Shown here piece after piece: positions 1 through 64,000 of a stretch of 64,000 bases of DNA. The number at the start of each line of letters is the position of its first letter. The first letter of the stretch is position 1. The notes under the pieces were generated by a model, which saw only the letters and a program-made list of their open reading frames with translations, had not been told where the DNA came from and made no database searches. The translations under genes and the position numbers were made by a program. The DNA is from Flavobacterium gelatinilyticum (lineage in GTDB: Bacteria; Bacteroidota; Bacteroidia; Flavobacteriales; Flavobacteriaceae), in assembly GCF_027111295.1 (NCBI RefSeq), contig NZ_CP114287.1, forward strand, positions 4,836,001-4,900,000, written 5' to 3'.

Positions 1-223
1 TCATGATGAAATAAGAAAAATTGTAGCACATTTGGATAAAAAACCTGAAGATTCTAAATATCTGGCTTCAGAACCTATTTCTAAAAAGAAACCTGTAAAG
101 ACTTTAGATCCAAAGGCTGTTAAACGTGAGTACACGATTGAAGACTATATGCAGGTTGAGGTTGTACCGCAAAATGCTCCTGATTATAAAGCCACCCTTC
201 AAATGATTAGGATTGAAGAGTAA
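1..223 (+). CDS. C-terminal end of an unidentified protein (5' truncated by window edge)
   Basis: The reading frame is open from base 2 and stops at 223, giving about 73 residues of a C-terminus. There is no convincing start codon, so the gene begins outside the window. The visible part is charged and Lys/Glu-rich, with the segment YTIEDYMQVEVVPQNAP near the end. I see no catalytic motif, membrane segment or sorting signal and do not recognise the family. An inverted repeat at 246-280 and a heptamer repeat at 292-325 follow the stop, so it is probably the last gene of its transcript. Confidence 0.6.
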   Translation, partial: HDEIRKIVAHLDKKPEDSKYLASEPISKKKPVKTLDPKAVKREYTIEDYMQVEVVPQNAPDYKATLQMIRIEE

Positions 224-245
224 TTTTTGAAATGAAAAAAATAAG

Positions 246-280
246 AGGTTCGCAAAGATTCAATAGAACTCTGCGAACCT
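246..280 (+). terminator. Inverted repeat after the first gene, possible terminator
   Basis: The arms AGGTTCGCA (246-254) and TGCGAACCT (272-280) pair over 9 bp around a 17-nt loop, 22 bases after the stop at 223. Only a weak T-run follows, so it may be a processing or weak terminator stem. Confidence 0.45.
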
Positions 281-291
281 TTGTGGTAAAA

Positions 292-325
292 CCTGAAACT
301 TGAAACTTTTTAAACATTTTTCAGG
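292..325. repeat. Short heptamer inverted repeat (CCTGAAA/CTTGAAA family)
   Basis: CCTGAAA and CTTGAAA lie head to tail at 292-305, and the reverse heptamer TTTCAGG follows at 319-325. The same two heptamers make up the larger repeat at 14163-14327, so this is a minimal member of that family. Confidence 0.5.
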
Positions 326-474
326 CTCATTATAAATAAAACGTTTGATTTTAAATTTATTCCTGTTAAAATCAAATTTCATGAAATAATCTTCATTATT
401 TTAACTAATTGTCTTTTAGTTTTTGACGTGAAAATGCGTAATATTGCTTTTTTGATTTTCACCTCTTTAAATTA

Positions 475-1044
475 ATGTCTGTTTATAGCAAATATGCTGA
501 TCCCATCTTATTAAATCTTCTTAAAGAAGATGATCAGCTGGCCTATACAGAAATTTTTGAAAGGTATGCCAGACTTCTTGTGAACCATGCTTGCAAAATG
601 CTCGGCAGCCGTGATGAGGCAAACGATGTGGTTCAGGAAGTATTTTTATCCATCTGGAACAAACGTCATGAAATAACCGTTACCGGATCTTTTTCGGCTT
701 ACTTATACAAAGCGGTAAAAAACAGAATACTAAATCATATCGCTCACGAAAAAGTGGTTTCGAGTTATGCCGATTCCATTTCAAACTTCATCGAAGAAGA
801 CTATGTTTTCGCTGATTCCAGACTCAGGGAAAAAGAACTTGAAGCGATTATTGCCAAAGAAATTGCTTCTCTCCCGGAAAAAATGCGCGAAGTTTTCCTG
901 CTTAGAAAAGTAGAAGAACTCTCGTATGACGAAATTGCACTTCAGTTAAATATTACCGACAAAACCGCGAAACAGCAAGTCTATAATTCGCTTAAAATAC
1001 TGCGCGAAAAACTCAAAACTATGATGGGTGTTTTTATTTGGTGA
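475..1044 (+). CDS. ECF-type RNA polymerase sigma factor (FecI-like)
   Basis: This 189-residue protein has sigma region 2 at about residues 25-90 (DEANDVVQEVFLSIWNKR) and region 4 at about 125-180 (LPEKMREVFLLRKVEELSYDEIALQLN, then a helix-turn-helix). Length and order fit Bacteroidetes ECF sigma factors that pair with FecR. It is followed by a FecR anti-sigma gene at 1243 and a SusC receptor with an N-terminal signalling domain at 2517. By family knowledge the receptor senses substrate and FecR releases this factor to transcribe the susCD operon. The gap to fecR is about 200 nt and AT-rich, so the two may have separate promoters. Confidence 0.92.
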   Translation: MSVYSKYADPILLNLLKEDDQLAYTEIFERYARLLVNHACKMLGSRDEANDVVQEVFLSIWNKRHEITVTGSFSAYLYKAVKNRILNHIAHEKVVSSYADSISNFIEEDYVFADSRLREKELEAIIAKEIASLPEKMREVFLLRKVEELSYDEIALQLNITDKTAKQQVYNSLKILREKLKTMMGVFIW

Positions 1045-1242
1045 AGTATTGTAAAGGTTTTTGTTAATTTTTATGATAGAATCTACTCATAATCGTCTCA
1101 TTAGTAAATAGAAAATAACGTTATTCAGGATTTATTAATGATATAATAATATTTTTTTTAATTTTTTTTGCTTTTCGTCTATGACAAAAGCTGTATATAA
1201 CTGTCTTACTTAAAAACGGGACAAAATTCTGTGTTGTAATTT

Positions 1243-2382
1243 ATGAAAGAAACTGAAATCTTAGAACTGCTTCAAAAATACCAAAACGGTACTTTATCGA
1301 ATGAAGATAAGGACAAACTCGACGCCTGGTATCTGAACCGTGCTTCTAAAAGTAATGTACATCTTAACGAGTACGAACTCGAAGAAAGTTACGAGTATCT
1401 AAAATCGAAACTTCCGTTACAGCAGGAAACCAAAGTAATCAGTATCTGGCCGCGTATTACCGTTGCAGCCTCTATAGTTGTAATGCTGGGTACCGGAATT
1501 TTTTACTTTACAAAAACAAAGGAGCAGGTTATTCAGGTTGCGGCAAAGCCAAAGGAAATTGCGCCCGGAGGTACAAGAGGAATTTTAACGCTTTCAAACG
1601 GAAAACAGATTGTGCTTTCGGCTATTTCTGAAAAAGATACTATTGCCAGAGAAGGCGAAGATAAAGAAGTAACGATCAAAATGAGTGCTGACGGCGTTAT
1701 TACCTATATAATAAATCCTGATGCCGATACTTCAAAAAATGATGCCGATGCTTATAATACACTTTCGACCCCAACCGGAGGTCAGTATAATATTGTATTG
1801 GCAGACGGAACAAAAGTTTTCCTAAATGCGGTTTCGTCTATTAAATATCCAACCCAGTTTAACGGAGATCAAAGAGTGGTTGAGTTAGAAGGAGAAGCGT
1901 ATTTTGAAGTGGCAAAAAATAAAAACCAGCCCTTTATTGTAAAATCAGGAAGTCAGGATATAAAAGTTTTGGGAACGCATTTTAATGTACATGCTTATGA
2001 TAACGAACCGGCTATTAAAACCACTTTACTGGAAGGAAGCGTAGCAGTAAGTTATAAAAACCAGAAAACGATTTTAAAACCGGGACAGCAGTCAAATGTG
2101 TCTGATAATTCGAATAAAATATCTGTTCGTGAAGTGGATACCGAAGCTGCAATTGCCTGGAAAAACGGCCGTTTTAAATTTGATAATGCCGACTTGAAAT
2201 CGGTTATGAAACAGCTGGAACGCTGGTACGGAATCAAAGTAGAATACCGCGGCGATGTGTCGGATGTGAGATTCAACGGCGGTACGTTTAGAAATAAAAA
2301 TTTGTCTGAAGTATTAAAAGTACTTGAGCTTAGTAATATAAAATTTAAAGTCGAAGGAAAAACAATTATTGTATATCCCTGA
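1243..2382 (+). CDS. FecR family anti-sigma / signal transducer
   Basis: This 379-residue single-pass inner-membrane protein has a short cytoplasmic N-terminus that should hold the sigma factor, one membrane segment at about residues 68-88 (ITVAASIVVMLGTGIFYF), and a periplasmic FecR domain containing LADGTKVFLNAVSSIKYP and GEAYFEVAKNKNQPFIVKSG. The C-terminal DUF4974-like domain (about 305-379) begins around RFKFDNADLKSVMKQLERWYG and should contact the receptor's signalling domain. It lies between its sigma factor and its SusC partner, the standard arrangement. A hairpin at 2422-2457 follows. Confidence 0.93.
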   Translation: MKETEILELLQKYQNGTLSNEDKDKLDAWYLNRASKSNVHLNEYELEESYEYLKSKLPLQQETKVISIWPRITVAASIVVMLGTGIFYFTKTKEQVIQVAAKPKEIAPGGTRGILTLSNGKQIVLSAISEKDTIAREGEDKEVTIKMSADGVITYIINPDADTSKNDADAYNTLSTPTGGQYNIVLADGTKVFLNAVSSIKYPTQFNGDQRVVELEGEAYFEVAKNKNQPFIVKSGSQDIKVLGTHFNVHAYDNEPAIKTTLLEGSVAVSYKNQKTILKPGQQSNVSDNSNKISVREVDTEAAIAWKNGRFKFDNADLKSVMKQLERWYGIKVEYRGDVSDVRFNGGTFRNKNLSEVLKVLELSNIKFKVEGKTIIVYP

Positions 2383-2421
2383 TTTTAGATCTGCCCGTTT
2401 ATGCTGAGTCTATAAACTAAA

Positions 2422-2457
2422 AAACCAGAAGCAGTTGCGATGCTTCCGGTTTGTTTT
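2422..2457 (+). terminator. Rho-independent terminator between fecR and susC
   Basis: AAACCAGAAGCA (2422-2433) pairs with TGCTTCCGGTTT (from 2441) with one mismatch, followed by a T-run (TTGTTTTT). It lies 40 bp after the fecR stop and separates the regulator pair from the susCD operon. Confidence 0.65.
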
Positions 2458-2516
2458 TAATGTTTATAGCCAGTATAAGTTGTCCACTATTGTTTAACTA
2501 TAACCAATGTAAATGT

Positions 2517-5500
2517 ATGAAATTAAATTTACAACCAAAAAAACCTTACAAAAAACTAACAAAAAAGATTCCCAGGCTTAACTTTTCTGTCTCTTTATGG
2601 GGGGTAAGTTTTATGCTAATGCTGCTGAGCAGTTTTACAGCTAGTGCACAGAGCATCAGTGTTAATTTTAAAGATGCTTCTCTGGAAACGGTTCTAAAAG
2701 AAGTGGGAAGACAAAGTAATTACGAAATTTTCTATACTCAGAAATTACTTAAGGATGCAAGTCCTGTAACGATTAATGTTAAGAATACTTCTTTAAAAGA
2801 AACTTTAAATCAAATTTTCAAAAGTCAGAATTTAAAATACTCGCTTACCAACCAGACCATTGTAGTAACTGCCGGAACAAAAGCAGAGGAAAAGCCAAAG
2901 GGAAACGGAAACGGGTTAGTGGATATCCGCGGGAAAGTTCTAAACAATAAAAACGAACCTTTTCCGGGAGTTACGGTAACGGTTGCCGGCACTAACAAAA
3001 TGAGCATTACAGATTTTGACGGAGGATTTTCTTTAGATAACGTACCCTCAGACGCTGTTTTGGAATGTTCGGGACTAACGATCGAGAAAAAATCTTTTGG
3101 CGTTGGCGGACGAAATATTGTTTCGCTTGTTGTAGAAGACAAAGTATCTGCCATGAAAGAAGTGGTGGTGACAGGTTACCAGACTGTTACGAGAAGTCAT
3201 TTTACAGGAGCGATTGCCAAAGTAGACGAAAAAGTTTTAAACGAAAATATTAATGGCAATTTATCAAGCGCACTCGAAGGTCGTGTGGCGGGTTTAATGC
3301 TTCAGAAAAATCCAACCGGAGCTTCTGCAGATACGCCTATTTTACGAGGAATGGGAACTTTTTCCAGCAATGTAGGCTACAGTCCGCTTATTGTAATCGA
3401 CGGTCTGCCGACTGAATTGACTCTGGATGAAATTAATCCGTATGATATCGAAAGTGTAAACGTGCTTAAAGATGCCGCCGCAGCTTCTATTTACGGTTCA
3501 CGCGCCGCAAACGGGATTATTGTTTTAACGACCAAAAAAGGAACGGGAAAACTAAAAGTGACTATCAATTCAGATTTCTTTATTTCAGATAAGCCTAATT
3601 TAAGAGATATGAATTTGGCTTCGACAAGCGAATTAATCGATTTTGAACAGGCGGTTTACAATAGAGAAAGAGCAAGATATGCCGATACAGCCACTATGTT
3701 TAACAGCTATGGAGATATTGGAAGCAGTAACCCAAAATATTACAGTCCGCTTTATCAGCTGAACCGCGATTTAGAAGAAGGCGTAATCAGCAATGCCGAT
3801 TACAACAGCACTATGGCACAATGGAGAAAGAACGATTACGCGAAAGATTATCGTGATAATGTTTGGCAGAAAGAATTCAGGCAGCGTTACAACGTAGCAT
3901 TTTCCGGAAGTACAAGCAAACAAAATACGTATGTGTCTCTTAATTATGACGAAGCAAAAAACCGTGTCAAATACAACGAAAGCCGTTCGTTTAATTTGTA
4001 TGCCAAAAGCAGTTTCCAGATTTCAAACTGGTTAAACGCCACTTTTGGATTAAACGGAACGTATAGTAATGATGACAGTACAGATGGAGATTACAATAAT
4101 TACGATATTCAGAAAAGATACGAGCGTATTACAGATGATAACGGAGCTTTGGTATATTCGCCTTTTGTAAATATTGATGACGGTTTTACATCCGGAAGTG
4201 CATTAAATCCAGCTATGGCGAGAAAAATTGCAGGTTTAAGCGGTTTTAAATCGACTAGTTTTAATGTTTTAAATGAGCTTCAGGAAGGTATTAAATATCA
4301 AAATTCATTGAGCCTTCGGTCTTTTGCCAATTTACGCGCAAAGATCTGGAGAGGTTTAAGTGTTAGTACACAATTTCAGTACGAAGTAAGACGAAACGAC
4401 AGTGAGGAATATAACAGTGTTGACTCGTACAAAATGCGTTATGCGATTAATGCCTTAACGGGGTACAATCCAACGACAAACGCCTATACCTATGTGGACG
4501 GTTTTTCTGCAGGAGGCCGATACAAACAGATGAGCGGTCGTGTAAGCAATTACTCATTTAGAAATCAGCTTGATTTTGCAGAGGATTTTGCCGATGGTAA
4601 ACATTCGGTTACCGGTTTAGCCGGTTTTGAAATGCGCGAAACCTACGCTCCAAGAGGTATTGAACAAATCCGCTACGGATACGATCGTGTTACCCTTACA
4701 TCGGCTACATTAAACAGCCTTTCGTTAAGTCAGACAGGAGTTCCGAGTTATATATATGGCAGCAACCGTACACTGGCCGCTCTTTCAAGAACGCAGGGAG
4801 AAGTTTTGCATCGTTATTTTTCAGTTTTCGCCAGCGGAGGGTACACCTTTTTGTCTAAATACAACTTAACAGGAAGTTACAGAGTCGACAGAGCCGATTT
4901 GTTTGGAGTAGATCCAAAATATAAAAACCGTCCGTTGTGGTCTGCAGGTTTAGGATGGAACATCAGCAGCGAAGAATTCATGAAACCAATAAAATGGGTA
5001 AGCATGCTGAAACTGCGTGCCACGTATGGTGTAAACGGAAACGTTGACCAGAGTACATCTCCGTACATCACGGCGACCAGAAAAAATGACTTTCTTTATC
5101 AGTCTTTACAATATGTAAATATAAGCGGACAGCCAAATCCTATGCTTCGATGGGAAAAAACACAAAGTACCAACTTTGGTATCGATTATAGTTTGTTTAG
5201 AACGAAGATCAACGGAACGATCGATATTTATAGAAAATACAGCACTGATTTATTGGCAACGACGGATCTTGACCCAACTGTTGGTGCAACAAGCAGAACA
5301 ATCAATGCAGGAGCTTTGCTGAATAAAGGAGTAGAATTTAGCATTGGTTCTGAATGGTACAACCGAGGAGATTTCAGAATTGGTTCAAATGTTATTTTAG
5401 CCTTTAACAGAACTACCGTTAAAAAAGTAACTAGAGCCCAGTCAACCGCTTCGGTATATGTGAGCTCGCCTACAAGTTATTTCTTTGAAGACGAAACATT

Positions 5501-6167
5501 CAATAGTTTATATGCCTACAAATATGGCGGAACGGTAAATGGTTATCCGTTTGTTTTAGACGAAAACGGAAATCCGTCAGTAACTTTTGATGATAGCGGA
5601 AATCCAATTTCCTCAAGTATTAAAAGCATTACAAATCCGGATGCATTAGTAAACATGGGAAGTTTAACGCCTACTTATACGGGTTCGTTGTCACAGCGTT
5701 TTTCATACAAACAATTCGATCTGAATTTTCTGTTTGTTTTCTCAGGAGGGAACAAAATGCGTAAAGAGGTTCTGGATACAGGATCTGATGCTGTTACCCT
5801 TTCTGGTATTGCAGATCGTTATACAGATACCAACCGAAATGGAAACACCCGTTTGTTTGTTGATTATGATGAAAACGTTAGAAACTATGCTGTAACGATG
5901 AGCAGCCAGTGGAGAAATTCAGATATAAATGTTGTAGACGGCGATTATATTAAATTGAGAAATATCTCCTTGGCATATAATCTTCCAAAAAACATTGCCA
6001 ATAAAATGAAAGTGGCTTCGGCTAAATTTACTTTTCAGGTAAACAACATCTGGTACTGGAGTGCGGCAGGAAATCGTATTGATCCCGAAGTATATTCGGC
6101 TAATTCAGCAACACGAAATTTACCATCGCCTAAAACGTATTTATTTGGTTTTAATCTTACCCTTTAA
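2517..6167 (+). CDS. SusC/RagA-type TonB-linked outer membrane receptor with STN signalling domain
   Basis: I place the start at the ATG at 2517 (MKLNLQPKKPYKK), giving 1216 residues; the longer in-frame extension begins inside the preceding terminator. In order: a signal peptide ending near SSFTASAQ, an STN secretin/TonB domain (SINFKDASLETVLKEVGRQ type) that talks to FecR, a CarboxypepD_reg beta-sandwich (GKVLNNKNEPFPGVTV), a TonB plug containing EVVVTGYQTV and the SusC signature KDAAAASIYGSRAANGIIV, and a 22-strand barrel ending in LFGFNLTL. It imports an oligomeric nutrient across the outer membrane with SusD, which starts 4 bp downstream. Confidence 0.95.
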   Translation: MKLNLQPKKPYKKLTKKIPRLNFSVSLWGVSFMLMLLSSFTASAQSISVNFKDASLETVLKEVGRQSNYEIFYTQKLLKDASPVTINVKNTSLKETLNQIFKSQNLKYSLTNQTIVVTAGTKAEEKPKGNGNGLVDIRGKVLNNKNEPFPGVTVTVAGTNKMSITDFDGGFSLDNVPSDAVLECSGLTIEKKSFGVGGRNIVSLVVEDKVSAMKEVVVTGYQTVTRSHFTGAIAKVDEKVLNENINGNLSSALEGRVAGLMLQKNPTGASADTPILRGMGTFSSNVGYSPLIVIDGLPTELTLDEINPYDIESVNVLKDAAAASIYGSRAANGIIVLTTKKGTGKLKVTINSDFFISDKPNLRDMNLASTSELIDFEQAVYNRERARYADTATMFNSYGDIGSSNPKYYSPLYQLNRDLEEGVISNADYNSTMAQWRKNDYAKDYRDNVWQKEFRQRYNVAFSGSTSKQNTYVSLNYDEAKNRVKYNESRSFNLYAKSSFQISNWLNATFGLNGTYSNDDSTDGDYNNYDIQKRYERITDDNGALVYSPFVNIDDGFTSGSALNPAMARKIAGLSGFKSTSFNVLNELQEGIKYQNSLSLRSFANLRAKIWRGLSVSTQFQYEVRRNDSEEYNSVDSYKMRYAINALTGYNPTTNAYTYVDGFSAGGRYKQMSGRVSNYSFRNQLDFAEDFADGKHSVTGLAGFEMRETYAPRGIEQIRYGYDRVTLTSATLNSLSLSQTGVPSYIYGSNRTLAALSRTQGEVLHRYFSVFASGGYTFLSKYNLTGSYRVDRADLFGVDPKYKNRPLWSAGLGWNISSEEFMKPIKWVSMLKLRATYGVNGNVDQSTSPYITATRKNDFLYQSLQYVNISGQPNPMLRWEKTQSTNFGIDYSLFRTKINGTIDIYRKYSTDLLATTDLDPTVGATSRTINAGALLNKGVEFSIGSEWYNRGDFRIGSNVILAFNRTTVKKVTRAQSTASVYVSSPTSYFFEDETFNSLYAYKYGGTVNGYPFVLDENGNPSVTFDDSGNPISSSIKSITNPDALVNMGSLTPTYTGSLSQRFSYKQFDLNFLFVFSGGNKMRKEVLDTGSDAVTLSGIADRYTDTNRNGNTRLFVDYDENVRNYAVTMSSQWRNSDINVVDGDYIKLRNISLAYNLPKNIANKMKVASAKFTFQVNNIWYWSAAGNRIDPEVYSANSATRNLPSPKTYLFGFNLTL

Positions 6168-6171
6168 AAAA

Positions 6172-7599
6172 ATGAAAAATATATTCACCATACTACTGCC
6201 ATTGTTCCTGCTTACAGTATCATCTTGTGAAGAATACACAGATATTACGCCAAAAGGAGCTTTAGTAATCGACCAGGCTTCACAATTTCATGAAATGGTA
6301 TCATTGCCGGGAAGAGGTTATCCTATCAATAACTTTCAATATTTATCAGACGATCAATGGATGAAAGAATCGAATGTGATAGGAAAAACACCCAATATAG
6401 ATATTATCAATTTTACTTTTAATGAAAACGTAGACCGTGTTTCCTTGATGACAGGTTCCAGTTTCTATAATCAGTCTTATACTTACATCAACAGATGGAA
6501 TACAATTATCTCACTTGTAGATGACAGCAAAGGAGATGCAGATACAAAAAGACTGGCAAAGGCCGAAGCAAAAATTTACAGAGCTTACGACCACTTTTTA
6601 TTAGTAAATACGTATGCAAAAGGATATGATCCGCAGACTGCAGCTTCAGACGGAGGAATCTGCATTATGAATAAATTTGATTTAGAATCGCAGCCATCAA
6701 AATCTACTGTAGCGCAGGTGTACGATTTTATTCAGAAAGATATTGAGGAAGCGTTGCCGTATCTTCAGGAAAAACCCCTGGATGTTTATCATCCTTCACT
6801 GGCATTTGCGTATGCTTTTAAGGCAAAAGTACATTTGTTTAAACGTGAAATTGCAAGCGCCAAAGCTGCTGCCGAAAAATCATTAAGTTACAACAATCAA
6901 ATTTTCGATTTGGTAGCCTACAGCGCACAAGGCGGACCATCTGTGGTTGCCGTTCCTGCAGCAAACAATGTTGAGGTGTTAAGCTATATGTATATGATTG
7001 GGTATAACGAAATGAATTTTGTAAGCAACTATGTTATCAGTCCCGAGCTTCGAAATTTATTTGGTGCAAACGATGCTCGTTTTAATTTGTTTTTTAACAC
7101 AACCAATACCAATAATCTTGATATTGGCGCAAACACAGCCTACTGGGCAACCCAGTACACCCGATTTTTTTACCCGACAGTAGGTATGAAAACAACCGAA
7201 GTGTATTTAATGCTGGCCGAATGTTATGCGAGAGACAATAAACTGAAAGAAGCGATTGATATTCTGAATACCTTACGTGCAAAACGTATTTTGGCAGGCG
7301 GTACAGTTGAGTTAACCGTTCCGGCAACCCGAAAAGAAACAATGGAGCTGGTTGTAAATGAAAGAAGAAGAGAGCTGCTTTTGGGCTTTAACCGTTTTTT
7401 TGATTTAAAGAGATTAAACACTGAGACCGAATATGCAAAAACAATTACAAGAGTATTCCCTATAGTCAATAAAACAGTACCGCAGCAAACCTATACTTTG
7501 CAGCCAAACTCAAGATTATACATTGTGCCGTTTCCGTTGACTGCCTTGACAAAAAATCCAAAACTTACTTTAAACACTGACGAAAAAGTTCCATTTTAA
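6172..7599 (+). CDS. SusD/RagB family nutrient-binding lipoprotein
   Basis: Starting at the ATG at 6172, 4 bp after the susC stop, the protein has 475 residues; the longer reading frame overlaps susC and lacks a signal. The N-terminus is a lipoprotein signal peptide (LLPLFLLTVSSC, lipobox Cys). A TPR-like helical core follows, with AKAEAKIYRAYDHFLLVNTYAKGYDP and the C-terminal SusD motif VVNERRRELLLGFNRFFDLKRL. It caps the SusC barrel at the cell surface and binds the substrate. The tight spacing to susC and to the metalloprotease gene (5 bp) indicates one transcript. Confidence 0.95.
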   Translation: MKNIFTILLPLFLLTVSSCEEYTDITPKGALVIDQASQFHEMVSLPGRGYPINNFQYLSDDQWMKESNVIGKTPNIDIINFTFNENVDRVSLMTGSSFYNQSYTYINRWNTIISLVDDSKGDADTKRLAKAEAKIYRAYDHFLLVNTYAKGYDPQTAASDGGICIMNKFDLESQPSKSTVAQVYDFIQKDIEEALPYLQEKPLDVYHPSLAFAYAFKAKVHLFKREIASAKAAAEKSLSYNNQIFDLVAYSAQGGPSVVAVPAANNVEVLSYMYMIGYNEMNFVSNYVISPELRNLFGANDARFNLFFNTTNTNNLDIGANTAYWATQYTRFFYPTVGMKTTEVYLMLAECYARDNKLKEAIDILNTLRAKRILAGGTVELTVPATRKETMELVVNERRRELLLGFNRFFDLKRLNTETEYAKTITRVFPIVNKTVPQQTYTLQPNSRLYIVPFPLTALTKNPKLTLNTDEKVPF

Positions 7600-7604
7600 T
7601 TCCG

Positions 7605-10043
7605 ATGAAAAAATTATTTATTCTGCTCATCATGCTCGCCGCCGGTCAGCATGGTTTTGCACAGACCCCCGAAAAAAAAGCCGACAGCACCAGTACACAG
7701 CCAAAAGGCATGCAGCCTTACAATAAGGTAATTACAGACAAAGCCAAAAACAAATCAGGTCTTTTTACGATCAGTCAGGTTGATGCTAAATACTATTTTC
7801 AAATTCCTGATAGCTTGTTTAACCGCTATATGCTTGTAGTAACCCGTTTTCTTTCGACTCCGGAAGGCATTGGTGTTTTTGGCGGCGAAAAAGCAAACGA
7901 GCAGACTATTTATTTTGAAAAAGGTATTAATAATACAGTTTATTTAAGATCCCTGCAATACAGGCAGGACGTTCGCTCTGCCGATTCGATGCTGGCAAAA
8001 GCATTGGCAGGCAGCAGCGAAAATCCAATTGTGGCAGCTTTCCCGATAAAAACAACCAATCCGGATAATCAAAATGTGGTGATTGATGTAACGGATGCTT
8101 TCAAAAAAGAAAATGCAATGTTTTCTATTGGAAGTAAGGAAAAAACAGAATATAAACTGACTTCTCTTTCAGACGATAAATCGTTTATTGAAAGTATGGA
8201 TACCTATCCAATTAATATTGAAGTTAAAACGACCAAAACCTATACAAGTACTACGTCAAGCAGCGGAGGAAATACATTACGTTTAAATACGTCAATTGTA
8301 CTTTTACCAAAAGACCCAATGCGTAAACGATTCTTTGATGAAAGAGTAGGGTATTTTGCTAATAAATATGTTTTGTTTGATGATGACGAACAGCGTGCTC
8401 AGACTAAATATATCGTACAGCGTTACCGTTTGGAACCAAGAGATAAAGATGTTAAGAAATATCTTAAAGGTGAATTGGTAGAACCAAAAAAGCAAATCGT
8501 GTATTATATCGATCCTGCTACGCCAAAAAAATGGAGACCGTACTTAATTGCCGGAATCAACGACTGGCAGAAAGCATTTGAAGCGGCAGGATTTAAAAAT
8601 GCAATTGTAGGTAAAGAATGGCCGGAAAATGATAAAACGATGAGCCTTGAAGATGCAAGGTATTCGGTAGTACGTTATTATGCATCTGAAACGCCAAATG
8701 CTTACGGACCAAGAGTGAGCGATCCAAGAAGCGGTGAAATCATCGAAAGCCATGTAGGCTGGTATCATAACGTAATGAAACTGGTACAAAGATGGTACAT
8801 GATCCAGGCAGGTCCACTGGACCCAAAAGCCAGAAAAATGCATCTTGATGATGAACTGATGGGACAATTAATTCGTTTTGTTTCTTCTCACGAAATAGGA
8901 CATACTATTGGTCTTCGTCATAATATGGGAGCCAGCAGTGCAACTCCGGTAGAAAAATTAAGAGACAAAAAATGGGTTGAAGCAAACGGACATACCGTTT
9001 CTATCATGGATTATGCCCGTTTTAACTACGTTGCGCAGCCAGAAGACAATATCAGTCCGCAGGGAATTTATCCCCGAATTGGGATCTACGACAAATGGGC
9101 AGTTAAATGGGGTTACGGCTATTTTCCAAACACAAAAGATGAGTTTGAAGAAGAAAAACTGTTGAGTAAAATGACAACAGATAGTTTGACTAGTAACCCA
9201 AGATTATGGTTTGGAGGAGAAGGAAAAGACGAAGATCCGCGCAGCCAGAAAGAAGATTTGGGAGATGATGCGGTACTAGCCAGCGATTACGGAATTAAAA
9301 ACCTGAAGCGTGTTGTGCCAAACTTGATTCAATGGACATATCAGCCGGATGATGCCTATGATAATTTATCAGATATGCATAAAGCTGTTGTAAAACAATA
9401 TAGTTTGTACTTGTACCATGTATTGAAATATGTTGGAAACAACTACATCACTAAAAGAACTGTTGATGAAAAAGACGTTGTGTACAAACCAGTTCCCAAA
9501 GCAAAAGTTAAAGCCGCGATTGATTATATAGGCCGACAATTGTTTAATCCGCCGTTATGGATGTATCCGCAGGAAATAGATCAATTAATCCCGTTGAAAA
9601 CAGCAGACCAAATATCAGATCAGCAAAATCAGGTTCTGAATATGCTTTTGAGTTCCGGTATGCTGTACAACATCAGCCTAAAAACCATGCAGTTCGAAGG
9701 AGCTTATACCGTTCCTGAATTCTTAAATGATTTACAGCAGACGGTTTGGGTAAAATTTACCGGGAACGAAAAATTAGATTTTTACAGACGAAGCCTGCAG
9801 CGCAGTTATGTTGAGAAAATGGGAATGCTTTTATTACCAAAAGAAGTAGAGCCGGGAAAAGCTTTAAATGCAGCGCAGCGCAGTGACATTCGATTATACG
9901 GAAAACAGCATCTGGTAAAATTAAGAGCCGATATCGTGAAACTGATGAATGTTTCAACAGGTATAAACAAAGATCATTTCGAAGCCGTTTTGATCGACGT
10001 AGATAAAATCATAACAAAATTAAATACAACAACTACTCCATGA
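7605..10043 (+). CDS. Secreted zinc-dependent metalloprotease (DUF5117/DUF4953 type)
   Basis: This 812-residue protein has a signal peptide (LLIMLAAGQHGFAQ). The zinc site is HEIGHTIGLRH, with H429, E430, H433 and H439 visible, followed about 30 residues later by a metzincin Met-turn (SIMDYARF, M468). The N-terminal half matches the DUF5118/DUF5117 architecture and the C-terminal part the DUF4953-type metzincin domain. It starts 5 bp after susD and overlaps the next gene by 4 bp. Its place in a susCD operon suggests it cleaves protein or peptide outside the cell or in the periplasm to feed the importer, which is an inference. Confidence 0.9.
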   Translation: MKKLFILLIMLAAGQHGFAQTPEKKADSTSTQPKGMQPYNKVITDKAKNKSGLFTISQVDAKYYFQIPDSLFNRYMLVVTRFLSTPEGIGVFGGEKANEQTIYFEKGINNTVYLRSLQYRQDVRSADSMLAKALAGSSENPIVAAFPIKTTNPDNQNVVIDVTDAFKKENAMFSIGSKEKTEYKLTSLSDDKSFIESMDTYPINIEVKTTKTYTSTTSSSGGNTLRLNTSIVLLPKDPMRKRFFDERVGYFANKYVLFDDDEQRAQTKYIVQRYRLEPRDKDVKKYLKGELVEPKKQIVYYIDPATPKKWRPYLIAGINDWQKAFEAAGFKNAIVGKEWPENDKTMSLEDARYSVVRYYASETPNAYGPRVSDPRSGEIIESHVGWYHNVMKLVQRWYMIQAGPLDPKARKMHLDDELMGQLIRFVSSHEIGHTIGLRHNMGASSATPVEKLRDKKWVEANGHTVSIMDYARFNYVAQPEDNISPQGIYPRIGIYDKWAVKWGYGYFPNTKDEFEEEKLLSKMTTDSLTSNPRLWFGGEGKDEDPRSQKEDLGDDAVLASDYGIKNLKRVVPNLIQWTYQPDDAYDNLSDMHKAVVKQYSLYLYHVLKYVGNNYITKRTVDEKDVVYKPVPKAKVKAAIDYIGRQLFNPPLWMYPQEIDQLIPLKTADQISDQQNQVLNMLLSSGMLYNISLKTMQFEGAYTVPEFLNDLQQTVWVKFTGNEKLDFYRRSLQRSYVEKMGMLLLPKEVEPGKALNAAQRSDIRLYGKQHLVKLRADIVKLMNVSTGINKDHFEAVLIDVDKIITKLNTTTTP

Positions 10044-10561
10044 AAAAATTATTAGTGACGGCATTTATCTGTTTAAGCACTTTGGTAAATGCACAATTAA
10101 CATCAAAAGAAGAAGTAGCTCCGGAACTGGCTGCAAAACGTGAAACAGAAAAAAAAGAAATCACGAACAGTTATCTGGCCTTAAAAAACAATTTATTGAT
10201 TTCGGATAGTCTTGCAGTAGTAAAAGATGCTGCTGCGCTGCAGAAAGCTTTGAAAAATTTCAAGTTCAAAAAACTGACTCTTGATCAAATGAACGAAGCA
10301 ACGAAAACAAGAAGAGAGATTATTGAATTGGCTGCCGAAGTTGCCGCTACAAAAAACATCAATAAACAGAGAAAAATTTTCATAACACTGTCTGCTAAAT
10401 TTTGGGATGTGGCACCAAGATTCAAACCAGCCGATACGGCTTTGCATCTTCAGATTTGTCCTATGACCAGCGCAACCTGGTTAAGCGACAGCAAGGAAAT
10501 CAAAAATCCTTATTATCCAAAAAATATGCTGACTTGCGGCGAAGTAAAAGCAAGTCTATAA
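10040..10561 (+). CDS. DUF3347 domain protein, exported, possible metal binder
   Basis: The 173-residue protein has a signal peptide (LLVTAFICLSTLVNAQ). Its start overlaps the metalloprotease stop by 4 bp (ATGA), so the two are translationally coupled. The C-terminus holds the DUF3347 signature: ICPM, then W-LS, then IKNPYYPKNMLTCGEVK. Related domains occur in CusB-like and copper/heavy-metal handling proteins, where the Cys/Met residues are candidate metal ligands. In this operon it could supply or protect the metal of the upstream protease. The role is not established. Confidence 0.8.
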   Translation: MKKLLVTAFICLSTLVNAQLTSKEEVAPELAAKRETEKKEITNSYLALKNNLLISDSLAVVKDAAALQKALKNFKFKKLTLDQMNEATKTRREIIELAAEVAATKNINKQRKIFITLSAKFWDVAPRFKPADTALHLQICPMTSATWLSDSKEIKNPYYPKNMLTCGEVKASL

Positions 10562-10853
10562 GCTAAAGATTGAATTAGTTTGTATAAGTACGGTATTCTG
10601 AATAAGGAGCCGTATTTGTCGTTTAAAGTAATTTGGGCTTTACACTTATAACTGGTGGTTTGTCCTAAAATGTCAAACCTCAGGAAAATGGCTGCGATGT
10701 CGGGTTTTGAAATTATTGCATCTTTTGAATTTAGGAAGCTGTAAAAAAATCTAATTTAATAATCATTGGTTTTAACCATTTGGACACAATCTAAATCATC
10801 GCTCATCTCCCCGAGGATTAAATCTTGGTGTTTTGAATTTAATAGCTGAAATG
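10562..10853. other. Intergenic stretch without a recognised gene
   Basis: About 290 bp between the end of the susCD operon and the tmRNA terminator. I find no ORF with a start and coding character and no clear promoter. A small TACGG...CCGTA hairpin occurs near 10588-10613. It could be decayed coding sequence, but I could not identify a parent. Confidence 0.4.
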
Positions 10854-10890
10854 AAAAAAGCCTGTAAACAAGAAGTTTACAGGCTTTTTT
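10854..10890 (-). terminator. Rho-independent terminator of tmRNA
   Basis: AGCCTGTAAAC (10859-10869) pairs perfectly with GTTTACAGGCT (10875-10885) around a 5-nt loop, with A-tract and T-tract flanks so that it can act on both strands. It lies immediately 3' of the tmRNA read on the minus strand. Confidence 0.85.
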
Positions 10891-10891
10891 G

Positions 10892-11285
10892 TGGAGTCGC
10901 CGGGAATCGAACCCGGGTCCAAACAAGCAACTAAAGAGCTTTCTACACGCTTATTTCCTGATTGAATTTTCGATGTTAAGCAAGGCCAGAAACAGCCACT
11001 CAACACTTATCTTCTTAATTTTCGAAATCCACCCGAAGCTCATGGAGATCTAGGTTTATTTTTACGGTTCCCCTTGACGGAACGCCACAAACCAAGGCTT
11101 TCCAGGAGAATCCAGCTTCCCTACCTTGTAGGGACGTGGCTAATCGTACTATGATTCAGATTATGCAGCTAAAGCGTAATTATTTTCGCCGTTTAAAAGT
11201 GTGAGATCTTATATTTACGAGCAAGGTCTCAATGCTCGGCGTGCTTACTGTTCAATTCGACTCGCTGTCAAAACCAGTCGACCCC
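10892..11285 (-). ncRNA. ssrA: tmRNA (transfer-messenger RNA)
   Basis: Read on the minus strand, the RNA begins GGGGTCG at 11285 and ends CGACTCC plus discriminator A at 10892; these ends form the 7-bp tRNA-like acceptor stem. The T-arm GGACCCGGGTTCGATTCCCGG-like segment lies just before the 3' end, and GGTTTTGACAGCGAGTCG follows the 5' end. The tag frame at 11193-11161 reads NGENNYALAA then TAA, a Bacteroidetes-type degradation tag. Length is about 394 nt. The full CCA is not encoded (A then CAAAA), so CCA must be added. It rescues stalled ribosomes with SmpB. Confidence 0.95.
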
Positions 11286-11298
11286 AGAAATAAGTCTG

Positions 11299-11306
11299 CA
11301 AATGTA
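11299..11306 (-). promoter_or_regulatory. -7 box of the tmRNA promoter
   Basis: CAAATGTA reads TACATTTG on the minus strand, an exact match to TAnnTTTG, 13 nt before the mature tmRNA 5' end. This leaves a short leader for RNase P to remove. I see no TTG at the usual -33 spacing. Confidence 0.55.
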
Positions 11307-11354
11307 GACTATTTGAAATTACTTTTTATTAAAATTTTCAGAAAAAATTCTTGT

Positions 11355-11501
11355 TAGTCGAAAGTCTTAAAGTCGCAAGTCAAAAGTCTTAAAGTCCAAT
11401 ACTTTTGTGTTTATACCATTTTGGTATAAACCTAAACAGCAAAGTAAATATTGGCAAAAGCTTTAAGACTTTATGACTTTCGACTTTAAGACTTTCGACT
11501 A
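11355..11501. repeat. Inverted repeat built from AGTC units phased 7/8 bp
   Basis: The left arm (11355-11397) carries AGTC at 11356, 11363, 11371, 11378, 11385 and 11393. The right arm (11459-11501) carries the reverse GACT at 11467, 11475, 11482, 11490 and 11497. The arms are near-complementary around a loop of about 60 nt, and the right arm ends 5 bp from the stop codon of the hydrolase gene at 11507. The structure resembles the other heptamer inverted repeats here but the unit sequence differs. Confidence 0.7.
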
Positions 11502-11506
11502 TTATG

Positions 11507-12709
11507 TTACTCTTCGTCTTTAAAATTAAAAGGATAATCCCCAAAAATTGGAGCCAGTTTACGAACCGCATACGTGTTTCGGGTCATTTTATTCGAAAGC
11601 GCAATAATCGTAACACCTTCATTCATTAAAGTGATGTACGATGAGGTATTTCCGTGCCACCAGCCGTTATGAAAATAATAGTTTTGTCCCGTTTCCCAAT
11701 TGATCATTCTAATACCCAAACCATAATTTTTGGTTCCTTTGCGCTCATTGCTGTAACCCTGATAAACCTGTTTTAATAATTCAGGTTTTAAAAAATCAGG
11801 AGATTGTCTGGCACGGTCAAATTTTAAAAGATCTCTTGCAGTCGAAAATATATTTTTGTCTCCATAAACATTATCCAGATAATCAAAACCAATTTCGACA
11901 CCATTGCCTTTGTACGACGGAACAATTTTTTTACGGTCTTTATCATCATCAAAAACATATGTATTATCCATTCCCAAAGGTTTAAAAATCATTTCATACA
12001 TCGCTTCTTTATAACTTAAGCCGGTAATTTTTTCAATAATAAGTGCCAGCATGGCATAATTGGTATTGCAATAACTGAAACGAGTTCCTGTTTTAGCTTC
12101 CAAACCAATATTTTTAGTTGCCAGAATATTTAAAATATCTTTATTAGTAAGCTGATTATGTCGGTCCCAAACCGATTTATCCCTGTCTGTAAAATAAGCA
12201 TAGTTACGCATTCCGGTACGGTGATTCAGCAGCATTCTGATCGTACAGTCCTCGTAAGGGAATGTTTTTAAAATCGTATTTACTTTTTGATCAAGATCTA
12301 TTTTACCTGCATTTGCCAGTTTTAAAATAGCTGTAGCGGTAATTACTTTACTTACAGAAGCAATTTGTACAGGTGTTTCGGGGGTTATTTTTGTACCTTC
12401 ATTTTTGTTCGCAAAACCATTGTAACGTTCAAACAAAATCTGTCCGTTTCGGGCCACTAAAAAACTTCCGTTCATAGTGTTATTTGGCCAGTTTTTATTG
12501 TAAAAGTGATTAATTCTGCCGGTAACTGAGTTTTTATAAGCCTGAGAAATCTTTTTCTCAGGACCTAATGGTTTCATTCTGGGTAAAGTATCTTCGACTG
12601 TGGGTACTGCCGTCTGCTGTGTTTTTTTGTCCTGGCCGCAAGAGCTCAAAATTAGTAGTGAGAAAAGTATTTGTGTTATCTTTGTTTTTTTAAGGAAAAT
12701 CATTTGCAT
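11507..12709 (-). CDS. Serine hydrolase, beta-lactamase/PBP-C family lipoprotein
   Basis: The 400-residue protein starts with a lipoprotein signal (LFSLLILSSCGQ). The class C beta-lactamase fold motifs are present: SxxK as SVSK (S118, K121), YxN as YCN in FSYCNTNYAML, and a late HNG-type motif (YYFHNGWWHGN). Such proteins are D-Ala-D-Ala carboxypeptidases, esterases or peptidases at the envelope; which one cannot be read from sequence. It is monocistronic, ends at the inverted repeat at 11355-11501, and has its own promoter at 12723-12757. Confidence 0.85.
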   Translation of the reverse strand: MQMIFLKKTKITQILFSLLILSSCGQDKKTQQTAVPTVEDTLPRMKPLGPEKKISQAYKNSVTGRINHFYNKNWPNNTMNGSFLVARNGQILFERYNGFANKNEGTKITPETPVQIASVSKVITATAILKLANAGKIDLDQKVNTILKTFPYEDCTIRMLLNHRTGMRNYAYFTDRDKSVWDRHNQLTNKDILNILATKNIGLEAKTGTRFSYCNTNYAMLALIIEKITGLSYKEAMYEMIFKPLGMDNTYVFDDDKDRKKIVPSYKGNGVEIGFDYLDNVYGDKNIFSTARDLLKFDRARQSPDFLKPELLKQVYQGYSNERKGTKNYGLGIRMINWETGQNYYFHNGWWHGNTSSYITLMNEGVTIIALSNKMTRNTYAVRKLAPIFGDYPFNFKDEE

Positions 12710-12722
12710 CGTTCTTTAAAAA

Positions 12723-12757
12723 CAAATATATCGATTTCAATTTTGTCGTTTTCTCAA
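12723..12757 (-). promoter_or_regulatory. Promoter of the serine hydrolase gene
   Basis: CAAATATA (12723-12730) reads TATATTTG on the minus strand, an exact -7 box, with a TTG (CAA at 12755-12757) 24 nt upstream, slightly long for the consensus. The start codon at 12709 leaves a very short leader. Confidence 0.45.
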
Positions 12758-12861
12758 TTTTAAGCTCTGTAATGAGGTTTTTTAACATACTTTTAACGAG
12801 TAGTGTTTTTAGTTCTTTGTTTTTCAGCCTGTCACGGTTTCGAAACATTCTAAATAACATT

Positions 12862-12897
12862 TTGAAAACAAAATTTTAACTATATTTGTTATATTTG
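12862..12897 (+). promoter_or_regulatory. Candidate promoter with two overlapping -7 boxes
   Basis: TTG at 12862-12864 is followed by TATATTTG at 12881-12888 (16-nt spacer) and a second TATATTTG at 12890-12897 (25-nt spacer). Both match TAnnTTTG but neither spacer is ideal. It would drive the dehydrogenase gene at 12951. Confidence 0.5.
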
Positions 12898-12950
12898 AAA
12901 CAAATAACACTTAAAAAGTTATATTATTAAACTGTCAAAAACCTAATTAA

Positions 12951-14153
12951 ATGAAGTTTGGAATTATAAAAGAAAGAAAAAATCCGCCGGACAGGAGAGT
13001 TGTTTTTTCTCCAAATGAGCTCACAAGGCTGAAACAATTGTACCATGATGCTTCTGTAAAAGTGGAAAGCTCTGATATTAGGATCTTTTCGGATGATGAG
13101 TATAAAAACATGGGAATTACAGTTACCGATGATGTCTCTGATTGTGATGTGTTATTTGGTGTAAAAGAAGTTCCGGTTGAAAGCTTAATTCCAAATAAAT
13201 CATATTTCTTTTTTTCGCACACGATCAAAAAACAGCCGCATAACCGAAAATTACTGCAGGCCATTTTAGAAAAGAATATTGATTTATACGATCATGAAAC
13301 GATTGTAGACGAACATAACCGACGCTTAATTGGTTTTGGAAAATACGCCGGAATGGTGGGAGTTTACAACGGAATCCGCGCTTTTGGGATTAAATTTGAA
13401 TTGTTTAAACTGCCAAAAGCCGAAACACTTTCGGGAAAAGAAGCCTTGATTATGCATTTAAAACGCATTACAATGCCGGCTTTAAAATTTGTGGTTACGG
13501 GAACCGGAAAGGTAGGGAGCGGGGCAAAAGAAATTCTGGATGCCATTAAAGTGAAAGAAATTACAGTAGATAATTATCTAACCAAAAAATATGCACAGGC
13601 GGTGTATGTACAGCTTGATGTTTTGGAATACAATAAAAGAAAAGACGGTCAGGTTTTGGATTTTACAGATTTTGTAAATCATCCCGAAGAATACGAATCG
13701 GATTTTGAAAGGTTTACGAAAGTTTCGGATATTTATTTTGCCGGACATTTCCACGCCAATAACGCTCCGATGATCCTAACAAAAGAAATGCTGAATGCCA
13801 GTGACTGCAAGTTAAAAGTAGTAGCCGATATTTCTTGTGATGTAAATGGTCCTATAGCATGTACCGTTAGATCTTCTACAATTGAAGATCCTTTATATGG
13901 TTATTTTCCTTTAGAAGACAGAGAAGTAGATTTTTTCCATCCGGCAGCGGTTGCTGTGATGGCGGTTGATAATCTGCCATGCGAAATTCCAAAAGATGCC
14001 AGCGAAGGTTTCGGCGAACAATTTATGGAACACGTAATTCCGGCATTCTTCAACGGTGATAAAGACGGAATCCTAAAAAGAGCCAAGATAACAGAAAAAG
14101 GAAAGTTAACTGAACGATTTGCCTATCTGCAGGACTATGTTGATGGGAAGTAG
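12951..14153 (+). CDS. NAD(P)-dependent saccharopine/alanine dehydrogenase-like oxidoreductase
   Basis: This 400-residue protein has the AlaDH/PNT-type N-terminal domain (MKFGIIKERKNPPDRRV) and a Rossmann segment (ALKFVVTGTGKVGSGAKEIL, residues about 180-200) for NAD(P). The YFAGHFHANNAPMIL stretch and the DISCDVNGPIACTVRSST motif match fungal-type LYS1 saccharopine dehydrogenase (L-lysine-forming) relatives, the likeliest family. In bacteria the substrate is uncertain, since lysine is usually made via diaminopimelate. It is monocistronic, followed by the terminator at 14186-14221, and convergent with fumC. Confidence 0.8.
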   Translation: MKFGIIKERKNPPDRRVVFSPNELTRLKQLYHDASVKVESSDIRIFSDDEYKNMGITVTDDVSDCDVLFGVKEVPVESLIPNKSYFFFSHTIKKQPHNRKLLQAILEKNIDLYDHETIVDEHNRRLIGFGKYAGMVGVYNGIRAFGIKFELFKLPKAETLSGKEALIMHLKRITMPALKFVVTGTGKVGSGAKEILDAIKVKEITVDNYLTKKYAQAVYVQLDVLEYNKRKDGQVLDFTDFVNHPEEYESDFERFTKVSDIYFAGHFHANNAPMILTKEMLNASDCKLKVVADISCDVNGPIACTVRSSTIEDPLYGYFPLEDREVDFFHPAAVAVMAVDNLPCEIPKDASEGFGEQFMEHVIPAFFNGDKDGILKRAKITEKGKLTERFAYLQDYVDGK

Positions 14154-14162
14154 TTTTTTTTG

Positions 14163-14327
14163 TTTCAGGTTTCAAGTTTCAAGTTAAAAAAAGGAGAAAA
14201 TTTTAATTTTCTCCTTTTTTTATGGATAGTTCAGTGTTTTCAACCTGAAACCTGAAACCTGAAACCTGAAACCTGAAACCTGAAACCTGAAACCTGAAAC
14301 CTGAAACCTGAAACCTGAAACCTGAAA
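14163..14327. repeat. Heptamer inverted repeat with 12 perfect tandem CCTGAAA units
   Basis: The left arm at 14163-14183 reads TTTCAGG, TTTCAAG, TTTCAAG. The right arm at 14244-14327 is twelve uninterrupted copies of CCTGAAA (84 bp), the reverse complement of the same unit. A terminator hairpin sits between them. The block fills the gap between two convergent genes, starting 9 bp after one stop and ending 8 bp before the other. Such a perfect tandem array is likely to vary in copy number between strains. Confidence 0.92.
14186..14221. terminator. Bidirectional terminator
   Basis: GGAGAAAATT pairs with AATTTTCTCC around a 2-nt turn, flanked by runs of A and T. It lies between convergent genes and can stop transcripts from both sides. 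Confidence 0.8.
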
Positions 14328-14335
14328 CAAAAAAA

Positions 14336-15721
14336 CTAAACCATATCTTCCGGCTTCACCCATGCATCAAAATCTTCGGGTGTTACGTAACCTAAACGAA
14401 CGGCTTCCTCTTTTAAAGTTGTTCCGTTTTTGTGAGCTGTCTGAGCGATTTCGGCTGCTTTGTAATAGCCAATTTTAGTGTTTAAAGCCGTTACAAGCAT
14501 AAGCGAATTGTCTACTAATTCTTTAATGCGTTTATGATTGGGTTCGATTCCCTGAGCGCAGTGTTCATCAAATGACACGCAGGCATCTCCAAGTAAACGA
14601 GCCGATTGTAAAAAGTTAGCTGCCATGACCGGTTTGAAAACATTCAGTTCGTAATGTCCCTGCATACCGCCAACAGCAATGGCCATATCGTTTCCGATAA
14701 CCTGAGCACAAACCATTGTTAAAGCTTCGCATTGCGTTGGATTTACTTTTCCGGGCATAATAGATGATCCTGGTTCATTTTCAGGAATATGAATTTCACC
14801 AATTCCGGAACGAGGTCCAGAAGCCAGCATTCTGACATCGTTTGCAATTTTATTTAAAGAAACAGCCAGCTGCTTTAACGCTCCGTGTGTTTCTACTATG
14901 GCGTCATGAGCGGCAAGTGCTTCAAATTTATTCTCGGCAGTAATAAAAGGATGATTGGTGAATTGTGCGATATATTCGGCTACTTTTACATCATATCCCT
15001 TTGGGGTATTTAAACCTGTTCCTACTGCGGTTCCGCCCAAAGCGATTTCAGACAAATGTGCCAGAGTATTTTTGAGAGCTTTTAATCCGAATGCGAGCTG
15101 TGCTGCGTAACCTGAAATTTCCTGACCTAGAGTTAATGGAGTTGCATCCATTAAATGTGTACGGCCAATTTTTACTACATCTTTATATTCGGCTGCTTTT
15201 TTTACTAAAGTGGCGTGAAGTTTTTCAACTCCGGGAATTGTGGTTTCGACTACCATTTTATAAGCTGCGATGTGCATTCCGGTTGGGAAAGTATCGTTTG
15301 AAGACTGCGATTTATTTACATCATCGTTTGCTTTGATGAATTGTTCGCCTTCGCCAATTTCAAAACCTTTCAGAACTTGTGCGCGGTTTGCGATTACCTC
15401 GTTTACATTCATGTTGCTCTGAGTTCCTGAACCTGTCTGCCAGATTACCAGCGGAAACTGATCGTCTAGTTTTCCTTCCAGGATTTCATCGCAGACCGCT
15501 GCAATAGCATCTCTTTTTTCGATTGGCAGAACTCCTAAATCATAATTGGCGTAAGCTGCTGCTTTTTTTAGATAAGCAAAACCTTCAATAATTTCCTGAG
15601 GCATTGATCCTGAGTTTCCAATTTTGAAATTGTTTCTTGAACGTTCTGTCTGCGCACCCCAATATTTATCGGCTGGGACCTGAACTTCGCCCATGGTGTC
15701 TTTTTCTATTCTGTATTTCAT
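14336..15721 (-). CDS. fumC: Fumarate hydratase class II
   Basis: The 461-residue protein has the full length of class II fumarases. The fumarate lyase signature [17 protein letters not shown] is present, as are the N-terminal [28 protein letters not shown], the substrate-binding segment [18 protein letters not shown], and [16 protein letters not shown]. It interconverts fumarate and malate in the TCA cycle and is oxygen-stable, unlike Fe-S class I enzymes. It is monocistronic, and its 3' end abuts the CCTGAAA array. Confidence 0.97.
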
Positions 15722-15798
15722 TATGATGTTTGTAAAATGTTATTCGGAAAATGTAAAAATGTCTAATTGTAAATTGAATTTCTTTTGAAAACGATAGT

Positions 15799-15880
15799 CT
15801 TAGCCCTGATGGAAGCGGCATCCTTTTTGTTTTTTCTTTAAAAACAAAAAGATACAGCGAACAGCAGGTTTCTGCTCCTT
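15799..15880. other. Structured intergenic element, candidate small RNA or MITE-like repeat
   Basis: Within the 336-bp gap between fumC and the small gene at 16058 there is a 12-bp perfect stem, CTTTTTGTTTTT (15823-15834) with AAAAACAAAAAG (15840-15851). It is flanked by AGCCCTGATGGAAGCGGCAT on one side and ACAGCGAACAGCAGG on the other, with a second small stem AGCAG/CTGCT at 15863-15876. The GC-containing flanks stand out from the AT-rich surroundings. I have the impression this flank/stem/flank pattern recurs between genes in Flavobacterium genomes, but cannot check it. Strand and function are unknown. Confidence 0.5.
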
Positions 15881-15999
15881 ATAAATAGTTGTTTCAGATT
15901 CCTTAAATAATAAGGTTCCGTATTCAGAAAAAACCCTTATTTAAAATGAGTATAAATATACATATAAATGTTATTTCCCGAAAATTGATTTAGATTTTA

Positions 16000-16030
16000 T
16001 TGGTGAGAAAAAATATATACCCTACATTTG
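16000..16030 (+). promoter_or_regulatory. Consensus Flavobacterium promoter for the 59-aa protein gene
   Basis: TTG at 16000-16002, a 20-nt spacer and TACATTTG at 16023-16030 match TTG-N17-23-TAnnTTTG exactly. Transcription should start near 16037, about 20 nt before the ATG at 16058. Confidence 0.8.
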
Positions 16031-16057
16031 TGGTAACATTCAAAAATTCCGGAAAAC

Positions 16058-16237
16058 ATGTTTGAATTTTCACAGTACTTAGGCTTTTTACTTTTCTTAA
16101 CCATTCTAACTATAGGGTTTTGGTTAATGTTTTTCTTGGTTGGTTTCGTATCTTATTGGGTTACGGGAGCTAGCTGGGAAATGATCAAAGAGAAAAGAGC
16201 TAAAAAAAGACAAGAAGAACAATCTTTTAAATTATAA
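16058..16237 (+). CDS. Small membrane protein, 59 residues
   Basis: ATG at 16058 opens a 59-codon frame to TAA at 16235-16237. The peptide begins MFEFSQYLGFLLFLTILT. It has one or two hydrophobic helices (about residues 8-36) with a WVTGASW motif, then a highly basic tail (KEKRAKKRQEEQ) that should lie in the cytoplasm. A consensus promoter (16000-16030) and a terminator (16252-16285) frame it exactly, which argues strongly for a real single-gene transcript. Function unknown; it resembles short conserved membrane proteins of flavobacteria. Confidence 0.75.
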   Translation: MFEFSQYLGFLLFLTILTIGFWLMFFLVGFVSYWVTGASWEMIKEKRAKKRQEEQSFKL

Positions 16238-16251
16238 TAGATTGATGTCAT

Positions 16252-16285
16252 AAAAAAAGGACCCGTTTTACGAGTCCTTTTTTTT
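16252..16285 (+). terminator. Terminator after the small membrane protein gene
   Basis: GGACCCGT and ACGAGTCC pair with one mismatch around a TTT loop, preceded by seven A and followed by a long T-run. It begins 15 bp after the stop at 16237. Confidence 0.85.
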
Positions 16286-16297
16286 GTTCCAAAAAAT

Positions 16298-16356
16298 AAA
16301 TTCCAAATTCCAATTTTGAACTGTTAATAAATTCAATCAATTGGAATTTGGAATTT
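16298..16356. repeat. Inverted repeat of ATTCCAA heptamers
   Basis: An 18-bp perfect inverted repeat: AAATTCCAAATTCCAATT (16298-16315) and AATTGGAATTTGGAATTT (16339-16356). Each arm contains two head-to-tail heptamers (ATTCCAA or its complement). The right arm lies 22 bp from the stop codon of the TonB receptor gene. Confidence 0.85.
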
Positions 16357-16378
16357 TTATATTGGGATTTAAAAGATC

Positions 16379-18871
16379 TTATCCGGGAAATTCGCCGCCT
16401 TCACCGCCGCCGTCATTATTTTTCGGAGCGTTTTTATCTCTTTCACCTTTTGGTTTGTTGAAACGGTAGGTGAATGATAAGTTGAACTGACGTTTACGGA
16501 ACTGGAATTCGCTGTATGAGGTTACATCATCTAAATAGGTGTATGATCTCATTTTTCTGGAATTGAAAATATCACTGATATTAAATGCGATAGTACCTTT
16601 GTCTTTTAAGACATCTTTACTAAAAGCTGTATTCATTCCGAACTGACCTAGGTTTTTTCCCTGTGCTGTTTTCTGTTCCCCGTTGTACATTGCGGTTAAC
16701 TGCCAGTCAATTTTGTACGGAAGAGTCACTTTTGAGTTAATTCTGGCGAACCATGAAGTTGCCTGATTGTCTAAGTTTTGAACAACAAAATTACCTTGTG
16801 TATCTGTGTAGCTGTTTTCGCCGGTTGTTTTTAAATTAAAGAAGTTAAAGTTACTGTTCAGTTTCCACCATTTATAGGGTGTGTAATTGAAAGTAAATTC
16901 GAAACCAAATTTTTGCTCTTTACCTAAGTTAATAGGTGAACTTTTGATTATTGGAGTACCCGGAATTATCACGCCTGGCGGAGGAGTGACTACTTGGCCC
17001 TCAGGAGTTAGAACGTCACCGGTAGGAGATCTTACAAAGCTGAAAACGTCTTTTGTATCTTCAAAATAAGCAGAAGTTGTAAAAGTCAGTTTGTCCCATC
17101 TTTTGATGTAGCCAAGGTCATATTTGTCTGTTAAAGAAGGATCTAAATCGGGGTTTCCCTGAAAAATATTGATGTTGCTGGCGTAGTTTACAGCCGGATT
17201 CATGAAACGTCCTCTTGGTCTGGATAAACGTTTGCTGTAGCTTGCAGAAACATTGCTTTGATCTGAAATTTCGTAGCTGACAAAAGCACTTGGGAATAAA
17301 TTATTGTATTTTTTAGTATTAAAGTTGCTGTTGTCTAATAAGTTAACTTCAATATTGGTGTCTTCCCATCTTAGACCGAATAAATAAGAGAATTTATTTA
17401 CTTTGAAACCATATTGGGTATAAAGCGCGTTAATATTTTCTTTGTATTCGAGCGTATTAGAAAGATTGGTGTTTATATTACCCGCTGCATCGGTAACATT
17501 GTATTTATTATTGAGGTCACCAAAACTTCCTTTATAACCGGCTTCGAACTGGCCTCCTTTTCCAAGCGGAAGTACATAATCTGCCTGTAAAAGAACCTGT
17601 TTTTGTACCTGATCGTTTAAGGTTGTATCAAATCTTGGCGAATCGGTAATGATACTGTTGTTGTCATCTGTATTTCTAGAAATAGAAAGATCGGCGGTTA
17701 ATTTATGCCCGTCGTTATTGAAATTTTTGATCAGATTCGATGTAAACTCTACGTTTTCACTTTTCGTATCCCCATTGTTTAAACGATAGGTTGTACCGGT
17801 ATAAATGCGGTCAGCATCAAAATTATTGTAAGTAATCAGATCGCGTTCTTCTCCGTTATTTTTTTGATAATTAATGGCATTTGTCCAAAATGTTGTTGGT
17901 GTAATAGACCATTCAAGTCCGGCTCTTCCGTTGAAACCATTTCGGATTCGTTTGGTATCACGATCTTCATCTATGAATTTAGAAGTAGAACCATCTGTAT
18001 TAAAATATTCTGAGTTCGTTTTTCCGGCACCTTCGGTAGTTCTGTAGTTGTAGCCTGCCGTAGTAAAGTAATTTAATTTCTCTGTTTTATAGTTTAAATT
18101 ACCACTTATGCCATATGTTTCCGGTAAACCTGTTGAAGCGATTAAAGTTCCGTTGAAACCTTGATTTTTACCTTTTTTAAGGATAATGTTGATAATTCCT
18201 GATCCTCCTTCGGCATCATAACGGGCAGATGGATTGGTAATAACTTCTACTTTGTCAATGGCATCTGCTGGAAGCTGACGTAAAGCTTCGGCCATGTTTA
18301 TTGCGTTTGAAGGTCTTCCGTCAATTAAAATTCGGATATTATCGCTTCCTCTTAAGCTAACATTTCCTTCAGTATCAACCGTAACCGAAGGTACGTTGTC
18401 TAATACATCACTTACAGTTCCGCCTTTTACAAGCATGTCCTGACCTACATTGTAAACCTTTTTATCCAGTTTTATTTCTACGGTAGATTTCTCGGCGCGA
18501 ACAACTACTTCATTTAACTGCGCCGCATCTTCGGATAAGTTTACGGCTCCTAAATTCGTATCTCCCTGAATGTTTCTTTGTTTGAATTCGGTTGCTTTAA
18601 ACGAAATGAATTCAACTTTTATATCGTAAGTTCCCGGTGCTACGGCAACTTCAAATTCGCCTTTTGGATTTGTAATTCCTCCTGCAATAACTTTGGTATC
18701 GTTGGGTGCCATGATCGAAATGGTAGCATATTCGAGAGGCTGTTTAGTTACTTTTTCGTAAACTTTTCCGGTAACTTTAACTTTGTTTTTTGCTGGTGGT
18801 CCCTGCTGTGCGTAAGTGTAAAAACTCGTCAAAATAAGCACAAGCAATACAGCGAAATTGATTTTCTTCAT
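16379..18871 (-). CDS. TonB-dependent receptor, outer membrane beta-barrel family
   Basis: This 830-residue protein has a signal peptide (VLLVLILTSFYTYAQQ), a carboxypeptidase-like regulatory beta-sandwich (KVTGKVYEKVTKQPLEYATISI, about 30-115), a TonB plug (LNEVVVRAEKST, then VSLRGSDNIRILIDGRPS and GGSGIINIILKKG) and a long C-terminal barrel of the OMP_b-brl_3 type. The tail is Gly-rich and acidic (NNDGGGEGGEFPG). No SusD partner is adjacent, so the ligand may be a siderophore, metal or peptide; I cannot tell which. A -7 box (TATTTTTG on the minus strand, 18906-18913) precedes the start. Confidence 0.9.
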   Translation of the reverse strand: MKKINFAVLLVLILTSFYTYAQQGPPAKNKVKVTGKVYEKVTKQPLEYATISIMAPNDTKVIAGGITNPKGEFEVAVAPGTYDIKVEFISFKATEFKQRNIQGDTNLGAVNLSEDAAQLNEVVVRAEKSTVEIKLDKKVYNVGQDMLVKGGTVSDVLDNVPSVTVDTEGNVSLRGSDNIRILIDGRPSNAINMAEALRQLPADAIDKVEVITNPSARYDAEGGSGIINIILKKGKNQGFNGTLIASTGLPETYGISGNLNYKTEKLNYFTTAGYNYRTTEGAGKTNSEYFNTDGSTSKFIDEDRDTKRIRNGFNGRAGLEWSITPTTFWTNAINYQKNNGEERDLITYNNFDADRIYTGTTYRLNNGDTKSENVEFTSNLIKNFNNDGHKLTADLSISRNTDDNNSIITDSPRFDTTLNDQVQKQVLLQADYVLPLGKGGQFEAGYKGSFGDLNNKYNVTDAAGNINTNLSNTLEYKENINALYTQYGFKVNKFSYLFGLRWEDTNIEVNLLDNSNFNTKKYNNLFPSAFVSYEISDQSNVSASYSKRLSRPRGRFMNPAVNYASNINIFQGNPDLDPSLTDKYDLGYIKRWDKLTFTTSAYFEDTKDVFSFVRSPTGDVLTPEGQVVTPPPGVIIPGTPIIKSSPINLGKEQKFGFEFTFNYTPYKWWKLNSNFNFFNLKTTGENSYTDTQGNFVVQNLDNQATSWFARINSKVTLPYKIDWQLTAMYNGEQKTAQGKNLGQFGMNTAFSKDVLKDKGTIAFNISDIFNSRKMRSYTYLDDVTSYSEFQFRKRQFNLSFTYRFNKPKGERDKNAPKNNDGGGEGGEFPG

Positions 18872-18967
18872 CTTTTTTTTCTGGTTTCTTTTTCTTCTTA
18901 GACGGCAAAAATAACTTTTGGTTTAAAGAGAAAGATCACAAAAAAATGTTAAGAGCTTATTTTAGAA

Positions 18968-19312
18968 TCAGTCTAAAAAAGAAGCGACTTTGTCTAAATC
19001 CCTGCCAATGATTGCTTTTCCGTCTTTTACAACAATGGGTCTTTCGATTAAAATAGGATTGTCAGCCATTGCTTTAATGATTGCATCATCTGCAAGATTT
19101 TTGTCTTTAAAATTTTCAGTCCAGACTTTTTCCTTGGTTCTTACAAGTTCGATAGGTTTTAAATCCAGTTTTTTAAGAAGCTCTTTTAATTCTTCAAATG
19201 ATGGTGTTTCAGTTAAATACGGGATTATTTCGTATTCTTCTTTAGTGTCTTCAATAAAAGCCAGACAATTTCTTGATTTTCCGCAGCGTGGATTATGGTA
19301 GATTTGTATCAT
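18968..19312 (-). CDS. ArsC/Spx-family thioredoxin-fold protein (arsenate reductase-like)
   Basis: At 114 residues it is a full-length ArsC-family protein. It has the N-terminal HNPRCGKSR motif with C10 as the nucleophile, FEELKELLKKL and the typical C-terminal NPILIERPIVV followed by GRD. Single-Cys enzymes of this type reduce arsenate with glutaredoxin and glutathione, but many close relatives (YffB, Spx) have other roles. No ars operon genes are nearby, so detoxification is only one possibility. Confidence 0.85.
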   Translation of the reverse strand: MIQIYHNPRCGKSRNCLAFIEDTKEEYEIIPYLTETPSFEELKELLKKLDLKPIELVRTKEKVWTENFKDKNLADDAIIKAMADNPILIERPIVVKDGKAIIGRDLDKVASFLD

Positions 19313-19433
19313 TTTTATTATATTTAAGGTGTCCTAAAACAAGGTTTGTTTGCTTACATGGTGTTTTAGTAATAACAAAAATAGGACTTACTGCATTAAA
19401 TTGAATTCTCATTTCAAAAAAATAAATAAAAAT

Positions 19434-20366
19434 ATGTTTTTAGAACAAGGAGTTAACCCCGAAAATAAATTTTGGAAATATCTAATTGGATCCGTTTTTA
19501 TAATAACCGCCTCATTCATTGGTCAGATTCCTTATTCAGCTGCTGTTCTTCTTAAAAGCTTTAAAGACAAACAGCCGTTTCCCACAAATAATGAAGAAGC
19601 CATGCGGATTTTTGAGCCCAATCTGACTTTGTTTCTGGTTATGCTTTCTTTTCTGTTTGCCTTTGCAGGGATTTATTTTGTTGTAAAATATATGCATCAT
19701 CAGACGATTTTATCTGTAACCACCTCAAGGCAGAAGGTCGATTGGAACCGGATATTCTTCTCGTTTTTTCTTTGGGCGGTTTTTTCGATAATCAGTTTCT
19801 TTATTATTTATTTTCAGAAACCGGAAGAGTTTGAATGGAATTTTAATTTAGTTCCTTTTCTAATTTTAGTAGTGGTGGGCAGTATTTTTATTCCGATACA
19901 AACCAGTACTGAAGAATACGTTTTTAGAGGATATCTTATGCAGGGTTTTGCTAATCTGGCCAGAAATAAATGGTTTCCGTTACTTATGACCTCGGTAATA
20001 TTTGGTTCGATGCACATCCTGAATCCCGAAGTAACTAAGATGGGATATGTTATCATGATTTATTATATAGGAACAGGATTGTTTCTTGGTGTTATAACAT
20101 TAATGGATGAAGGAATGGAACTGGCATTGGGTTTTCATGCCGCTAATAATTTGGTAGGTGCTTTACTTGTAACATCAGACTGGTCTGTTTTTCAAACGCA
20201 TTCTATATTTAAAGATTTATCAGAACCGTCGGCCGGTGCAGATGTTATTTTACCAGTCGTAGTCGTATATCCTATTTTGCTTTTTATTTTTAGTAAAAAA
20301 TACAAATGGACCAATTGGAAAGAAAAATTAACCGGTGAGATTACCGCCGCTGAATCCTTAAATTAA
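19434..20366 (+). CDS. CPBP family intramembrane glutamic endopeptidase
   Basis: I take the ATG at 19434 (MFLEQGVNPENKFWKYLIG), giving 310 residues; the upstream in-frame extension is polar and non-conserved in character. The protein has about eight membrane helices. CPBP (Abi/Rce1-like) motifs are visible: EEYVFRG (E160, E161, R165), a later HILNP (motif 2) and FHAANNL (motif 3). Relatives process prenylated proteins or bacteriocin-linked peptides. It lies 8 bp upstream of menE on the same strand, so the two are probably co-transcribed. Confidence 0.88.
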   Translation: MFLEQGVNPENKFWKYLIGSVFIITASFIGQIPYSAAVLLKSFKDKQPFPTNNEEAMRIFEPNLTLFLVMLSFLFAFAGIYFVVKYMHHQTILSVTTSRQKVDWNRIFFSFFLWAVFSIISFFIIYFQKPEEFEWNFNLVPFLILVVVGSIFIPIQTSTEEYVFRGYLMQGFANLARNKWFPLLMTSVIFGSMHILNPEVTKMGYVIMIYYIGTGLFLGVITLMDEGMELALGFHAANNLVGALLVTSDWSVFQTHSIFKDLSEPSAGADVILPVVVVYPILLFIFSKKYKWTNWKEKLTGEITAAESLN

Positions 20367-20373
20367 TTCTATC

Positions 20374-21414
20374 ATGCTGAACTTAACACATAAAAAAGTA
20401 CATAATTATTTTAAACTGAACGGATATCACCTAAATGCTGCCGATTTGTGCCAGATTGGTTACGGTTATATCAAAGAAGGAGATATTTATGAAAGAGCTA
20501 TTGGAGAATTTTTTCTCGATTGGTTCGATAAGAAGGATTATATCGAAATGACAACTTCCGGCACAACCGGACTTCCCAAAGTAGTACGGCTTGAAAAACA
20601 GGCCATGATTCAGTCGGCATTGGCAACGGGCGATTTCTTTGGTTTAGAACCGGGAAATAAGGCATTGCTTTGCCTGCCAACCCAGTTTATTGCCGGAAGA
20701 ATGATGCTGGTTCGAAGTTTGATTTTAGGTTTGGAATTAGATATAGTAACGCCAGGAACAGAGCCTTTGGCTTACAGTAACAAGCAATATGATTTTGCAG
20801 CAATGGTACCGCTGCAGGTTCAAAATTCAATTGAGAAACTGAGCAATATAAAGAAACTGATTATTGGCGGTGCAAAACTGGACAGCGCTCTAGAAGAGAA
20901 ACTTTTGCCGCTGAAAACGGAAATCTACGAGACGTACGGAATGACCGAAACCATAACTCATATTGCTGCCAAAAGAATAGGGGAGAAAGCTTTTTCGATT
21001 CTGCCAAATGTGAAAATTGAAAAAGACTATCGAGGCTGTCTGGTTATTTACGTTTCATCTATTTCAGAGAATCCAATTGTTACCAATGATTTAGTCGATT
21101 TAGTAAGTAATACAGAGTTTGTTTTTCTGGGCAGAATTGATAATGTAATCAATAGTGGCGGAGTGAAGCTGATTCCGGAGCAGATTGAAGCAAAATTGAT
21201 TGATAAAATTCCGAACCGATTTTTTGTAACCGGTGTTCCGGATACAACTTTGGGTGAGAAATTAATCTTGGTAATAGAAGGGGAGAAATATGATTTTTCT
21301 CCTGATTTCTTTGATAATCTGGGAAAATTTGAAAAACCAAAAGAAATTGTTTTTGTTCCGAAATTCAAAGAAAACGAAAACGGAAAACTGCTTAGAAAAC
21401 CTAGTTTGTTGTAA
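20374..21414 (+). CDS. menE: O-succinylbenzoate-CoA ligase-like AMP-binding enzyme
   Basis: This 346-residue ANL-superfamily enzyme has the P-loop TTSGTTGLPKVV (about 49-60), ETYGMTETITHIA and the hinge region FLGRIDNVINSGGVKL. It is much shorter than most acyl-CoA synthetases because the N-terminal part is reduced, as is typical of Bacteroidetes MenE. MenE activates o-succinylbenzoate to its CoA ester in menaquinone biosynthesis. No other men genes are in the window, so the assignment rests on family resemblance. It follows the CPBP protease by 8 bp and ends at a strong terminator. Confidence 0.85.
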   Translation: MLNLTHKKVHNYFKLNGYHLNAADLCQIGYGYIKEGDIYERAIGEFFLDWFDKKDYIEMTTSGTTGLPKVVRLEKQAMIQSALATGDFFGLEPGNKALLCLPTQFIAGRMMLVRSLILGLELDIVTPGTEPLAYSNKQYDFAAMVPLQVQNSIEKLSNIKKLIIGGAKLDSALEEKLLPLKTEIYETYGMTETITHIAAKRIGEKAFSILPNVKIEKDYRGCLVIYVSSISENPIVTNDLVDLVSNTEFVFLGRIDNVINSGGVKLIPEQIEAKLIDKIPNRFFVTGVPDTTLGEKLILVIEGEKYDFSPDFFDNLGKFEKPKEIVFVPKFKENENGKLLRKPSLL

Positions 21415-21430
21415 ATTTCAATAGTAAAAT

Positions 21431-21467
21431 AAAAACCCAAATTTCAAGTATTGAAATTTGGGTTTTT
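21431..21467. terminator. Bidirectional terminator between menE and the rRNA methyltransferase gene
   Basis: A 17-bp perfect stem, AAAAACCCAAATTTCAA and TTGAAATTTGGGTTTTT, around a GTA loop lies between convergent genes. The T-runs on both strands suit termination in both directions. Confidence 0.88.
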
Positions 21468-21503
21468 AAATATTTAAGTACCAAAATTGGAATTTTAGAT
21501 ACT

Positions 21504-22718
21504 TTACTTTTTGCGTTCCAATAAAGCCATATAGAATCCGTCAAAACCAGATTCCGAAGCCAGCATTTTGCGGTCTTCTACAAAAGTAAACTGCTGTCCG
21601 ATTTCGGTTTTTAGGAATTTTTCAACTTGTTCCTGATTTTCTGAAGGTAAAACAGAACAGGTAGCGTACACTAATTTTCCACCTGGTTTTACAATTTTAG
21701 AATAACTTTCTAAAACCTCGCTCTGAACTTTACGGATATTGTCGATAAATTCAGGCTGTAATTTCCATTTCGAATCAGGGTTCCTTTTTAAAACCCCCAA
21801 TCCGCTGCAGGGTGCATCAATTAAAACACGATCTGCTTTTTCGTGTAATTTTTTAATCACCTTTGTGCTGTCAATAATGCGGTATTCGATATTGAAAGCA
21901 CCGTTTCTTTTAGCTCTTAATTTTAACTGCTTTAATTTGCTTTCATACAAATCCATAGCAATTAACTGACCTTTATTGTTCATTAAGGAAGCCATGTGGA
22001 GTGTTTTACCTCCCGCTCCTGCGCAGGTATCTACGACGCGCATTCCTGGTTGTACGTCTAAAAAACCGGCAACTAATTGAGAGTTGGCATCCTGAACTTC
22101 AAAAAGACCTTGTTTAAAAGCGTCGGTTAAAAATACGTTTGCTCTTTCTTTTAAAACCAAAGCTTCCGGCTGATCTTTTAAATATTCAGTTTCGATATTT
22201 AAATCCATTAAGGTGTTTCTCAGGCTTTCCTTAGTTCCTTTAAGTGTATTGGTTCTTAAAATAACTTTAGCAGGCTGGTTTTGAGCTGCAATTTCTTTGG
22301 CCCAAACTTTTTCGCCAAGTTCTTTTACACCGAGTTCATCCATCCAGTCCGGAATAGATTCTTTTAAGGCTCTGTTTTTAGATAATTCATCAAAACGGCC
22401 TTTTATTTTTCTTTCGGGAGTTCCTTCCAGCTGTCTCCAGTCCGGGATAGGATATCCTCTCAATACTGCCCAAACGGCAAACATTCTCCATAAATTATCC
22501 CTGTCGTATGGTTCTTTTACTTCTGCAATTTCTGCATAAAGACGTTTCCAGCGGACAATTTCGTATATCGTTTCAGCAACAAACTTCCTGTCTGAACTCC
22601 CCCAGCGTTTGTCTTTTTTTAATGCTCTGGCTACCACTTTATCTGCATATTCACCTTCATTGAAAATTGCATTCAAAGAATCGATGGTAGTATAAACTAA
22701 ATTTCTGTGTAATCTCAT
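21504..22718 (-). CDS. RsmB/NOP-family RNA (cytosine-5)-methyltransferase
   Basis: This 404-residue protein has an N-terminal NusB-like helical region (residues 1-140) and a SAM-dependent methyltransferase domain. The SAM motif is RVVDTCAGAGGKTLHMASLM, and the two catalytic cysteines are in DAPCSGLGVLKRNPDSKW (motif IV) and YATCSVLPSENQEQV (motif VI). This fits RsmB, which makes m5C967 in 16S rRNA, though other NOP enzymes look alike. A -7 box (TACCTTTG on the minus strand, 22736-22743) precedes it. Confidence 0.88.
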   Translation of the reverse strand: MRLHRNLVYTTIDSLNAIFNEGEYADKVVARALKKDKRWGSSDRKFVAETIYEIVRWKRLYAEIAEVKEPYDRDNLWRMFAVWAVLRGYPIPDWRQLEGTPERKIKGRFDELSKNRALKESIPDWMDELGVKELGEKVWAKEIAAQNQPAKVILRTNTLKGTKESLRNTLMDLNIETEYLKDQPEALVLKERANVFLTDAFKQGLFEVQDANSQLVAGFLDVQPGMRVVDTCAGAGGKTLHMASLMNNKGQLIAMDLYESKLKQLKLRAKRNGAFNIEYRIIDSTKVIKKLHEKADRVLIDAPCSGLGVLKRNPDSKWKLQPEFIDNIRKVQSEVLESYSKIVKPGGKLVYATCSVLPSENQEQVEKFLKTEIGQQFTFVEDRKMLASESGFDGFYMALLERKK

Positions 22719-22804
22719 TTCTAATATTTGAGTTGCAAAGGTACTATTAATTGATTGAAAGTTAAATTTTTAATTCTGATTCTTGATTCAACTTTCGTTT
22801 TAAA

Positions 22805-22842
22805 AGAAAAACACTCTTATAAAGTTTTAAAAGAGTGTTTTC
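22805..22842 (-). terminator. Terminator of kup
   Basis: AAAACACTCTT (22808-22818) pairs with AAGAGTGTTTT around a 12-nt loop, followed on the minus strand by a T-run. It begins 25 bp after the kup stop. Confidence 0.75.
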
Positions 22843-22866
22843 TGAAATTTATTTCTGTTAACGATT

Positions 22867-24840
22867 TTACTTTGTAATTCTCGTTAAACCGATATTCTCC
22901 GGAGCATGAAGCACCATTGGGAATTTTTCTATTTTTACAGAACTGCTGTCTAAACCAAAAGCTCTTTCTTCGGATAAACTCAGCTTTTTAATAAAGAAAT
23001 ACGAGTTCATGATGATGTTTTCATGCCATCTTAAATCGTTGTCGTTTGATAAGAATTTCTCAGACAAAACAAATTTAAAGTCTCCGATAATATTGTTTTT
23101 GTTCAAAGATTCGTAACGGCTTGTAATGTCCACTTCACCGCGTTTTACCATATCACGAATTACTTCTCTAAACATTAAGTTGATTTTGGTAGGTTCTCTA
23201 AATCCTAAATTAAAATCGATTCTGTAAATATCGTCTTTAGCGATTTCGGTAACCTTATATTGTGTTTTGTAAGGTTCGGTAAGGATATTTACGTGAACAA
23301 ACCAGTATATGTCAGCTCTTTTTGGACGTTTTTGTAAAATCGAATAGATTACTTTTTCCTCAAGTTCGTCAACACGATTAGCATTGGTCATGTACACTAA
23401 ATGCGTGGCGTATTTCGGAATCGAAAGGTCTTCGCTCAATTCCATTAAAACCTTTTTGTAATCTTCAATTTTGACCACTTTTGTGTAGTTCTTGTTGATT
23501 TTCTTCGCCAGATACCAAATAGTCATTATCGAAATCAGTAAAATGGCAATAATCAGTGTTACATAACCGCCTTCTGCAAACTTAGTAATATTGGCAATCA
23601 GGTAACTAAACTCAATTAAAAGATAAACTGTGATAAGCGGTACCATGAAATACAATTTTACACGCTTCATGATTAAGTAGTAATTAAGCAGAATAGTTGT
23701 CATAATCATACACAAAATGATAGCAAGACCATATGCATGTTCCATATTTCCTGATTTTTCGAAGTGGAGTACAATACCCACACAGCCAAAGAATAATAAC
23801 CAGTTGATAGAAGGAATGTATAATTGACCTTTAACCTCCGTAGGATATTTGATTTTTACTTTTGGCCAGAAATTTAGACGCATAGCTTCGTTAATCAAGG
23901 TAAACGAACCGCTGATAAGTGCCTGAGAAGCTATAACAGCAGCTAAAGTTGCTACCACAATTCCGAATGGTAAAAACCAATGCGGCATAATTAAATAGAA
24001 AGGATTTCCGTTTTCGCCTCCTAATTGCTGTAAAGTACTTCCTTCATGATGTATAAGATAAGCAGCCTGCCCAAAATAATTTAAGACTAAAGTGGCTTTA
24101 ACAAAAATCCAGCTTATTCGTATATTTTTTCGGCCGCAATGCCCCATGTCTGAATATAAAGCTTCGGCTCCGGTTGTACATAAGAATACAAAGCCCAAAA
24201 CAAAAAAACCATCCGGATGTATTGATAGTAAATGATACGCGTAATACGGATTTATGGCTTTAATAACCTCAGGGAATTGTGCAATTTGTATTGCTCCTAA
24301 AGTTCCCAGCATCGCAAACCATATCAGCATCATAGGAGCGAAAAATTTCCCAACCAGTTTGGTTCCGAATTGTTGTATGGTAAATAAGATGAATAAAATG
24401 GTAATTACAATGTAAACAATAGTTTTTGTTTTCATTGTTGGATAAAAGGCCCTGATTCCTTCAACTGCAGATGAAATCGAGATAGGCGGTGTAATAATTC
24501 CGTCGGCAAGAAGTGCGCTTCCTCCAATAATGGCGGGAACAATAAGCCACTGAATTTTAGTTTTCTTGACTAAGGCATAAAGTGCAAAAATACCACCTTC
24601 GCCATGATTATCTGCACTTAAGGTAATAAGTACATATTTAATTGTAGTTTGTAAAGTCAGTGTCCAAAAAACACATGAAATACCCCCTAATACAATATCG
24701 GCATTTATAGTATGGCCGCCAAGAATGGCTTTCATTACATATAACGGAGAAGTACCGATGTCTCCGTAAATTATCCCTAATGTTATCAATAAACCCCCAA
24801 TAGACAACTTACTATGTAAGTTTTTTTGCGATGCGCTCAT
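22867..24840 (-). CDS. kup: Low-affinity potassium uptake protein (Kup/HAK family)
   Basis: This 657-residue protein begins with the family motif GLLITLGIIYGDIGTSPLYVMKAI and has about twelve membrane helices up to residue 450. The segment CTTGAEALYSDMGHCGRKNIRISW is diagnostic. A soluble C-terminal domain of about 190 residues follows, as is usual. Kup carries out K+/H+ symport at the inner membrane. It is monocistronic; a -7-like TAAATTTG on the minus strand (24866-24873) lies 25 bp before the start. Confidence 0.95.
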   Translation of the reverse strand: MSASQKNLHSKLSIGGLLITLGIIYGDIGTSPLYVMKAILGGHTINADIVLGGISCVFWTLTLQTTIKYVLITLSADNHGEGGIFALYALVKKTKIQWLIVPAIIGGSALLADGIITPPISISSAVEGIRAFYPTMKTKTIVYIVITILFILFTIQQFGTKLVGKFFAPMMLIWFAMLGTLGAIQIAQFPEVIKAINPYYAYHLLSIHPDGFFVLGFVFLCTTGAEALYSDMGHCGRKNIRISWIFVKATLVLNYFGQAAYLIHHEGSTLQQLGGENGNPFYLIMPHWFLPFGIVVATLAAVIASQALISGSFTLINEAMRLNFWPKVKIKYPTEVKGQLYIPSINWLLFFGCVGIVLHFEKSGNMEHAYGLAIILCMIMTTILLNYYLIMKRVKLYFMVPLITVYLLIEFSYLIANITKFAEGGYVTLIIAILLISIMTIWYLAKKINKNYTKVVKIEDYKKVLMELSEDLSIPKYATHLVYMTNANRVDELEEKVIYSILQKRPKRADIYWFVHVNILTEPYKTQYKVTEIAKDDIYRIDFNLGFREPTKINLMFREVIRDMVKRGEVDITSRYESLNKNNIIGDFKFVLSEKFLSNDNDLRWHENIIMNSYFFIKKLSLSEERAFGLDSSSVKIEKFPMVLHAPENIGLTRITK

Positions 24841-24913
24841 GTATATTTTTAATAAAAGACGGATGCAAATTTACTGTTTTAAAACAAATTAGCTGCATTA
24901 ATAATTAAAAAGA

Positions 24914-24948
24914 TAAAAAAAAGCACAATCCCCAAATTGTGCTTTTAG
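24914..24948 (-). terminator. Terminator after the Ser/Asn/Arg-rich protein gene
   Basis: AAAAGCACAAT (24919-24929) pairs with ATTGTGCTTTT (24936-24946). On the minus strand it is followed by eight T. It lies 25 bp after the stop of the gene at 24973. Confidence 0.85.
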
Positions 24949-24972
24949 TTTAAAGTGAAAATTCAATTATCA

Positions 24973-26271
24973 TTATCCTCTTCTTCCGCCTCCTCTTGAA
25001 CCCGAACCACTTTCTCTTTGAGGCTGGCCGCCTCTTGATTCCTGATTTACTCTTGGAGATTCTGTACGCTGTGTACTTTGAACTCTTGAAGTATTGGTAT
25101 TAGATCTGCTTTCAGAATAGCTTCTTGGGGCTTCAGTTCTTTGTGCTGGTGCCGGTCTTGAAGCTGCCCTGTTTTCAGAGTAACCTCTTGATGCTTCACC
25201 AGACTGAGCAGAAGATCTGTTGCTGTAGCTTCTGTTTTCTGAACGTGTCTGTGGAGCAGTTACAGTCGAGTTGTTTCTGCTGTAATCTGTTCTCTGTGTG
25301 TTTTCATTTCTTGCAGGTGTACTTACAGATGCAGAGTTTTCTCTACTTGTGTTTGCTGAACGATTTGTATTGTTATACGTTCTGCCGGAATTTGTGTTAG
25401 TATAGCTTCTGTTAGAATTTGTATTGTTGTAGGTTCTGTCAGAAGACGTTCTGTTAGTAGTGTAATTTCTATTTTCTGAAGAAGAAACTCTGTTCGTATT
25501 AGAACGGTTTGAACTATACGATCTGTTTGCTGTTCTTCTTTGATCCAGATCATATCTGTTGCTTACATTAGAATGTCTTTCTGCAAAACTATAATTAGGT
25601 CTCATTCTTTCATAACCATAAGTACGTCTTGTTTCGTAGATTACAGGCGCTCTATAGCTTCTTCTGGTGTTTACATAAGTATATGTGTTGTGAACATTGA
25701 TGCACACGTTTACATTATTTCTGTATCTGTAAACCGGATAAGGCGTCCATGCTGTATAATAAGTTGGGTAATATCCCCAATACCATGTTGAATAGTAAGG
25801 TCTGTAGTTGGTTACCCAGAAAGAGCTGTATATTACAGGAACTACATTATAAACAGGCTCATATATGTAGTTTGTACCATATAAATAAGAGTTACCTACA
25901 ATCTGAACACTTACTTTGTTGTAATTGTCTCTTTCTACGTCAATCGTAGCTACGTCCTGATAAACGTCACGATCTAAAACCGCCTGAATAATTACCACGT
26001 GGGTTCTGTCTTCTACAGATTCGATTACACGTAAATAATCTACTTCATTATCGCCGTTTAAGTCAAGGTTAGATATTTGATATTTTGGATCGTTTAATCT
26101 TCTTTCGAAATCCTGAAGATTGGCTGATTCACCAAACATAGAAGCAACAGCTCTAAGATCTAAATTATCGCTTATGTCTGAGTTTTTTGCATAAACAGTA
26201 GCTTGATTTTGTGCTGAACAAGAACCAAAAACTAATGCTGAAAGCGCTATAAAAAGTAGTTTCGTTTTCAT
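24973..26271 (-). CDS. Exported low-complexity Ser/Asn/Arg-rich protein
   Basis: This 432-residue protein has an N-terminal export signal with a lipobox-like end (ALSALVFGSCSAQ). Residues about 35-130 form a folded region containing DLNGDNEVDYLRVIE, an EF-hand-like acidic loop. Residues 130-185 are extremely Tyr/Trp/Pro-rich (YYSTWYWGYYPTYYT). From about 230 on the chain is a disordered Ser-Asn-Arg-Thr repeat (NRSY, TYNNTN motifs) ending in a Gly/Arg tail. The composition suggests an envelope or extracellular scaffold, perhaps binding polyanions. Function unknown. Confidence 0.75.
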   Translation of the reverse strand: MKTKLLFIALSALVFGSCSAQNQATVYAKNSDISDNLDLRAVASMFGESANLQDFERRLNDPKYQISNLDLNGDNEVDYLRVIESVEDRTHVVIIQAVLDRDVYQDVATIDVERDNYNKVSVQIVGNSYLYGTNYIYEPVYNVVPVIYSSFWVTNYRPYYSTWYWGYYPTYYTAWTPYPVYRYRNNVNVCINVHNTYTYVNTRRSYRAPVIYETRRTYGYERMRPNYSFAERHSNVSNRYDLDQRRTANRSYSSNRSNTNRVSSSENRNYTTNRTSSDRTYNNTNSNRSYTNTNSGRTYNNTNRSANTSRENSASVSTPARNENTQRTDYSRNNSTVTAPQTRSENRSYSNRSSAQSGEASRGYSENRAASRPAPAQRTEAPRSYSESRSNTNTSRVQSTQRTESPRVNQESRGGQPQRESGSGSRGGGRRG

Positions 26272-26507
26272 GATGAAATCATATTAAATATTAATACTAC
26301 GAGATATCCAATTACTGTGCCACAAATTTTATTAGGGGTTTGCTTCTGTATAAGTTGTTTGTATTTAGTGTTTTAGCTTTTGTTTGTTAAGGCTCTGTTT
26401 TATTATTGTAAAGAAGGGATACAAAAATTATTATTTCTTAAAAAAAGGAAAAGATATTTGAGATGTTATAAATAATTGTATTTTAGCGTTAACCAAAATC
26501 TAATTAT

Positions 26508-27566
26508 ATGAAAAAAATTATACTATTTTGTGGTGCTTTCGTTTTGTTTGTATCTTTTAAAACGCTTAATGAAAGTAAAAAAGAAATTAATAGTGGTTTT
26601 ACCTCTATAAAAATAGATACTCTTTTTCAGGATAATATTAGTATAAGGGCCATTGCTGTTGATAAAAACAGAATTTGGTATGGTGCAGATAATTCCCGTT
26701 TTGGTTATTTTGATTTAGATAAAAAAGAGAAATTCGAAGAGCGTATTTATCGTGATACACTTAATTTAGAATTTAGAAGCATTGCTCAGACTTCTAAAGA
26801 TATATTTCTTCTGAGTGTTGGAAATCCGGCAATGCTGTATTCGGTTTCAAAAAAAGACAACAAGTTTAAATTAGTTTACAAAGAAATTCATCCAAAAGTG
26901 TTTTACGACAGTATGCAGTTTTGGAATGATAAAGAAGGTATTGCGATTGGAGATCCTACCGAAGATACTTTTTCGATTATTGTAACCCGCGACGGTGGTG
27001 AAACCTGGACTAAATTACTTTCGGATAAATTACCAACAAATTCTGTTGGCGAAGCTGCTTTTTCTGCCAGCAATACCAATATTGTTATAAAAGGAAATGA
27101 TACCTGGCTGGTTTCGGGCGGGAAAAAAGCACGTGTTTTTTATTCTCCTGATAAAGCTAAAACATGGAAAGTTGTAGAAACGCCTATTGTTCAGGGAAAA
27201 CAAATGACAGGTATTTTTACAGCCGATTTTTACGATTCGAAACAAGGATTTATTGCTGGCGGAGATTATGATCAGCTGGGCAATAAAACAGATAATAAAG
27301 CTTTTACTAAAGATGGCGGAAAAACCTGGGAACTAATTGGCCAGGGAATGGGTTTTGGGTATGCGTCTTGTGTACAGTATGTTCCGGGAGGAAACGGAAG
27401 AGAGATTATCTGTGTAGGTTCAGAAGGAATTCAGTATTCTCAGAATGGCGGCGAAAACTGGATGCAGCTTTCTACAGATTCAAAACTTTTTACTATTCGT
27501 TTTGTAAACAGAAATACAGCAATTGCTGCAGGATATAATAAAGTGGTCCGACTAAACTTTAAATAA
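26508..27566 (+). CDS. Exported beta-propeller protein with Ycf48/BNR-like repeats
   Basis: This 352-residue protein has an N-terminal hydrophobic signal (ILFCGAFVLFVSF). Four Asp-box/BNR-type loops are visible: DGGETWTKL, SPDKAKTWKVV, KDGGKTWELIG and QNGGENWMQLS, spaced as in a six- or seven-bladed propeller (photosystem assembly factor Ycf48 fold). Database entries often call such proteins oxidoreductase, without support in the fold. It probably acts in the periplasm or on the surface. A near-consensus promoter (TTG 26458, TATTTTAG 26479) precedes it. Confidence 0.8.
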   Translation: MKKIILFCGAFVLFVSFKTLNESKKEINSGFTSIKIDTLFQDNISIRAIAVDKNRIWYGADNSRFGYFDLDKKEKFEERIYRDTLNLEFRSIAQTSKDIFLLSVGNPAMLYSVSKKDNKFKLVYKEIHPKVFYDSMQFWNDKEGIAIGDPTEDTFSIIVTRDGGETWTKLLSDKLPTNSVGEAAFSASNTNIVIKGNDTWLVSGGKKARVFYSPDKAKTWKVVETPIVQGKQMTGIFTADFYDSKQGFIAGGDYDQLGNKTDNKAFTKDGGKTWELIGQGMGFGYASCVQYVPGGNGREIICVGSEGIQYSQNGGENWMQLSTDSKLFTIRFVNRNTAIAAGYNKVVRLNFK

Positions 27567-27573
27567 ATAATAA

Positions 27574-27613
27574 GAACCCTAAATAATAAAGTAAGTATTA
27601 TTATATAGGGTTC
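27574..27613. terminator. Bidirectional terminator
   Basis: GAACCCTA with AATAATA inside pairs with TATTATT and TAGGGTTC in the gap between convergent genes. It starts 8 bp after one stop and ends 27 bp before the other. Confidence 0.7.
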
Positions 27614-27639
27614 CTATCGCTGTTGTATGTTGAAAGCAG

Positions 27640-28092
27640 TTAATTTTTCCCTGCTTTATATTGCTTTAGTAATTTTCGATTAAAATCGTCCTCGGATTTT
27701 TTAAGCTTTAGTATTTTTTTTGCCGAAAGCACCTTTTTCAGGTTTGTCATATATTTTTCTCGTAAAACATATAATTCTTTGTCTGTGCTTTCTATTTGAG
27801 ATAAAAGTGCAGCTGCTTCTTTTTCTGATATAGAGTTTACGGTTTCATCAGTAAGTTTACGCAGATACGTTTTCATTTTTTCATGACGGAGTTCAAACTG
27901 TTTGTCATCGTATGCATTATAAATAGGCCAGAATTTCTCTGCTTCTGCTGGTGTAAGTTCCAGTTCTGTAGTTAAAAAAGAAACTTTAAAAGCCTTAATT
28001 TTTTCACGTTTTTCATCATCTTTATCGTTTTGGGCATAAAATGAAAAAGTGACTAAAAACAGAAGTAATGCTGCTATATTTTTGATTCTCAT
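27640..28092 (-). CDS. Exported CpxP/Spy-like helical protein
   Basis: This 150-residue protein has a signal peptide (IAALLLFLVTFSFYAQ). The rest is alpha-helical and highly charged, with LTPAEAEKFWPIYNAYDDKQFELR and KKVLSAKKILKLKKSEDDF, the pattern of periplasmic Spy/CpxP or heavy-metal sensor-like proteins with LTxxQ-type helices. It is the last gene of a sigma / anti-sigma / Spy-like trio (29118 to 27640), so it probably serves envelope-stress sensing or buffering. The spacing to the anti-sigma gene is 18 bp. Confidence 0.8.
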   Translation of the reverse strand: MRIKNIAALLLFLVTFSFYAQNDKDDEKREKIKAFKVSFLTTELELTPAEAEKFWPIYNAYDDKQFELRHEKMKTYLRKLTDETVNSISEKEAAALLSQIESTDKELYVLREKYMTNLKKVLSAKKILKLKKSEDDFNRKLLKQYKAGKN

Positions 28093-28110
28093 ATCGTACT
28101 ATTTTTGTTT

Positions 28111-28524
28111 TTATTCGGAAATTAAATTTTCAATATTCGGATTAGAAGCTAAAATGTCTTCCAGGGTTTCGTTTTCAAGGGCAACATTTTTATTTAATTT
28201 ATCAATATCATTTTCGTCCAGTTCCCTAATTATGTCATATTGATTTAAAGTAGACTGATACGCTAAATAGGTTTCCAGAGTTGACTCGTCAAGTTCTTTT
28301 GAAGCTTTGTAGTAATGATTTGCCGTTGGGATTAAAAAAGCAATTATAATGGCAGCCGCTGCAGCTATTGAGATTACTTTTTTACGTTTGTAAATCGGAA
28401 TTACTTTTACTTCTTTTTCCTGTATCTGTTCTAAAACTTTTGCCGAAAAAGCATCAAAATAATGATCGGGTACTTTAAAACCCGATGCTGTTTTCGGTTC
28501 GTTTTCTAATTTAAATTCTTTCAT
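28111..28524 (-). CDS. Putative anti-sigma factor, single-pass membrane protein
   Basis: This 137-residue protein has a cytoplasmic N-terminal half beginning MKEFKLENEPKTASGFKVPDHYF, one membrane segment at about residues 50-68 (VISIAAAAAIIIAFLIPTA) and an acidic C-terminal part. It follows an ECF sigma gene by 33 bp and precedes a CpxP-like gene. Size, topology and position fit the short anti-sigma proteins of flavobacterial envelope-stress loci. There is no classical zinc (ZAS) motif, so sigma binding is inferred from context. Confidence 0.75.
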   Translation of the reverse strand: MKEFKLENEPKTASGFKVPDHYFDAFSAKVLEQIQEKEVKVIPIYKRKKVISIAAAAAIIIAFLIPTANHYYKASKELDESTLETYLAYQSTLNQYDIIRELDENDIDKLNKNVALENETLEDILASNPNIENLISE

Positions 28525-28557
28525 AATGTCTATAAGATAAGATTAGTTATAAAAGGT

Positions 28558-29118
28558 TTAATTTGATGTAACATATAATTCAATTTTTTTTACGGCATGA
28601 TGATAAGATGCTTTTAATGCACCAACTGATGTTCCTAAAATTTCGGCAATTTCTTCGTATTTTAATTCTTCAAAATATTTCATCTTAAAAACCAGCTGCT
28701 GTTTTTCGGGCAGGGTTACAATTGCTTTTTGAAGTTTAAGCTGGATTTCATCGCCGTCAAAATAAACATCTGATTTTAAATTTTCGATGGTTTTATTTTG
28801 TAATTCTTCAGAAGTGATGCCTTTTAATTTTGCTTTCTGGTTTAGAAAAGTCAGCGCTTCGTTAGTTGCAATTCGATACATCCAGGAAAAAAGCTTACTC
28901 TCTCCTTTAAAGTTTTTTAAGTACTGAAATACTTTTACGAAAGTATTCTGCAGAACATCATCTGTGTCATCATGATTCAAAACAATGTTTCGAATATGAG
29001 AATACAAAGGTTTTTGATAATCGGATATAAGTTTTTGAAACGCTGTATTTTGCGTTTTAGGATCTAGTAATTTTTGTATAAACTCCTTTTCGTCGGTCAA
29101 ACTTCGTCGATTTATCAA
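28558..29118 (-). CDS. ECF-type RNA polymerase sigma factor
   Basis: This 186-residue protein has sigma region 2 (NHDDTDDVLQNTFVKVFQYLKNFKGESKLFSWMYRIATNEAL, residues about 45-90) and region 4 (LPEKQQLVFKMKYFEELKYEEIAEILGTSVGALKASYHHAVKKIE). The SxLxxWxYRIA pattern is that of RpoE-like ECF factors. With the anti-sigma and Spy-like genes downstream it forms a compact regulatory trio, probably responding to envelope stress. Confidence 0.92.
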   Translation of the reverse strand: MINRRSLTDEKEFIQKLLDPKTQNTAFQKLISDYQKPLYSHIRNIVLNHDDTDDVLQNTFVKVFQYLKNFKGESKLFSWMYRIATNEALTFLNQKAKLKGITSEELQNKTIENLKSDVYFDGDEIQLKLQKAIVTLPEKQQLVFKMKYFEELKYEEIAEILGTSVGALKASYHHAVKKIELYVTSN

Positions 29119-29179
29119 ACTTTATAATCAGTTAGAATAAAATTTATACAAAAGGTTTAATCAACCTCGAAAAAAAAAA

Positions 29180-30379
29180 TTAAAATTCTGACTGTTCCTC
29201 TTCTTGTTTCTCTGCCGGTGGTGTTGTAGCGGCAGGTTTTGGTGCAGCAGGTTTTTGTACGGCAGGCTTTGGTGCTGCAGGTTTTGGTTCGCCAGTTTCT
29301 GTTCCGGAATTATATACCTGTCCTGCGGCTGATACTGGGGCAGGTGCTGCAGGAACAACTTTTGGTTTAATTGGGAAATAAATTTCGGTCACTAACTTAG
29401 ACGGGCTTTTAACGTCTAATTTGCTCACTGCTAAAATTTCCAGATGCGACCATGCCAGTTCCGGAGTAATCTTTTCGTTGTTTATGTAAGCAGTTGTTTT
29501 TGCGATTGCTTCAGTAGTATGCGAGTAATCTCCGTTCAGAGTTGTCTTTACAGCATCAAACTCATTTAGTTTTCCGGCTAAAATATCACTTCCGGAGCTA
29601 ATTGAGATTTCTTTGTTAATTGGTAAACAAATCGAAATTTTTGCCAGACCCCTTGCAGTATCGTAGGTATGATAAATAATGAAAGGTTTTCCGCTTGCGC
29701 TTAATCCGTTAGTTTCGCTAAAATGAATAAGTTTCGGAATAACGATTCGGGCGTTTTTGTTGATTTTCGGTATTTCGCTTGTAAAAGTCTGTTTGATATA
29801 CGGAGTTTCCGTTTTCTTAATCAGCCCGTTTACTTTTATAGTATAGGTTTTGGTTTCGTAATCCAGATTTTTATCAATATTTACAAGGCTTTTTTCAGAG
29901 ATAGTTCCAATAACCTTATCAGAACCTCCATTAAGGGCAGCATAAATTTTGAATAAGAAACTCATAGTTCCTTTGGCTTTCCAGGTTACTTTTGTTTTTC
30001 CTGCCAGCGTGTCTTTAAACGTCCAGATTACATCGCCTTCAGTACCGTCGTATTTCATTTTCTGCTCAATGCTTTCCCCTTCTTTAGTTTTTAGGGTAAT
30101 GGCGTTTCCTGAACCTTCGCTGCCTGTCCATGAAAAAGAACCTCCCGGACCTGCTGTTTTGTTTGGGAAAGTAAAATGAAGGGTTGAATCTTCAACCGCC
30201 CATGATTCAAAATCTTCGTAGTTTCTAAAATCATTAATGTAATTGTAAACTGCTGCTTTTGGCGAATTTATTACTTTGCTTCTTTCTACAGAAAAAATCC
30301 CTTTTTGAGTAGCAACAAAAACAGTCAGAGCAACTAGACTTAATAATAGTAATAGAAATAAGTATTTTAGAATCTTCAT
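29180..30379 (-). CDS. Membrane-anchored SRPBCC plus GyrI-like effector-binding protein
   Basis: This 399-residue protein has an N-terminal membrane anchor (residues 4-24). Residues about 28-175 form an SRPBCC/polyketide-cyclase-like ligand pocket (SKVINSPKAAVYNYINDFRNYEDFESW). Residues about 185-345 resemble the GyrI-like small-molecule-binding domain found in AraC-type regulators. The C-terminal 50 residues are Pro/Ala/Lys low complexity (KPAAPKPA units), probably disordered. No DNA-binding domain is present. Ligand unknown; it may sequester or sense hydrophobic compounds at the membrane. Confidence 0.7.
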   Translation of the reverse strand: MKILKYLFLLLLLSLVALTVFVATQKGIFSVERSKVINSPKAAVYNYINDFRNYEDFESWAVEDSTLHFTFPNKTAGPGGSFSWTGSEGSGNAITLKTKEGESIEQKMKYDGTEGDVIWTFKDTLAGKTKVTWKAKGTMSFLFKIYAALNGGSDKVIGTISEKSLVNIDKNLDYETKTYTIKVNGLIKKTETPYIKQTFTSEIPKINKNARIVIPKLIHFSETNGLSASGKPFIIYHTYDTARGLAKISICLPINKEISISSGSDILAGKLNEFDAVKTTLNGDYSHTTEAIAKTTAYINNEKITPELAWSHLEILAVSKLDVKSPSKLVTEIYFPIKPKVVPAAPAPVSAAGQVYNSGTETGEPKPAAPKPAVQKPAAPKPAATTPPAEKQEEEQSEF

Positions 30380-30458
30380 TGGGTGCAGGTTTTGCGTAAA
30401 GTTATAAAATTTTATTGCGAGTCAGGGTAAATAACTGGAAATAAAAAAATAGATTGTG

Positions 30459-30647
30459 TTATCTCTTTAAAAAGATTTTGATTACAAACAGAATGGCGAT
30501 AAAAAGAAAAAAAACAAGTAATACTTTGTAATTTCCTTTATAAAAAATCTTGTGAAGTTTAAGATCTTTACGATAAGCAAAAATCATAATGATAACAAAT
30601 GCGATAAAAAAACAGAGTCCGAATATTAATTGTCCTTGACTAAACAT
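30459..30647 (-). CDS. Small membrane protein, 62 residues
   Basis: I choose the ATG at 30647 (MFSQGQLIFGLCFF). The upstream ATG at 30668 overlaps a perfect -7 box (CAAATTTA at 30666-30673, TAAATTTG on the minus strand). The protein has two hydrophobic helices, about residues 6-24 and 42-58, separated by a basic loop (YRKDLKLHKIFYKGNYK). Function unknown; it looks like conserved flavobacterial two-helix membrane proteins. Confidence 0.7.
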   Translation of the reverse strand: MFSQGQLIFGLCFFIAFVIIMIFAYRKDLKLHKIFYKGNYKVLLVFFLFIAILFVIKIFLKR

Positions 30648-30728
30648 AGATAAAATTATTTTTGGCAAATTTAGAGAATTGTATACGATTTGCTGCTAAT
30701 TTGGCGGTTCATTTAATAGAATAAAAAC

Positions 30729-31109
30729 ATGAAAAAACAACTTGACGCGGTTACTGAATTTCATACGGCATTCAAAATAGGCCACAGCCAGTCTCCAATA
30801 GCTGATTTGGGAGAAACTAAAAAACTGCTTCGTTATAATTTAATGAAAGAAGAAAATGAAGAATATCTTGAAGCGGTGCAAAATAATGATCTTGTCGAAA
30901 TCGCTGATGCTCTTGGTGATATGATGTATATTTTGTGTGGAACAATTATCGAACACGGTTTACAGGATAAAATTGAAGCCGTTTTTGATGAAATCCAACG
31001 CAGTAATATGAGTAAATTAGGTGAAGATGGCCAGCCAATTTATCGCGAAGACGGAAAAGTAATGAAAGGTCCAAATTACTTTAAACCAGATTTTTCTAAA
31101 CTTCTATAA
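30729..31109 (+). CDS. MazG-like nucleotide pyrophosphohydrolase
   Basis: This 126-residue all-alpha NTP pyrophosphatase has the metal-binding pattern EEnEEYLEAV (ExxE) and DLVEIADALGDMMYIL (ExxD). This is the MazG/HisE-like PRA-PH fold. It most likely hydrolyses a noncanonical or damaged NTP to NMP and pyrophosphate; the substrate cannot be read from the sequence. It stands alone and is followed by a strong terminator at 31114. Confidence 0.85.
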   Translation: MKKQLDAVTEFHTAFKIGHSQSPIADLGETKKLLRYNLMKEENEEYLEAVQNNDLVEIADALGDMMYILCGTIIEHGLQDKIEAVFDEIQRSNMSKLGEDGQPIYREDGKVMKGPNYFKPDFSKLL

Positions 31110-31113
31110 AATT

Positions 31114-31147
31114 AAAAACCCGATAAATGAAAATCTATCGGGTTTTT
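31114..31147. terminator. Bidirectional terminator
   Basis: AAAAACCCGATA and TATCGGGTTTTT form a 12-bp perfect stem between the convergent pyrophosphohydrolase and ilvE genes. Confidence 0.88.
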
Positions 31148-31167
31148 GTTTTTATTGTGGTTTTGGA

Positions 31168-32238
31168 TTATTGTACTTTAACTGTCCATCCGTAAGTATC
31201 TTCAGAAAGTTTATTTTGAAGATTTGTTAATTTTTCTTTTAAGAAAGAAGCGTAAGAATTCTCGATTGGGGCCATTTCAAAATACTCATCTTTATAAGAG
31301 AATCCTTTTATAACACTGATTACGGCAGCAGTTCCTGCGCCAAAAATTTCTTTTAGAGACCCGTTTTTAGCAGCTTCAACTAATTCAGAAACAATTACCG
31401 GACGTACTTCAACGTTTAATCCTTCTTTTTCTGCCATTGCGATCAAGCTTTTTCTGGTAATACCATCTAAAATTCTTTCACTTGTCGGAGCAGTTAATAA
31501 AGTATCGTTGATTCTGAAGAAAACGTTCATAGTTCCCGCTTCTTCTAATTTTGTATGCGTTGCGTCATCTGTCCAGATAACCTGTTGGAAACCGTCCTTA
31601 TTAGCCAGATTAGTAGGGTAGAACTGAGCAGCGTAGTTTCCTGCCGCTTTTGCAGCACCGATTCCTCCATTTGCAGCACGGCTGAAATGTTCTGCAATAA
31701 TTACTTTTACTTCGCCTCCGTAATATGATTTTGCAGGAGAAAGCAAGATCATAAATTTATATTCGTCAGATGGATTTGCGATAACTCCGGGTCCTGTAGC
31801 AATCATAAAAGGACGGATGTACATACTTGCTCCGTTTCCTCTCTGGATCCAGTCTTTGTCGATTTTTAATAACTCATTTAAACCTTCCATAAAAACATGT
31901 TCCGGAACTTCCGGCATAGCCATACGAACCGCAGATTTGTTGAAACGCTCGTAGTTTTCATCAGGTCTGAACAACCAAACATCATTGTTCTCATCTTTGT
32001 AAGCTTTCATTCCTTCAAAAATAGCCTGCCCGTAATGAAAGACTTTTGAAGAAGGATCCATTAAAATAGGAGCATAAGGCTTAATGACCGGAGCCTGCCA
32101 TTGCCCGTTTTTGTAATCACATTCTAATAAATGGTCTGTAAATACAGCACCAAAACTTAAGTTTTCAAAGTCTACAGAGCTTATCTTAGACGAATCAGCT
32201 TTTCTGATCTCAATTTTGCTAGTTTGAGTTGTACTCAT
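31168..32238 (-). CDS. ilvE: Branched-chain amino acid aminotransferase
   Basis: This 356-residue fold-type IV PLP enzyme is of the longer BCAT type shared with eukaryotes. GQAIFEGMKAYK and the lysine segment GAAKAAGNYAAQF are seen; K197 is the likely Schiff-base lysine. KLEEAGTMNVFF and GITRKSLIAMA are also typical. It transaminates Leu, Ile and Val with 2-oxoglutarate. The 311-bp region upstream (32239-32549) contains a -7 box at 32327-32334 and nothing else I can identify. Confidence 0.95.
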   Translation of the reverse strand: MSTTQTSKIEIRKADSSKISSVDFENLSFGAVFTDHLLECDYKNGQWQAPVIKPYAPILMDPSSKVFHYGQAIFEGMKAYKDENNDVWLFRPDENYERFNKSAVRMAMPEVPEHVFMEGLNELLKIDKDWIQRGNGASMYIRPFMIATGPGVIANPSDEYKFMILLSPAKSYYGGEVKVIIAEHFSRAANGGIGAAKAAGNYAAQFYPTNLANKDGFQQVIWTDDATHTKLEEAGTMNVFFRINDTLLTAPTSERILDGITRKSLIAMAEKEGLNVEVRPVIVSELVEAAKNGSLKEIFGAGTAAVISVIKGFSYKDEYFEMAPIENSYASFLKEKLTNLQNKLSEDTYGWTVKVQ

Positions 32239-32326
32239 AATTATGTAAAGTTTTTATCTAAATTTGAATTCTTAACAGATGAAAATCTAATGTAATGATC
32301 TGATGAAGAATAGGTTCTATTGAATG

Positions 32327-32334
32327 CAAAATTA
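32327..32334 (-). promoter_or_regulatory. -7 box of ilvE
   Basis: CAAAATTA reads TAATTTTG on the minus strand, an exact TAnnTTTG, about 90 bp upstream of the ilvE start. No well-spaced TTG is present. The rest of the 311-bp divergent gap shows no ORF or clear structure. Confidence 0.4.
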
Positions 32335-32549
32335 CGGAAAAATATATAATTTCCTTGGTAAAAAAGCATTAATTCCGGCTTTTGACTGAGATTTATTTAT
32401 CTTATAATAAACCTAAAAATTTAGCAGAGATTTATAAAGAATTTATGAAAAAACTATCGATTTTTAAGGCTTTACGCATTTGTTTTGAGTATTTTTGACG
32501 ATTAAAACAGATTCAAAATCAGTTAAACTCTATTGAAAAATTCGAAATC

Positions 32550-33215
32550 GTGAAAAGGGAAATAATTAAAACGTTAGATGGCTCAATGACAATTCATTTA
32601 GAAGAATGGAATGAAAGTTATCATTCAAAACATGGTGCTATTCAGGAAGCAAAACATGTATTTATAAAGAATGGTTTGTCATTATTTGAGAATAATCCGG
32701 TGAGTATTCTGGAGATTGGTTTTGGAACGGGTTTAAATGCTTTTATTACGTTTTTAGAATCAGAACAAAAGCAGCAAAAAATAGATTATGTTGGGGTAGA
32801 AGCATATCCGGTAAAAGCAGAAGAAGTTCTGGCGATGAATTATGTGGCCGAACTTAACGCATTGGAATTTGATAACATTTTTGAAAAAATGCATAAAACG
32901 GAATGGGACAAGAAAAACGAAATTAGCAGCCAGTTCTCGTTAACCAAAAGGAAACAATTTTTTGACGAAATAAACGATTTTGAAATTTTCGATTTGATTT
33001 ACTTTGACGCCTTCGGATACAGGGTCCAGCCGGAGCTTTGGAGTACTGAGATTTTTCAGAAAATGTACAATAGTTTAAAGCCAAACGGAGTCCTTGTTAC
33101 TTACGCTGCACGAGGTGTTGTTAAAAGAAGCATGATTTCTGTAGGATTTACTGTAGAAAAGTTGGCAGGACCTCCTGGAAAACGAGAAATGTTTAGAGCC
33201 TTTAAAAAGGTTTAA
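32550..33215 (+). CDS. mnmD: MnmD-type tRNA methyltransferase (MnmC N-domain homologue)
   Basis: This 221-residue stand-alone homologue of the methyltransferase half of MnmC has the SAM motif ILEIGFGTGLNAF and the downstream DLIYFDAFGYRVQPELW, where FDAF is typical of the DUF752 family. The start is GTG at 32550; the next ATG would remove the conserved KREIIKTLDGSMTIHLEEW opening. MnmD makes 5-methylaminomethyl(-2-thio)uridine at the wobble position of tRNA. The FAD oxidase half is absent, as in other stand-alone enzymes. Confidence 0.9.
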   Translation: MKREIIKTLDGSMTIHLEEWNESYHSKHGAIQEAKHVFIKNGLSLFENNPVSILEIGFGTGLNAFITFLESEQKQQKIDYVGVEAYPVKAEEVLAMNYVAELNALEFDNIFEKMHKTEWDKKNEISSQFSLTKRKQFFDEINDFEIFDLIYFDAFGYRVQPELWSTEIFQKMYNSLKPNGVLVTYAARGVVKRSMISVGFTVEKLAGPPGKREMFRAFKKV

Positions 33216-33382
33216 ATGAATTGTTTAGAATGGTTCTATATTGATTTATGCGTATTAAGAAAACGTATTCGCTGCTAAATTTTTTAAAAAAATAAGTTAA
33301 AATGAATCTCAGTGATTGTTATTTGATTAAATTTGTTGCGAGTTTAAAAATATAGATAACCCCCAAAAAATCTTATTTTATT

Positions 33383-33580
33383 ATGTCAAAAATGATGTTT
33401 GATTACACGAAATCAATACTTGAGAGAGTTAGTTTCGATCCGGTACTTTTCTGCAAAGAGTTAGAAAAAGCTATCAAAACCCTGTTACCATATGAAATGG
33501 AGCAGTTACAAGAATGGTTACTAAGTTTTGTAATCGAAAAACCAGAACTACAAGAAAGTCTACTACTAATTAAAGTATAA
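33383..33580 (+). CDS. Small helical protein, 65 residues
   Basis: This 65-residue protein, MSKMMFDYTKSILERVSFD onward, is predicted all-helical and ends in ELQESLLLIKV. A -7 box TAAATTTG lies at 33328-33335 and a strong terminator begins at the stop codon, so it is a self-contained transcription unit. No signal peptide or membrane segment. It resembles small conserved cytoplasmic proteins of flavobacteria; function unknown. Confidence 0.75.
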   Translation: MSKMMFDYTKSILERVSFDPVLFCKELEKAIKTLLPYEMEQLQEWLLSFVIEKPELQESLLLIKV

Positions 33581-33608
33581 AAAAAGGAGCCGAACCGGCT
33601 CCTTTTTT
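33579..33608. terminator. Bidirectional terminator overlapping both gene ends
   Basis: GGAGCCG and CGGCTCC pair around an AAC loop with A and T tracts on either side. The hairpin overlaps the last bases of both convergent genes (stops at 33580 and 33607). Confidence 0.88.
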
Positions 33609-34554
33609 ATTGCTGTTTTTTTTGCAGCGGACTTATAATCTGCACATTCTGAAAAACAATGGCTCCTTTTATAACTCCGGCTATTGTAGATCGCAATGCG
33701 TCAATGATATGCATTTTTAATTCGCTCTTCGGGTAAATTAAACTTACCTCACGGGCAGGTTTTGGTTCCTTAAAATTGCGAAGTTTCAGTTTATCTGATT
33801 CTTTTAAGTCTAAAGTGTGCAGATATGGTAATAATGTCGTGCCCAAACCTTCGTCGGCTAATTTAATAAGGGTTTCAAAACTACCGCTTTCGATCTGGAA
33901 GTTGTTTTGTTCTACATCTGATCCGTTTTTGCACAGATTTAAAATTCCGTCTCTAAAACAATGTCCGTCCTGTAATAACAGAATTTCGTTTAAGTTCAAA
34001 TCCGTAACTTCGATTTCCTGTTTCTCAAAACTGGCATGATGCTCGGGTATATAGGCTACGAAAGGCTCAAAATACAATACTATTTCTTTGATTTTTTCGT
34101 CTTCAAGCGGTGTTGCGGCGATTGCAGCATCCAGATGACCGTTTTTTAACTTCACAATAATTTCTTCGGTATTAAGCTCTTCAATTAAAAGTTTAACCTT
34201 TGGGTATTTTTTAATGAAATTATTTAGAAACATTGGCAGAAGTGTCGGCATAATGGTTGGAATAATCCCTAAACGGAATTCGCCGCCAATAAAACCTTTT
34301 TGCTGCTCCACGATATCCTTAATACGATCCGCTTCGTTTACAATATTTTTAGCCTGGTTTACTATCTTTTGACCAATATCAGTAAGCTGAATTGGTTTTT
34401 TGCTTCTGTCGAAGATTAAAATATTAAGTTCTTCCTCAATTTTCTGAATCTGCATACTTAATGTTGGTTGCGTAACAAAACATTTTTCGGCAGCAAGAGT
34501 AAAGTTTTTGTGTTCGGCAACAGCTAACACATATTGTAATTGGGTTATCGTCAT
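33607..34554 (-). CDS. oxyR: OxyR, peroxide-sensing LysR regulator
   Basis: This 315-residue LysR protein has an N-terminal winged HTH (TITQLQYVLAVAEHKNFTLAAEKCFVTQPTLSMQIQ). The effector domain has DGHCFRDGILNLCKNG. The two cysteines fall at C199 and C208, the same numbers and spacing as the redox pair of E. coli OxyR, so peroxide sensing by a disulfide is well supported. It is divergent from dps (34664), a classical OxyR target. The shared 109-bp gap is the probable operator. A -7 box (TATTTTTG on the minus strand) lies at 34575-34582. Confidence 0.93.
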   Translation of the reverse strand: MTITQLQYVLAVAEHKNFTLAAEKCFVTQPTLSMQIQKIEEELNILIFDRSKKPIQLTDIGQKIVNQAKNIVNEADRIKDIVEQQKGFIGGEFRLGIIPTIMPTLLPMFLNNFIKKYPKVKLLIEELNTEEIIVKLKNGHLDAAIAATPLEDEKIKEIVLYFEPFVAYIPEHHASFEKQEIEVTDLNLNEILLLQDGHCFRDGILNLCKNGSDVEQNNFQIESGSFETLIKLADEGLGTTLLPYLHTLDLKESDKLKLRNFKEPKPAREVSLIYPKSELKMHIIDALRSTIAGVIKGAIVFQNVQIISPLQKKQQ

Positions 34555-34626
34555 TTTGATAATAAATTTTGATGCAAAAATAAGAAAATATAATTTTTAA
34601 TTATTTAATTTTTTTGAAAGTTACTT

Positions 34627-34634
34627 TAAATTTG
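34627..34634 (+). promoter_or_regulatory. -7 box of dps
   Basis: TAAATTTG matches TAnnTTTG 29 bp before the dps ATG. The nearest TTG is only 10 nt upstream, so a good -33 box is missing, which would fit a promoter that depends on an activator such as OxyR. Confidence 0.5.
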
Positions 34635-34663
34635 TAGTAAATTAGTGAAAAAAAATACAGATT

Positions 34664-35143
34664 ATGAAAACAAATATTTTAGGACTGCCTGTAAAAGAAT
34701 CAGAATTATTAGTAAAAGAATTGAATGTGTTATTATCCAATTTTCAGGTATACTATCAAAACCTTCGCGGGATTCACTGGAATATCCGTGGAAAACGTTT
34801 TTTTGATTTACACGTAAAATTTGAAGAACTATATACAGATTCACAATTAAAGATAGATATGATTGCCGAGAGAGTTTTGACAATTGGAGGAACGCCTCTG
34901 CATACTTTTGAAGATTATATCGCAAACAATAAATTAGCGGTTGGAAAGAACATTTCAAACGATGAAAAAGCGGTTCAGCTGATCGTAAATTCGCTTTCGG
35001 ATCTTTTAAAGATAGAGAGGGAAATCTTAAACAAATCAGGAGAAATTAACGATGAAGGAACAAATTCTATGATGAGTGACTTTATTGCAGAGCAGGAAAA
35101 AACGATCTGGATGATGAATGCATGGCTTGATGAAACTTTGTAA
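34664..35143 (+). CDS. dps: Dps family DNA-binding ferritin-like protein
   Basis: This 159-residue protein has the Dps signature: NLRGIHWNIRGKRFFDLHVKFEELY carries the His and Asp/Glu ligands of the intersubunit ferroxidase centre, and IDMIAERVLTIGGTP follows. It should form a dodecamer that oxidises Fe(II) with H2O2 and protects DNA. It is divergently transcribed from oxyR and ends at a strong terminator (35167-35200). Confidence 0.95.
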   Translation: MKTNILGLPVKESELLVKELNVLLSNFQVYYQNLRGIHWNIRGKRFFDLHVKFEELYTDSQLKIDMIAERVLTIGGTPLHTFEDYIANNKLAVGKNISNDEKAVQLIVNSLSDLLKIEREILNKSGEINDEGTNSMMSDFIAEQEKTIWMMNAWLDETL

Positions 35144-35166
35144 TTTGTTGTTTGATAATAGTTTAA

Positions 35167-35200
35167 AAAGCAGAATGGTCTGATTTGATCATTCTGCTTT
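35167..35200 (+). terminator. Terminator of dps
   Basis: AAAGCAGAATGGTC and GATCATTCTGCTTT form a 14-bp stem with one G-T pair around a 6-nt loop, followed by a T-rich stretch. Confidence 0.85.
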
Positions 35201-35242
35201 ACTTTTTTTGTTAAAATTGTATAAAATTTTTCGCTCATTGCT

Positions 35243-35271
35243 TTGATTTTATTTGTTTAACGTTATTTTTG
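35243..35271 (+). promoter_or_regulatory. Consensus promoter immediately before the 93-aa protein gene
   Basis: TTG (35243-35245), an 18-nt spacer and TATTTTTG (35264-35271) match the consensus fully. The expected transcription start falls at or next to the ATG at 35277, implying a leaderless or nearly leaderless mRNA. Confidence 0.6.
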
Positions 35272-35276
35272 TTTCA

Positions 35277-35558
35277 ATGAAATTTGTAGCCCGCATATTA
35301 TTATTCATATTTATTGCCTTCTTATCGACCCCAACCATTGTTCAGGCGATTAAGAAAGGGAATAATACGGTAATGTCTTTTAGTATTGCGGAAGAAGAAG
35401 TTCACAAGGAACTTAAAAATGTTGTTCATCCCGTTGTTTTAGAGCATGAGGTTTTACTGCCTGTTTGTGTAGAAAAGAAAACCATTATCTCTGAAAACAT
35501 TGTAAAATTAGATAATATCTCTCCGAGCATATTTGCTCCGCCGCCCAATTTAATATAA
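35277..35558 (+). CDS. Small exported protein of unknown function
   Basis: I use the ATG at 35277 (MKFVARILLFIFIAFLSTP), giving 93 residues; an upstream in-frame start would lie within the promoter. The N-terminus is a signal peptide or anchor (residues 5-24). The rest is short and ends APPPNLI. It precedes the SulP transporter gene by 80 bp on the same strand, so it may be co-transcribed with the bicarbonate/anion module. Family not recognised. Confidence 0.65.
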   Translation: MKFVARILLFIFIAFLSTPTIVQAIKKGNNTVMSFSIAEEEVHKELKNVVHPVVLEHEVLLPVCVEKKTIISENIVKLDNISPSIFAPPPNLI

Positions 35559-35638
35559 TACTTCCGATTGTTTTGAAAGTAACTGTATTTATCTAAATGC
35601 AGTCAGTTCTTTATATATCAATTTTTTAGTATTGTATT

Positions 35639-37285
35639 ATGACAAAAAAAATCAATCTTTTTGCCAACCTTAAGTCTGACTTTGCTTCAGGTTTAGTGGT
35701 TTTTCTGGTTGCTCTTCCATTGTGTTTAGGTATTGCAATGGCTTCTGGAGCGCCGTTATTTTCCGGAATTATTGCGGGTGTTGTGGGTGGTATCGTTATT
35801 GGATATTTAAGCCAGTCGCATATTAGTGTTTCCGGACCTGCAGCTGGTTTAACTGCTATTGTTTTGACTGCTATTACTGATTTTGGCGCTTTTGATGTCT
35901 TTTTATTGTCAGTTTTCATTGCAGGTATTATTCAGTTAGTATTAGGATTTCTAAAAGCCGGAAGTATTTCAAATTATTTCCCTACAAACGTAATCGAAGG
36001 AATGCTGGCGGGTATCGGGATTATTATTATTCTAAAACAAATTCCGCATGCATTTGGTTACGATGCTGATTTTGAAGGCGATCAGGCTTTTATTCAAAAT
36101 GACGGAAGTAACTCATTTTCATTTCTGTTCGATGTTTTAAATCATATTCATTTAGGTGCCGTTGTAGTTTCGTTAATTTCACTTGTAGTATTGATTGCGT
36201 GGGATAAAGTACCTTTTTTAAAACGATTAAAATTGGTGCCTGGAGCTCTTGTGGCTGTTATCCTTGGCGTTGTGCTAAATGAATTTTTTATTTCTACCGG
36301 AAGCTCACTGGCAATTGCAAAAGAACATTTGGTTTCTTTGCCTGTTCCAAAATCTTTTGATGAATTTAAATCAATTCTGGTTGCACCGGACTTTACTGCC
36401 GTTTCAAATCCGCAGGTTTGGGTTGTGGCTGTTACAATTGCCATTGTAGCTTCTATCGAAACGCTTTTATGTATCGAAGCATCAGACAGAATGGATGTTC
36501 AAAAACGATATACAAACACCAATGTCGAGCTTAGAGCTCAGGGGGTTGGGAATATTGTAAGCTCACTTTTAGGCGGTCTGCCAATGACTTCTGTCGTGGT
36601 GCGATCATCTGCCAATAATAATGCAGGGGCAAAATCGAAAATGTCTGCTATTATTCACGGTGTGCTTTTATTAATTAGTGTATTATCTATTCCGACTATT
36701 TTAAATAAAATTCCACTGGCCACATTGGCTACGGTTTTGATTTTGGTTGGATATAAATTAGCAAAACCAGCAACTTTTATGCATTTCTGGGAAAAGGGAA
36801 AATACCAGTTTATCCCTTTCATTGCAACTTTGGTCTTTGTTGTTGCGACAGATTTGCTAAAAGGTGTTGCGTTGGGTATCATTATTAGTATCATTTTTGT
36901 TTTAAGAGGAAATCTTAAAAGAGCCTACAATTTCAAAAAAGAAGAATACGAAGATGGTGATATCATTCATATCGATTTAGCTCAGGAAGTTTCGTTCCTT
37001 AATAAAGCGGCAATAAAGCAGACTTTAAGCGATATTCCTGAAAATTCAAAAGTAATTATTAATGCTCATGACACGGAATATATTGCTCATGATGTTCTGG
37101 ATTTAATTCGGGAGTTTAAAGAAACCCGCGCTGTAGATGAAAACATAAAAGTAAAACTCACGGGTTTTAAAGAGGCTTATGAACTGGAAAATACTCCGGA
37201 TAATGCCAATCATGTTACTATCGAACATTATTATGATGTGGCGAAAAGGGAAGTGGTTCGAAAAGAAGTTATTAGAGAAGAATAA
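35639..37285 (+). CDS. SulP family anion transporter (probable bicarbonate uptake)
   Basis: This 548-residue SLC26/SulP protein has N-terminal LKSDFASGLVVFLVALPLCLGIAMASG and the sulphate-transporter signature region, about 12-14 membrane helices, and a C-terminal STAS-like cytoplasmic domain (IIHIDLAQEVSFLNKAAIKQTL onward, about 440-530). A beta-carbonic anhydrase gene follows after 113 bp. That pairing is typical of SulP proteins that import bicarbonate, so bicarbonate is the favoured substrate, by inference. Confidence 0.88.
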   Translation: MTKKINLFANLKSDFASGLVVFLVALPLCLGIAMASGAPLFSGIIAGVVGGIVIGYLSQSHISVSGPAAGLTAIVLTAITDFGAFDVFLLSVFIAGIIQLVLGFLKAGSISNYFPTNVIEGMLAGIGIIIILKQIPHAFGYDADFEGDQAFIQNDGSNSFSFLFDVLNHIHLGAVVVSLISLVVLIAWDKVPFLKRLKLVPGALVAVILGVVLNEFFISTGSSLAIAKEHLVSLPVPKSFDEFKSILVAPDFTAVSNPQVWVVAVTIAIVASIETLLCIEASDRMDVQKRYTNTNVELRAQGVGNIVSSLLGGLPMTSVVVRSSANNNAGAKSKMSAIIHGVLLLISVLSIPTILNKIPLATLATVLILVGYKLAKPATFMHFWEKGKYQFIPFIATLVFVVATDLLKGVALGIIISIIFVLRGNLKRAYNFKKEEYEDGDIIHIDLAQEVSFLNKAAIKQTLSDIPENSKVIINAHDTEYIAHDVLDLIREFKETRAVDENIKVKLTGFKEAYELENTPDNANHVTIEHYYDVAKREVVRKEVIREE

Positions 37286-37315
37286 TTAAAATAAGACATT
37301 TTTTAGATAAAAGAA

Positions 37316-37364
37316 GTCTCAAAATTTAGGTAACTTTACATTCAAGTTCTTTTTGAGACATTTT
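37316..37364 (+). terminator. Long-loop inverted repeat after the SulP gene
   Basis: GTCTCAAAA (37316-37324) and TTTTGAGAC (37351-37359) pair perfectly around a 26-nt loop, followed by ATTTTT. It may be a partial terminator or attenuator between the transporter and carbonic anhydrase genes. Confidence 0.4.
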
Positions 37365-37398
37365 TAGAATTAGAAATTACCACACAAAAAATAAAAAA

Positions 37399-38034
37399 AT
37401 GAGAAAATTTTATGAGCAGTTATTAGAAAATAATAAAAAGTGGGTTGAAACTTCATTAGCAAAAGATCCTAATTATTTTGCTGATCTGGCAAAAGGACAA
37501 CAGCCGCCATTATTGTGGATTGGATGTTCTGACAGCCGTGTTCCTGCAAACGAAATCGTTGGTGCAAAACCGGGTGAAGTTTTTGTACACAGAAACATTG
37601 CTAATATGGTTGTTCACTCTGATATGAACATGTTAAGCGTTTTGGATTACGCGGTAAATGTTTTAAAAATAAAGCATATAATCGTATGCGGCCATTACGG
37701 ATGTGGTGGTGTAAAAGCAGCAATGGGAAATCAGTCTGTAGGGATTATCGACAACTGGATCCGTCATATTAAAGATGAATACCGTTTACACGATAAATAT
37801 TTAAATTCAATTAAAGATGAAACAGAGCGTTTTAATACCTTTGTTGAAATCAATGCGAAAGAACAAGTTTACAATTTAGCTAAAACATCAATTGTTCAAG
37901 GAGCTTGGAAAAACGGTCAGGACCTTATGCTTCACGGCTGGGTTTACGGATTAAATTCTGGTTTTGTAACCGATTTAAATGTTACCATCAGTTCAAACGC
38001 GGAACTTGATAGTGTTTATCAGTTAGATTTATAA
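37399..38034 (+). CDS. Beta-class carbonic anhydrase
   Basis: This 211-residue protein has the beta-CA zinc site: C43 in IGCSDSRVPA with the D45-R47 dyad, and H99 and C102 in VCGHYGCGGV. It interconverts CO2 and bicarbonate in the cytoplasm. Together with the SulP transporter upstream it would form an import-and-equilibrate module that supplies bicarbonate or CO2 for carboxylation. A strong terminator follows. Confidence 0.95.
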   Translation: MRKFYEQLLENNKKWVETSLAKDPNYFADLAKGQQPPLLWIGCSDSRVPANEIVGAKPGEVFVHRNIANMVVHSDMNMLSVLDYAVNVLKIKHIIVCGHYGCGGVKAAMGNQSVGIIDNWIRHIKDEYRLHDKYLNSIKDETERFNTFVEINAKEQVYNLAKTSIVQGAWKNGQDLMLHGWVYGLNSGFVTDLNVTISSNAELDSVYQLDL

Positions 38035-38037
38035 TAG

Positions 38038-38070
38038 AAAAAAATCGCCCTCAAAAAGGGCGATTTTTTT
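38038..38070 (+). terminator. Terminator of the carbonic anhydrase gene
   Basis: AAAATCGCCC and GGGCGATTTT form a perfect stem around a TCAAAAA loop, followed by a T-run, just after the stop at 38034. Confidence 0.88.
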
Positions 38071-38084
38071 TATTCGTTTTTCGT

Positions 38085-38780
38085 TTACAAATAATAACGT
38101 GAATTATTTATGCATCCAGAATACCAGTCATCCAGAATATCGTGATAATAATTACTTAGATAATTAATATTTATTTCATACGATTTATCAGTATCTGAAT
38201 AGTAAATACGGACATTGTTGTTGTCAATTTTAAATCTAGTAACATAATTATTCTTAATTGAATTTTTTAAAGGTAGTATCTTGATTTTTAGACTATCATA
38301 GTATTTTATTATTTTTTTCTCACTTGTTAAATCTGGTATTTCTTTTTGGAAATGATTTTGGTTATAAACTTTTATAAATTTATAAAACAATTTGCCGTCT
38401 CGAAATAAATATGTTATTATTCTGTTGTTTAAATCGTTTTGAAGATAATTAATATTTTTTCTCTTCTTAATAGAATCTTCTCGATAAAAATGTCCTAATT
38501 GGGTAGGGTATATTTCTCCTTGATCGTTTTTTTCGGGTTTTACGTTTGTAAACATGTCGTATCTAACGATATATTTAATAGTGTCATTGATTTTGTCTTC
38601 ATCATCAATGGTATCTGTATATGAATATTTATAGAAGCCGTTTTCTTCTAATGCTTCTTTTGTAATAGGATTAATCAAATAATGATTAATCCTTTCTTGT
38701 TTTTTGCAAGAAGGAGCTAATATTAATAATATCAAACTGACAATTATACTTTTATTTATTAATTTGTATTTATTCCCCAT
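38085..38780 (-). CDS. Orphan lipoprotein, AT-rich gene
   Basis: This 231-residue protein has a lipoprotein signal peptide (SIIVSLILLILAPSC). The remainder is Tyr/Asn/Lys/Ile-rich with no recognisable domain. Its start overlaps the upstream gene by 22 nt, so translation is coupled. Base composition is visibly more AT-rich than the neighbours, which hints at recent acquisition. One possibility is the immunity or partner protein of the upstream product, but nothing in the sequence proves it. Confidence 0.65.
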   Translation of the reverse strand: MGNKYKLINKSIIVSLILLILAPSCKKQERINHYLINPITKEALEENGFYKYSYTDTIDDEDKINDTIKYIVRYDMFTNVKPEKNDQGEIYPTQLGHFYREDSIKKRKNINYLQNDLNNRIITYLFRDGKLFYKFIKVYNQNHFQKEIPDLTSEKKIIKYYDSLKIKILPLKNSIKNNYVTRFKIDNNNVRIYYSDTDKSYEININYLSNYYHDILDDWYSGCINNSRYYL

Positions 38781-39655
38781 TCTTTTAATTCATTTAAAGT
38801 ATCTCTTTTTAAAGTTTTTTTATCTTTTAATCTCTGAGGAGATACATAGCCATTTGAATTATCTCTTTCATATTTTTGATACATTGTTTGCTCGTCAAGA
38901 TAAACAGGTCCATTTACAGGGTATGTATATTCTGCAAGACTAAAACGAGGCTCTGCGCTTAGGGCAAATCCTAAAATTTTTATTGCAGTATCAGCAATTA
39001 CTGGGGCTTTTCCAGGTACAAAACCTACTGTAGCTGTTGTAATTCCCAAAAGACTTAATTTGTTATTTAACTCATCACGGTTCTCAGAAACTTTTAAATA
39101 TGTATAGTTGACATAAGTTCTGCGATTGCAGATAGAAGCTTGTATAATATATTCATGAAACTTTTTTAATAAATATATTTTTCCATTTCTAAAAGTAATC
39201 TGCTTGTTTTTTATTATCAGATTATGAAGTTCTTTCTTATCGACACATCTTTCTATTTCCTTACTTATTTTGGATTTTGAATCTAAAATGTGTTTTCCAT
39301 TACTGTAAATTAATTTAAATTCAGTATTTATTTTTTCTCCTTTTATTATTCGTCCTTTATTATCCATATAAATAGTCAAGGCACTCAAATAACAATTTCT
39401 AGGAGTTTTTGACTGATATTCTCCTTTTTCAACAGGATCAGTATAACATTTATTTAATTCTAAAGATGTTAATGCAGTTATGCAATGAAATAATCCATTT
39501 ATTTTCATTGATATACTTTGTGTGTAATATGATCTGTACAAATCTCTATACTGATATTCTTCCCAAGGTTCAGGTACAATATCTGGTTCATAATCACCAA
39601 AACTAATTGATACTCCCATTTTTATATTTTTACAGTTTAAGTAAAAATATTTCAT
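38759..39655 (-). CDS. Orphan protein of unknown function, AT-rich gene
   Basis: The 298-residue frame could start at 39655 or, more plausibly, at the ATG at 39619 (MGVSISFGDYEPDIVPEPWEEY). I see no signal peptide. Residues about 210-240 form a Gly/Ala-rich hydrophobic stretch (LLGITTATVGFVPGKAPVIADTA), followed by a polar C-terminal tail with many Lys and Asp. It is coupled to the lipoprotein gene downstream. Layout and composition recall small effector/immunity or phage-remnant pairs, but I do not recognise the family. Confidence 0.6.
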   Translation of the reverse strand: MKYFYLNCKNIKMGVSISFGDYEPDIVPEPWEEYQYRDLYRSYYTQSISMKINGLFHCITALTSLELNKCYTDPVEKGEYQSKTPRNCYLSALTIYMDNKGRIIKGEKINTEFKLIYSNGKHILDSKSKISKEIERCVDKKELHNLIIKNKQITFRNGKIYLLKKFHEYIIQASICNRRTYVNYTYLKVSENRDELNNKLSLLGITTATVGFVPGKAPVIADTAIKILGFALSAEPRFSLAEYTYPVNGPVYLDEQTMYQKYERDNSNGYVSPQRLKDKKTLKRDTLNELKEWGINTN

Positions 39656-39711
39656 ATGAATGAAATTAAGGGGAAATTAAAGGTGAAAAAGTATTAAAAT
39701 AAGACGTAATT

Positions 39712-40914
39712 TTATTCGTTTTCGTCAAGATTTTCATTAAATGCTGACGGTAACATTGTTGGGATAAATTTTATCAGGATTGGAAGTAATAAACTACCGC
39801 CCGGAAGTAAAAAAATAGTCAGCGACGGAATTGTTTTACAAATGTCCAAAAGCTGTTTTTTTACTTTTTTCTTTTCTTTTGCATCGAGATCCCTTGTAGT
39901 GGAGTAGGCCAGTAAAACCATCAATTCCTTACTCTGAACGATTTCCTTAATTAACCTGTTTTTGTTTCTGATGATCAGTTTTACCACACTGTGTGTCATC
40001 TGATCGTAAAAATGTTTAACAGGATTTGAGTAATTAAAGTACGGAATTTTCTTTTTATGAGTTGTGATAAAAGTATGTGTTGTATCGATACTTTTGGCAA
40101 CAAAATCATCAGAAACCCCCATTGTAGAGCCTAAAGAATATAAAAAATACGATTCTTCGTTTTCAACCACACCGTCACTCCACAGTGCCATTCCGGCCAT
40201 ATCAATCAAATAATACTGCTCCAGTTTGTTTTTGAAATAATCAAGATTTAAGGTTTCCAGAGTTTCAACCGTAACTTTCGAGAATTTTGAATAGCGGATT
40301 GAAGCTTCAAAAAGTTTAATCAGTAAATCATCGTGCTGTGATTTAGAGGTTTTGGTTTTTAAAGCCAGACCAACAATTCCTAAAACAGTTTCTTCAATAC
40401 GTTTTAAATATTTTTCGGGAATTTCACCATGTTCGAGGTATTGCCTAAAAGCCAGAACATCAATAAACAGAAGAGCATTGGTTACCAAATGCGAAAAGTT
40501 TTTGCTGATGATACTGTCGTTTGTCTGTACCCTTTGATCTATTATAGTTTCTAATGAAAGTGAAGGACTGTCTTTTGGAAGAAGCATCTTAAACAAATTG
40601 AAACCTTCCGGATTCATCTGCTTGTAGAATTTTAAAACTTCGGTTATAAAATTATTGGGTTCAGAACTTCTTTTCTCTAAACAAAAAACATTATAAAGTG
40701 TATTTAATAAAGCTGTTTTTGAGATTTCGGTTTTAAACCATCCTTTAATTTCAATTGGAATTTGAGAATCGATTGCAATAATATGTCCATAAATGAACCC
40801 CGTTTCTCTCACTTTATAGTAAAACGAATCGGTAGTTTCAAAAGGAATTGCTTCTGAAAACTTCTGTTCACTAAAAAATTTATCGATCCAGCCTGGTGCT
40901 GATGGGTTAATCAT
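39712..40914 (-). CDS. LETM1-related protein
   Basis: This 400-residue protein has a C-terminal LETM1-like motif (IFLLPGGSLLLPILIKFIPTMLPSAF). In mitochondrial LETM1 the corresponding segment follows the membrane helix and binds ribosomes. The N-terminal 350 residues are helical and include ALWSDGVVENEESYFLYSLGSTMGVSDDFV, a TerB-like acidic helical stretch. Flavobacterial homologues are often named LETM1-related biofilm-associated protein. The function is unproven. A -7 box (TAGCTTTG on the minus strand, 40934-40941) precedes it. Confidence 0.8.
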   Translation of the reverse strand: MINPSAPGWIDKFFSEQKFSEAIPFETTDSFYYKVRETGFIYGHIIAIDSQIPIEIKGWFKTEISKTALLNTLYNVFCLEKRSSEPNNFITEVLKFYKQMNPEGFNLFKMLLPKDSPSLSLETIIDQRVQTNDSIISKNFSHLVTNALLFIDVLAFRQYLEHGEIPEKYLKRIEETVLGIVGLALKTKTSKSQHDDLLIKLFEASIRYSKFSKVTVETLETLNLDYFKNKLEQYYLIDMAGMALWSDGVVENEESYFLYSLGSTMGVSDDFVAKSIDTTHTFITTHKKKIPYFNYSNPVKHFYDQMTHSVVKLIIRNKNRLIKEIVQSKELMVLLAYSTTRDLDAKEKKKVKKQLLDICKTIPSLTIFLLPGGSLLLPILIKFIPTMLPSAFNENLDENE

Positions 40915-40971
40915 TGCATTATATTTATAACTGCAAAGCTATATTTTTTTCTTGTTTCAGGAGGTATTAAA

Positions 40972-41010
40972 ATAAAATAACCACTAGATTTTGTGAAAAA
41001 TAGTGGTTAT
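40972..41010 (-). terminator. Terminator of the Cu/Zn SOD gene
   Basis: ATAACCACTA (40977-40986) and TAGTGGTTAT (41001-41010) pair perfectly. On the minus strand a T-rich run follows. It lies 14 bp after the SOD stop. Confidence 0.78.
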
Positions 41011-41023
41011 CGTAATTTTTTAC

Positions 41024-41551
41024 TTATTTAATGATTCCGGCACATGCAACTCTTCCGCCGGCATCTCCGGTTGGCTGGGTTGTAAAATCATCTTTTCCTT
41101 TATGTACGATTAAACCTTTCCCAATTACGTTTTTGGTTTCATCCTCACATCCTACACACCATTCATCTGTTGTAAAAGTAATTGTTCCGTTACCGCTTGC
41201 ATCAGCTGTAAAGTTTCCAATATCGCCTTTGTGATATTCTCCAACTCCCCATTTTCCATGTTTTTTGAAAGTAGGGTTCCAGTGTCCGCCAGCTGAACTT
41301 CCGTCTGCCGACGTACAATCTGCTTTTTCGTGAATGTGGATAGCGTGAACTCCCGGTTCTAAACCGCTTATTTTTGCAGTAAACGTAACTTTACCGTTTT
41401 TTTCGGTAAAAGTGGCAGTTCCGGCAACATTACTGCTGCTTTTTGGTTCTAAAGCTACCGTTAAAGTTTTAGCATCATTTGACTTTGTATTTGTCTTACA
41501 GCCAACTATTAATGCTGTAATTATAGCGAAAGATACGATCAGTTTTTTCAT
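41024..41551 (-). CDS. Cu/Zn superoxide dismutase family lipoprotein
   Basis: I take the ATG at 41551 (MKKLIVSFAIITALIVGCK), which gives a clean lipoprotein signal; the longer frame adds 14 unlikely residues. The mature part has the Cu ligands in VHAIHIHEKADC, the zinc-loop segment GGHWNPTFKKHG and GDIGNFTAD, then LIVHKGKDDF and the C-terminal GRVACAGII cysteine. It dismutates superoxide outside the cytoplasm. It faces the META gene divergently. Confidence 0.93.
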   Translation of the reverse strand: MKKLIVSFAIITALIVGCKTNTKSNDAKTLTVALEPKSSSNVAGTATFTEKNGKVTFTAKISGLEPGVHAIHIHEKADCTSADGSSAGGHWNPTFKKHGKWGVGEYHKGDIGNFTADASGNGTITFTTDEWCVGCEDETKNVIGKGLIVHKGKDDFTTQPTGDAGGRVACAGIIK

Positions 41552-41764
41552 TTTATATGGGCATTTAGATTTAAGATTAAGTAAATTTAACATAAAATAA
41601 CGGAATTGATTAACTCTAAAAGTTAAAAAAAAGTCAAACTATACTTCGTAATTTAATATCGATTGAGCTCAAAACCGAAAAATATTGCTTAAATTCGTGT
41701 AACTTTAGTGAGTAATTTCTTAAAATACCACTTTTTAAATCACTCACATTTAATTCTAAACGTT

Positions 41765-42199
41765 ATGATGAAAAAGATTTTAATGTTCGTTATTTTTACT
41801 TCGGTACTGGTTTCATGCAATTGTGCTAAAAATAAAAAAGGAGATGCCGTTTCGAATCTTGAAGGCAGCTGGATTCTTACCTATATAACAGAACCACGAA
41901 TTACTTTTGATGGTCTTTATCCAAATAAAAAACCAAGCATACATTTTGACTTAAAAGAGAACGGGGTTTCCGGAAATAACAGTTGTAATTCTTACAGTGG
42001 AAAAATGGTTTTAGACGGAAATAAAATTGATTTGACAGCGCCCATGATTTCTACCAAAATGATGTGTATGGACGGGCAAGGTGAGTCTGTTTATATGGGT
42101 ACGCTTCAAAAAGTAACTTCATACGAAATAACAGATGGAGGCAAAACTCTGAATTTTATTTCGGATGGCATTACTACGATGAAATTTACCAAAAAATAA
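41765..42199 (+). CDS. META domain (HslJ-like) lipoprotein
   Basis: Using the ATG at 41765 (MMKKILMFVIFTSVLVSC), the protein has 144 residues and a lipobox. The META/HslJ pattern is seen in GSWILTYI, GVSGNNSCNSYSGKMVLDG and STKMMCMDGQGESVYMGTLQKVTSYEI. Such proteins are linked to heat shock, novobiocin resistance or envelope homeostasis; the mechanism is unknown. A DUF4251 gene follows after 7 bp, so the two are co-transcribed. Confidence 0.85.
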   Translation: MMKKILMFVIFTSVLVSCNCAKNKKGDAVSNLEGSWILTYITEPRITFDGLYPNKKPSIHFDLKENGVSGNNSCNSYSGKMVLDGNKIDLTAPMISTKMMCMDGQGESVYMGTLQKVTSYEITDGGKTLNFISDGITTMKFTKK

Positions 42200-42206
42200 A
42201 ACGAAA

Positions 42207-42731
42207 ATGAAAACCGGGTTATATATTTTTATGCTTCTGAGCTTTTTAAATTTTTCTGTTTATGGACAGGAAAAGACAAAAAAAGAGCTGAAAGCTGAAA
42301 GAGAACTGAAAAAGCAAAAAGAAATCGAAGCGTTGATCGATGGTAAAAATTTTGTTTTTGAAGCTCAGAAAGTGACACCGCAGGGAGGAAGGCTCATAAA
42401 TCTAGATTATAGAACTTATTTCCTGAAGTTTAATACCGAAAATACAACCTGTGATCTTCCTTTTTTTGGACGCGGCTATAATATTGGATATGGAAGTGAC
42501 GGGGGTATTAAATTTGAAGGAAAACCCGAAAATATAAAAATAGAAAAGGAAAAAAGAAAATACACTCTCAGAACTACCGTAAAAGGGAAAGATGATGTTT
42601 ATGATTTGATGTTTACCATCTTTTTTGACGGAGGTGCTTCTCTTTCGGTAAATAGTAATAACAGGGCTGCGATTTTTTATGACGGAGAAATAAGTGCGCC
42701 AAAAACAGATAACAAGACAGATAAAAAGTAG
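42207..42731 (+). CDS. DUF4251 domain exported protein
   Basis: This 174-residue protein has a signal peptide (YIFMLLSFLNFSVYGQ). A charged linker (KKELKAERELKKQKEIEALI) leads into the DUF4251 beta-rich domain with FVFEAQKVTPQGGRLINLDYRTYFLKFN and LPFFGRGYNIGYGSDGGIKFEG, the conserved core. It starts 7 bp after the META gene and precedes another small exported protein, so it belongs to a group of secreted envelope proteins of unknown function. Confidence 0.85.
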   Translation: MKTGLYIFMLLSFLNFSVYGQEKTKKELKAERELKKQKEIEALIDGKNFVFEAQKVTPQGGRLINLDYRTYFLKFNTENTTCDLPFFGRGYNIGYGSDGGIKFEGKPENIKIEKEKRKYTLRTTVKGKDDVYDLMFTIFFDGGASLSVNSNNRAAIFYDGEISAPKTDNKTDKK

Positions 42732-42828
42732 AGATTGATTTAAGTTTGATGAAATCTGTCCGGAATAGTTTAGCAAGTTAACAATCAGAATGCATAATTA
42801 TTTAGAAACACATTTAAAAATCAAAACT

Positions 42829-43314
42829 ATGAAGAAAGTATGTCTTATTTTTATTATGGCTCTTGCCTCGTTTTCATCTTATGCACAATCTACATTTAAA
42901 GAAGATGTGGATGTTTTACAAAGTGTTTACGGAAAAACTAAAAGTGATTTGGTAAAACAGTACATGAATCTTTCTGATTCGCAATCTGCCGCTTTTACCA
43001 AAGTTTTCGATAATTACGAAACCGAACGAAAAGCACTCGGACAAACCAAATTTAAACTGATAAATGATTACGCGGCCAATTATGAAACCCTTACAGATGC
43101 TAAGGCAGACGAACTGGCCAAAGGAACTTTAAAAAATCATATTGATTACGAAAAACTCTATTCTAAAACATATAATCAGGCAAAAAAAGCGATCGGAGCG
43201 ATTAATGCTGCTAAATTTATTCAATTAGAAGTGTATCTGCAGACAATTATCAGATCTGAAATTTTAGAGTCGATTCCGTTTATTGGAGAACTGGATAAGA
43301 GTAAAATTCAGTAA
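42829..43314 (+). CDS. Exported helical protein, Spy/CpxP-like in character
   Basis: With the ATG at 42829 (MKKVCLIFIMALASFSSYAQ) the protein has 161 residues and a clear signal peptide; the longer frame lacks one. The mature part is alpha-helical, with MNLSDSQSAAFTKVFDNYETERKALG resembling the LTxxQ helices of Spy-like chaperones. It ends at a strong terminator (43333-43365). The specific family is uncertain. Confidence 0.7.
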   Translation: MKKVCLIFIMALASFSSYAQSTFKEDVDVLQSVYGKTKSDLVKQYMNLSDSQSAAFTKVFDNYETERKALGQTKFKLINDYAANYETLTDAKADELAKGTLKNHIDYEKLYSKTYNQAKKAIGAINAAKFIQLEVYLQTIIRSEILESIPFIGELDKSKIQ

Positions 43315-43332
43315 TGATAGCATTATCGAATA

Positions 43333-43365
43333 AAAAACGGCAGTTACTAAATAACTGCCGTTTTT
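43333..43365. terminator. Bidirectional terminator
   Basis: AAAAACGGCAGTTA and TAACTGCCGTTTTT form a 14-bp perfect stem around CTAAA between the Spy-like gene and the convergent chitinase gene. Confidence 0.88.
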
Positions 43366-43377
43366 GTTTTTATAGAT

Positions 43378-44472
43378 TTATTTAGCTGATTTTACTTCGT
43401 AAATCGCATTTACCATTCCGTTTTTCGGACTGTCTAATGTCAGTTCCCAGAACATAATTCCGCCTAATTTCTTAGCTTTTACATATTCTGTTTTTGCTTT
43501 TACAGATTTAATATCATCAGATGTTGCAAATGTTTTGTTTTTGGCATTGTACCAATATGGTGCTTTGGCTTTGTCATCCCAAAAATATTTCCAGCCGTTT
43601 GCTTCTGTGTACGTTTTAGCATAATCTTTATAATTTACACCCTCTACATGTTTTCCGGCCTGATATAATCCGTTGTTAATATCTTCAACATTAATCCAGG
43701 TTCTGGTATAGAATGCAGCACCAATTACCAGTTTTTCAGCAGGAACACCTTGTTTTAGTAAAAAAGTAACCGCTCTGTCTGTAGATTCTTCGTTTGGACT
43801 TGTACTGTATAAGGGTGTATGATGCCCTGTAACCTGAGAATATCCGTTTACTAAATCGTAACTCATAATATTAATGCGGTTTACCAATGGCGTCACAGCC
43901 TGCCAGTCTATAGATTCATCCAGATATTTTTGAAAACCTCCGGCAGCAAAACTCAATTCGTATTTTTTACCTAAAGTTGAACGTAAAATCTTGATAAGTT
44001 CTGTAAAGTTAGGTTTGTCAACTGTCTGATATAAATGTCCCGGAAGACCTTCGATTGCAGGATATTCCCAATCTAAATCTAACCCGTCTACTTTAAAATA
44101 ATCGCTGACTTCTTTTACCGATTTTGCAAATTTTAATCTGCCTTCGGCTGTAGAAAATGCTTCTGAACACGGTTCGCAGCCTCCCCATCCGCCAAGAGAA
44201 AGAACGATCTTTAATTGCGGATTTTTAGATTTTAAAGAAACCAAATGTTTAATAGTAACCGAGTCTTTAGCAGAATCAACACTTAATTTGCCATCTTTTA
44301 AATGACAGAAACTAAAGATAATCTGATTTAATTTATTGATTTCGTATTCGTCAATAAGTTTAGAATCGCCCGTGTAATAGGCGATGATATCCATTTTTTT
44401 ATTTTTTTGTGCGAAAGTATTACTTAGACCAAAGCACGCTAAAAACAATGCAATTAGGGTTGTTTGTTTCAT
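43378..44472 (-). CDS. Glycoside hydrolase family 18 (chitinase-like)
   Basis: This 364-residue protein has a signal peptide (LIALFLACFGLSNTFAQ). The GH18 catalytic motif is VDGLDLDWEYP (DxxDxDxE with E136 as the acid). SLGGWGGCEPCSEAF is the substrate-binding strand, MSYDLVNGY the conserved MxYD segment, and GGIMFWELTLD the final barrel strand. It should cleave chitin or other GlcNAc beta-1,4 glycans outside the cytoplasm. No chitin-binding or T9SS sorting domain is present. No other chitin-utilisation genes are adjacent. Confidence 0.93.
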   Translation of the reverse strand: MKQTTLIALFLACFGLSNTFAQKNKKMDIIAYYTGDSKLIDEYEINKLNQIIFSFCHLKDGKLSVDSAKDSVTIKHLVSLKSKNPQLKIVLSLGGWGGCEPCSEAFSTAEGRLKFAKSVKEVSDYFKVDGLDLDWEYPAIEGLPGHLYQTVDKPNFTELIKILRSTLGKKYELSFAAGGFQKYLDESIDWQAVTPLVNRINIMSYDLVNGYSQVTGHHTPLYSTSPNEESTDRAVTFLLKQGVPAEKLVIGAAFYTRTWINVEDINNGLYQAGKHVEGVNYKDYAKTYTEANGWKYFWDDKAKAPYWYNAKNKTFATSDDIKSVKAKTEYVKAKKLGGIMFWELTLDSPKNGMVNAIYEVKSAK

Positions 44473-44632
44473 TTTTTCTGGTTTTTTAGGTTTTTTGAAT
44501 GCTAAATGTACTGCAATAGATTTGAATTTTAGCAGCCCTGCACCACTTTAAAAGCTAATTTTAACGAATATTTCGCAAGAACCTGCAAAAAAATTGCGTT
44601 TTGCAGCCGATATCTTTCGTTTCAGAAAAAAT

Positions 44633-44664
44633 AAACCCGCACAGTTTCGGACAAGTGCGGGTTT
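44633..44664 (-). terminator. Terminator of the beta-oxidation operon
   Basis: AAACCCGCAC and GTGCGGGTTT pair perfectly, followed on the minus strand by a T-rich run, 31 bp past the acyl-CoA dehydrogenase stop. A second inverted repeat (CTGCAAAA/TTTTGCAG, 44583-44606) lies between it and the chitinase gene. Confidence 0.82.
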
Positions 44665-44695
44665 AAACAAATTAAAAGCTAAAAACTATTTTGTA

Positions 44696-46486
44696 TTAGA
44701 AACAGTAAGTGTTTTCTGCAACTAATTTTTCTGCGATTTTTTCTCTCAACGCTACTACGTTTGGCAGGTTCGTATATTTAGTGAAACGTTTAAGTCCCAT
44801 TAACATCATGCGTTGCTCGTCGCCTTCAGAGAATGAAGCGATTCCTTCTTTTCCTCTTAAGTTTACGATATCTACGGCTTTGTACAAGTATAATTTTGCC
44901 ATTGCAATCTGCTCTTGTACTTTATCTTCACCTTGAGATTTTGCTAATTTTTCAGTTCTTAAGATGGTACTTTCAGCCATATAGATCTCGATCAAGATAT
45001 CAGCAGCAGCCATTAATAACTGTTGGTGAGAATCTAAATCTGGGCCGTATTTTTGAACAGCGCTTCCGGCAACCATTAAGAAAACTTTTTTCAGGTTTGC
45101 CACGATTACTTTTTCTTCTGAGAATAATTCAGAGAAATCCGGAGTATCAAAAGATGGAATTCCCATTAATTCTTCCTGAACTTTCATTGCTGGTCCAAGT
45201 AAATCAACATGTCCTTTCATTGCTTTTTTGATCAGCATACCTACAGAAAGCATTCTGTTGATTTCATTTGTGCCTTCGTAAATACGAGCGATACGAGCAT
45301 CTCTCCAGGCACTTTCCATTGGAGTATCTTCAGAGAATCCCATTCCGCCAAAAACTTGAATTCCTTCGTCAGAACAGTTTTGTACGTCTTCAGAAACTGC
45401 AACTTTCAAGATAGAACACTCGATAGCATATTCTTCAACACCTTTTAATTCTGCTTCTTGATGAGAAGTTCCTTCCGCTTCACGAGCAGCGATTCTGTCT
45501 TCGATGTCTTTTGCAGCACGATAAGAAGCACTTTCTCCTGCGTAAGCGCTAGTTGCCATTTCAGCCAATTTAGAACGGATTGCTCCAAATGATGAAATAG
45601 AAGTATTGAACTGAATTCTTTCGTTAGCATATTTTACAGCTCCAGAAGTAACTCTTCTTTGTGCATCTAAACAAGCCGCAGCCAATTTAATACGTCCAAC
45701 GTTAAGAGCATTCATAGCTATTTTGAAACCGTTTCCTCTTTCAGATAACATGTTTTCAACCGGAACTTTTGTTTCGTTGAAGAAAACCTGACGAGTAGAA
45801 GAAGCACGGATTCCTAATTTATGCTCTTCTTCATTCATAGAAATTCCGTTTGAAGGATCGTTTTCTACGATGAAACCTGTAATATTTTTGTCATCTCCAA
45901 TACGGGCAAAAACAATGAAAACGCTGCAGAAACCTGCATTTGAAATCCACATTTTTTGTCCTGTGATTGAATAGTATTTTCCGTCATCAGATAAAACTGC
46001 TTTTGTTTTTCCTGAGTTAGCATCAGATCCTGCACCTGGCTCAGTTAAACAATAAGCACCAAACCATTCTCCAGAAGCTAATTTTGGAACGTATTTTTTC
46101 TTTTGTTCCTCAGTTCCGTAAAGTGTAATTGGCATAGTTCCAATTCCGGTATGAGCACCAAAAGCTGTAGAGAAAGATCCAGTAGCTCCAGAAATGTAGT
46201 CACAAACCAACATTGTAGAAACGAATCCCATTCCTAATCCGCCGTATTCTTCTGGAACCGCAACTCCTAAAAGTCCTAGTTCACCTGCTTTACGCATTGA
46301 AGATTCTGTATAAGCGTAATCTTTCTTTTCAAAACGATCTTTATGCGCCCATAATTCTTTGTCTACGAACTCTTTTACAGAGTCACGCATCATTAACTGC
46401 TCTTCTGAGAAATCTTCTGGAGTAAAGATATCTTCACATTTTGTTTCTTTAACTAGGAATTGACCTCCTCTTGTTTTGTCGCTCAT
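44696..46486 (-). CDS. Acyl-CoA dehydrogenase, long form
   Basis: This 596-residue protein has the acyl-CoA dehydrogenase core in residues 30-420: GLLGVAVPEEYGG, AYCLTEPGAGSDANSG (FAD/substrate motif), WISNAGFCSVFIVFARI and QVFGGMGFSEDTPMESAWRDARIARIYEGTNEI. An extra C-terminal helical domain of about 150 residues follows, as in VLCAD/ACAD9-like enzymes and FadE relatives. It carries out the first step of fatty acid beta-oxidation with FAD. It is the last gene of the minus-strand operon that starts with marR. Confidence 0.93.
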   Translation of the reverse strand: MSDKTRGGQFLVKETKCEDIFTPEDFSEEQLMMRDSVKEFVDKELWAHKDRFEKKDYAYTESSMRKAGELGLLGVAVPEEYGGLGMGFVSTMLVCDYISGATGSFSTAFGAHTGIGTMPITLYGTEEQKKKYVPKLASGEWFGAYCLTEPGAGSDANSGKTKAVLSDDGKYYSITGQKMWISNAGFCSVFIVFARIGDDKNITGFIVENDPSNGISMNEEEHKLGIRASSTRQVFFNETKVPVENMLSERGNGFKIAMNALNVGRIKLAAACLDAQRRVTSGAVKYANERIQFNTSISSFGAIRSKLAEMATSAYAGESASYRAAKDIEDRIAAREAEGTSHQEAELKGVEEYAIECSILKVAVSEDVQNCSDEGIQVFGGMGFSEDTPMESAWRDARIARIYEGTNEINRMLSVGMLIKKAMKGHVDLLGPAMKVQEELMGIPSFDTPDFSELFSEEKVIVANLKKVFLMVAGSAVQKYGPDLDSHQQLLMAAADILIEIYMAESTILRTEKLAKSQGEDKVQEQIAMAKLYLYKAVDIVNLRGKEGIASFSEGDEQRMMLMGLKRFTKYTNLPNVVALREKIAEKLVAENTYCF

Positions 46487-46515
46487 GACTTTTTTGTTTT
46501 TTAGATTTTATAGAT

Positions 46516-47011
46516 GAAAGAAGCAAGAAGCAAGAGGAAAGATTAATCTAACTTGCTTATGAAACCTGATGTCATCCTTTGAAATTCAATTATTTTGTTT
46601 TCTAATTTTTCTGTTTTTTCTTTTGTTATATAGTCGTTTTGACAAGCTATTAACAATTGTGTCTGCAATTCAAATGACGATCCTAAACTGATATTCAGAT
46701 AATGTTGAAAATGTTTATTTCCTCTGTTCGAACCTTCGGCAATATTAGAAGGCATTGATACAGAACATCGATTCATCTGACTTACCAAACTATAAGTTTC
46801 AGATTTTGGAAAAGTGGAAGTTAGTTTATAGATATCATTTGTAATCTCCATAGCTATAATCCAAATCTTCAAATTCTTAAAATTGTGTTTCATGTTTTTT
46901 AAGGCAAGATAAGAAGAAAAATTAAAAGTAAGTTTTTTACTACTTTTTAAAAACCCATTTCAGACTAACTTTTCATCCCAAATAGAAAGTCTTTCCTCTT
47001 GCTTCTTTCCT
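46516..47011. repeat. Inverted AAGCAAG-heptamer arms flanking the four-helix-bundle gene
   Basis: The left arm (46516-46542) reads GAAAG, AAGCAAG, AAGCAAG, AGGAAAGA. The right arm (46990-47011) on the opposite strand reads GAAAG, AAGCAAG, AGGAAAGA, one heptamer fewer. The left arm touches the stop codon of the four-helix-bundle gene (46543), and the right arm ends 10 bp from the thiolase stop. A third copy in the left-arm orientation is at 48236-48262. The enclosed segment looks like a unit inserted into the operon. Confidence 0.85.
46543..46893 (-). CDS. Four-helix-bundle protein (23S rRNA intervening-sequence / S23 family)
   Basis: This 116-residue protein matches the S23/IVP family: NFKNLKIWIIAMEITNDIYKLTSTFPKSETYSLVSQMNRCSVSMPSNIAEGSNR is the family pattern (WxxA..l...vY, then L..Q..R..vSi..NIAEG). 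The fold is a pentameric four-helix bundle also used by Avd proteins of diversity-generating retroelements, which suggests nucleic-acid binding. Here it sits inside the beta-oxidation operon, framed by inverted heptamer arms, with no reverse transcriptase nearby. Function unknown. Confidence 0.9.
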   Translation of the reverse strand: MKHNFKNLKIWIIAMEITNDIYKLTSTFPKSETYSLVSQMNRCSVSMPSNIAEGSNRGNKHFQHYLNISLGSSFELQTQLLIACQNDYITKEKTEKLENKIIEFQRMTSGFISKLD

Positions 47012-47021
47012 CTAAAAAGTC

Positions 47022-48203
47022 TTAAAGCACTTCGTAAATCCCAGCAGAACCTTGCCCAGTACCTACACACATAGAAACAATTCCGTATTTGTTGCCACGA
47101 CGTTTCATCTCGTCAAATAGCTGAACAGAAAGTTTAGCACCAGTACAACCCAGAGGGTGTCCTAAAGAAATTGCGCCGCCGTTTACGTTTACGATATCCG
47201 GATTTAAACCTAATTCGCGAGTTACTGCTAAAGCTTGAGAAGCAAAAGCTTCGTTTAATTCGATTAATTCAATATCGTTTAATGTTAAACCAGCTTGTTT
47301 CAAGGCTTTCGGAATTGCTTTTACAGGTCCGATACCCATAATTCTTGGCTCAACACCAGAAGAAGCAAAGTTTACCAAACGTGCAATTGGTTCAAGGTTT
47401 AATTCTTTTACCATGTCTTCGCTCATGATTAAAACGAAAGCAGCACCGTCGCTCATTTGAGAGGAGTTACCAGCCGTTACACTTCCGTCAGCAGCAAAAA
47501 CGGGTCTTAAGCCTGCTAAAGCTTCTTTTGAAGTTCCAGCTCTTGGACCTTCGTCTTTACTTACTACGTATGATTTGGTTTCTTTTTTACCGTTTTCGTT
47601 AATGAAAGTCTGCTCAACAGTAATTGGAACGATTTGTTTATCGAATTTTCCTTCTGCCTGAGCTTTTAAAGCTTTCATATGAGAATTGTAAGCAAACTCA
47701 TCCTGATCTTCTCTAGAAACATTGTATTGTTTAGCAACCGCTTCGGCAGTTAAACCCATTCCCCAGTAGTAATCTTCGTGACCTGCAGCGGCAACTTTAT
47801 AATCCGGAGTTGGTTTGTAACCTCCCATCGGAATATAACTCATACTTTCTGCACCACCAGCAATGATGCAATCTGCCATTCCAGACTGGATTTTAGCCGT
47901 CGCCATTCCGATCGTTTCTAACCCAGAAGCGCAGTAACGGTTTACCGTAACTCCTGGAACGTCTTCTACTTTTAATCCCATTAAAGATATCAAACGACCA
48001 ACATTAAGTCCTTGTTCTGCTTCCGGCATTGCATTTCCAACCATAACGTCGTCAATACGTTTTTTGTCAAAATCAGGCAGTTCATTCATCATAAACTGAA
48101 TGGTTTCAGCAGCTAATTCATCAGGTCTTTTAAATCTAAAAACACCTTTTGGAGCTTTTCCAACTGCTGTTCTGTATGCTTTTACTATATATGCTGTTTT
48201 CAT
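47022..48203 (-). CDS. fadA: Acetyl-CoA C-acyltransferase (3-ketoacyl-CoA thiolase)
   Basis: This 393-residue protein has the thiolase signatures [22 protein letters not shown] (active-site Cys), [17 protein letters not shown] (His) and [18 protein letters not shown] (second Cys). It cleaves 3-ketoacyl-CoA to acetyl-CoA and a shortened acyl-CoA. It lies between the 3-hydroxyacyl-CoA dehydrogenase gene and the acyl-CoA dehydrogenase gene, so the operon encodes the whole beta-oxidation spiral. Confidence 0.95.
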
Positions 48204-48235
48204 TTGTTTTTGTTTTTTTAAGATTTTTTAGAAGG

Positions 48236-48262
48236 GAAAGAGGCAAGAAGCAAGAGGAAAGA
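48236..48262. repeat. Third copy of the AAGCAAG-heptamer repeat
   Basis: GAAAG, AGGCAAG, AAGCAAG, AGGAAAGA: the same 27-bp layout as 46516-46542 with one changed base. A T/C-rich stretch at about 48281-48303 looks like a degenerate opposite arm just before the stop codon of the next gene (48310). Confidence 0.75.
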
Positions 48263-48309
48263 CAAAACACAGTTTTGAAGTCTTGTTTCTTACATCTTTC
48301 TTCTATTCT

Positions 48310-50700
48310 CTAGTTACGAAGTGGTTTTCCTTTAGTTAACATATACTGAATGCGCTCAAGAGTTTTTCTCTCTGTACATAAACTCAAGAAAGCTTCACGT
48401 TCGATATCTAATAAGTATTGTTCAGATACTAAAGTTGCTTCAGATAAATCACCACCAGCCATTACGTAAGCTAGTTTGTTGGCGATTTTCTTATCGTGTT
48501 CAGAAATGTATTTTCCAGCTTCCATTTGATCCGTTCCAACTAAGAACATCCCTAAAGCTTGTTTTCCTAAAACTTTAATATCGTTTCTTCTGATTGGCTG
48601 TGTGTAACCTGCTTCAGCCATTAACAACGCATGTTTTTTAGCTTCTGCAATCTGGCGATCTTTGTTTACTACAATAATATCTTTGCCATGTTGAAGAAGT
48701 CCAGTGTCAAAAGCCTCGTAACCAGAAGTTGATACTTTTGCCATAGCGATCGTTAAGAAATACTCTTGAAGAACATTCAATTCCACATCATTTTTGCGGA
48801 ATAAATCTGAAGCTCTTAAAGTCATCTCTTTAGAACCACCACCACCAGGGATAACTCCAACACCAAACTCAACTAATCCCATATATGTTTCTGCTGCAGC
48901 AACCACTTTATCAGCATGTAAGCTCATTTCGCATCCTCCTCCAAAAGTCATTCCGTGAGGTGCAACAATTACCGGAATTGAAGAATAACGAACACGCATC
49001 ATTGTATCTTGGAACAATTTAATTGCCATGTTCAATTCGTCGTATTCCTGCTCAACCGCCATCATGAAAATCATTCCGATATTAGCTCCAACAGAGAAAT
49101 TCGCTGCCTGGTTTCCAATAACTAAACCTTGGTGTTCTTTTTCGGCTAATTCAATTGCTTTATTGATTGCAGAAAGAACATCACCACCAATAGTATTCAT
49201 TTTAGATTGGAATTCTAAGTTTAAGATTCCATCTCCTAAATCTTGGATAATCGCTCCACTGTTGCTCCAAACTTTTTTGCTTTCGCGGATGTTGTTTAGA
49301 ATAATGAATGAATCTTGTCCAGGAACTTTTACCTGAGATTTTGTTGGAAGGTTGTAGAAATACGTAGCACCTTCTTTTACAGTATAGAAACTGTCGCTTC
49401 CAGAAGCGAGCATTTCGTTTACCCATGCAGCAGGTTCTAAACCTTCTGCTTTCATGATTTCGATTCCTTTTGCAACGCCAATAGCATCCCAGATTTCGAA
49501 TGGTCCATTTTCCCATCCAAAACCAGCTTTCATAGCGTCGTCAATTTTGTATAATTCGTCTGAGATTTCAGGAATTCTGTTTGAAACATAAGCAAACATT
49601 CCAGCGAAACTCTTACGGTAGAATTCTCCCGCTTTGTCTGTACCTTTTACTAAAACTTTAAAACGGTTGATTGGTTTATCGATAGTTTTAGTCAATTCTA
49701 AAGTCGCAAAATTTGCTTTTTTTGCAGCGCGGTATTCTAATGTGTCTAAGTCAAGAGAAAGAATATCTTTATCTACTTTTTTGTAGAAACCTTGTCCGGT
49801 TTTGCTTCCTAACCAATTATTTTCCATCATTTTATTGATGAAATCAGGAAGTTTAAATAATTCATGTTGTTCGTCAGTTGGGCAGTTTTCGTAAATACCA
49901 TTGGCAACATGTACCAAAGTATCTAAACCAACCACGTCAACGGTACGGAAAGTAGCCGATTTTGGACGACCAATTACTGGTCCGGTCAATTTATCAACTT
50001 CTTCAATTGTTAATCCCATTTCTTTCACTAAATGGAATAAACTCTGGATTCCATAAATACCAATTCTGTTTCCAATAAATGCCGGAGTATCTTTAGCAAC
50101 AACCGAAGTTTTTCCTAAAAATTTAGAACCGTATTCATTTAAGAAATCCAATACTTCGTTTGAAGTTTTTGGACCTGGAATAATTTCAAATAATTTTAAG
50201 TAACGAGCAGGGTTAAAAAAGTGCGTTCCGCAGAAGTGCTGTTGGAAATCTTCGCTTCTTCCTTCGCTCATAAAGTGAATTGGAATACCAGAAGTATTAG
50301 AAGTAACCAAAGTTCCCGGTTTGCGGAATTTGTCGATTTGTTCGAATACTAATTTCTTAACATCCAAACGCTCTACAACAACCTCGATAATCCAGTCAAC
50401 ATTAGCAATTTTTGCCATATCGTCTGTTGTATTTCCAGTTGTGATTCGGTTTGCGAATTTCTGACTGTAAATAGGAGAGGGTTTCGATTTTAATGAGTTC
50501 GCCAAATGGTCATTTACCACACGGTTGCGAACGGCTTTACTTTCAAGCGTTAATCCTTTTTTAGCTTCAGCTTCTGTCAACTCGCGAGGCACGATGTCAA
50601 GCAGTAAAACTTCAACACCAATGTTGGCAAAATGACAAGCTATACCTGAACCCATAATTCCGGATCCAATTACAGCAACTTTTTTAATTGTGCGTTTCAT
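48310..50700 (-). CDS. Bifunctional 3-hydroxyacyl-CoA dehydrogenase / enoyl-CoA hydratase
   Basis: This 796-residue protein has an N-terminal 3HCDH NAD-binding domain (KVAVIGSGIMGSGIACHFANIGVEVLLLD), the dehydrogenase segment TSNTSGIPI with GTHFFNPARYLKLFEIIPG, a C-terminal 3HCDH helical domain (about 190-400) and an enoyl-CoA hydratase/crotonase domain (about 480-700, with HGMTFGGGCEMSLHADKVVAAAETYMGLVEFGVGVIPGGGGSKE). The order dehydrogenase-hydratase is the reverse of E. coli FadB, as in other Bacteroidetes enzymes. It performs the middle two steps of beta-oxidation. Confidence 0.93.
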   Translation of the reverse strand: MKRTIKKVAVIGSGIMGSGIACHFANIGVEVLLLDIVPRELTEAEAKKGLTLESKAVRNRVVNDHLANSLKSKPSPIYSQKFANRITTGNTTDDMAKIANVDWIIEVVVERLDVKKLVFEQIDKFRKPGTLVTSNTSGIPIHFMSEGRSEDFQQHFCGTHFFNPARYLKLFEIIPGPKTSNEVLDFLNEYGSKFLGKTSVVAKDTPAFIGNRIGIYGIQSLFHLVKEMGLTIEEVDKLTGPVIGRPKSATFRTVDVVGLDTLVHVANGIYENCPTDEQHELFKLPDFINKMMENNWLGSKTGQGFYKKVDKDILSLDLDTLEYRAAKKANFATLELTKTIDKPINRFKVLVKGTDKAGEFYRKSFAGMFAYVSNRIPEISDELYKIDDAMKAGFGWENGPFEIWDAIGVAKGIEIMKAEGLEPAAWVNEMLASGSDSFYTVKEGATYFYNLPTKSQVKVPGQDSFIILNNIRESKKVWSNSGAIIQDLGDGILNLEFQSKMNTIGGDVLSAINKAIELAEKEHQGLVIGNQAANFSVGANIGMIFMMAVEQEYDELNMAIKLFQDTMMRVRYSSIPVIVAPHGMTFGGGCEMSLHADKVVAAAETYMGLVEFGVGVIPGGGGSKEMTLRASDLFRKNDVELNVLQEYFLTIAMAKVSTSGYEAFDTGLLQHGKDIIVVNKDRQIAEAKKHALLMAEAGYTQPIRRNDIKVLGKQALGMFLVGTDQMEAGKYISEHDKKIANKLAYVMAGGDLSEATLVSEQYLLDIEREAFLSLCTERKTLERIQYMLTKGKPLRN

Positions 50701-50738
50701 ACTTTCTTATTTGTTTGTAGGAGCAGATGAATTATAGA

Positions 50739-51224
50739 TTATTCATTTGCTGTGTTTTCTGTTTGTTTCGCCAGTTCGCTGACGTTCGTGTGATTAAATA
50801 TTTTTTTGTCCTGAATTAATTCATTAATGATTTCCGAAACTTCAATAAAATGCTGCAGTTTTTCGTCTGAAACATGTTTTCTTACTGATTCATTGAATTT
50901 CAAGACTGTATTTTTAGATAATTCTCTTTTTTCTTTTCCAAAATCAGTCAGGTAGATCAAAACGCCTCTTCCGTCACTTGGGTTTTTCTTGCGAACAATT
51001 AAACCTTTATCTTCCATTGATTTTAAGGTTCTGGTTAAGCTGGTAGCTTCCATTCCCATTCTTGGGCCCAGGGCGGTCGATGGAGTTCCTTCTTCCTTAT
51101 CAATACTTAACAGAGCAAATCCCGTTGCCATTGTAGCATCGTATTTTGCAGCCTCTTCATTATACATTCTTGAAACAGCCTGCCATGTAGCTCTCAAAAT
51201 ATAATCTATCGTTTTGTCTTTCAT
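50739..51224 (-). CDS. MarR family transcriptional regulator of the beta-oxidation operon
   Basis: This 161-residue winged-helix protein has GPRMGMEATSLTRTLKSMEDKGLIVRKKNPSDGRGVLIYLTDFGKE, the MarR recognition helix and wing. It is the first gene of the operon; the dehydrogenase/hydratase gene follows after 38 bp. A palindrome typical of MarR operators overlaps its promoter (51258-51279), so autoregulation is likely. The inducing ligand is plausibly a fatty acyl-CoA or phenolic acid, by inference. Confidence 0.9.
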   Translation of the reverse strand: MKDKTIDYILRATWQAVSRMYNEEAAKYDATMATGFALLSIDKEEGTPSTALGPRMGMEATSLTRTLKSMEDKGLIVRKKNPSDGRGVLIYLTDFGKEKRELSKNTVLKFNESVRKHVSDEKLQHFIEVSEIINELIQDKKIFNHTNVSELAKQTENTANE

Positions 51225-51242
51225 AGGTAACTATATCGATTT

Positions 51243-51279
51243 CAAATATAAAGAAAAAATACTATGCATGCATATTATT
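51243..51279 (-). promoter_or_regulatory. Promoter and palindromic operator of the marR operon
   Basis: CAAATATA (51243-51250) reads TATATTTG on the minus strand, an exact -7 box. Upstream of it lies the perfect 12-bp palindrome TATGCATGCATA (51263-51274), extended by AATA and TATT flanks at 51258-51261 and 51276-51279. The palindrome occupies the -33 region and there is no TTG, so binding there should block or control RNA polymerase. Confidence 0.7.
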
Positions 51280-51444
51280 TTTTCATAAATTTTTGGTTAT
51301 TTAAAAAATCCCTCTGATTTCGAGGGATTTGAAGTGATTTTATTTTGAAATATACTATCCTTTTTTTATATTTTAACAATTTAGGTAAAGGAAAAATATT
51401 TTTATTGTATTTATTTTGGTTTTAATTTGGTATTATTTAAAAAA

Positions 51445-52482
51445 TCATGCATTTTCTTCTGTAGATTCATTCGAATTATATCTTGAAATAGCACGTTCTA
51501 AGATCTTTTTCATACGATTTCGTAAGTTCTCCGGACGCAGTACTTCGATGGAATCACCAAAGCCCAAAAGCAGTCTTTCCATCTCATAATTGGGAGAAAT
51601 AAACAAATGAACTATAACACTTCTATCTTCATTTTCCTTAATTACTCTTTGAGATGGATGAAGAGGCTTGGTGAGTACATAAGGCGCGTTCGAAGCATCA
51701 ATCCAAAGTTCAACTCGTCTGGGCTGTAAACCTGAATTTACCGTAACGCCAATAATATCCTTATAATAAGATTCGGCATCAAAATCTTCTTCTATATAAG
51801 AAAGGTTAAAATCGTAATCTATAGAAACGATTCTGTCTAAAGCTAAATTGGTAATGGGCTGCGTTGCTTTTTTCTTTCCAATTAAAAACCAGCGATTATT
51901 GAATTCTTTTAATATAAAAGGATGAAAGTGGAATACAGTTTCTTCTCGAGATTTAAAAGATTTATAAGTAATAATCAAAACCATCTTTTTGATAATGGCC
52001 TGATAAATTTCATCCAAATAATGAAGTCCTTTTAGTTTTTCATTTTTATCCAGATAAATTACCGGCTTAGTATGTGATTTTTCAGAATAGATTTTATCTT
52101 CCAATCGTTGTAGAATATCTGATACATCATTAAATAAGGAGAAATCTTTGAATTGCTTTAACATTGAAACAGTTTCGGTCAAAACATTCATATCGGTTTC
52201 CGTCAGCGGAATATCGGTTATCGAAAAATCTTCGTCTTCATATTTATAATATTTTTTATCGTAAACCACGATTGGCGCATTATAACCCAATTTTTCACTA
52301 CGCATCATCTGGATATCCATTTGAATGGTTCGTTTACTGATCGGAATCTTGCGTCCCTCATATTCTTCCAAAGCCTGAGAACAGCATTCGATTAAATCTT
52401 CAAGTGTCCATTGCCTGTACTTATTTTGCAGACATTTGTCGATGGTTTTGTATCGGATTAAGGCGTTTTTGTTTTGTGACAT
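51445..52482 (-). CDS. WYL-domain transcriptional regulator
   Basis: This 345-residue protein has an N-terminal HTH (about 1-65: KNALIRYKTIDKCLQNKYRQWTLEDLIECC, then RTIQMDIQMMR) and a WYL domain (about 140-215, with HFHPFILKEFNNRWFLIGKKK, where RWFLIG precedes the arginine-rich patch). A WCX-like C-terminal domain (about 235-335) has LWIDASNAPYVLTKPLHPSQRV. WYL regulators respond to nucleotides or nucleic acids and often control defence or DNA-damage genes. It is divergent from the T9SS cargo gene. A palindrome at 52588-52605 lies in the shared gap. Confidence 0.9.
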   Translation of the reverse strand: MSQNKNALIRYKTIDKCLQNKYRQWTLEDLIECCSQALEEYEGRKIPISKRTIQMDIQMMRSEKLGYNAPIVVYDKKYYKYEDEDFSITDIPLTETDMNVLTETVSMLKQFKDFSLFNDVSDILQRLEDKIYSEKSHTKPVIYLDKNEKLKGLHYLDEIYQAIIKKMVLIITYKSFKSREETVFHFHPFILKEFNNRWFLIGKKKATQPITNLALDRIVSIDYDFNLSYIEEDFDAESYYKDIIGVTVNSGLQPRRVELWIDASNAPYVLTKPLHPSQRVIKENEDRSVIVHLFISPNYEMERLLLGFGDSIEVLRPENLRNRMKKILERAISRYNSNESTEENA

Positions 52483-52587
52483 ATTGAAGTTTTTTTAATC
52501 TCTATTATCTCGTTTTCGTCTTTAATTGAAAAAGAGAAGATTGCTTTGATTTTAAATTTTATTGCTAAAAATACACTTTTTATTTAG

Positions 52588-52605
52588 TGCGCAGTCAGCT
52601 GCGCA
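52588..52605. promoter_or_regulatory. Palindrome TGCGCAG-N4-CTGCGCA between the WYL gene and the PKD gene
   Basis: Two 7-bp arms around TCAG form a clear inverted repeat in the AT-rich 219-bp divergent gap. The CGCA...TGCG core is shared with the three palindromes at 58804, 59271 and 62106, but the spacing is one base shorter. It is a plausible WYL operator. Confidence 0.5.
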
Positions 52606-52701
52606 GTTAGAAATTTTTTGCAGGTCTGAAATCCGTATTTGTACTATTTTTTTGTGTTAAAAAAACGTATACATTTACCGCTCCAAAATCAATTTAATTA
52701 T

Positions 52702-55700
52702 ATGGGGAAACTTTACTTTCTGCATCTACAACTTATTTTATTAATTACTTCCTCAGTTTATTCTTTCAATGAAAGTAGTAAGATAAATCTTCTGCATGAA
52801 GATGCTCTCGATTGGACCGCACCTCCTGTGGTCGATTTTACTTTTAGCAGCAACGGCACGTGTTCCGGAACTCCGGTTACGTTTAATCCAACAGTAAACG
52901 GAGCAGGACCTTTTACATATAAATGGGATTTTGGCGATGGATCTTCATCGTCTGATACTACCCCAAACCACAGCTTTACGGCACTAGGCTGCGGGACTCA
53001 GAATTTTACTGTAAAACTGACCGTTACGGATGCTAACGGAGAAGTAAATTCAATTACAAAAACAGTCAATGTAAAACAGAAACCGGACCTGAAATTTACC
53101 GACTTAACTCCCGGATCTGCAAAACCTTTTGAAAGATGCGGTGATAACAATTCGAATCCTAAGTACAGAATCAATGTTGGCAACAGCTCGGTTTCTGCTT
53201 CTTGTGTCTCGTCTTATACTATAGACTGGGGTGACGGAAGTACAGAATCGAATGTTACATTTCCTAAAAACCATGAATACCAGCGATTGGGTACATACAA
53301 TATGGTTATTACAGGTTACGGAACCAATAATTGCAGTAACTCCGTAACGTATGTTGTTAAAAATTCGAACAATCCTCTTGGCGCGCTTATAGCACCTGGA
53401 AATACAACGAATTTATGTGTACCGGTCCGCCCAATGGATTTTGCAATTGGCTCCTGGGGACTCAATCCTTCTGATACCAATTATCAGGTTAATTATGGTG
53501 ACGGAACTTATCAAAATTATACTCAGGCACAATTAGAAAGTTCCCCTTATTATAATAGTCTGAATCCTCAGGCATCACGAAATTTTCCTATTCCGCATAC
53601 TTTTACACGCGCGAACTGCCCATCCGGAAGTACGGTTACTTTGACTATTTCGACATCTTGCGGGAGTACTTATTTAACGGCGGGTCCTATAATTATTCTG
53701 GATGTGCCTGTAGTCAGCTTTAACGTCAATCAGATTGCCTGCGTAAATACAGGAGTTCTTTTTAATAATACAACCTTTGCCGGCTATACCAATGATTGCA
53801 GTACCTATAATGTATATACCTGGGATTTTGGTGATGGAACACCTGTTTCCAGAGAAGTTAATCCGTATCATATATACACCGCTCCCGGAACGTATACGAT
53901 TAAATTATCGGCACAAACCCCTTGCGGTATAGGAAACAGTACAACCCGAACTATTTGCGTTGAGCCTGTATTACAGCCAAGTTTTACCTATTCAAAAGCC
54001 TGTGCTTCAGAAAATGTTCAGATAACCAATACGACCAATACCAATTTAGGCTGCGGTACCGAAAGTTATTTTTGGGAAGTACTGAATTATTATGAAGGTT
54101 ATTGCGGAAAGGGCAGAGGACAGTGGAATTTTGCAAACGGAACCGGTGCTTATTCAAAAGATCCGGTTATTAATTTTTCGAATCCCGGAACGTATCAGCT
54201 GCAGCTAAGAACCTTAAATTCATGCGGTGTTTATAATTATACATCGCAATATATCGAAGTTAAAAAGAAACCCGTAATTACACTGGATCCTATTTCAGAT
54301 TTTTGTAATTCGGCTACTATAAAACCGGTTGGTAAAGTGGTTGAAACTTGTTCACCAAGTTCTGAAATTACATATTTATGGAGCTTTCCCGGAGGCTCGC
54401 CTTCAACATCAACATCGCTTAATCCGGGTTCAATTAATTATACCAAAAGCGGTAATTATCAGGCGACTTTCAGCGTAAGCAATAGCTGTGGTACTACTAG
54501 TGTCACACGAAATTTCTCTGTCGATTTAGTACTTTCTCCTGTTATAACTCCCAAAACTATAAAAATTTGCAGTGGCGGCAGTTTTCAGGTTACACCGGTT
54601 ACAAATGGTGTCGATAATGTTCCGGCGGGTACGACTTATGTATGGTCAAATCCTGTGATTTCGCCTGCGGGAGCTGTAAGCGGGGCTTATGCACAAAGTA
54701 CCCCAGTGACTTCTATTTACCAGACTTTAACCAACAATACAGATAAACAGGCAACGGTAACCTATACAATATCTCCAATTTCTAAAGTCTGTCCCGGACC
54801 TGATTTTACTATTACTGTTACAGTTGATCCATTAATCAGAGTTGTTCAAACGGTTAAAAATAATACCTGTTTTGGTTCAGAAGACGGAAGTATAAATATT
54901 TCGGTTTCAGGCGGTATTCCTTTTACAACCGGAAAACCGTATACTTTTTCATGGGCAGGGCCTGACGGGTTTACCAGTTCAGATCAGAATATTTCGAATC
55001 TAAAACAGGGATATTATAATTTACGGGTTATTGATAACGGTCAATGTCCATTTTCTCAAAGTTATTATGTCAGCGGACCGGATAAATTTCAGGTTTTGGG
55101 AGAATATAAAAACGATATAAGCTGTTTCGGATTAAATAATGGTGTAATTAACTTGTCAATATCCGGCGGTACACAACCTTATAATTTTGTATGGCTGAAG
55201 GATGGGAATCCATATCCGGGAAATACAGGTTATCTGAGCAATTTAGCGCCGGGTGATTATCACGTAACAGTAACCGAGTTAAATAACTGTGATGTACTAA
55301 CCAGAAGTTTTAAGATCATTGAACCGCCTTTACTGGAACTAAAATATGAAAGTCAGGTAGATATTTTATGTTACGGATATTCAACCGGAGAAATTTATGT
55401 GAGTACAACCGGAGGAAGAGCAGTCGAAATAGCACCGGGTATTTTCAATTATCAATACTATTGGACAGGACCAAATGGTTTTACCAGCTATTCTCAAAAT
55501 CTTAGAAATGTACCGGCAGGAAAGTATCATTTGGTTGTAACAGACAATTCAGGTTGTACAGACGATTTAGATGTTACCCTCCTTCAAAATGATGAAATAA
55601 AATTAGACTATACAAAAACAGAAATTGCCTGCTACAATTATGCTGATGCCTCTATTACCATAAATTCTATTACAGGAGGAGTTCCGTTCCCAACGGGAGA

Positions 55701-57075
55701 ACCTTATATCATAAAATGGAGCAATTTAGGAAGCGGACATGTTCAGAATAATTTATCGGCCGGAACTTATATCATCACCATTACCGATGCATTGGACTGT
55801 CCGAAGGAATTTCCAATCGTTATTGACAACGCTCCGGTTTTTACTATAAATCCCAATGTAAAACAAATTTCCTGTTTTGGCGAAAAAGATGCGCATATCC
55901 GACTTAATCTTGTTGGAGGTCTGGCACCTGTAACTTTGGTCTGGGCCGATGATGCAACAGCCGGAATTGAACGAAATAATTTAGCCGAAGGAAAATACGC
56001 AGTAACCATTACAGATGCAAAAGGATGTGTAATTAAAGAAGAATTCCTGATTGTAGAACCGCCGTTATTGGAATTAAACGCAGATGTTGTGAATCCGTTG
56101 AGTTGTAACGAAGCCAATACCGGATCTATAAATCTGGTTGTAACGGGAGGAACGCCGCCATTTACGTATTCGTGGTCTAATGGTGCATCAACAGAAGATT
56201 TACAGAATCTGATTCCGGGCAATTATACCGTAAAAGTAACCGATGCCAATGGCTGTAACAAAGCCGCTTCGTGGACCGTAACCCGATTCGAACAGCTTAC
56301 ACCGACAATTGAAGTCTTAACCGATTTTGACTGTGATACCAAATACGTAAAACAAACCTTTGTAGGACATGTAAAAGGAGGAATACCGCCTTATACCCTG
56401 CATTGGTCTGACGGAGTGGTAAGCGGTACCAACGGCGAAATTATGAATACTGAAAATAACGGCCTTGTGATATTTAAAGTAACCGATAGTTTTGGCTGTT
56501 CTGCCGAAGTACCTTACAATGTGAATACACCTGTTTTAGGCAGTGCCGATTTCTCAATAGGTTCTTACGGAAAAGATATGTACGATTTGTATTCGATTTA
56601 TGATCCAATAACGTTTACAAATGCCGCTACAGGTAATTATACTTTAATATCATGGGATTTTGGAGACGGAAATTTTTCGGATGAAGAAAACCCAAAACAT
56701 ATTTATACACGTGTAGGAACGTATACGGTTAAACAAACGGTTACATATCCTTTTGGATGCCAGTATTCTTTTTCTATGACTATAAAAGTCGAAAAAGGGT
56801 ACAGCCTCATTATGCCAAATGCTTTTACGCCAAATAATGACGGGTACAATGACACCTTTGCTCCTGTGTTTTTAGGTTTGTCATATATCACACTGGATAT
56901 TTATGATACCTGGGGTGCTATTGTCTATTCTGAAAGCGGTATCAACATCAGAGGATGGAACGGAAGAATAAAAGATGCAGAAGCCGAAAACGGAAATTAC
57001 TTTTATAAAATCACCCTGAAAACCTTCTACAATCATACCATTGTAGAAAAAGGCGCAGTAACACTAATTAAATAA
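52702..57075 (+). CDS. Giant PKD/SprB-repeat surface protein with T9SS type B sorting domain
   Basis: I take the ATG at 52702 (MGKLYFLHLQLILLITSSVYS), giving 1457 residues with a signal peptide. PKD-like domains with YKWDFGDGSSSSDTTPNH and YTWDFGDGTPVSREVNPYH fill the N-terminal half. At least six SprB-type repeats follow (pattern CFG...DGSINISVSGG..PFTFSW..G...NL..G.Y.VTVTD..GC). A last PKD (LISWDFGDGNFSDEENPKH) precedes the C-terminal sorting domain (NAFTPNNDGYNDTF ... GWNGRIKD ... GNYFYKI). It should be exported by type IX secretion and attached to the surface, in adhesion or gliding. The PorP/SprF gene follows 17 bp downstream. Confidence 0.93.
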   Translation: MGKLYFLHLQLILLITSSVYSFNESSKINLLHEDALDWTAPPVVDFTFSSNGTCSGTPVTFNPTVNGAGPFTYKWDFGDGSSSSDTTPNHSFTALGCGTQNFTVKLTVTDANGEVNSITKTVNVKQKPDLKFTDLTPGSAKPFERCGDNNSNPKYRINVGNSSVSASCVSSYTIDWGDGSTESNVTFPKNHEYQRLGTYNMVITGYGTNNCSNSVTYVVKNSNNPLGALIAPGNTTNLCVPVRPMDFAIGSWGLNPSDTNYQVNYGDGTYQNYTQAQLESSPYYNSLNPQASRNFPIPHTFTRANCPSGSTVTLTISTSCGSTYLTAGPIIILDVPVVSFNVNQIACVNTGVLFNNTTFAGYTNDCSTYNVYTWDFGDGTPVSREVNPYHIYTAPGTYTIKLSAQTPCGIGNSTTRTICVEPVLQPSFTYSKACASENVQITNTTNTNLGCGTESYFWEVLNYYEGYCGKGRGQWNFANGTGAYSKDPVINFSNPGTYQLQLRTLNSCGVYNYTSQYIEVKKKPVITLDPISDFCNSATIKPVGKVVETCSPSSEITYLWSFPGGSPSTSTSLNPGSINYTKSGNYQATFSVSNSCGTTSVTRNFSVDLVLSPVITPKTIKICSGGSFQVTPVTNGVDNVPAGTTYVWSNPVISPAGAVSGAYAQSTPVTSIYQTLTNNTDKQATVTYTISPISKVCPGPDFTITVTVDPLIRVVQTVKNNTCFGSEDGSINISVSGGIPFTTGKPYTFSWAGPDGFTSSDQNISNLKQGYYNLRVIDNGQCPFSQSYYVSGPDKFQVLGEYKNDISCFGLNNGVINLSISGGTQPYNFVWLKDGNPYPGNTGYLSNLAPGDYHVTVTELNNCDVLTRSFKIIEPPLLELKYESQVDILCYGYSTGEIYVSTTGGRAVEIAPGIFNYQYYWTGPNGFTSYSQNLRNVPAGKYHLVVTDNSGCTDDLDVTLLQNDEIKLDYTKTEIACYNYADASITINSITGGVPFPTGEPYIIKWSNLGSGHVQNNLSAGTYIITITDALDCPKEFPIVIDNAPVFTINPNVKQISCFGEKDAHIRLNLVGGLAPVTLVWADDATAGIERNNLAEGKYAVTITDAKGCVIKEEFLIVEPPLLELNADVVNPLSCNEANTGSINLVVTGGTPPFTYSWSNGASTEDLQNLIPGNYTVKVTDANGCNKAASWTVTRFEQLTPTIEVLTDFDCDTKYVKQTFVGHVKGGIPPYTLHWSDGVVSGTNGEIMNTENNGLVIFKVTDSFGCSAEVPYNVNTPVLGSADFSIGSYGKDMYDLYSIYDPITFTNAATGNYTLISWDFGDGNFSDEENPKHIYTRVGTYTVKQTVTYPFGCQYSFSMTIKVEKGYSLIMPNAFTPNNDGYNDTFAPVFLGLSYITLDIYDTWGAIVYSESGINIRGWNGRIKDAEAENGNYFYKITLKTFYNHTIVEKGAVTLIK

Positions 57076-57092
57076 GCAACCCAGAATTCCAA

Positions 57093-58094
57093 ATGAAATT
57101 AAAACTTTTTATAATATTACTCACAAGTTGCTTTTTTACTCAGGCAAGAGCGCAAGATCCGGTTTTTACCCAGTACTTTTTAATTCCAGAAACATTAAAT
57201 CCGGGATTTACAGGATTTATGGAAACGACTTATGCAGGAATCATCCACAGAGAACAATGGCCGGATTTAGCTTTAAGAATAAATACCGATTATGCTTTTG
57301 TAAATACATGGAGCGACAAAATAAACAGCGGTTTTGGAGTTAGTATCCTAAACCAGCGTGAAAATGCAACCAATTATAATTTTTCTCAGGTTAATGCCAA
57401 TTATGCTTATAAAGTACGATTAAATGACGACTGGGAATTCAGACCCGGAATTGAAGTAGGTTTCGGACTGAAATCATTTGCGTTTCAAAACCTGCTTCTG
57501 GAAGACCAGATTAATATTAGAACCGGAGTAGTAAATACCAGTTCTATGGATCCGATGTTACTAAACCGCAGAGCCACATTTTTTGATGTATCGGCAGGAA
57601 TGGTTTTTAATACAGACAAAGCTTGGATTGGCTTAGCCATGAAACATCTTAATAAACCCAATATTGCATTTAGTTCAGAAGGAAACGTACCGCTGAATAC
57701 ATTCTTTTCTGTGAGTGCCGGTTACGAATTTTTGGTAATCGATTATATAGATGTATTGCTGCTTCCGTATGAAACCAAATTTTTCCTGACCTCAAATTAC
57801 ATGCAGCAAGGACGTTATAACCGATTGGATTTAGGAGCCTCAATTCTTTTTGAGAAGATATTCTTTGGTGCAACCGCAGTAACCAATCCCGCCAAAAACG
57901 GAATAAACAATGATTTGCTGACTTCTGTAAATCTTTTTACAGGCTTGCAGTACGAACATATGCGATTGGGATTTTCGTATGATTTTAATACCACTAAAAT
58001 GGGCAAAACCGGAGGTATTTATGAACTTTCATTAACTTATCAGTTTGACCTGAGAAGAAAATGTTTCGGCTGCCCAAATTACTCCGGAAATTAA
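57093..58094 (+). CDS. PorP/SprF family type IX secretion membrane protein
   Basis: This 333-residue outer-membrane protein has a signal peptide (IILLTSCFFTQARAQ). The hallmark QDPVFTQYFLIPETLNPGFTGF follows, then barrel strands ending in LSLTYQFDLRRKCFGCPNYSGN. SprF-like proteins are needed for secretion or anchoring of the type B CTD cargo encoded directly upstream. The 17-bp gap shows co-transcription. The T9SS core genes themselves are not in this window. Confidence 0.93.
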   Translation: MKLKLFIILLTSCFFTQARAQDPVFTQYFLIPETLNPGFTGFMETTYAGIIHREQWPDLALRINTDYAFVNTWSDKINSGFGVSILNQRENATNYNFSQVNANYAYKVRLNDDWEFRPGIEVGFGLKSFAFQNLLLEDQINIRTGVVNTSSMDPMLLNRRATFFDVSAGMVFNTDKAWIGLAMKHLNKPNIAFSSEGNVPLNTFFSVSAGYEFLVIDYIDVLLLPYETKFFLTSNYMQQGRYNRLDLGASILFEKIFFGATAVTNPAKNGINNDLLTSVNLFTGLQYEHMRLGFSYDFNTTKMGKTGGIYELSLTYQFDLRRKCFGCPNYSGN

Positions 58095-58104
58095 TTGTAA
58101 TTCT

Positions 58105-58157
58105 TATAAACTTTAAACCCGACAAATTTCTAAAATCTGTCGGGTTTAAAGTTTATA
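58105..58157. terminator. Bidirectional terminator
   Basis: TATAAACTTTAAACCCGACA (58105-58124) and its exact complement (58138-58157) form a 20-bp stem with a 13-nt loop between convergent genes. The right arm overlaps the stop of the HD gene. Confidence 0.85.
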
Positions 58158-58767
58158 GTAATAATGAAATCTCTTTTTCAATATTTCGTCTCGCTTTCTC
58201 TTCGTATAAACCTCGGAATTCGTTGGTTTGAAAAATAAATTCATATTCCAGAAAATGCTTCAAAGCTTTTGCTCTTCCAGGTTTGTAGAGAAAATCAGGA
58301 TAAATGCGGTATTCTTTTCTAATTTGCTCAAAATAGATTTTATAATCTTCCCAGTCTTTCGCAAGGATTTTCAAATCAAAATCAATTAACCAGTTAATAT
58401 CTTCGATTGAGTTATGTTGATGTTGCTGTGTAGCGCAGATGGCATCAAAAACCAATTGTTTATTCAAACTGATATTTTCAGGCAAAATCGCCAAAGCAAA
58501 CTCGGCACTTTTTAATTCGTTATCTTTTTTTGAAGCTGAATACACAAAATCATGATAAAAAATTGAAAATAATATTTCATTCGGATTTTGAAGTTGATCG
58601 CGATAGATTTCAAAACTGGCAATCATTTCTTTTAAATGCGTCAGATTATGATAATGTCTTGACTTATTGGAATAGGCCTTTTCTAGATCAGTCCAGTTTT
58701 GCTGAATTTCGTTATCTTCAAAACCAATATTTAGAAGTAAATCGGTATAGATTTTATTCAGATTCAT
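58153..58767 (-). CDS. HD-superfamily metal-dependent phosphohydrolase-like protein
   Basis: This 204-residue protein has a pattern seen in predicted HD hydrolases: SRHYHNLTHLKEM (His pair), FSIFYHDFVY (HD) and INWLIDFDLKIL (Asp). The C-terminal KPGRAKALKHFLEYEFIFQTNEFRG is also characteristic. The substrate is unknown; related enzymes act on nucleotides. Its promoter shares the palindrome at 58804-58822 with the divergent cassette: TAAATTTG on the minus strand at 58781-58788 with TTG 19 nt upstream, lying in the palindrome arm. Confidence 0.82.
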   Translation of the reverse strand: MNLNKIYTDLLLNIGFEDNEIQQNWTDLEKAYSNKSRHYHNLTHLKEMIASFEIYRDQLQNPNEILFSIFYHDFVYSASKKDNELKSAEFALAILPENISLNKQLVFDAICATQQHQHNSIEDINWLIDFDLKILAKDWEDYKIYFEQIRKEYRIYPDFLYKPGRAKALKHFLEYEFIFQTNEFRGLYEEKARRNIEKEISLLL

Positions 58768-58780
58768 TTTATTTTTTACT

Positions 58781-58840
58781 CAAATTTAAAATTCTTTTTT
58801 TACTACGCAAAATAATTGCGTAGTGGTTTTGAAATCTTTG
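58781..58840. promoter_or_regulatory. Divergent promoter region with palindrome copy 1 (TACGCAA-N5-TTGCGTA)
   Basis: The palindrome TACGCAAAATAATTGCGTA occupies 58804-58822. On the minus strand its CAA (58808-58810) supplies the TTG of a consensus promoter with 19-nt spacing to TAAATTTG (58781-58788) for the HD gene. On the plus strand AATCTTTG (58833-58840) lies 10 bp after the palindrome, followed by TTC, and would serve the gene at 58862. A protein bound here would control both directions. Confidence 0.7.
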
Positions 58841-58861
58841 TTCTGTCAAAATGAAACAATT

Positions 58862-59263
58862 ATGAAAACTATAAAAATTTATTGTAGAGAATGTGAAATA
58901 GAGTTAACTAATCAATTAATAGAGATTCCTGAAGAAAATTTATGTTGGGAAGATCGAGAAGATATTATGCCTGAGAATAACTTTTCAATAATTTTTGAAA
59001 AGGAAACAAAAATAAGACTTTTATTAGCTTCAATTGATGGTCATAATTTAAAAGACCATTCTGATACAAGAAAATTTCAAGGATGTTGCGGAAGCGCTGG
59101 ATGTAATGGTTTAAACAAGTTATGTTTAAATGGACATGATGTTGCAACTGAGATTTCTGATTGTTGGACAAGTCACTATATTAAATTTGATATTGATAAA
59201 GTAATTATTAAAGAAAAAATCGATGATTATAATTTTAGAAATTTAGAATTAGAAAGTATTTAA
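58862..59263 (+). CDS. Small Cys-rich protein, putative zinc binder, first gene of the cassette
   Basis: With the ATG at 58862 (MKTIKIYCRECEIELTNQLI) the protein has 133 residues; an in-frame upstream start lies inside the promoter. It carries CREC near the N-terminus and a second cluster FQGCCGSAGCNGLNKLCLNG (about residues 78-97), likely zinc ligands. No signal or membrane segment is seen. It is the first gene after palindrome copy 1 and ends 8 bp before copy 2. Family not recognised. Confidence 0.65.
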   Translation: MKTIKIYCRECEIELTNQLIEIPEENLCWEDREDIMPENNFSIIFEKETKIRLLLASIDGHNLKDHSDTRKFQGCCGSAGCNGLNKLCLNGHDVATEISDCWTSHYIKFDIDKVIIKEKIDDYNFRNLELESI

Positions 59264-59270
59264 TTCTTAA

Positions 59271-59307
59271 TACGCAAAATAATTGCGTACTAGTTTTAAA
59301 ATCTTTG
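59271..59307 (+). promoter_or_regulatory. Palindrome copy 2 and putative promoter of the non-coding leader
   Basis: TACGCAAAATAATTGCGTA at 59271-59289 is identical to copy 1. AATCTTTG follows after 10 bp at 59300-59307, again followed by TTC. Transcription would start near 59314, upstream of the first GGTCAA repeat and the tRNA-like RNA. Confidence 0.7.
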
Positions 59308-59434
59308 TTCAAGAAATAAAAAACAAACGTTCATAGAAATAAAAAATTGAAAAAAGCAGGTCAAGTTTAAGTTACTTCTAGAAACCTTTCCACGATTTAT
59401 ACTTATACCATTACCGCTTAATTTCAATTTTCAT

Positions 59435-59556
59435 GAAGCAGTAGCTCAGTTGGATAGAGCATTGGAATATTAGTTTTGAAATTATCATCAAAGGTCAATT
59501 AAAACTTACTTCAATTAGGGATCCAGAGGTCGTGGGTTCGAATCCCATCTGCTTCA
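59435..59556 (+). ncRNA. tRNA-like RNA with a 55-nt anticodon loop
   Basis: The acceptor arms GAAGCAG (59435-59441) and CTGCTTC (59549-59555) pair 7/7, followed by discriminator A. The D-arm region TAGCTCAGTTGGATAGAGCA is standard, the T-arm is GTGGG-TTCGAAT-CCCAT, and the variable loop is AGGTC. The anticodon stem TTGGA (59462-59466) with TCCAG (59522-59526) closes a loop of 55 nt instead of 7, containing repeat copy 2 of GGTCAA-N6-CTTACTTC. CCA is not encoded. It may be a tRNA mimic, a tRNA with an intron-like insert, or a decayed tRNA. The perfect arms argue against simple decay. Confidence 0.75.
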
Positions 59557-59584
59557 CTATTAATGGTCAATTAAAACTTACTTC

Positions 59585-59609
59585 TTAGGTTCGATTCCTA
59601 ACTCCCTCA
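59585..59609 (+). ncRNA. Orphan T-arm plus acceptor-like 3' end, second tRNA-like fragment
   Basis: Directly after repeat copy 3 the sequence reads TTAGG-TTCGATT-CCTAA, a correct T-stem and loop. CTCCCTC plus A follows, the length of an acceptor strand with discriminator. I find no matching 5' half (GAGGGAG), D-arm or anticodon arm nearby, so it is a 3' tRNA-like piece only. Confidence 0.5.
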
Positions 59610-59822
59610 GCGGGGGTTCCCGGTTATAAGTTTTAAAATTATCATTAATAAAAAAAACGAGGGTCAAAATCAGCTTACTTCTTGGGGATAACCCGCCAAA
59701 CTGTTAATTTGAAAACAGCTGATTCATTACACTCCAATTTAAGGTCAAGCGCTTCTTACTTCAAACACTCTTTTAGGTAGAACTCAGAAGCACAATTATC
59801 TAAATTTTAAAAATTAAAAAAA

Positions 59823-62063
59823 ATGAAAACAAAAGAATTATTAAAAATCAGTTTAAGTCAAAATGCTATTTTCATTCCATCAGAAATGATTGCGAATGAC
59901 AATAAGAATTTATCAGGAATAACATCGGTTTTTGCAGCCAATGTTTCAAAACTTGGATATACATTTTCTGAAACGTTACTGCATGCTTTAAATAATGTCA
60001 GCCCAAATTATAAAATCGAGGTTTTAGAAGTGCTGAGAGAAGTATTAGGAACAGATAAAAACTGGACACCATTGGTAAAAGAATGGAATGTGCCAACAAA
60101 TGAATCTGTTATCGATCATATCATCACATTTTTCGGAAATGTTTTTCAAACTAAAAACGGAACAGTTTTGCAATGCGGACATACAATTCCAGATAACACT
60201 TTTCCATTAGAAAGATACAACGGTTGCCCGTTTTGCGGAACTCCGTTTGAATTTGGTAAACTGGAAAATATGGGTCAAGGAAGTAAATTAAAAGTCCTTG
60301 AATTATGGAATGAGAAAGATTTAGAGAACTTTTATATTTCGTTATTACAGTCAAAAACCGCTTTAGACGCTACTCAGGTAGATAGTTTAAAAATGGCGAT
60401 GAAACATTTGGCATTGCCTAAAACTGAAATCGCAATGAAGGAAACTTTAATGCTGGTGATTGATCTTTTGATTGAAAACGCTAATGAAGATTTGGCTTCT
60501 CAGTTTTTGAAAACGCCAACCGATATTTTACGTTATTTATGGTATAAAAATACTGGAATGCTACAGATTATCGAGCCAAAAACGATTATCAAAAGAGCGG
60601 CTAAAAACGGTCAGCATTTTCATAATTCGTTAGATACAAGTGTGCTGGCAAGAATTACATCTAAAAAAGATTTGAAATTAAAATATTCCCGAAAAGAATG
60701 TTTAATGGTGGCAAATTGGTTGAACAATATGAATTTGGATGTCGGAGCCATGTGCGAAATCATGCATCCAAAAAGAGGAATGTGGGTTCGTTTTATCCGA
60801 GCGCTGCGTTTGGCAGAATACAGCAAAAGAAAAGGATTCGAGAAATTGAATTTTTTACTAGATGTATTCTACAACCAAGTGTACGATGTTTGGCAAAGCA
60901 AAGTGAATTCGTCAAGATTGAAATTTGATGCCGATAAAACATTCGGATTGTTGAAACAACGTCCAGGTTTGTTTGCTCGTTCATTGTTTTCGAATATGCT
61001 TTGGTTTGGAGCGAAGGAAACTATTGCTCATTTCGAAGAAGTTATTGATAAAGTTCCAGCGAGATTGGTGTTTACCTTAAACATGTATGCACAAAATTAT
61101 TTTGATGTAAACATGCAGAGAAGTGTGAAACCTTTGGGTGGAACAAACAAACGTGTGGGATCAAACCCATTGTTGAAGTTGTACGAAGATTTTATGTTGA
61201 CCGATATGAAAAATCAAATCGAAGACTTGACTATTTTGGCGATGAAAAAACGATTTGCGTCGGTTTCAAACCCAAATAAAACAATGTATATCGATCCACA
61301 ATTGTTTAATATGCCGGTTTCTATTGGAGATCGAAGCGATACCGTTCAGGATTTGCCAGTTGCTTTAATGGGAACACGTTTTGCAGTTGAAGGAAATGAA
61401 GTGCGATTGTTTATGCAATGGGGTAAAGATCTTCCAGCGCAACATTTAGATATGGATTTAAGCTGTCATATCGCTTACGAAGACCGTTCAGATATTTGTT
61501 CTTTCAGCCGATTAACAACTACGGGTTGTCAGCATAGCGGTGATATCAGAAGTATTCCGAATAAAATTGGAACGGCTGAATACATCAATATCAACATCGA
61601 CGAATTGGCAAAAGCCAAAGCAAAATTTGTAACTTTTACTTGCAATGCGTACAGCAACGGAAGTATTACGCCAAATTTGGTTGTAGGTTGGATGAACAGT
61701 AAATATCCGATGAAAATTTCGGAACGAACAGGTGTTGCATACGATCCGTCGTGTGTAGATCATCAGGTTCGTGTGACGCAAAATGTTGCCAAAGGTTTGG
61801 TTTTTGGAGTGTTGGATGTAGCCAAAAGAGAAATCGTTTGGTTAGAGATGACTTTCGGAGGTCAGGTTGTGGGAGTTTTGGATTTCAAAGGAGTTCAGGC
61901 GCTATTGGCAAAATTGAACAGCAAATTGAATATTGGTAATTTATTACAACTAAAAGCGGAAGCTCAAGGTTTAACGATTACCGAAAATGAAATCGCTGAT
62001 GAGGTGTATACAGCACAATGGGCGATGAACCCAGCAGTTGTTACCCAGCTTTTAATAGATTAA
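59823..62063 (+). CDS. RING-like / TerD-like fusion protein of the tRNA-like cassette
   Basis: This 746-residue cytoplasmic protein has residues 1-110 helical. A RING-like metal cluster at about 118-140 shows LQCGHTI (C118, H120) and CPFCGTPF (C135, C138). Residues 150-500 form a helical repeat region with many basic patches. Residues about 520-690 resemble TerD: LDMDLSCHIAYEDRS (D543 onward), QHSGDIRS (H571, D574), AEYININIDEL and FTCNAYSNGSI. From memory it resembles MXAN_6230/SCO0854-type RING-domain proteins of other phyla. It follows the non-coding leader without a separate promoter that I can see, and ends at a terminator. A role in RNA handling is inferred from context. Confidence 0.7.
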   Translation: MKTKELLKISLSQNAIFIPSEMIANDNKNLSGITSVFAANVSKLGYTFSETLLHALNNVSPNYKIEVLEVLREVLGTDKNWTPLVKEWNVPTNESVIDHIITFFGNVFQTKNGTVLQCGHTIPDNTFPLERYNGCPFCGTPFEFGKLENMGQGSKLKVLELWNEKDLENFYISLLQSKTALDATQVDSLKMAMKHLALPKTEIAMKETLMLVIDLLIENANEDLASQFLKTPTDILRYLWYKNTGMLQIIEPKTIIKRAAKNGQHFHNSLDTSVLARITSKKDLKLKYSRKECLMVANWLNNMNLDVGAMCEIMHPKRGMWVRFIRALRLAEYSKRKGFEKLNFLLDVFYNQVYDVWQSKVNSSRLKFDADKTFGLLKQRPGLFARSLFSNMLWFGAKETIAHFEEVIDKVPARLVFTLNMYAQNYFDVNMQRSVKPLGGTNKRVGSNPLLKLYEDFMLTDMKNQIEDLTILAMKKRFASVSNPNKTMYIDPQLFNMPVSIGDRSDTVQDLPVALMGTRFAVEGNEVRLFMQWGKDLPAQHLDMDLSCHIAYEDRSDICSFSRLTTTGCQHSGDIRSIPNKIGTAEYININIDELAKAKAKFVTFTCNAYSNGSITPNLVVGWMNSKYPMKISERTGVAYDPSCVDHQVRVTQNVAKGLVFGVLDVAKREIVWLEMTFGGQVVGVLDFKGVQALLAKLNSKLNIGNLLQLKAEAQGLTITENEIADEVYTAQWAMNPAVVTQLLID

Positions 62064-62064
62064 A

Positions 62065-62101
62065 TTAAAACCACGGATTTTTTAGATTCGTGGTTTTTTT
62101 T
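62065..62101 (+). terminator. Terminator of the RING/TerD-like gene
   Basis: AAAACCACG (62067-62075) and CGTGGTTTT (62089-62097) pair around a 13-nt loop, followed by a T-run, directly after the stop at 62063. Confidence 0.82.
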
Positions 62102-62105
62102 CATT

Positions 62106-62141
62106 TACGCAGAATCATTGCGTATTACAATAGAATATTTG
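62106..62141 (+). promoter_or_regulatory. Palindrome copy 3 and promoter of the downstream operon
   Basis: TACGCAGAATCATTGCGTA at 62106-62124 differs from copies 1 and 2 by three bases, two of them in the centre. AATATTTG follows after 9 bp (62134-62141) and again precedes TTC. It starts a new transcript 5 bp after the terminator. Confidence 0.7.
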
Positions 62142-62159
62142 TTCTAAAATAAAATGATT

Positions 62160-62711
62160 ATGGAATTTATAGATATAAACGATTTAAAATCAAAATATTC
62201 AAATTGCCAAACTAAAAGTGATAGTCAAACGATATTGCTTTTATACTCTTATATTTTAAAATATGAAAGAGTAGATAGTGATTGGTGGAGAGAAGATCAT
62301 GGATGTAATGATGTTGTATCAATTTTAGAAAGAACTTTTAATGATGAAGAATGGAATTTATTTGAAGAGGATATTGAAAACTGGACAGAAGATCAGATTG
62401 AATTATTTATTTTAAGTATTCTATCAGGTACTTCAGGTAACGGAATTGATGAAGACGAAAAAGTTAGAAATATTCAAAGAGAATATACATTAATGAAAAG
62501 AGCAGATTTTTTACTTAAGAAAAAAGAAATTTACTCCTCTATAATGCTATGGGATAATATTTGGTTTTTTGAAAAAATTCCTAATTTATCATTTGAGTAT
62601 TTAGATCAAATAGCAAAACATATCGGTTTTTATGAAAATCTTAATACCAAATGGGAAGATTCTGATGGTATGTATTTGTTTAAAAAAATCCTTAAAAGAG
62701 CGAAAAAATAA
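62160..62711 (+). CDS. Acidic orphan protein of the cassette
   Basis: The protein has 183 residues from the ATG at 62160 (MEFIDINDLKSKYSNC); an ATG at 62154 in the same frame is nearly as good. It is acidic and helical, with SDWWREDHGCNDVV and EEWNLFEEDIENWTEDQIELFILSILSG. No known motif or export signal. The stop overlaps the next start (TAATG), so it is coupled to the SMI1/KNR4-like gene. Such acidic partner proteins often occur as immunity proteins; this is only a possibility. Confidence 0.6.
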   Translation: MEFIDINDLKSKYSNCQTKSDSQTILLLYSYILKYERVDSDWWREDHGCNDVVSILERTFNDEEWNLFEEDIENWTEDQIELFILSILSGTSGNGIDEDEKVRNIQREYTLMKRADFLLKKKEIYSSIMLWDNIWFFEKIPNLSFEYLDQIAKHIGFYENLNTKWEDSDGMYLFKKILKRAKK

Positions 62712-63247
62712 TGACAATTAAAGATATCAAATACAAAGCTGAAAAAAAGTTTAAAAGAATAAAAATCAGAGATGATGTTTGGGGATTCCAAGTACAATCA
62801 AATGCTAAATTTTTAAAAGGTATAAGTAGAAAGAAAATTGATGAATTGCAAACATTGTTTGGATTTGATTTTCCTTGGGAATACAAAGAAATGCTATTGA
62901 TTTTTTCTAATATAGACACACATCTGATTTCAATTAATCCTGAAGACGAAACAGATATTGAATATGGCAGGGAAAACCTTTTTTATGAGTATCCAGAGGA
63001 TTACGAAAAATCACGATGGATTATAGATGAGATTAATGAAAATAAATCGATAGCAGAATTGGTTCTTACAGAAGCGGGTTTTGATATTTCAAAAATAGTA
63101 GGATATATTCCAATGCATAATCATCGTGTTCTGGTGGTTTTTGAAGATAAGCATCTTTCACCCGTTATTTCTGCTTGGGGCGCTGATATTATTATGTTTG
63201 GAAACAATTTGAGAGAATATTTAAAAAATGAACTTTTAAGGTTTTAG
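62711..63247 (+). CDS. SMI1/KNR4 (SUKH) family protein
   Basis: This 178-residue protein has the SUKH pattern: ISRKKIDELQTLFGFDFPWEYKEMLLIFS near the N-terminus, a central acidic part, and IVGYIPMHNHRVLVVFEDKHLSPVISAWGADIIMFGNNLREYL, the late strands of the fold. SUKH proteins are often immunity proteins against nuclease toxins, or general stress proteins. It overlaps the upstream gene by one base (TAATG). The next gene starts 22 bp on. Confidence 0.8.
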   Translation: MTIKDIKYKAEKKFKRIKIRDDVWGFQVQSNAKFLKGISRKKIDELQTLFGFDFPWEYKEMLLIFSNIDTHLISINPEDETDIEYGRENLFYEYPEDYEKSRWIIDEINENKSIAELVLTEAGFDISKIVGYIPMHNHRVLVVFEDKHLSPVISAWGADIIMFGNNLREYLKNELLRF

Positions 63248-63268
63248 AGGTTTTAAATAATTACTAAA

Positions 63269-64000
63269 ATGAAAACAAATTTTCCATATCCATATTACCT
63301 CTATGGTTCTGATGATTCTACAGACAAAGACGTAATCATTGTTATTTCAAAAGAAGAAATGCCTGAGAAGCAGGAAGACAGAAAAAATAAAGTACTGGCA
63401 CTTTTGAAAGAATATGATTTGAATTGGAATGCAACTTTTGTGGTAATTGAAAACGGAAAAATTTCAGATACGATTTTTACTAAATCATGGATTGATTCGC
63501 TTAACAATGCGTTGCTTGAAACGTATTCATTACATCAACAAAAGCATGAATTATTAATAACAGAAAAACATATCAGAAATAAGACTTTAGCAATTTATAA
63601 AGCAGTTCGTACTGTGTTGACAATGTTAACCAGAACGGAATATAGAACTCAGATTCGTCCAATTTTAAAAGGAATTCATGATTTTAATTTAAAACTAGAA
63701 GCGTTTAAGAATATAGATTTTGTTTCGATTTCCCAGTTTAATCAGAAGAATACTGATGATATTGATATTTGGAAAATCATTGCTTTTTATGTCGGACAAA
63801 ATATCGCTTTAATTGAAAATGATGTTGAAATATATACCAAGAAAAAATTAGTACATCATTTTAAGGATTTGGAACCTTTTATTTATAGAAAAGCAATTCT
63901 AGAGGAGGATAAAAAAGTATTGCAGAATTATATCAACCATTGGTTGTCGCTGGTTCACAATTTTGGACCGTTTCGATCAGAAAATGGTTTTTTGACTTGT
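63269..64000 (+). CDS. Nucleotidyltransferase-like protein (3' end outside window)
   Basis: ATG at 63269 opens a frame that stays open for 244 codons to the window edge. It begins MKTNFPYPYYLYGSDDSTDKD. The Y-G-S-D-D-S-T-D-K-D segment (G13, S14, D19, D21) followed by VIIVIS resembles the GS...DxD active site of minimal nucleotidyltransferases of the pol-beta fold, but the GS-to-DxD distance is unusually short. The rest is helical (HIRNKTLAIYKAVRTVLTMLTRTEYR). It is probably co-transcribed with the SMI1 gene. Function is tentative. Confidence 0.6.
   Translation, partial: MKTNFPYPYYLYGSDDSTDKDVIIVISKEEMPEKQEDRKNKVLALLKEYDLNWNATFVVIENGKISDTIFTKSWIDSLNNALLETYSLHQQKHELLITEKHIRNKTLAIYKAVRTVLTMLTRTEYRTQIRPILKGIHDFNLKLEAFKNIDFVSISQFNQKNTDDIDIWKIIAFYVGQNIALIENDVEIYTKKKLVHHFKDLEPFIYRKAILEEDKKVLQNYINHWLSLVHNFGPFRSENGFLTC

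Follow-up and report, generated by a model that had tools for sequence, protein, structure and literature searches.

Genes and regulatory features at the locus

The window analysed here is the whole stretch of 64,000 nt from position 4,836,001 to 4,900,000 of the forward strand of contig NZ_CP114287.1 of Flavobacterium gelatinilyticum. Towards its 3′ end it contains an array of short hairpin elements, a tRNA cloverleaf interrupted in its anticodon arm (59435..59556, + strand) and the gene for a 746-aa protein (59823..62063, + strand). Pfam, a family model and a fold comparison point to a Prok-RING_4-like stretch, a Ro60-like helical ring and a TerD domain in this protein. The RING-like stretch scores below the Pfam cut-off, and the match to the MXAN_6230/SCO0854 RING family (NF041916) reaches 126 bits over residues 15–682, short of the curated cut-off of 600 bits; by its sequence the protein is a distant MXAN_6230/SCO0854 relative. 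When the ring domain alone was used in a fold search, whole-domain alignments among the first 15 matches were obtained only with four Ro60/Rsr entries, a middling fold match which suggests that the middle of the protein may form a Ro60-like helical ring. The TROVE domain (Pfam PF05731) had no match in the protein up to E 1 and none in its own genome, and hhalign did not find it in the protein either, which is a weak negative with such shallow profiles (Neff about 2). A PDB sequence search with the protein returned only two ABC-transporter matches at E 0.08. PADLOC had no match for the protein or for the six downstream genes given; the WYL gene described below matches WYL models.

Downstream, a 256-aa gene taken from the ORF list (63269..64000, + strand) runs past the window end; it has no Pfam match and is nucleotidyltransferase-like by eye only. 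Beyond it, ORF lists and Pfam place a 246-aa gene and genes for an Rnl1-like ligase, Hen1, a PNKP ligase and PNKP (L031). For comparison, 91 distinct homologous loci were used (100 minus 9 duplicates); because loci L078–L157 are the best 80 of 459 relatives, distant members are under-sampled. Repair enzymes are encoded in the downstream DNA covered for 71 of the 91 loci, namely RtcB in 46 and Rnl/Hen1/PNKP in 25. The initial annotation had connected the locus with Ro and RNA-repair proteins; this connection is supported by the enzymes of the operon and weakly by the middling fold match to Ro60/Rsr.

An SUKH/SMI1-KNR4-like ORF, below the Pfam cut-off, lies between the 746-aa gene and the repair genes (62711–63247), and its product is perhaps an immunity-type protein. 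Genes that ARAGORN called as tRNA-Trp, tRNA-Ser and tRNA-Asp are clustered 3′ of the repair genes in the same genome (L031:14678–15118), where one Rfam match scores only 44.6 bits. The window also contains an ordinary Flavo-1 RNA (15798–15875) and an ordinary tmRNA (10889–11285), both found with Rfam.

An operator- or promoter-like region, recognized as a repeat and by comparative counts, marks the start of the leader (59264..59326, + strand), where the palindrome TACGCA-n7-TGCGTA is followed by a TTTG promoter-like box. In 83 of the 91 loci, the 300 nt preceding the first element contain a palindrome of the form TRCGCA-n5–9-TGCGYA, compared with 83 occurrences in 721,681 downstream bases; the promoter-like box follows it in 76 loci. 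The combination is present twice in the window, in two copies that are 81% alike, one (58797–58859) preceding a 133-aa cysteine-containing ORF (58862–59263) and the other (59264–59326) the element array. The paired palindromes suggest a small regulon, whose controller is perhaps the WYL-domain regulator encoded at 51445..52482 on the − strand (Pfam WYL and WCX); a WYL-like ORF was seen by eye upstream on the opposite strand in 16 of the 19 relatives listed.

A permutable hairpin element

The motif GGTCAA-N6-CTTACTTC occurs at 59359 (with one mismatch), 59493, 59565, 59662 and 59743. A search of the window with two mismatches allowed gave 7 matches against 0.43 expected, the two outside the array being scattered singles. 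In the 5.83-Mb genome, the exact form GGTCAA-N7-TTACTTC was found only in the five array copies, and one mismatch added nine further matches. Array copies and the 91 loci give the consensus GGU-CAA-P1(8 nt)-UACUUC-loop-P1′(8 nt)-N-AUY-AYC, in which GGU pairs with AYC to form helix P0 and P1 is unconstrained in sequence except for its last pair (U-A). About 18 conserved nucleotides surround two helices.

The pairing is well conserved. In 88 of the 91 loci, at least 7 of the 8 P1 positions of the element closest to the ORF can pair with the 8-nt segment that ends one base short of the AUYA anchor, whereas about 4 such loci are expected when the letters of P1 are shuffled. Among 26 diverse copies, the covariation score was 0.315, compared with 0.134 for shuffled and at most 0.171 for slid alignments, and 86% of the cells were paired. 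The 28-row alignment A4, which is the earlier alignment plus four viral copies and window element 1 minus three rows, scored 0.466 versus 0.154 when shuffled; of five covariation measures for A4, four were never reached in 500 shuffles and one was reached in 33. A Rfam 15 scan of 59250–59830 yielded 5 matches up to E 10, which besides the tRNA were at chance level, with none to a Y RNA or a group I intron. The five-copy hairpin is an RNA element without a Rfam 15 match.

All five copies lie on the + strand. Element 1 is plain (59351..59422; GGUCAA at 59359, UACUUC at 59373, AUUACC end at 59415) and is matched by the covariance model R1 with 51.5 bits (E 1.2e-8), being itself part of the training alignment. 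Element 2 (59472..59512), recognized from its sequence and from the pairing of its permuted P1 in relatives, lies inside the tRNA. Its parts appear in the order P1′ (59472–59479), AUUAUC (59481–59486), short loop, GGUCAA (59493–59498), P1 (59499–59506) and UACUUC (59507–59512); they are thus permuted, and the tRNA therefore occupies the loop position of the element. Element 3 (59557..59650; R1 44.6 bits, E 4.7e-7) is plain and carries the top half of a tRNA in its loop, with the T-arm UUAGG-UUCGAUU-CCUAA and, by eye, a closed acceptor-like stem and a GG-containing loop; its P1 stands, also by eye, where the anticodon stem of a tRNA would be. Y RNAs of the YrlA type have a comparable layout, in which a tRNA top half with a closed acceptor is joined to a stem at the anticodon position. 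Element 4 is plain (59659..59734; GGUCAA 59662, P1 59668–59675, UACUUC 59676–59681, P1′ 59717–59724) with an R1 score of 29.9 bits (E 0.001). Element 5, likewise plain, is located directly 5′ of the start codon of the 746-aa gene (59735..59807); it scores 77.2 bits with R1, in whose training alignment it is included, and is supported by covariation among orthologues. Across the loci, 36 of 313 plain elements, from 35 loci, enclose a T-arm when loops up to 60 nt are considered, against 0.02 expected.

Linkage of the element to the 746-aa gene

Each of the 91 loci has at least one element on the sense strand in the 2 kb preceding the 746-aa gene, and 80 of them have four to seven strict copies upstream. 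Elsewhere in these stretches the element was absent: neither the 722 kb of downstream sequence, nor the 219 kb lying farther upstream, nor the opposite strand contained a copy. The plain-element pattern was detected in 22 of 199 relatives, comprising the 20 holders of the gene and two with an unpaired P1, while a reversed control pattern was detected in 3. Under stricter filters, R1 matched 11 of 395 genomes of the phylum, the same 11 that encode the full-length protein; 10 further genomes of this sample match the TerD part of the protein only. These results strongly support the assignment of the tRNA-like RNA to the adjacent cassette in the initial annotation, which had proposed a covariance search for the same RNA beside homologues of the 746-aa gene and had named loss of the insert beside a retained gene as evidence against its view. 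The insert-bearing tRNA is kept in 84 of the 91 loci.

Gene, elements matched by R1 and, by eye, a tRNA-like sequence were also found on Hymenobacter and Segatella plasmids. A Prevotella relative had no strict element in the fetched stretch and one weak R1 match (37.8 bits), and the fetched stretches of protein relatives in Variovorax and Niallia contained neither a strict element nor an R1 match. On the Variovorax plasmid (L357), a RING protein of 24.5% identity is encoded near rtcR, which connects this family with RNA repair outside the Bacteroidota.

An interrupted tRNA and the predicted effect of removing its insert

The cloverleaf at 59435–59556 scores 55.3 bits with the Rfam tRNA model RF00005, well above the gathering score of 29. 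Its acceptor stem pairs 7/7 (59435–59441 with 59549–59555), the D-arm is GCUC/GAGC, the T-arm GUGGG-UUCGAAU-CCCAU, and the anticodon stem UUGGA/UCCAG (59462–59466 with 59522–59526) encloses a loop of 55 nt (59467–59521) in place of a contiguous anticodon arm. ARAGORN called no tRNA here. The cloverleaf with a 55-nt anticodon loop and its single motif copy, at 59493, were as first described. The 5-bp anticodon stem is present in the sequence, but the lowest-energy fold replaces it by pairing AUUGGA with UUCAAU, retaining the acceptor, D and T arms as well as the 8-bp P1 of the insert; the fold energy is mildly better than that of shuffles (z −2.26).

Frames of this kind are common among the relatives. 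Our search, restricted to D-arms matching GCTC..GAGC, detected 100 tRNA frames at 87 of the 91 loci. In 93 of these frames (84 loci) the anticodon arm contains an element, in the other 7 it does not; because of the D-arm restriction, insert-bearing tRNAs with other D-arms, seen by eye at L152 and L157, lie outside the 93. Within the 93 frames, the acceptor pairs 7/7 in 86, with 22 different acceptor stems. At least 7 of the 8 positions of the permuted P1 are paired in 79 frames, where the control gave 1.2; the anchor is missing in 4. In an Aquimarina locus (L135), a plain element is nested by eye inside an outer permuted one. At least three tRNAs lie upstream in 8 of the 91 loci, with 3–15 each according to ARAGORN, and none in 80 of the 91.

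If the insert is an intron, its removal must give a 5-bp stem and a 7-nt loop. In silico excision between nt 28 and 29, a single position applied to all frames, produced 5/5 stem pairs in 68 of the 93 frames, compared with a mean of 1.1 and a maximum of 4 in 200 shuffles of the 3′ part. With other excision positions allowed, 82 of the 93 frames were restored, 76 of them with U33, against about 6.6 in the null. The restored anticodon loops were CUUUUAA (Lys) in 42 and CUUCUAA (Arg) in 18 of the 82 frames, and the remaining anticodons include Pro, Ile, Gly, Asp and Asn. ARAGORN called 89 of 93 frames after excision and 0 of 93 before; as the point of excision had been selected for its fit, this is a consistency check. 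In a minority type of frame, to which the window copy belongs, the insert lies at or in the loop; excision from the window copy would leave the loop UUAGGGA, or AUAGGGA by hand, and in both cases the anticodon AGG (Pro).

Intact genes for tRNA Lys-UUU, Arg-UCU and Pro-UGG are present in the own genome, as called by ARAGORN in 48 stretches; these stretches (L203/L329 and L204/L330 left out) contain no intact AGG tRNA gene. A comparison of the window tRNA with the intact tRNAs of its genome, which gave at best 76% identity (Thr-UGU), was not used. As candidate tRNA ligases, the genome encodes RtcB elsewhere and the Rnl1-like ligase and PNKP downstream of the array. The archaeal-type splicing endonuclease (PF01974) had 0 matches in the own genome and was detected in the 4 archaea among 14 controls.

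Occurrence in phages

A first viral scan gave at least 120 stretches, 80 of them listed. Out of 181 viral contigs examined, 4 contain a plain element with 8/8 P1 pairs and a closing P0, as a single copy per stretch. With a stricter pattern, 13 contigs were obtained, of which 4 pair 8/8 in P1 and 9 only 3–4. The permuted pattern matched 66 viral stretches; the best two represent one shared sequence with 7/8 P1 pairs and, by eye, no surrounding tRNA. One element-bearing contig is identical over the compared parts to the Crassvirales phage cr60_1, in which the element stands directly 5′ of a gene annotated as RNA polymerase sigma-W factor. In the same slot, R1 matches cr52_1 with 43.8 bits and cr113_1 weakly (18.9 bits, E 0.03); it did not match this slot in cr56_1, cr4_1, cr53_1, cr10_1 and one further phage. 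The presence of the element in Crassvirales suggests a phage-host conflict over RNA repair, and a role of the phage copy as a sponge or in counter-defence is a guess.

The slot before the sigma-W gene varies among related Crassvirales (L420, L456–L462), holding the element, other structured-looking inserts or a T-arm-like hairpin. In cr113_1 (L457, 385–495), the diverged element has about 40 nt inserted between GGUCAA and P1. A viral copy lies in a stretch of about 840 nt without ORFs of 90 aa (L307:4650–5490). By eye this stretch shows hairpins and an end resembling a terminator; it has no Rfam match and is possibly a large noncoding RNA.

Interpretation of the element

Our leading explanation, to which we give somewhat less than an even chance, is that the element serves as the handle of a Ro60-like ribonucleoprotein (RNP) and that, where it sits in spare tRNAs, it is an excisable insert that hides the anticodon until ligases bring these tRNAs to maturity. 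It is favoured because of the restored anticodon arms and the ligases. The hairpin array would then be carried by the leader of a stress-type RNA-repair operon, and each element would offer a binding handle to the 746-aa protein with its putative Ro60-like ring, RING and TerD parts. One permuted copy in the anticodon arm of a spare tRNA may mask the anticodon, making this tRNA a client of the RNP. RNA or translation stress would induce transcription of the leader, upon which the insert would be cut out and the halves joined by RtcB or by PNKP plus Rnl, yielding a working reserve tRNA. The other copies might present tRNA-like pieces (T-arm or acceptor) or, at the site before the ORF, hold the protein or feed back on the mRNA. 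The element with its fold and covariation, its link to the gene, the restored anticodon arm and the repair enzymes are observed; protein binding, masking, excision, ligation and induction are what the model adds to them. In its widest form, the proposal is that Bacteroidota possess RNP-dependent tRNA introns, in which a permutable element is removed by a Ro60-like RNP and an operon ligase on RNA damage as a third way of tRNA splicing, and that Crassvirales have copied the element as a means of disturbing or exploiting this process; we put this forward tentatively, as a claim rather more probably wrong than right.

An unspliced, YrlA-like tRNA mimic ranks close behind the removable insert, as a possible but less probable reading. 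Here the RNA would be a Y-RNA-like handle whose tRNA, together with the top half in element 3, is presented by the Ro-like protein as modules for docking or as baits and sensors for anticodon nucleases, the anticodon arm being a side branch. This reading gains from the copies outside tRNAs, from tRNA bodies that are alike with varied anticodons (mostly Lys-UUU and Arg-UCU) and from the fact that no nuclease was recognised; the T-arms within plain-element loops and the resemblance of element 3 to YrlA are in line with it. For YrlA itself, PMC7790460 describes a tRNA-like domain and suggests that the RNA may be a competitive inhibitor of an anticodon nuclease. A mimic alone does not require the restored 5-bp stem and 7-nt loop with U33, however, and the runs of intact tRNAs in 8 of the 91 loci point to tRNA supply. 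The initial annotation had offered a tRNA-mimic noncoding RNA or a tRNA with a processed insert, and both survive as the leading pair.

We consider it improbable that the element is a self-cleaving ribozyme that excises itself and leaves 2′,3′-cyclic phosphate and 5′-OH ends for RtcB or PNKP/Rnl. Circular permutation is known for small ribozymes, and the permuted copies, the small conserved core with two helices, the ligases accepting such ends and the single copies in phages would all be compatible with this. Yet the element tracks the protein in two genome samples, which a self-sufficient ribozyme would not need, and no Rfam ribozyme family matched at the array. Pure cis-regulation, with the hairpins as autoregulatory sites of the operon and the tRNA as a degenerate relic caught between them, is less probable still: every copy in the scanned stretches lies upstream of the 746-aa gene, and a phage copy directly precedes a gene annotated as sigma factor, but a relic would decay, while 84 of 91 loci have retained the tRNA frame, with intact acceptors of many different sequences. 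Chance or an annotation artefact, for which only the mild fold energy of the window copy could be cited, has a negligible probability and is refuted by locus linkage, genome distribution, covariation and the restored anticodon arms.

Comparison with known systems

Literature searches on the protein family and on SPFH/tRNA-like RNAs listed nothing on the element, which going by the literature listings and Rfam 15 appears to be undescribed; a permutable element, its use inside tRNAs and its presence in Crassvirales were likewise absent from these listings. If the insert is excised, it would represent a bacterial tRNA intron of neither group I nor archaeal type, controlled by an RNA-damage operon, and it would become directly testable what RtcB and Pnkp/Rnl do next to tRNA-like RNAs. 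If it is not excised, there is still an element unmatched in Rfam 15 that accompanies a Ro60-like protein in many Bacteroidota and also occurs in Crassvirales.

Group I introns interrupt the anticodon region of bacterial tRNAs (PMC4090602), and so does the insert; the latter measures about 48 nt and has no Rfam group I match. The same source places the protein-spliced tRNA introns of archaea and eukaryotes one nt 3′ of the anticodon. They share with the present case a short insert in the anticodon arm and, in 46 of the 91 loci, a nearby RtcB-type ligase, but here the host is bacterial, 68 of the 82 frames that can give 5/5 stem pairs have the insert between nt 28 and 29, the genome lacks a match to the archaeal-type endonuclease and, by eye, a conserved element replaces the bulge-helix-bulge.

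In Anabaena, a silent trn operon of 26 tRNAs is repressed by TrcR together with rtcB, and a slipin gene rises in the trcR mutant (PMC10272220). Extra tRNAs tied to rtcB and translational stress are a common feature with the 3–15 upstream tRNAs seen here in 8 of the 91 loci; the regulator is a different one, and the passages on that operon mention no insert or element. At a Myroides-like locus (L050), a slipin-like ORF (by eye) lies upstream and an ORF with RtcB motifs directly downstream. Burroughs and Aravind (2016) reportedly described a 'novel tRNA-like molecule' of SPFH/Band-7 and ROT/TROVE repair systems, which may overlap with the RNA of the window. The tRNA-like partner of ROT/TROVE is cited in PMC7824862 and would likewise accompany an RNA-repair ribonucleoprotein platform.

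Beside repair ligases, tRNA-like RNAs are already known from this partner (PMC7824862) and from YrlA (PMC7790460). The latter describes YrlA-type Y RNAs with the Ro60 orthologue Rsr in rsr-yrlBA-rtcBA operons, and the present locus resembles them in encoding a tRNA-like RNA beside a putative Ro-type protein and an RNA ligase, and also, by eye, in the layout of element 3. It differs in that the array has no Rfam Y RNA match, that the 746-aa partner has no TROVE match by sequence and carries RING and TerD parts, and that there are multiple copies, permuted copies and a complete tRNA possessing both its 5′ and 3′ ends.
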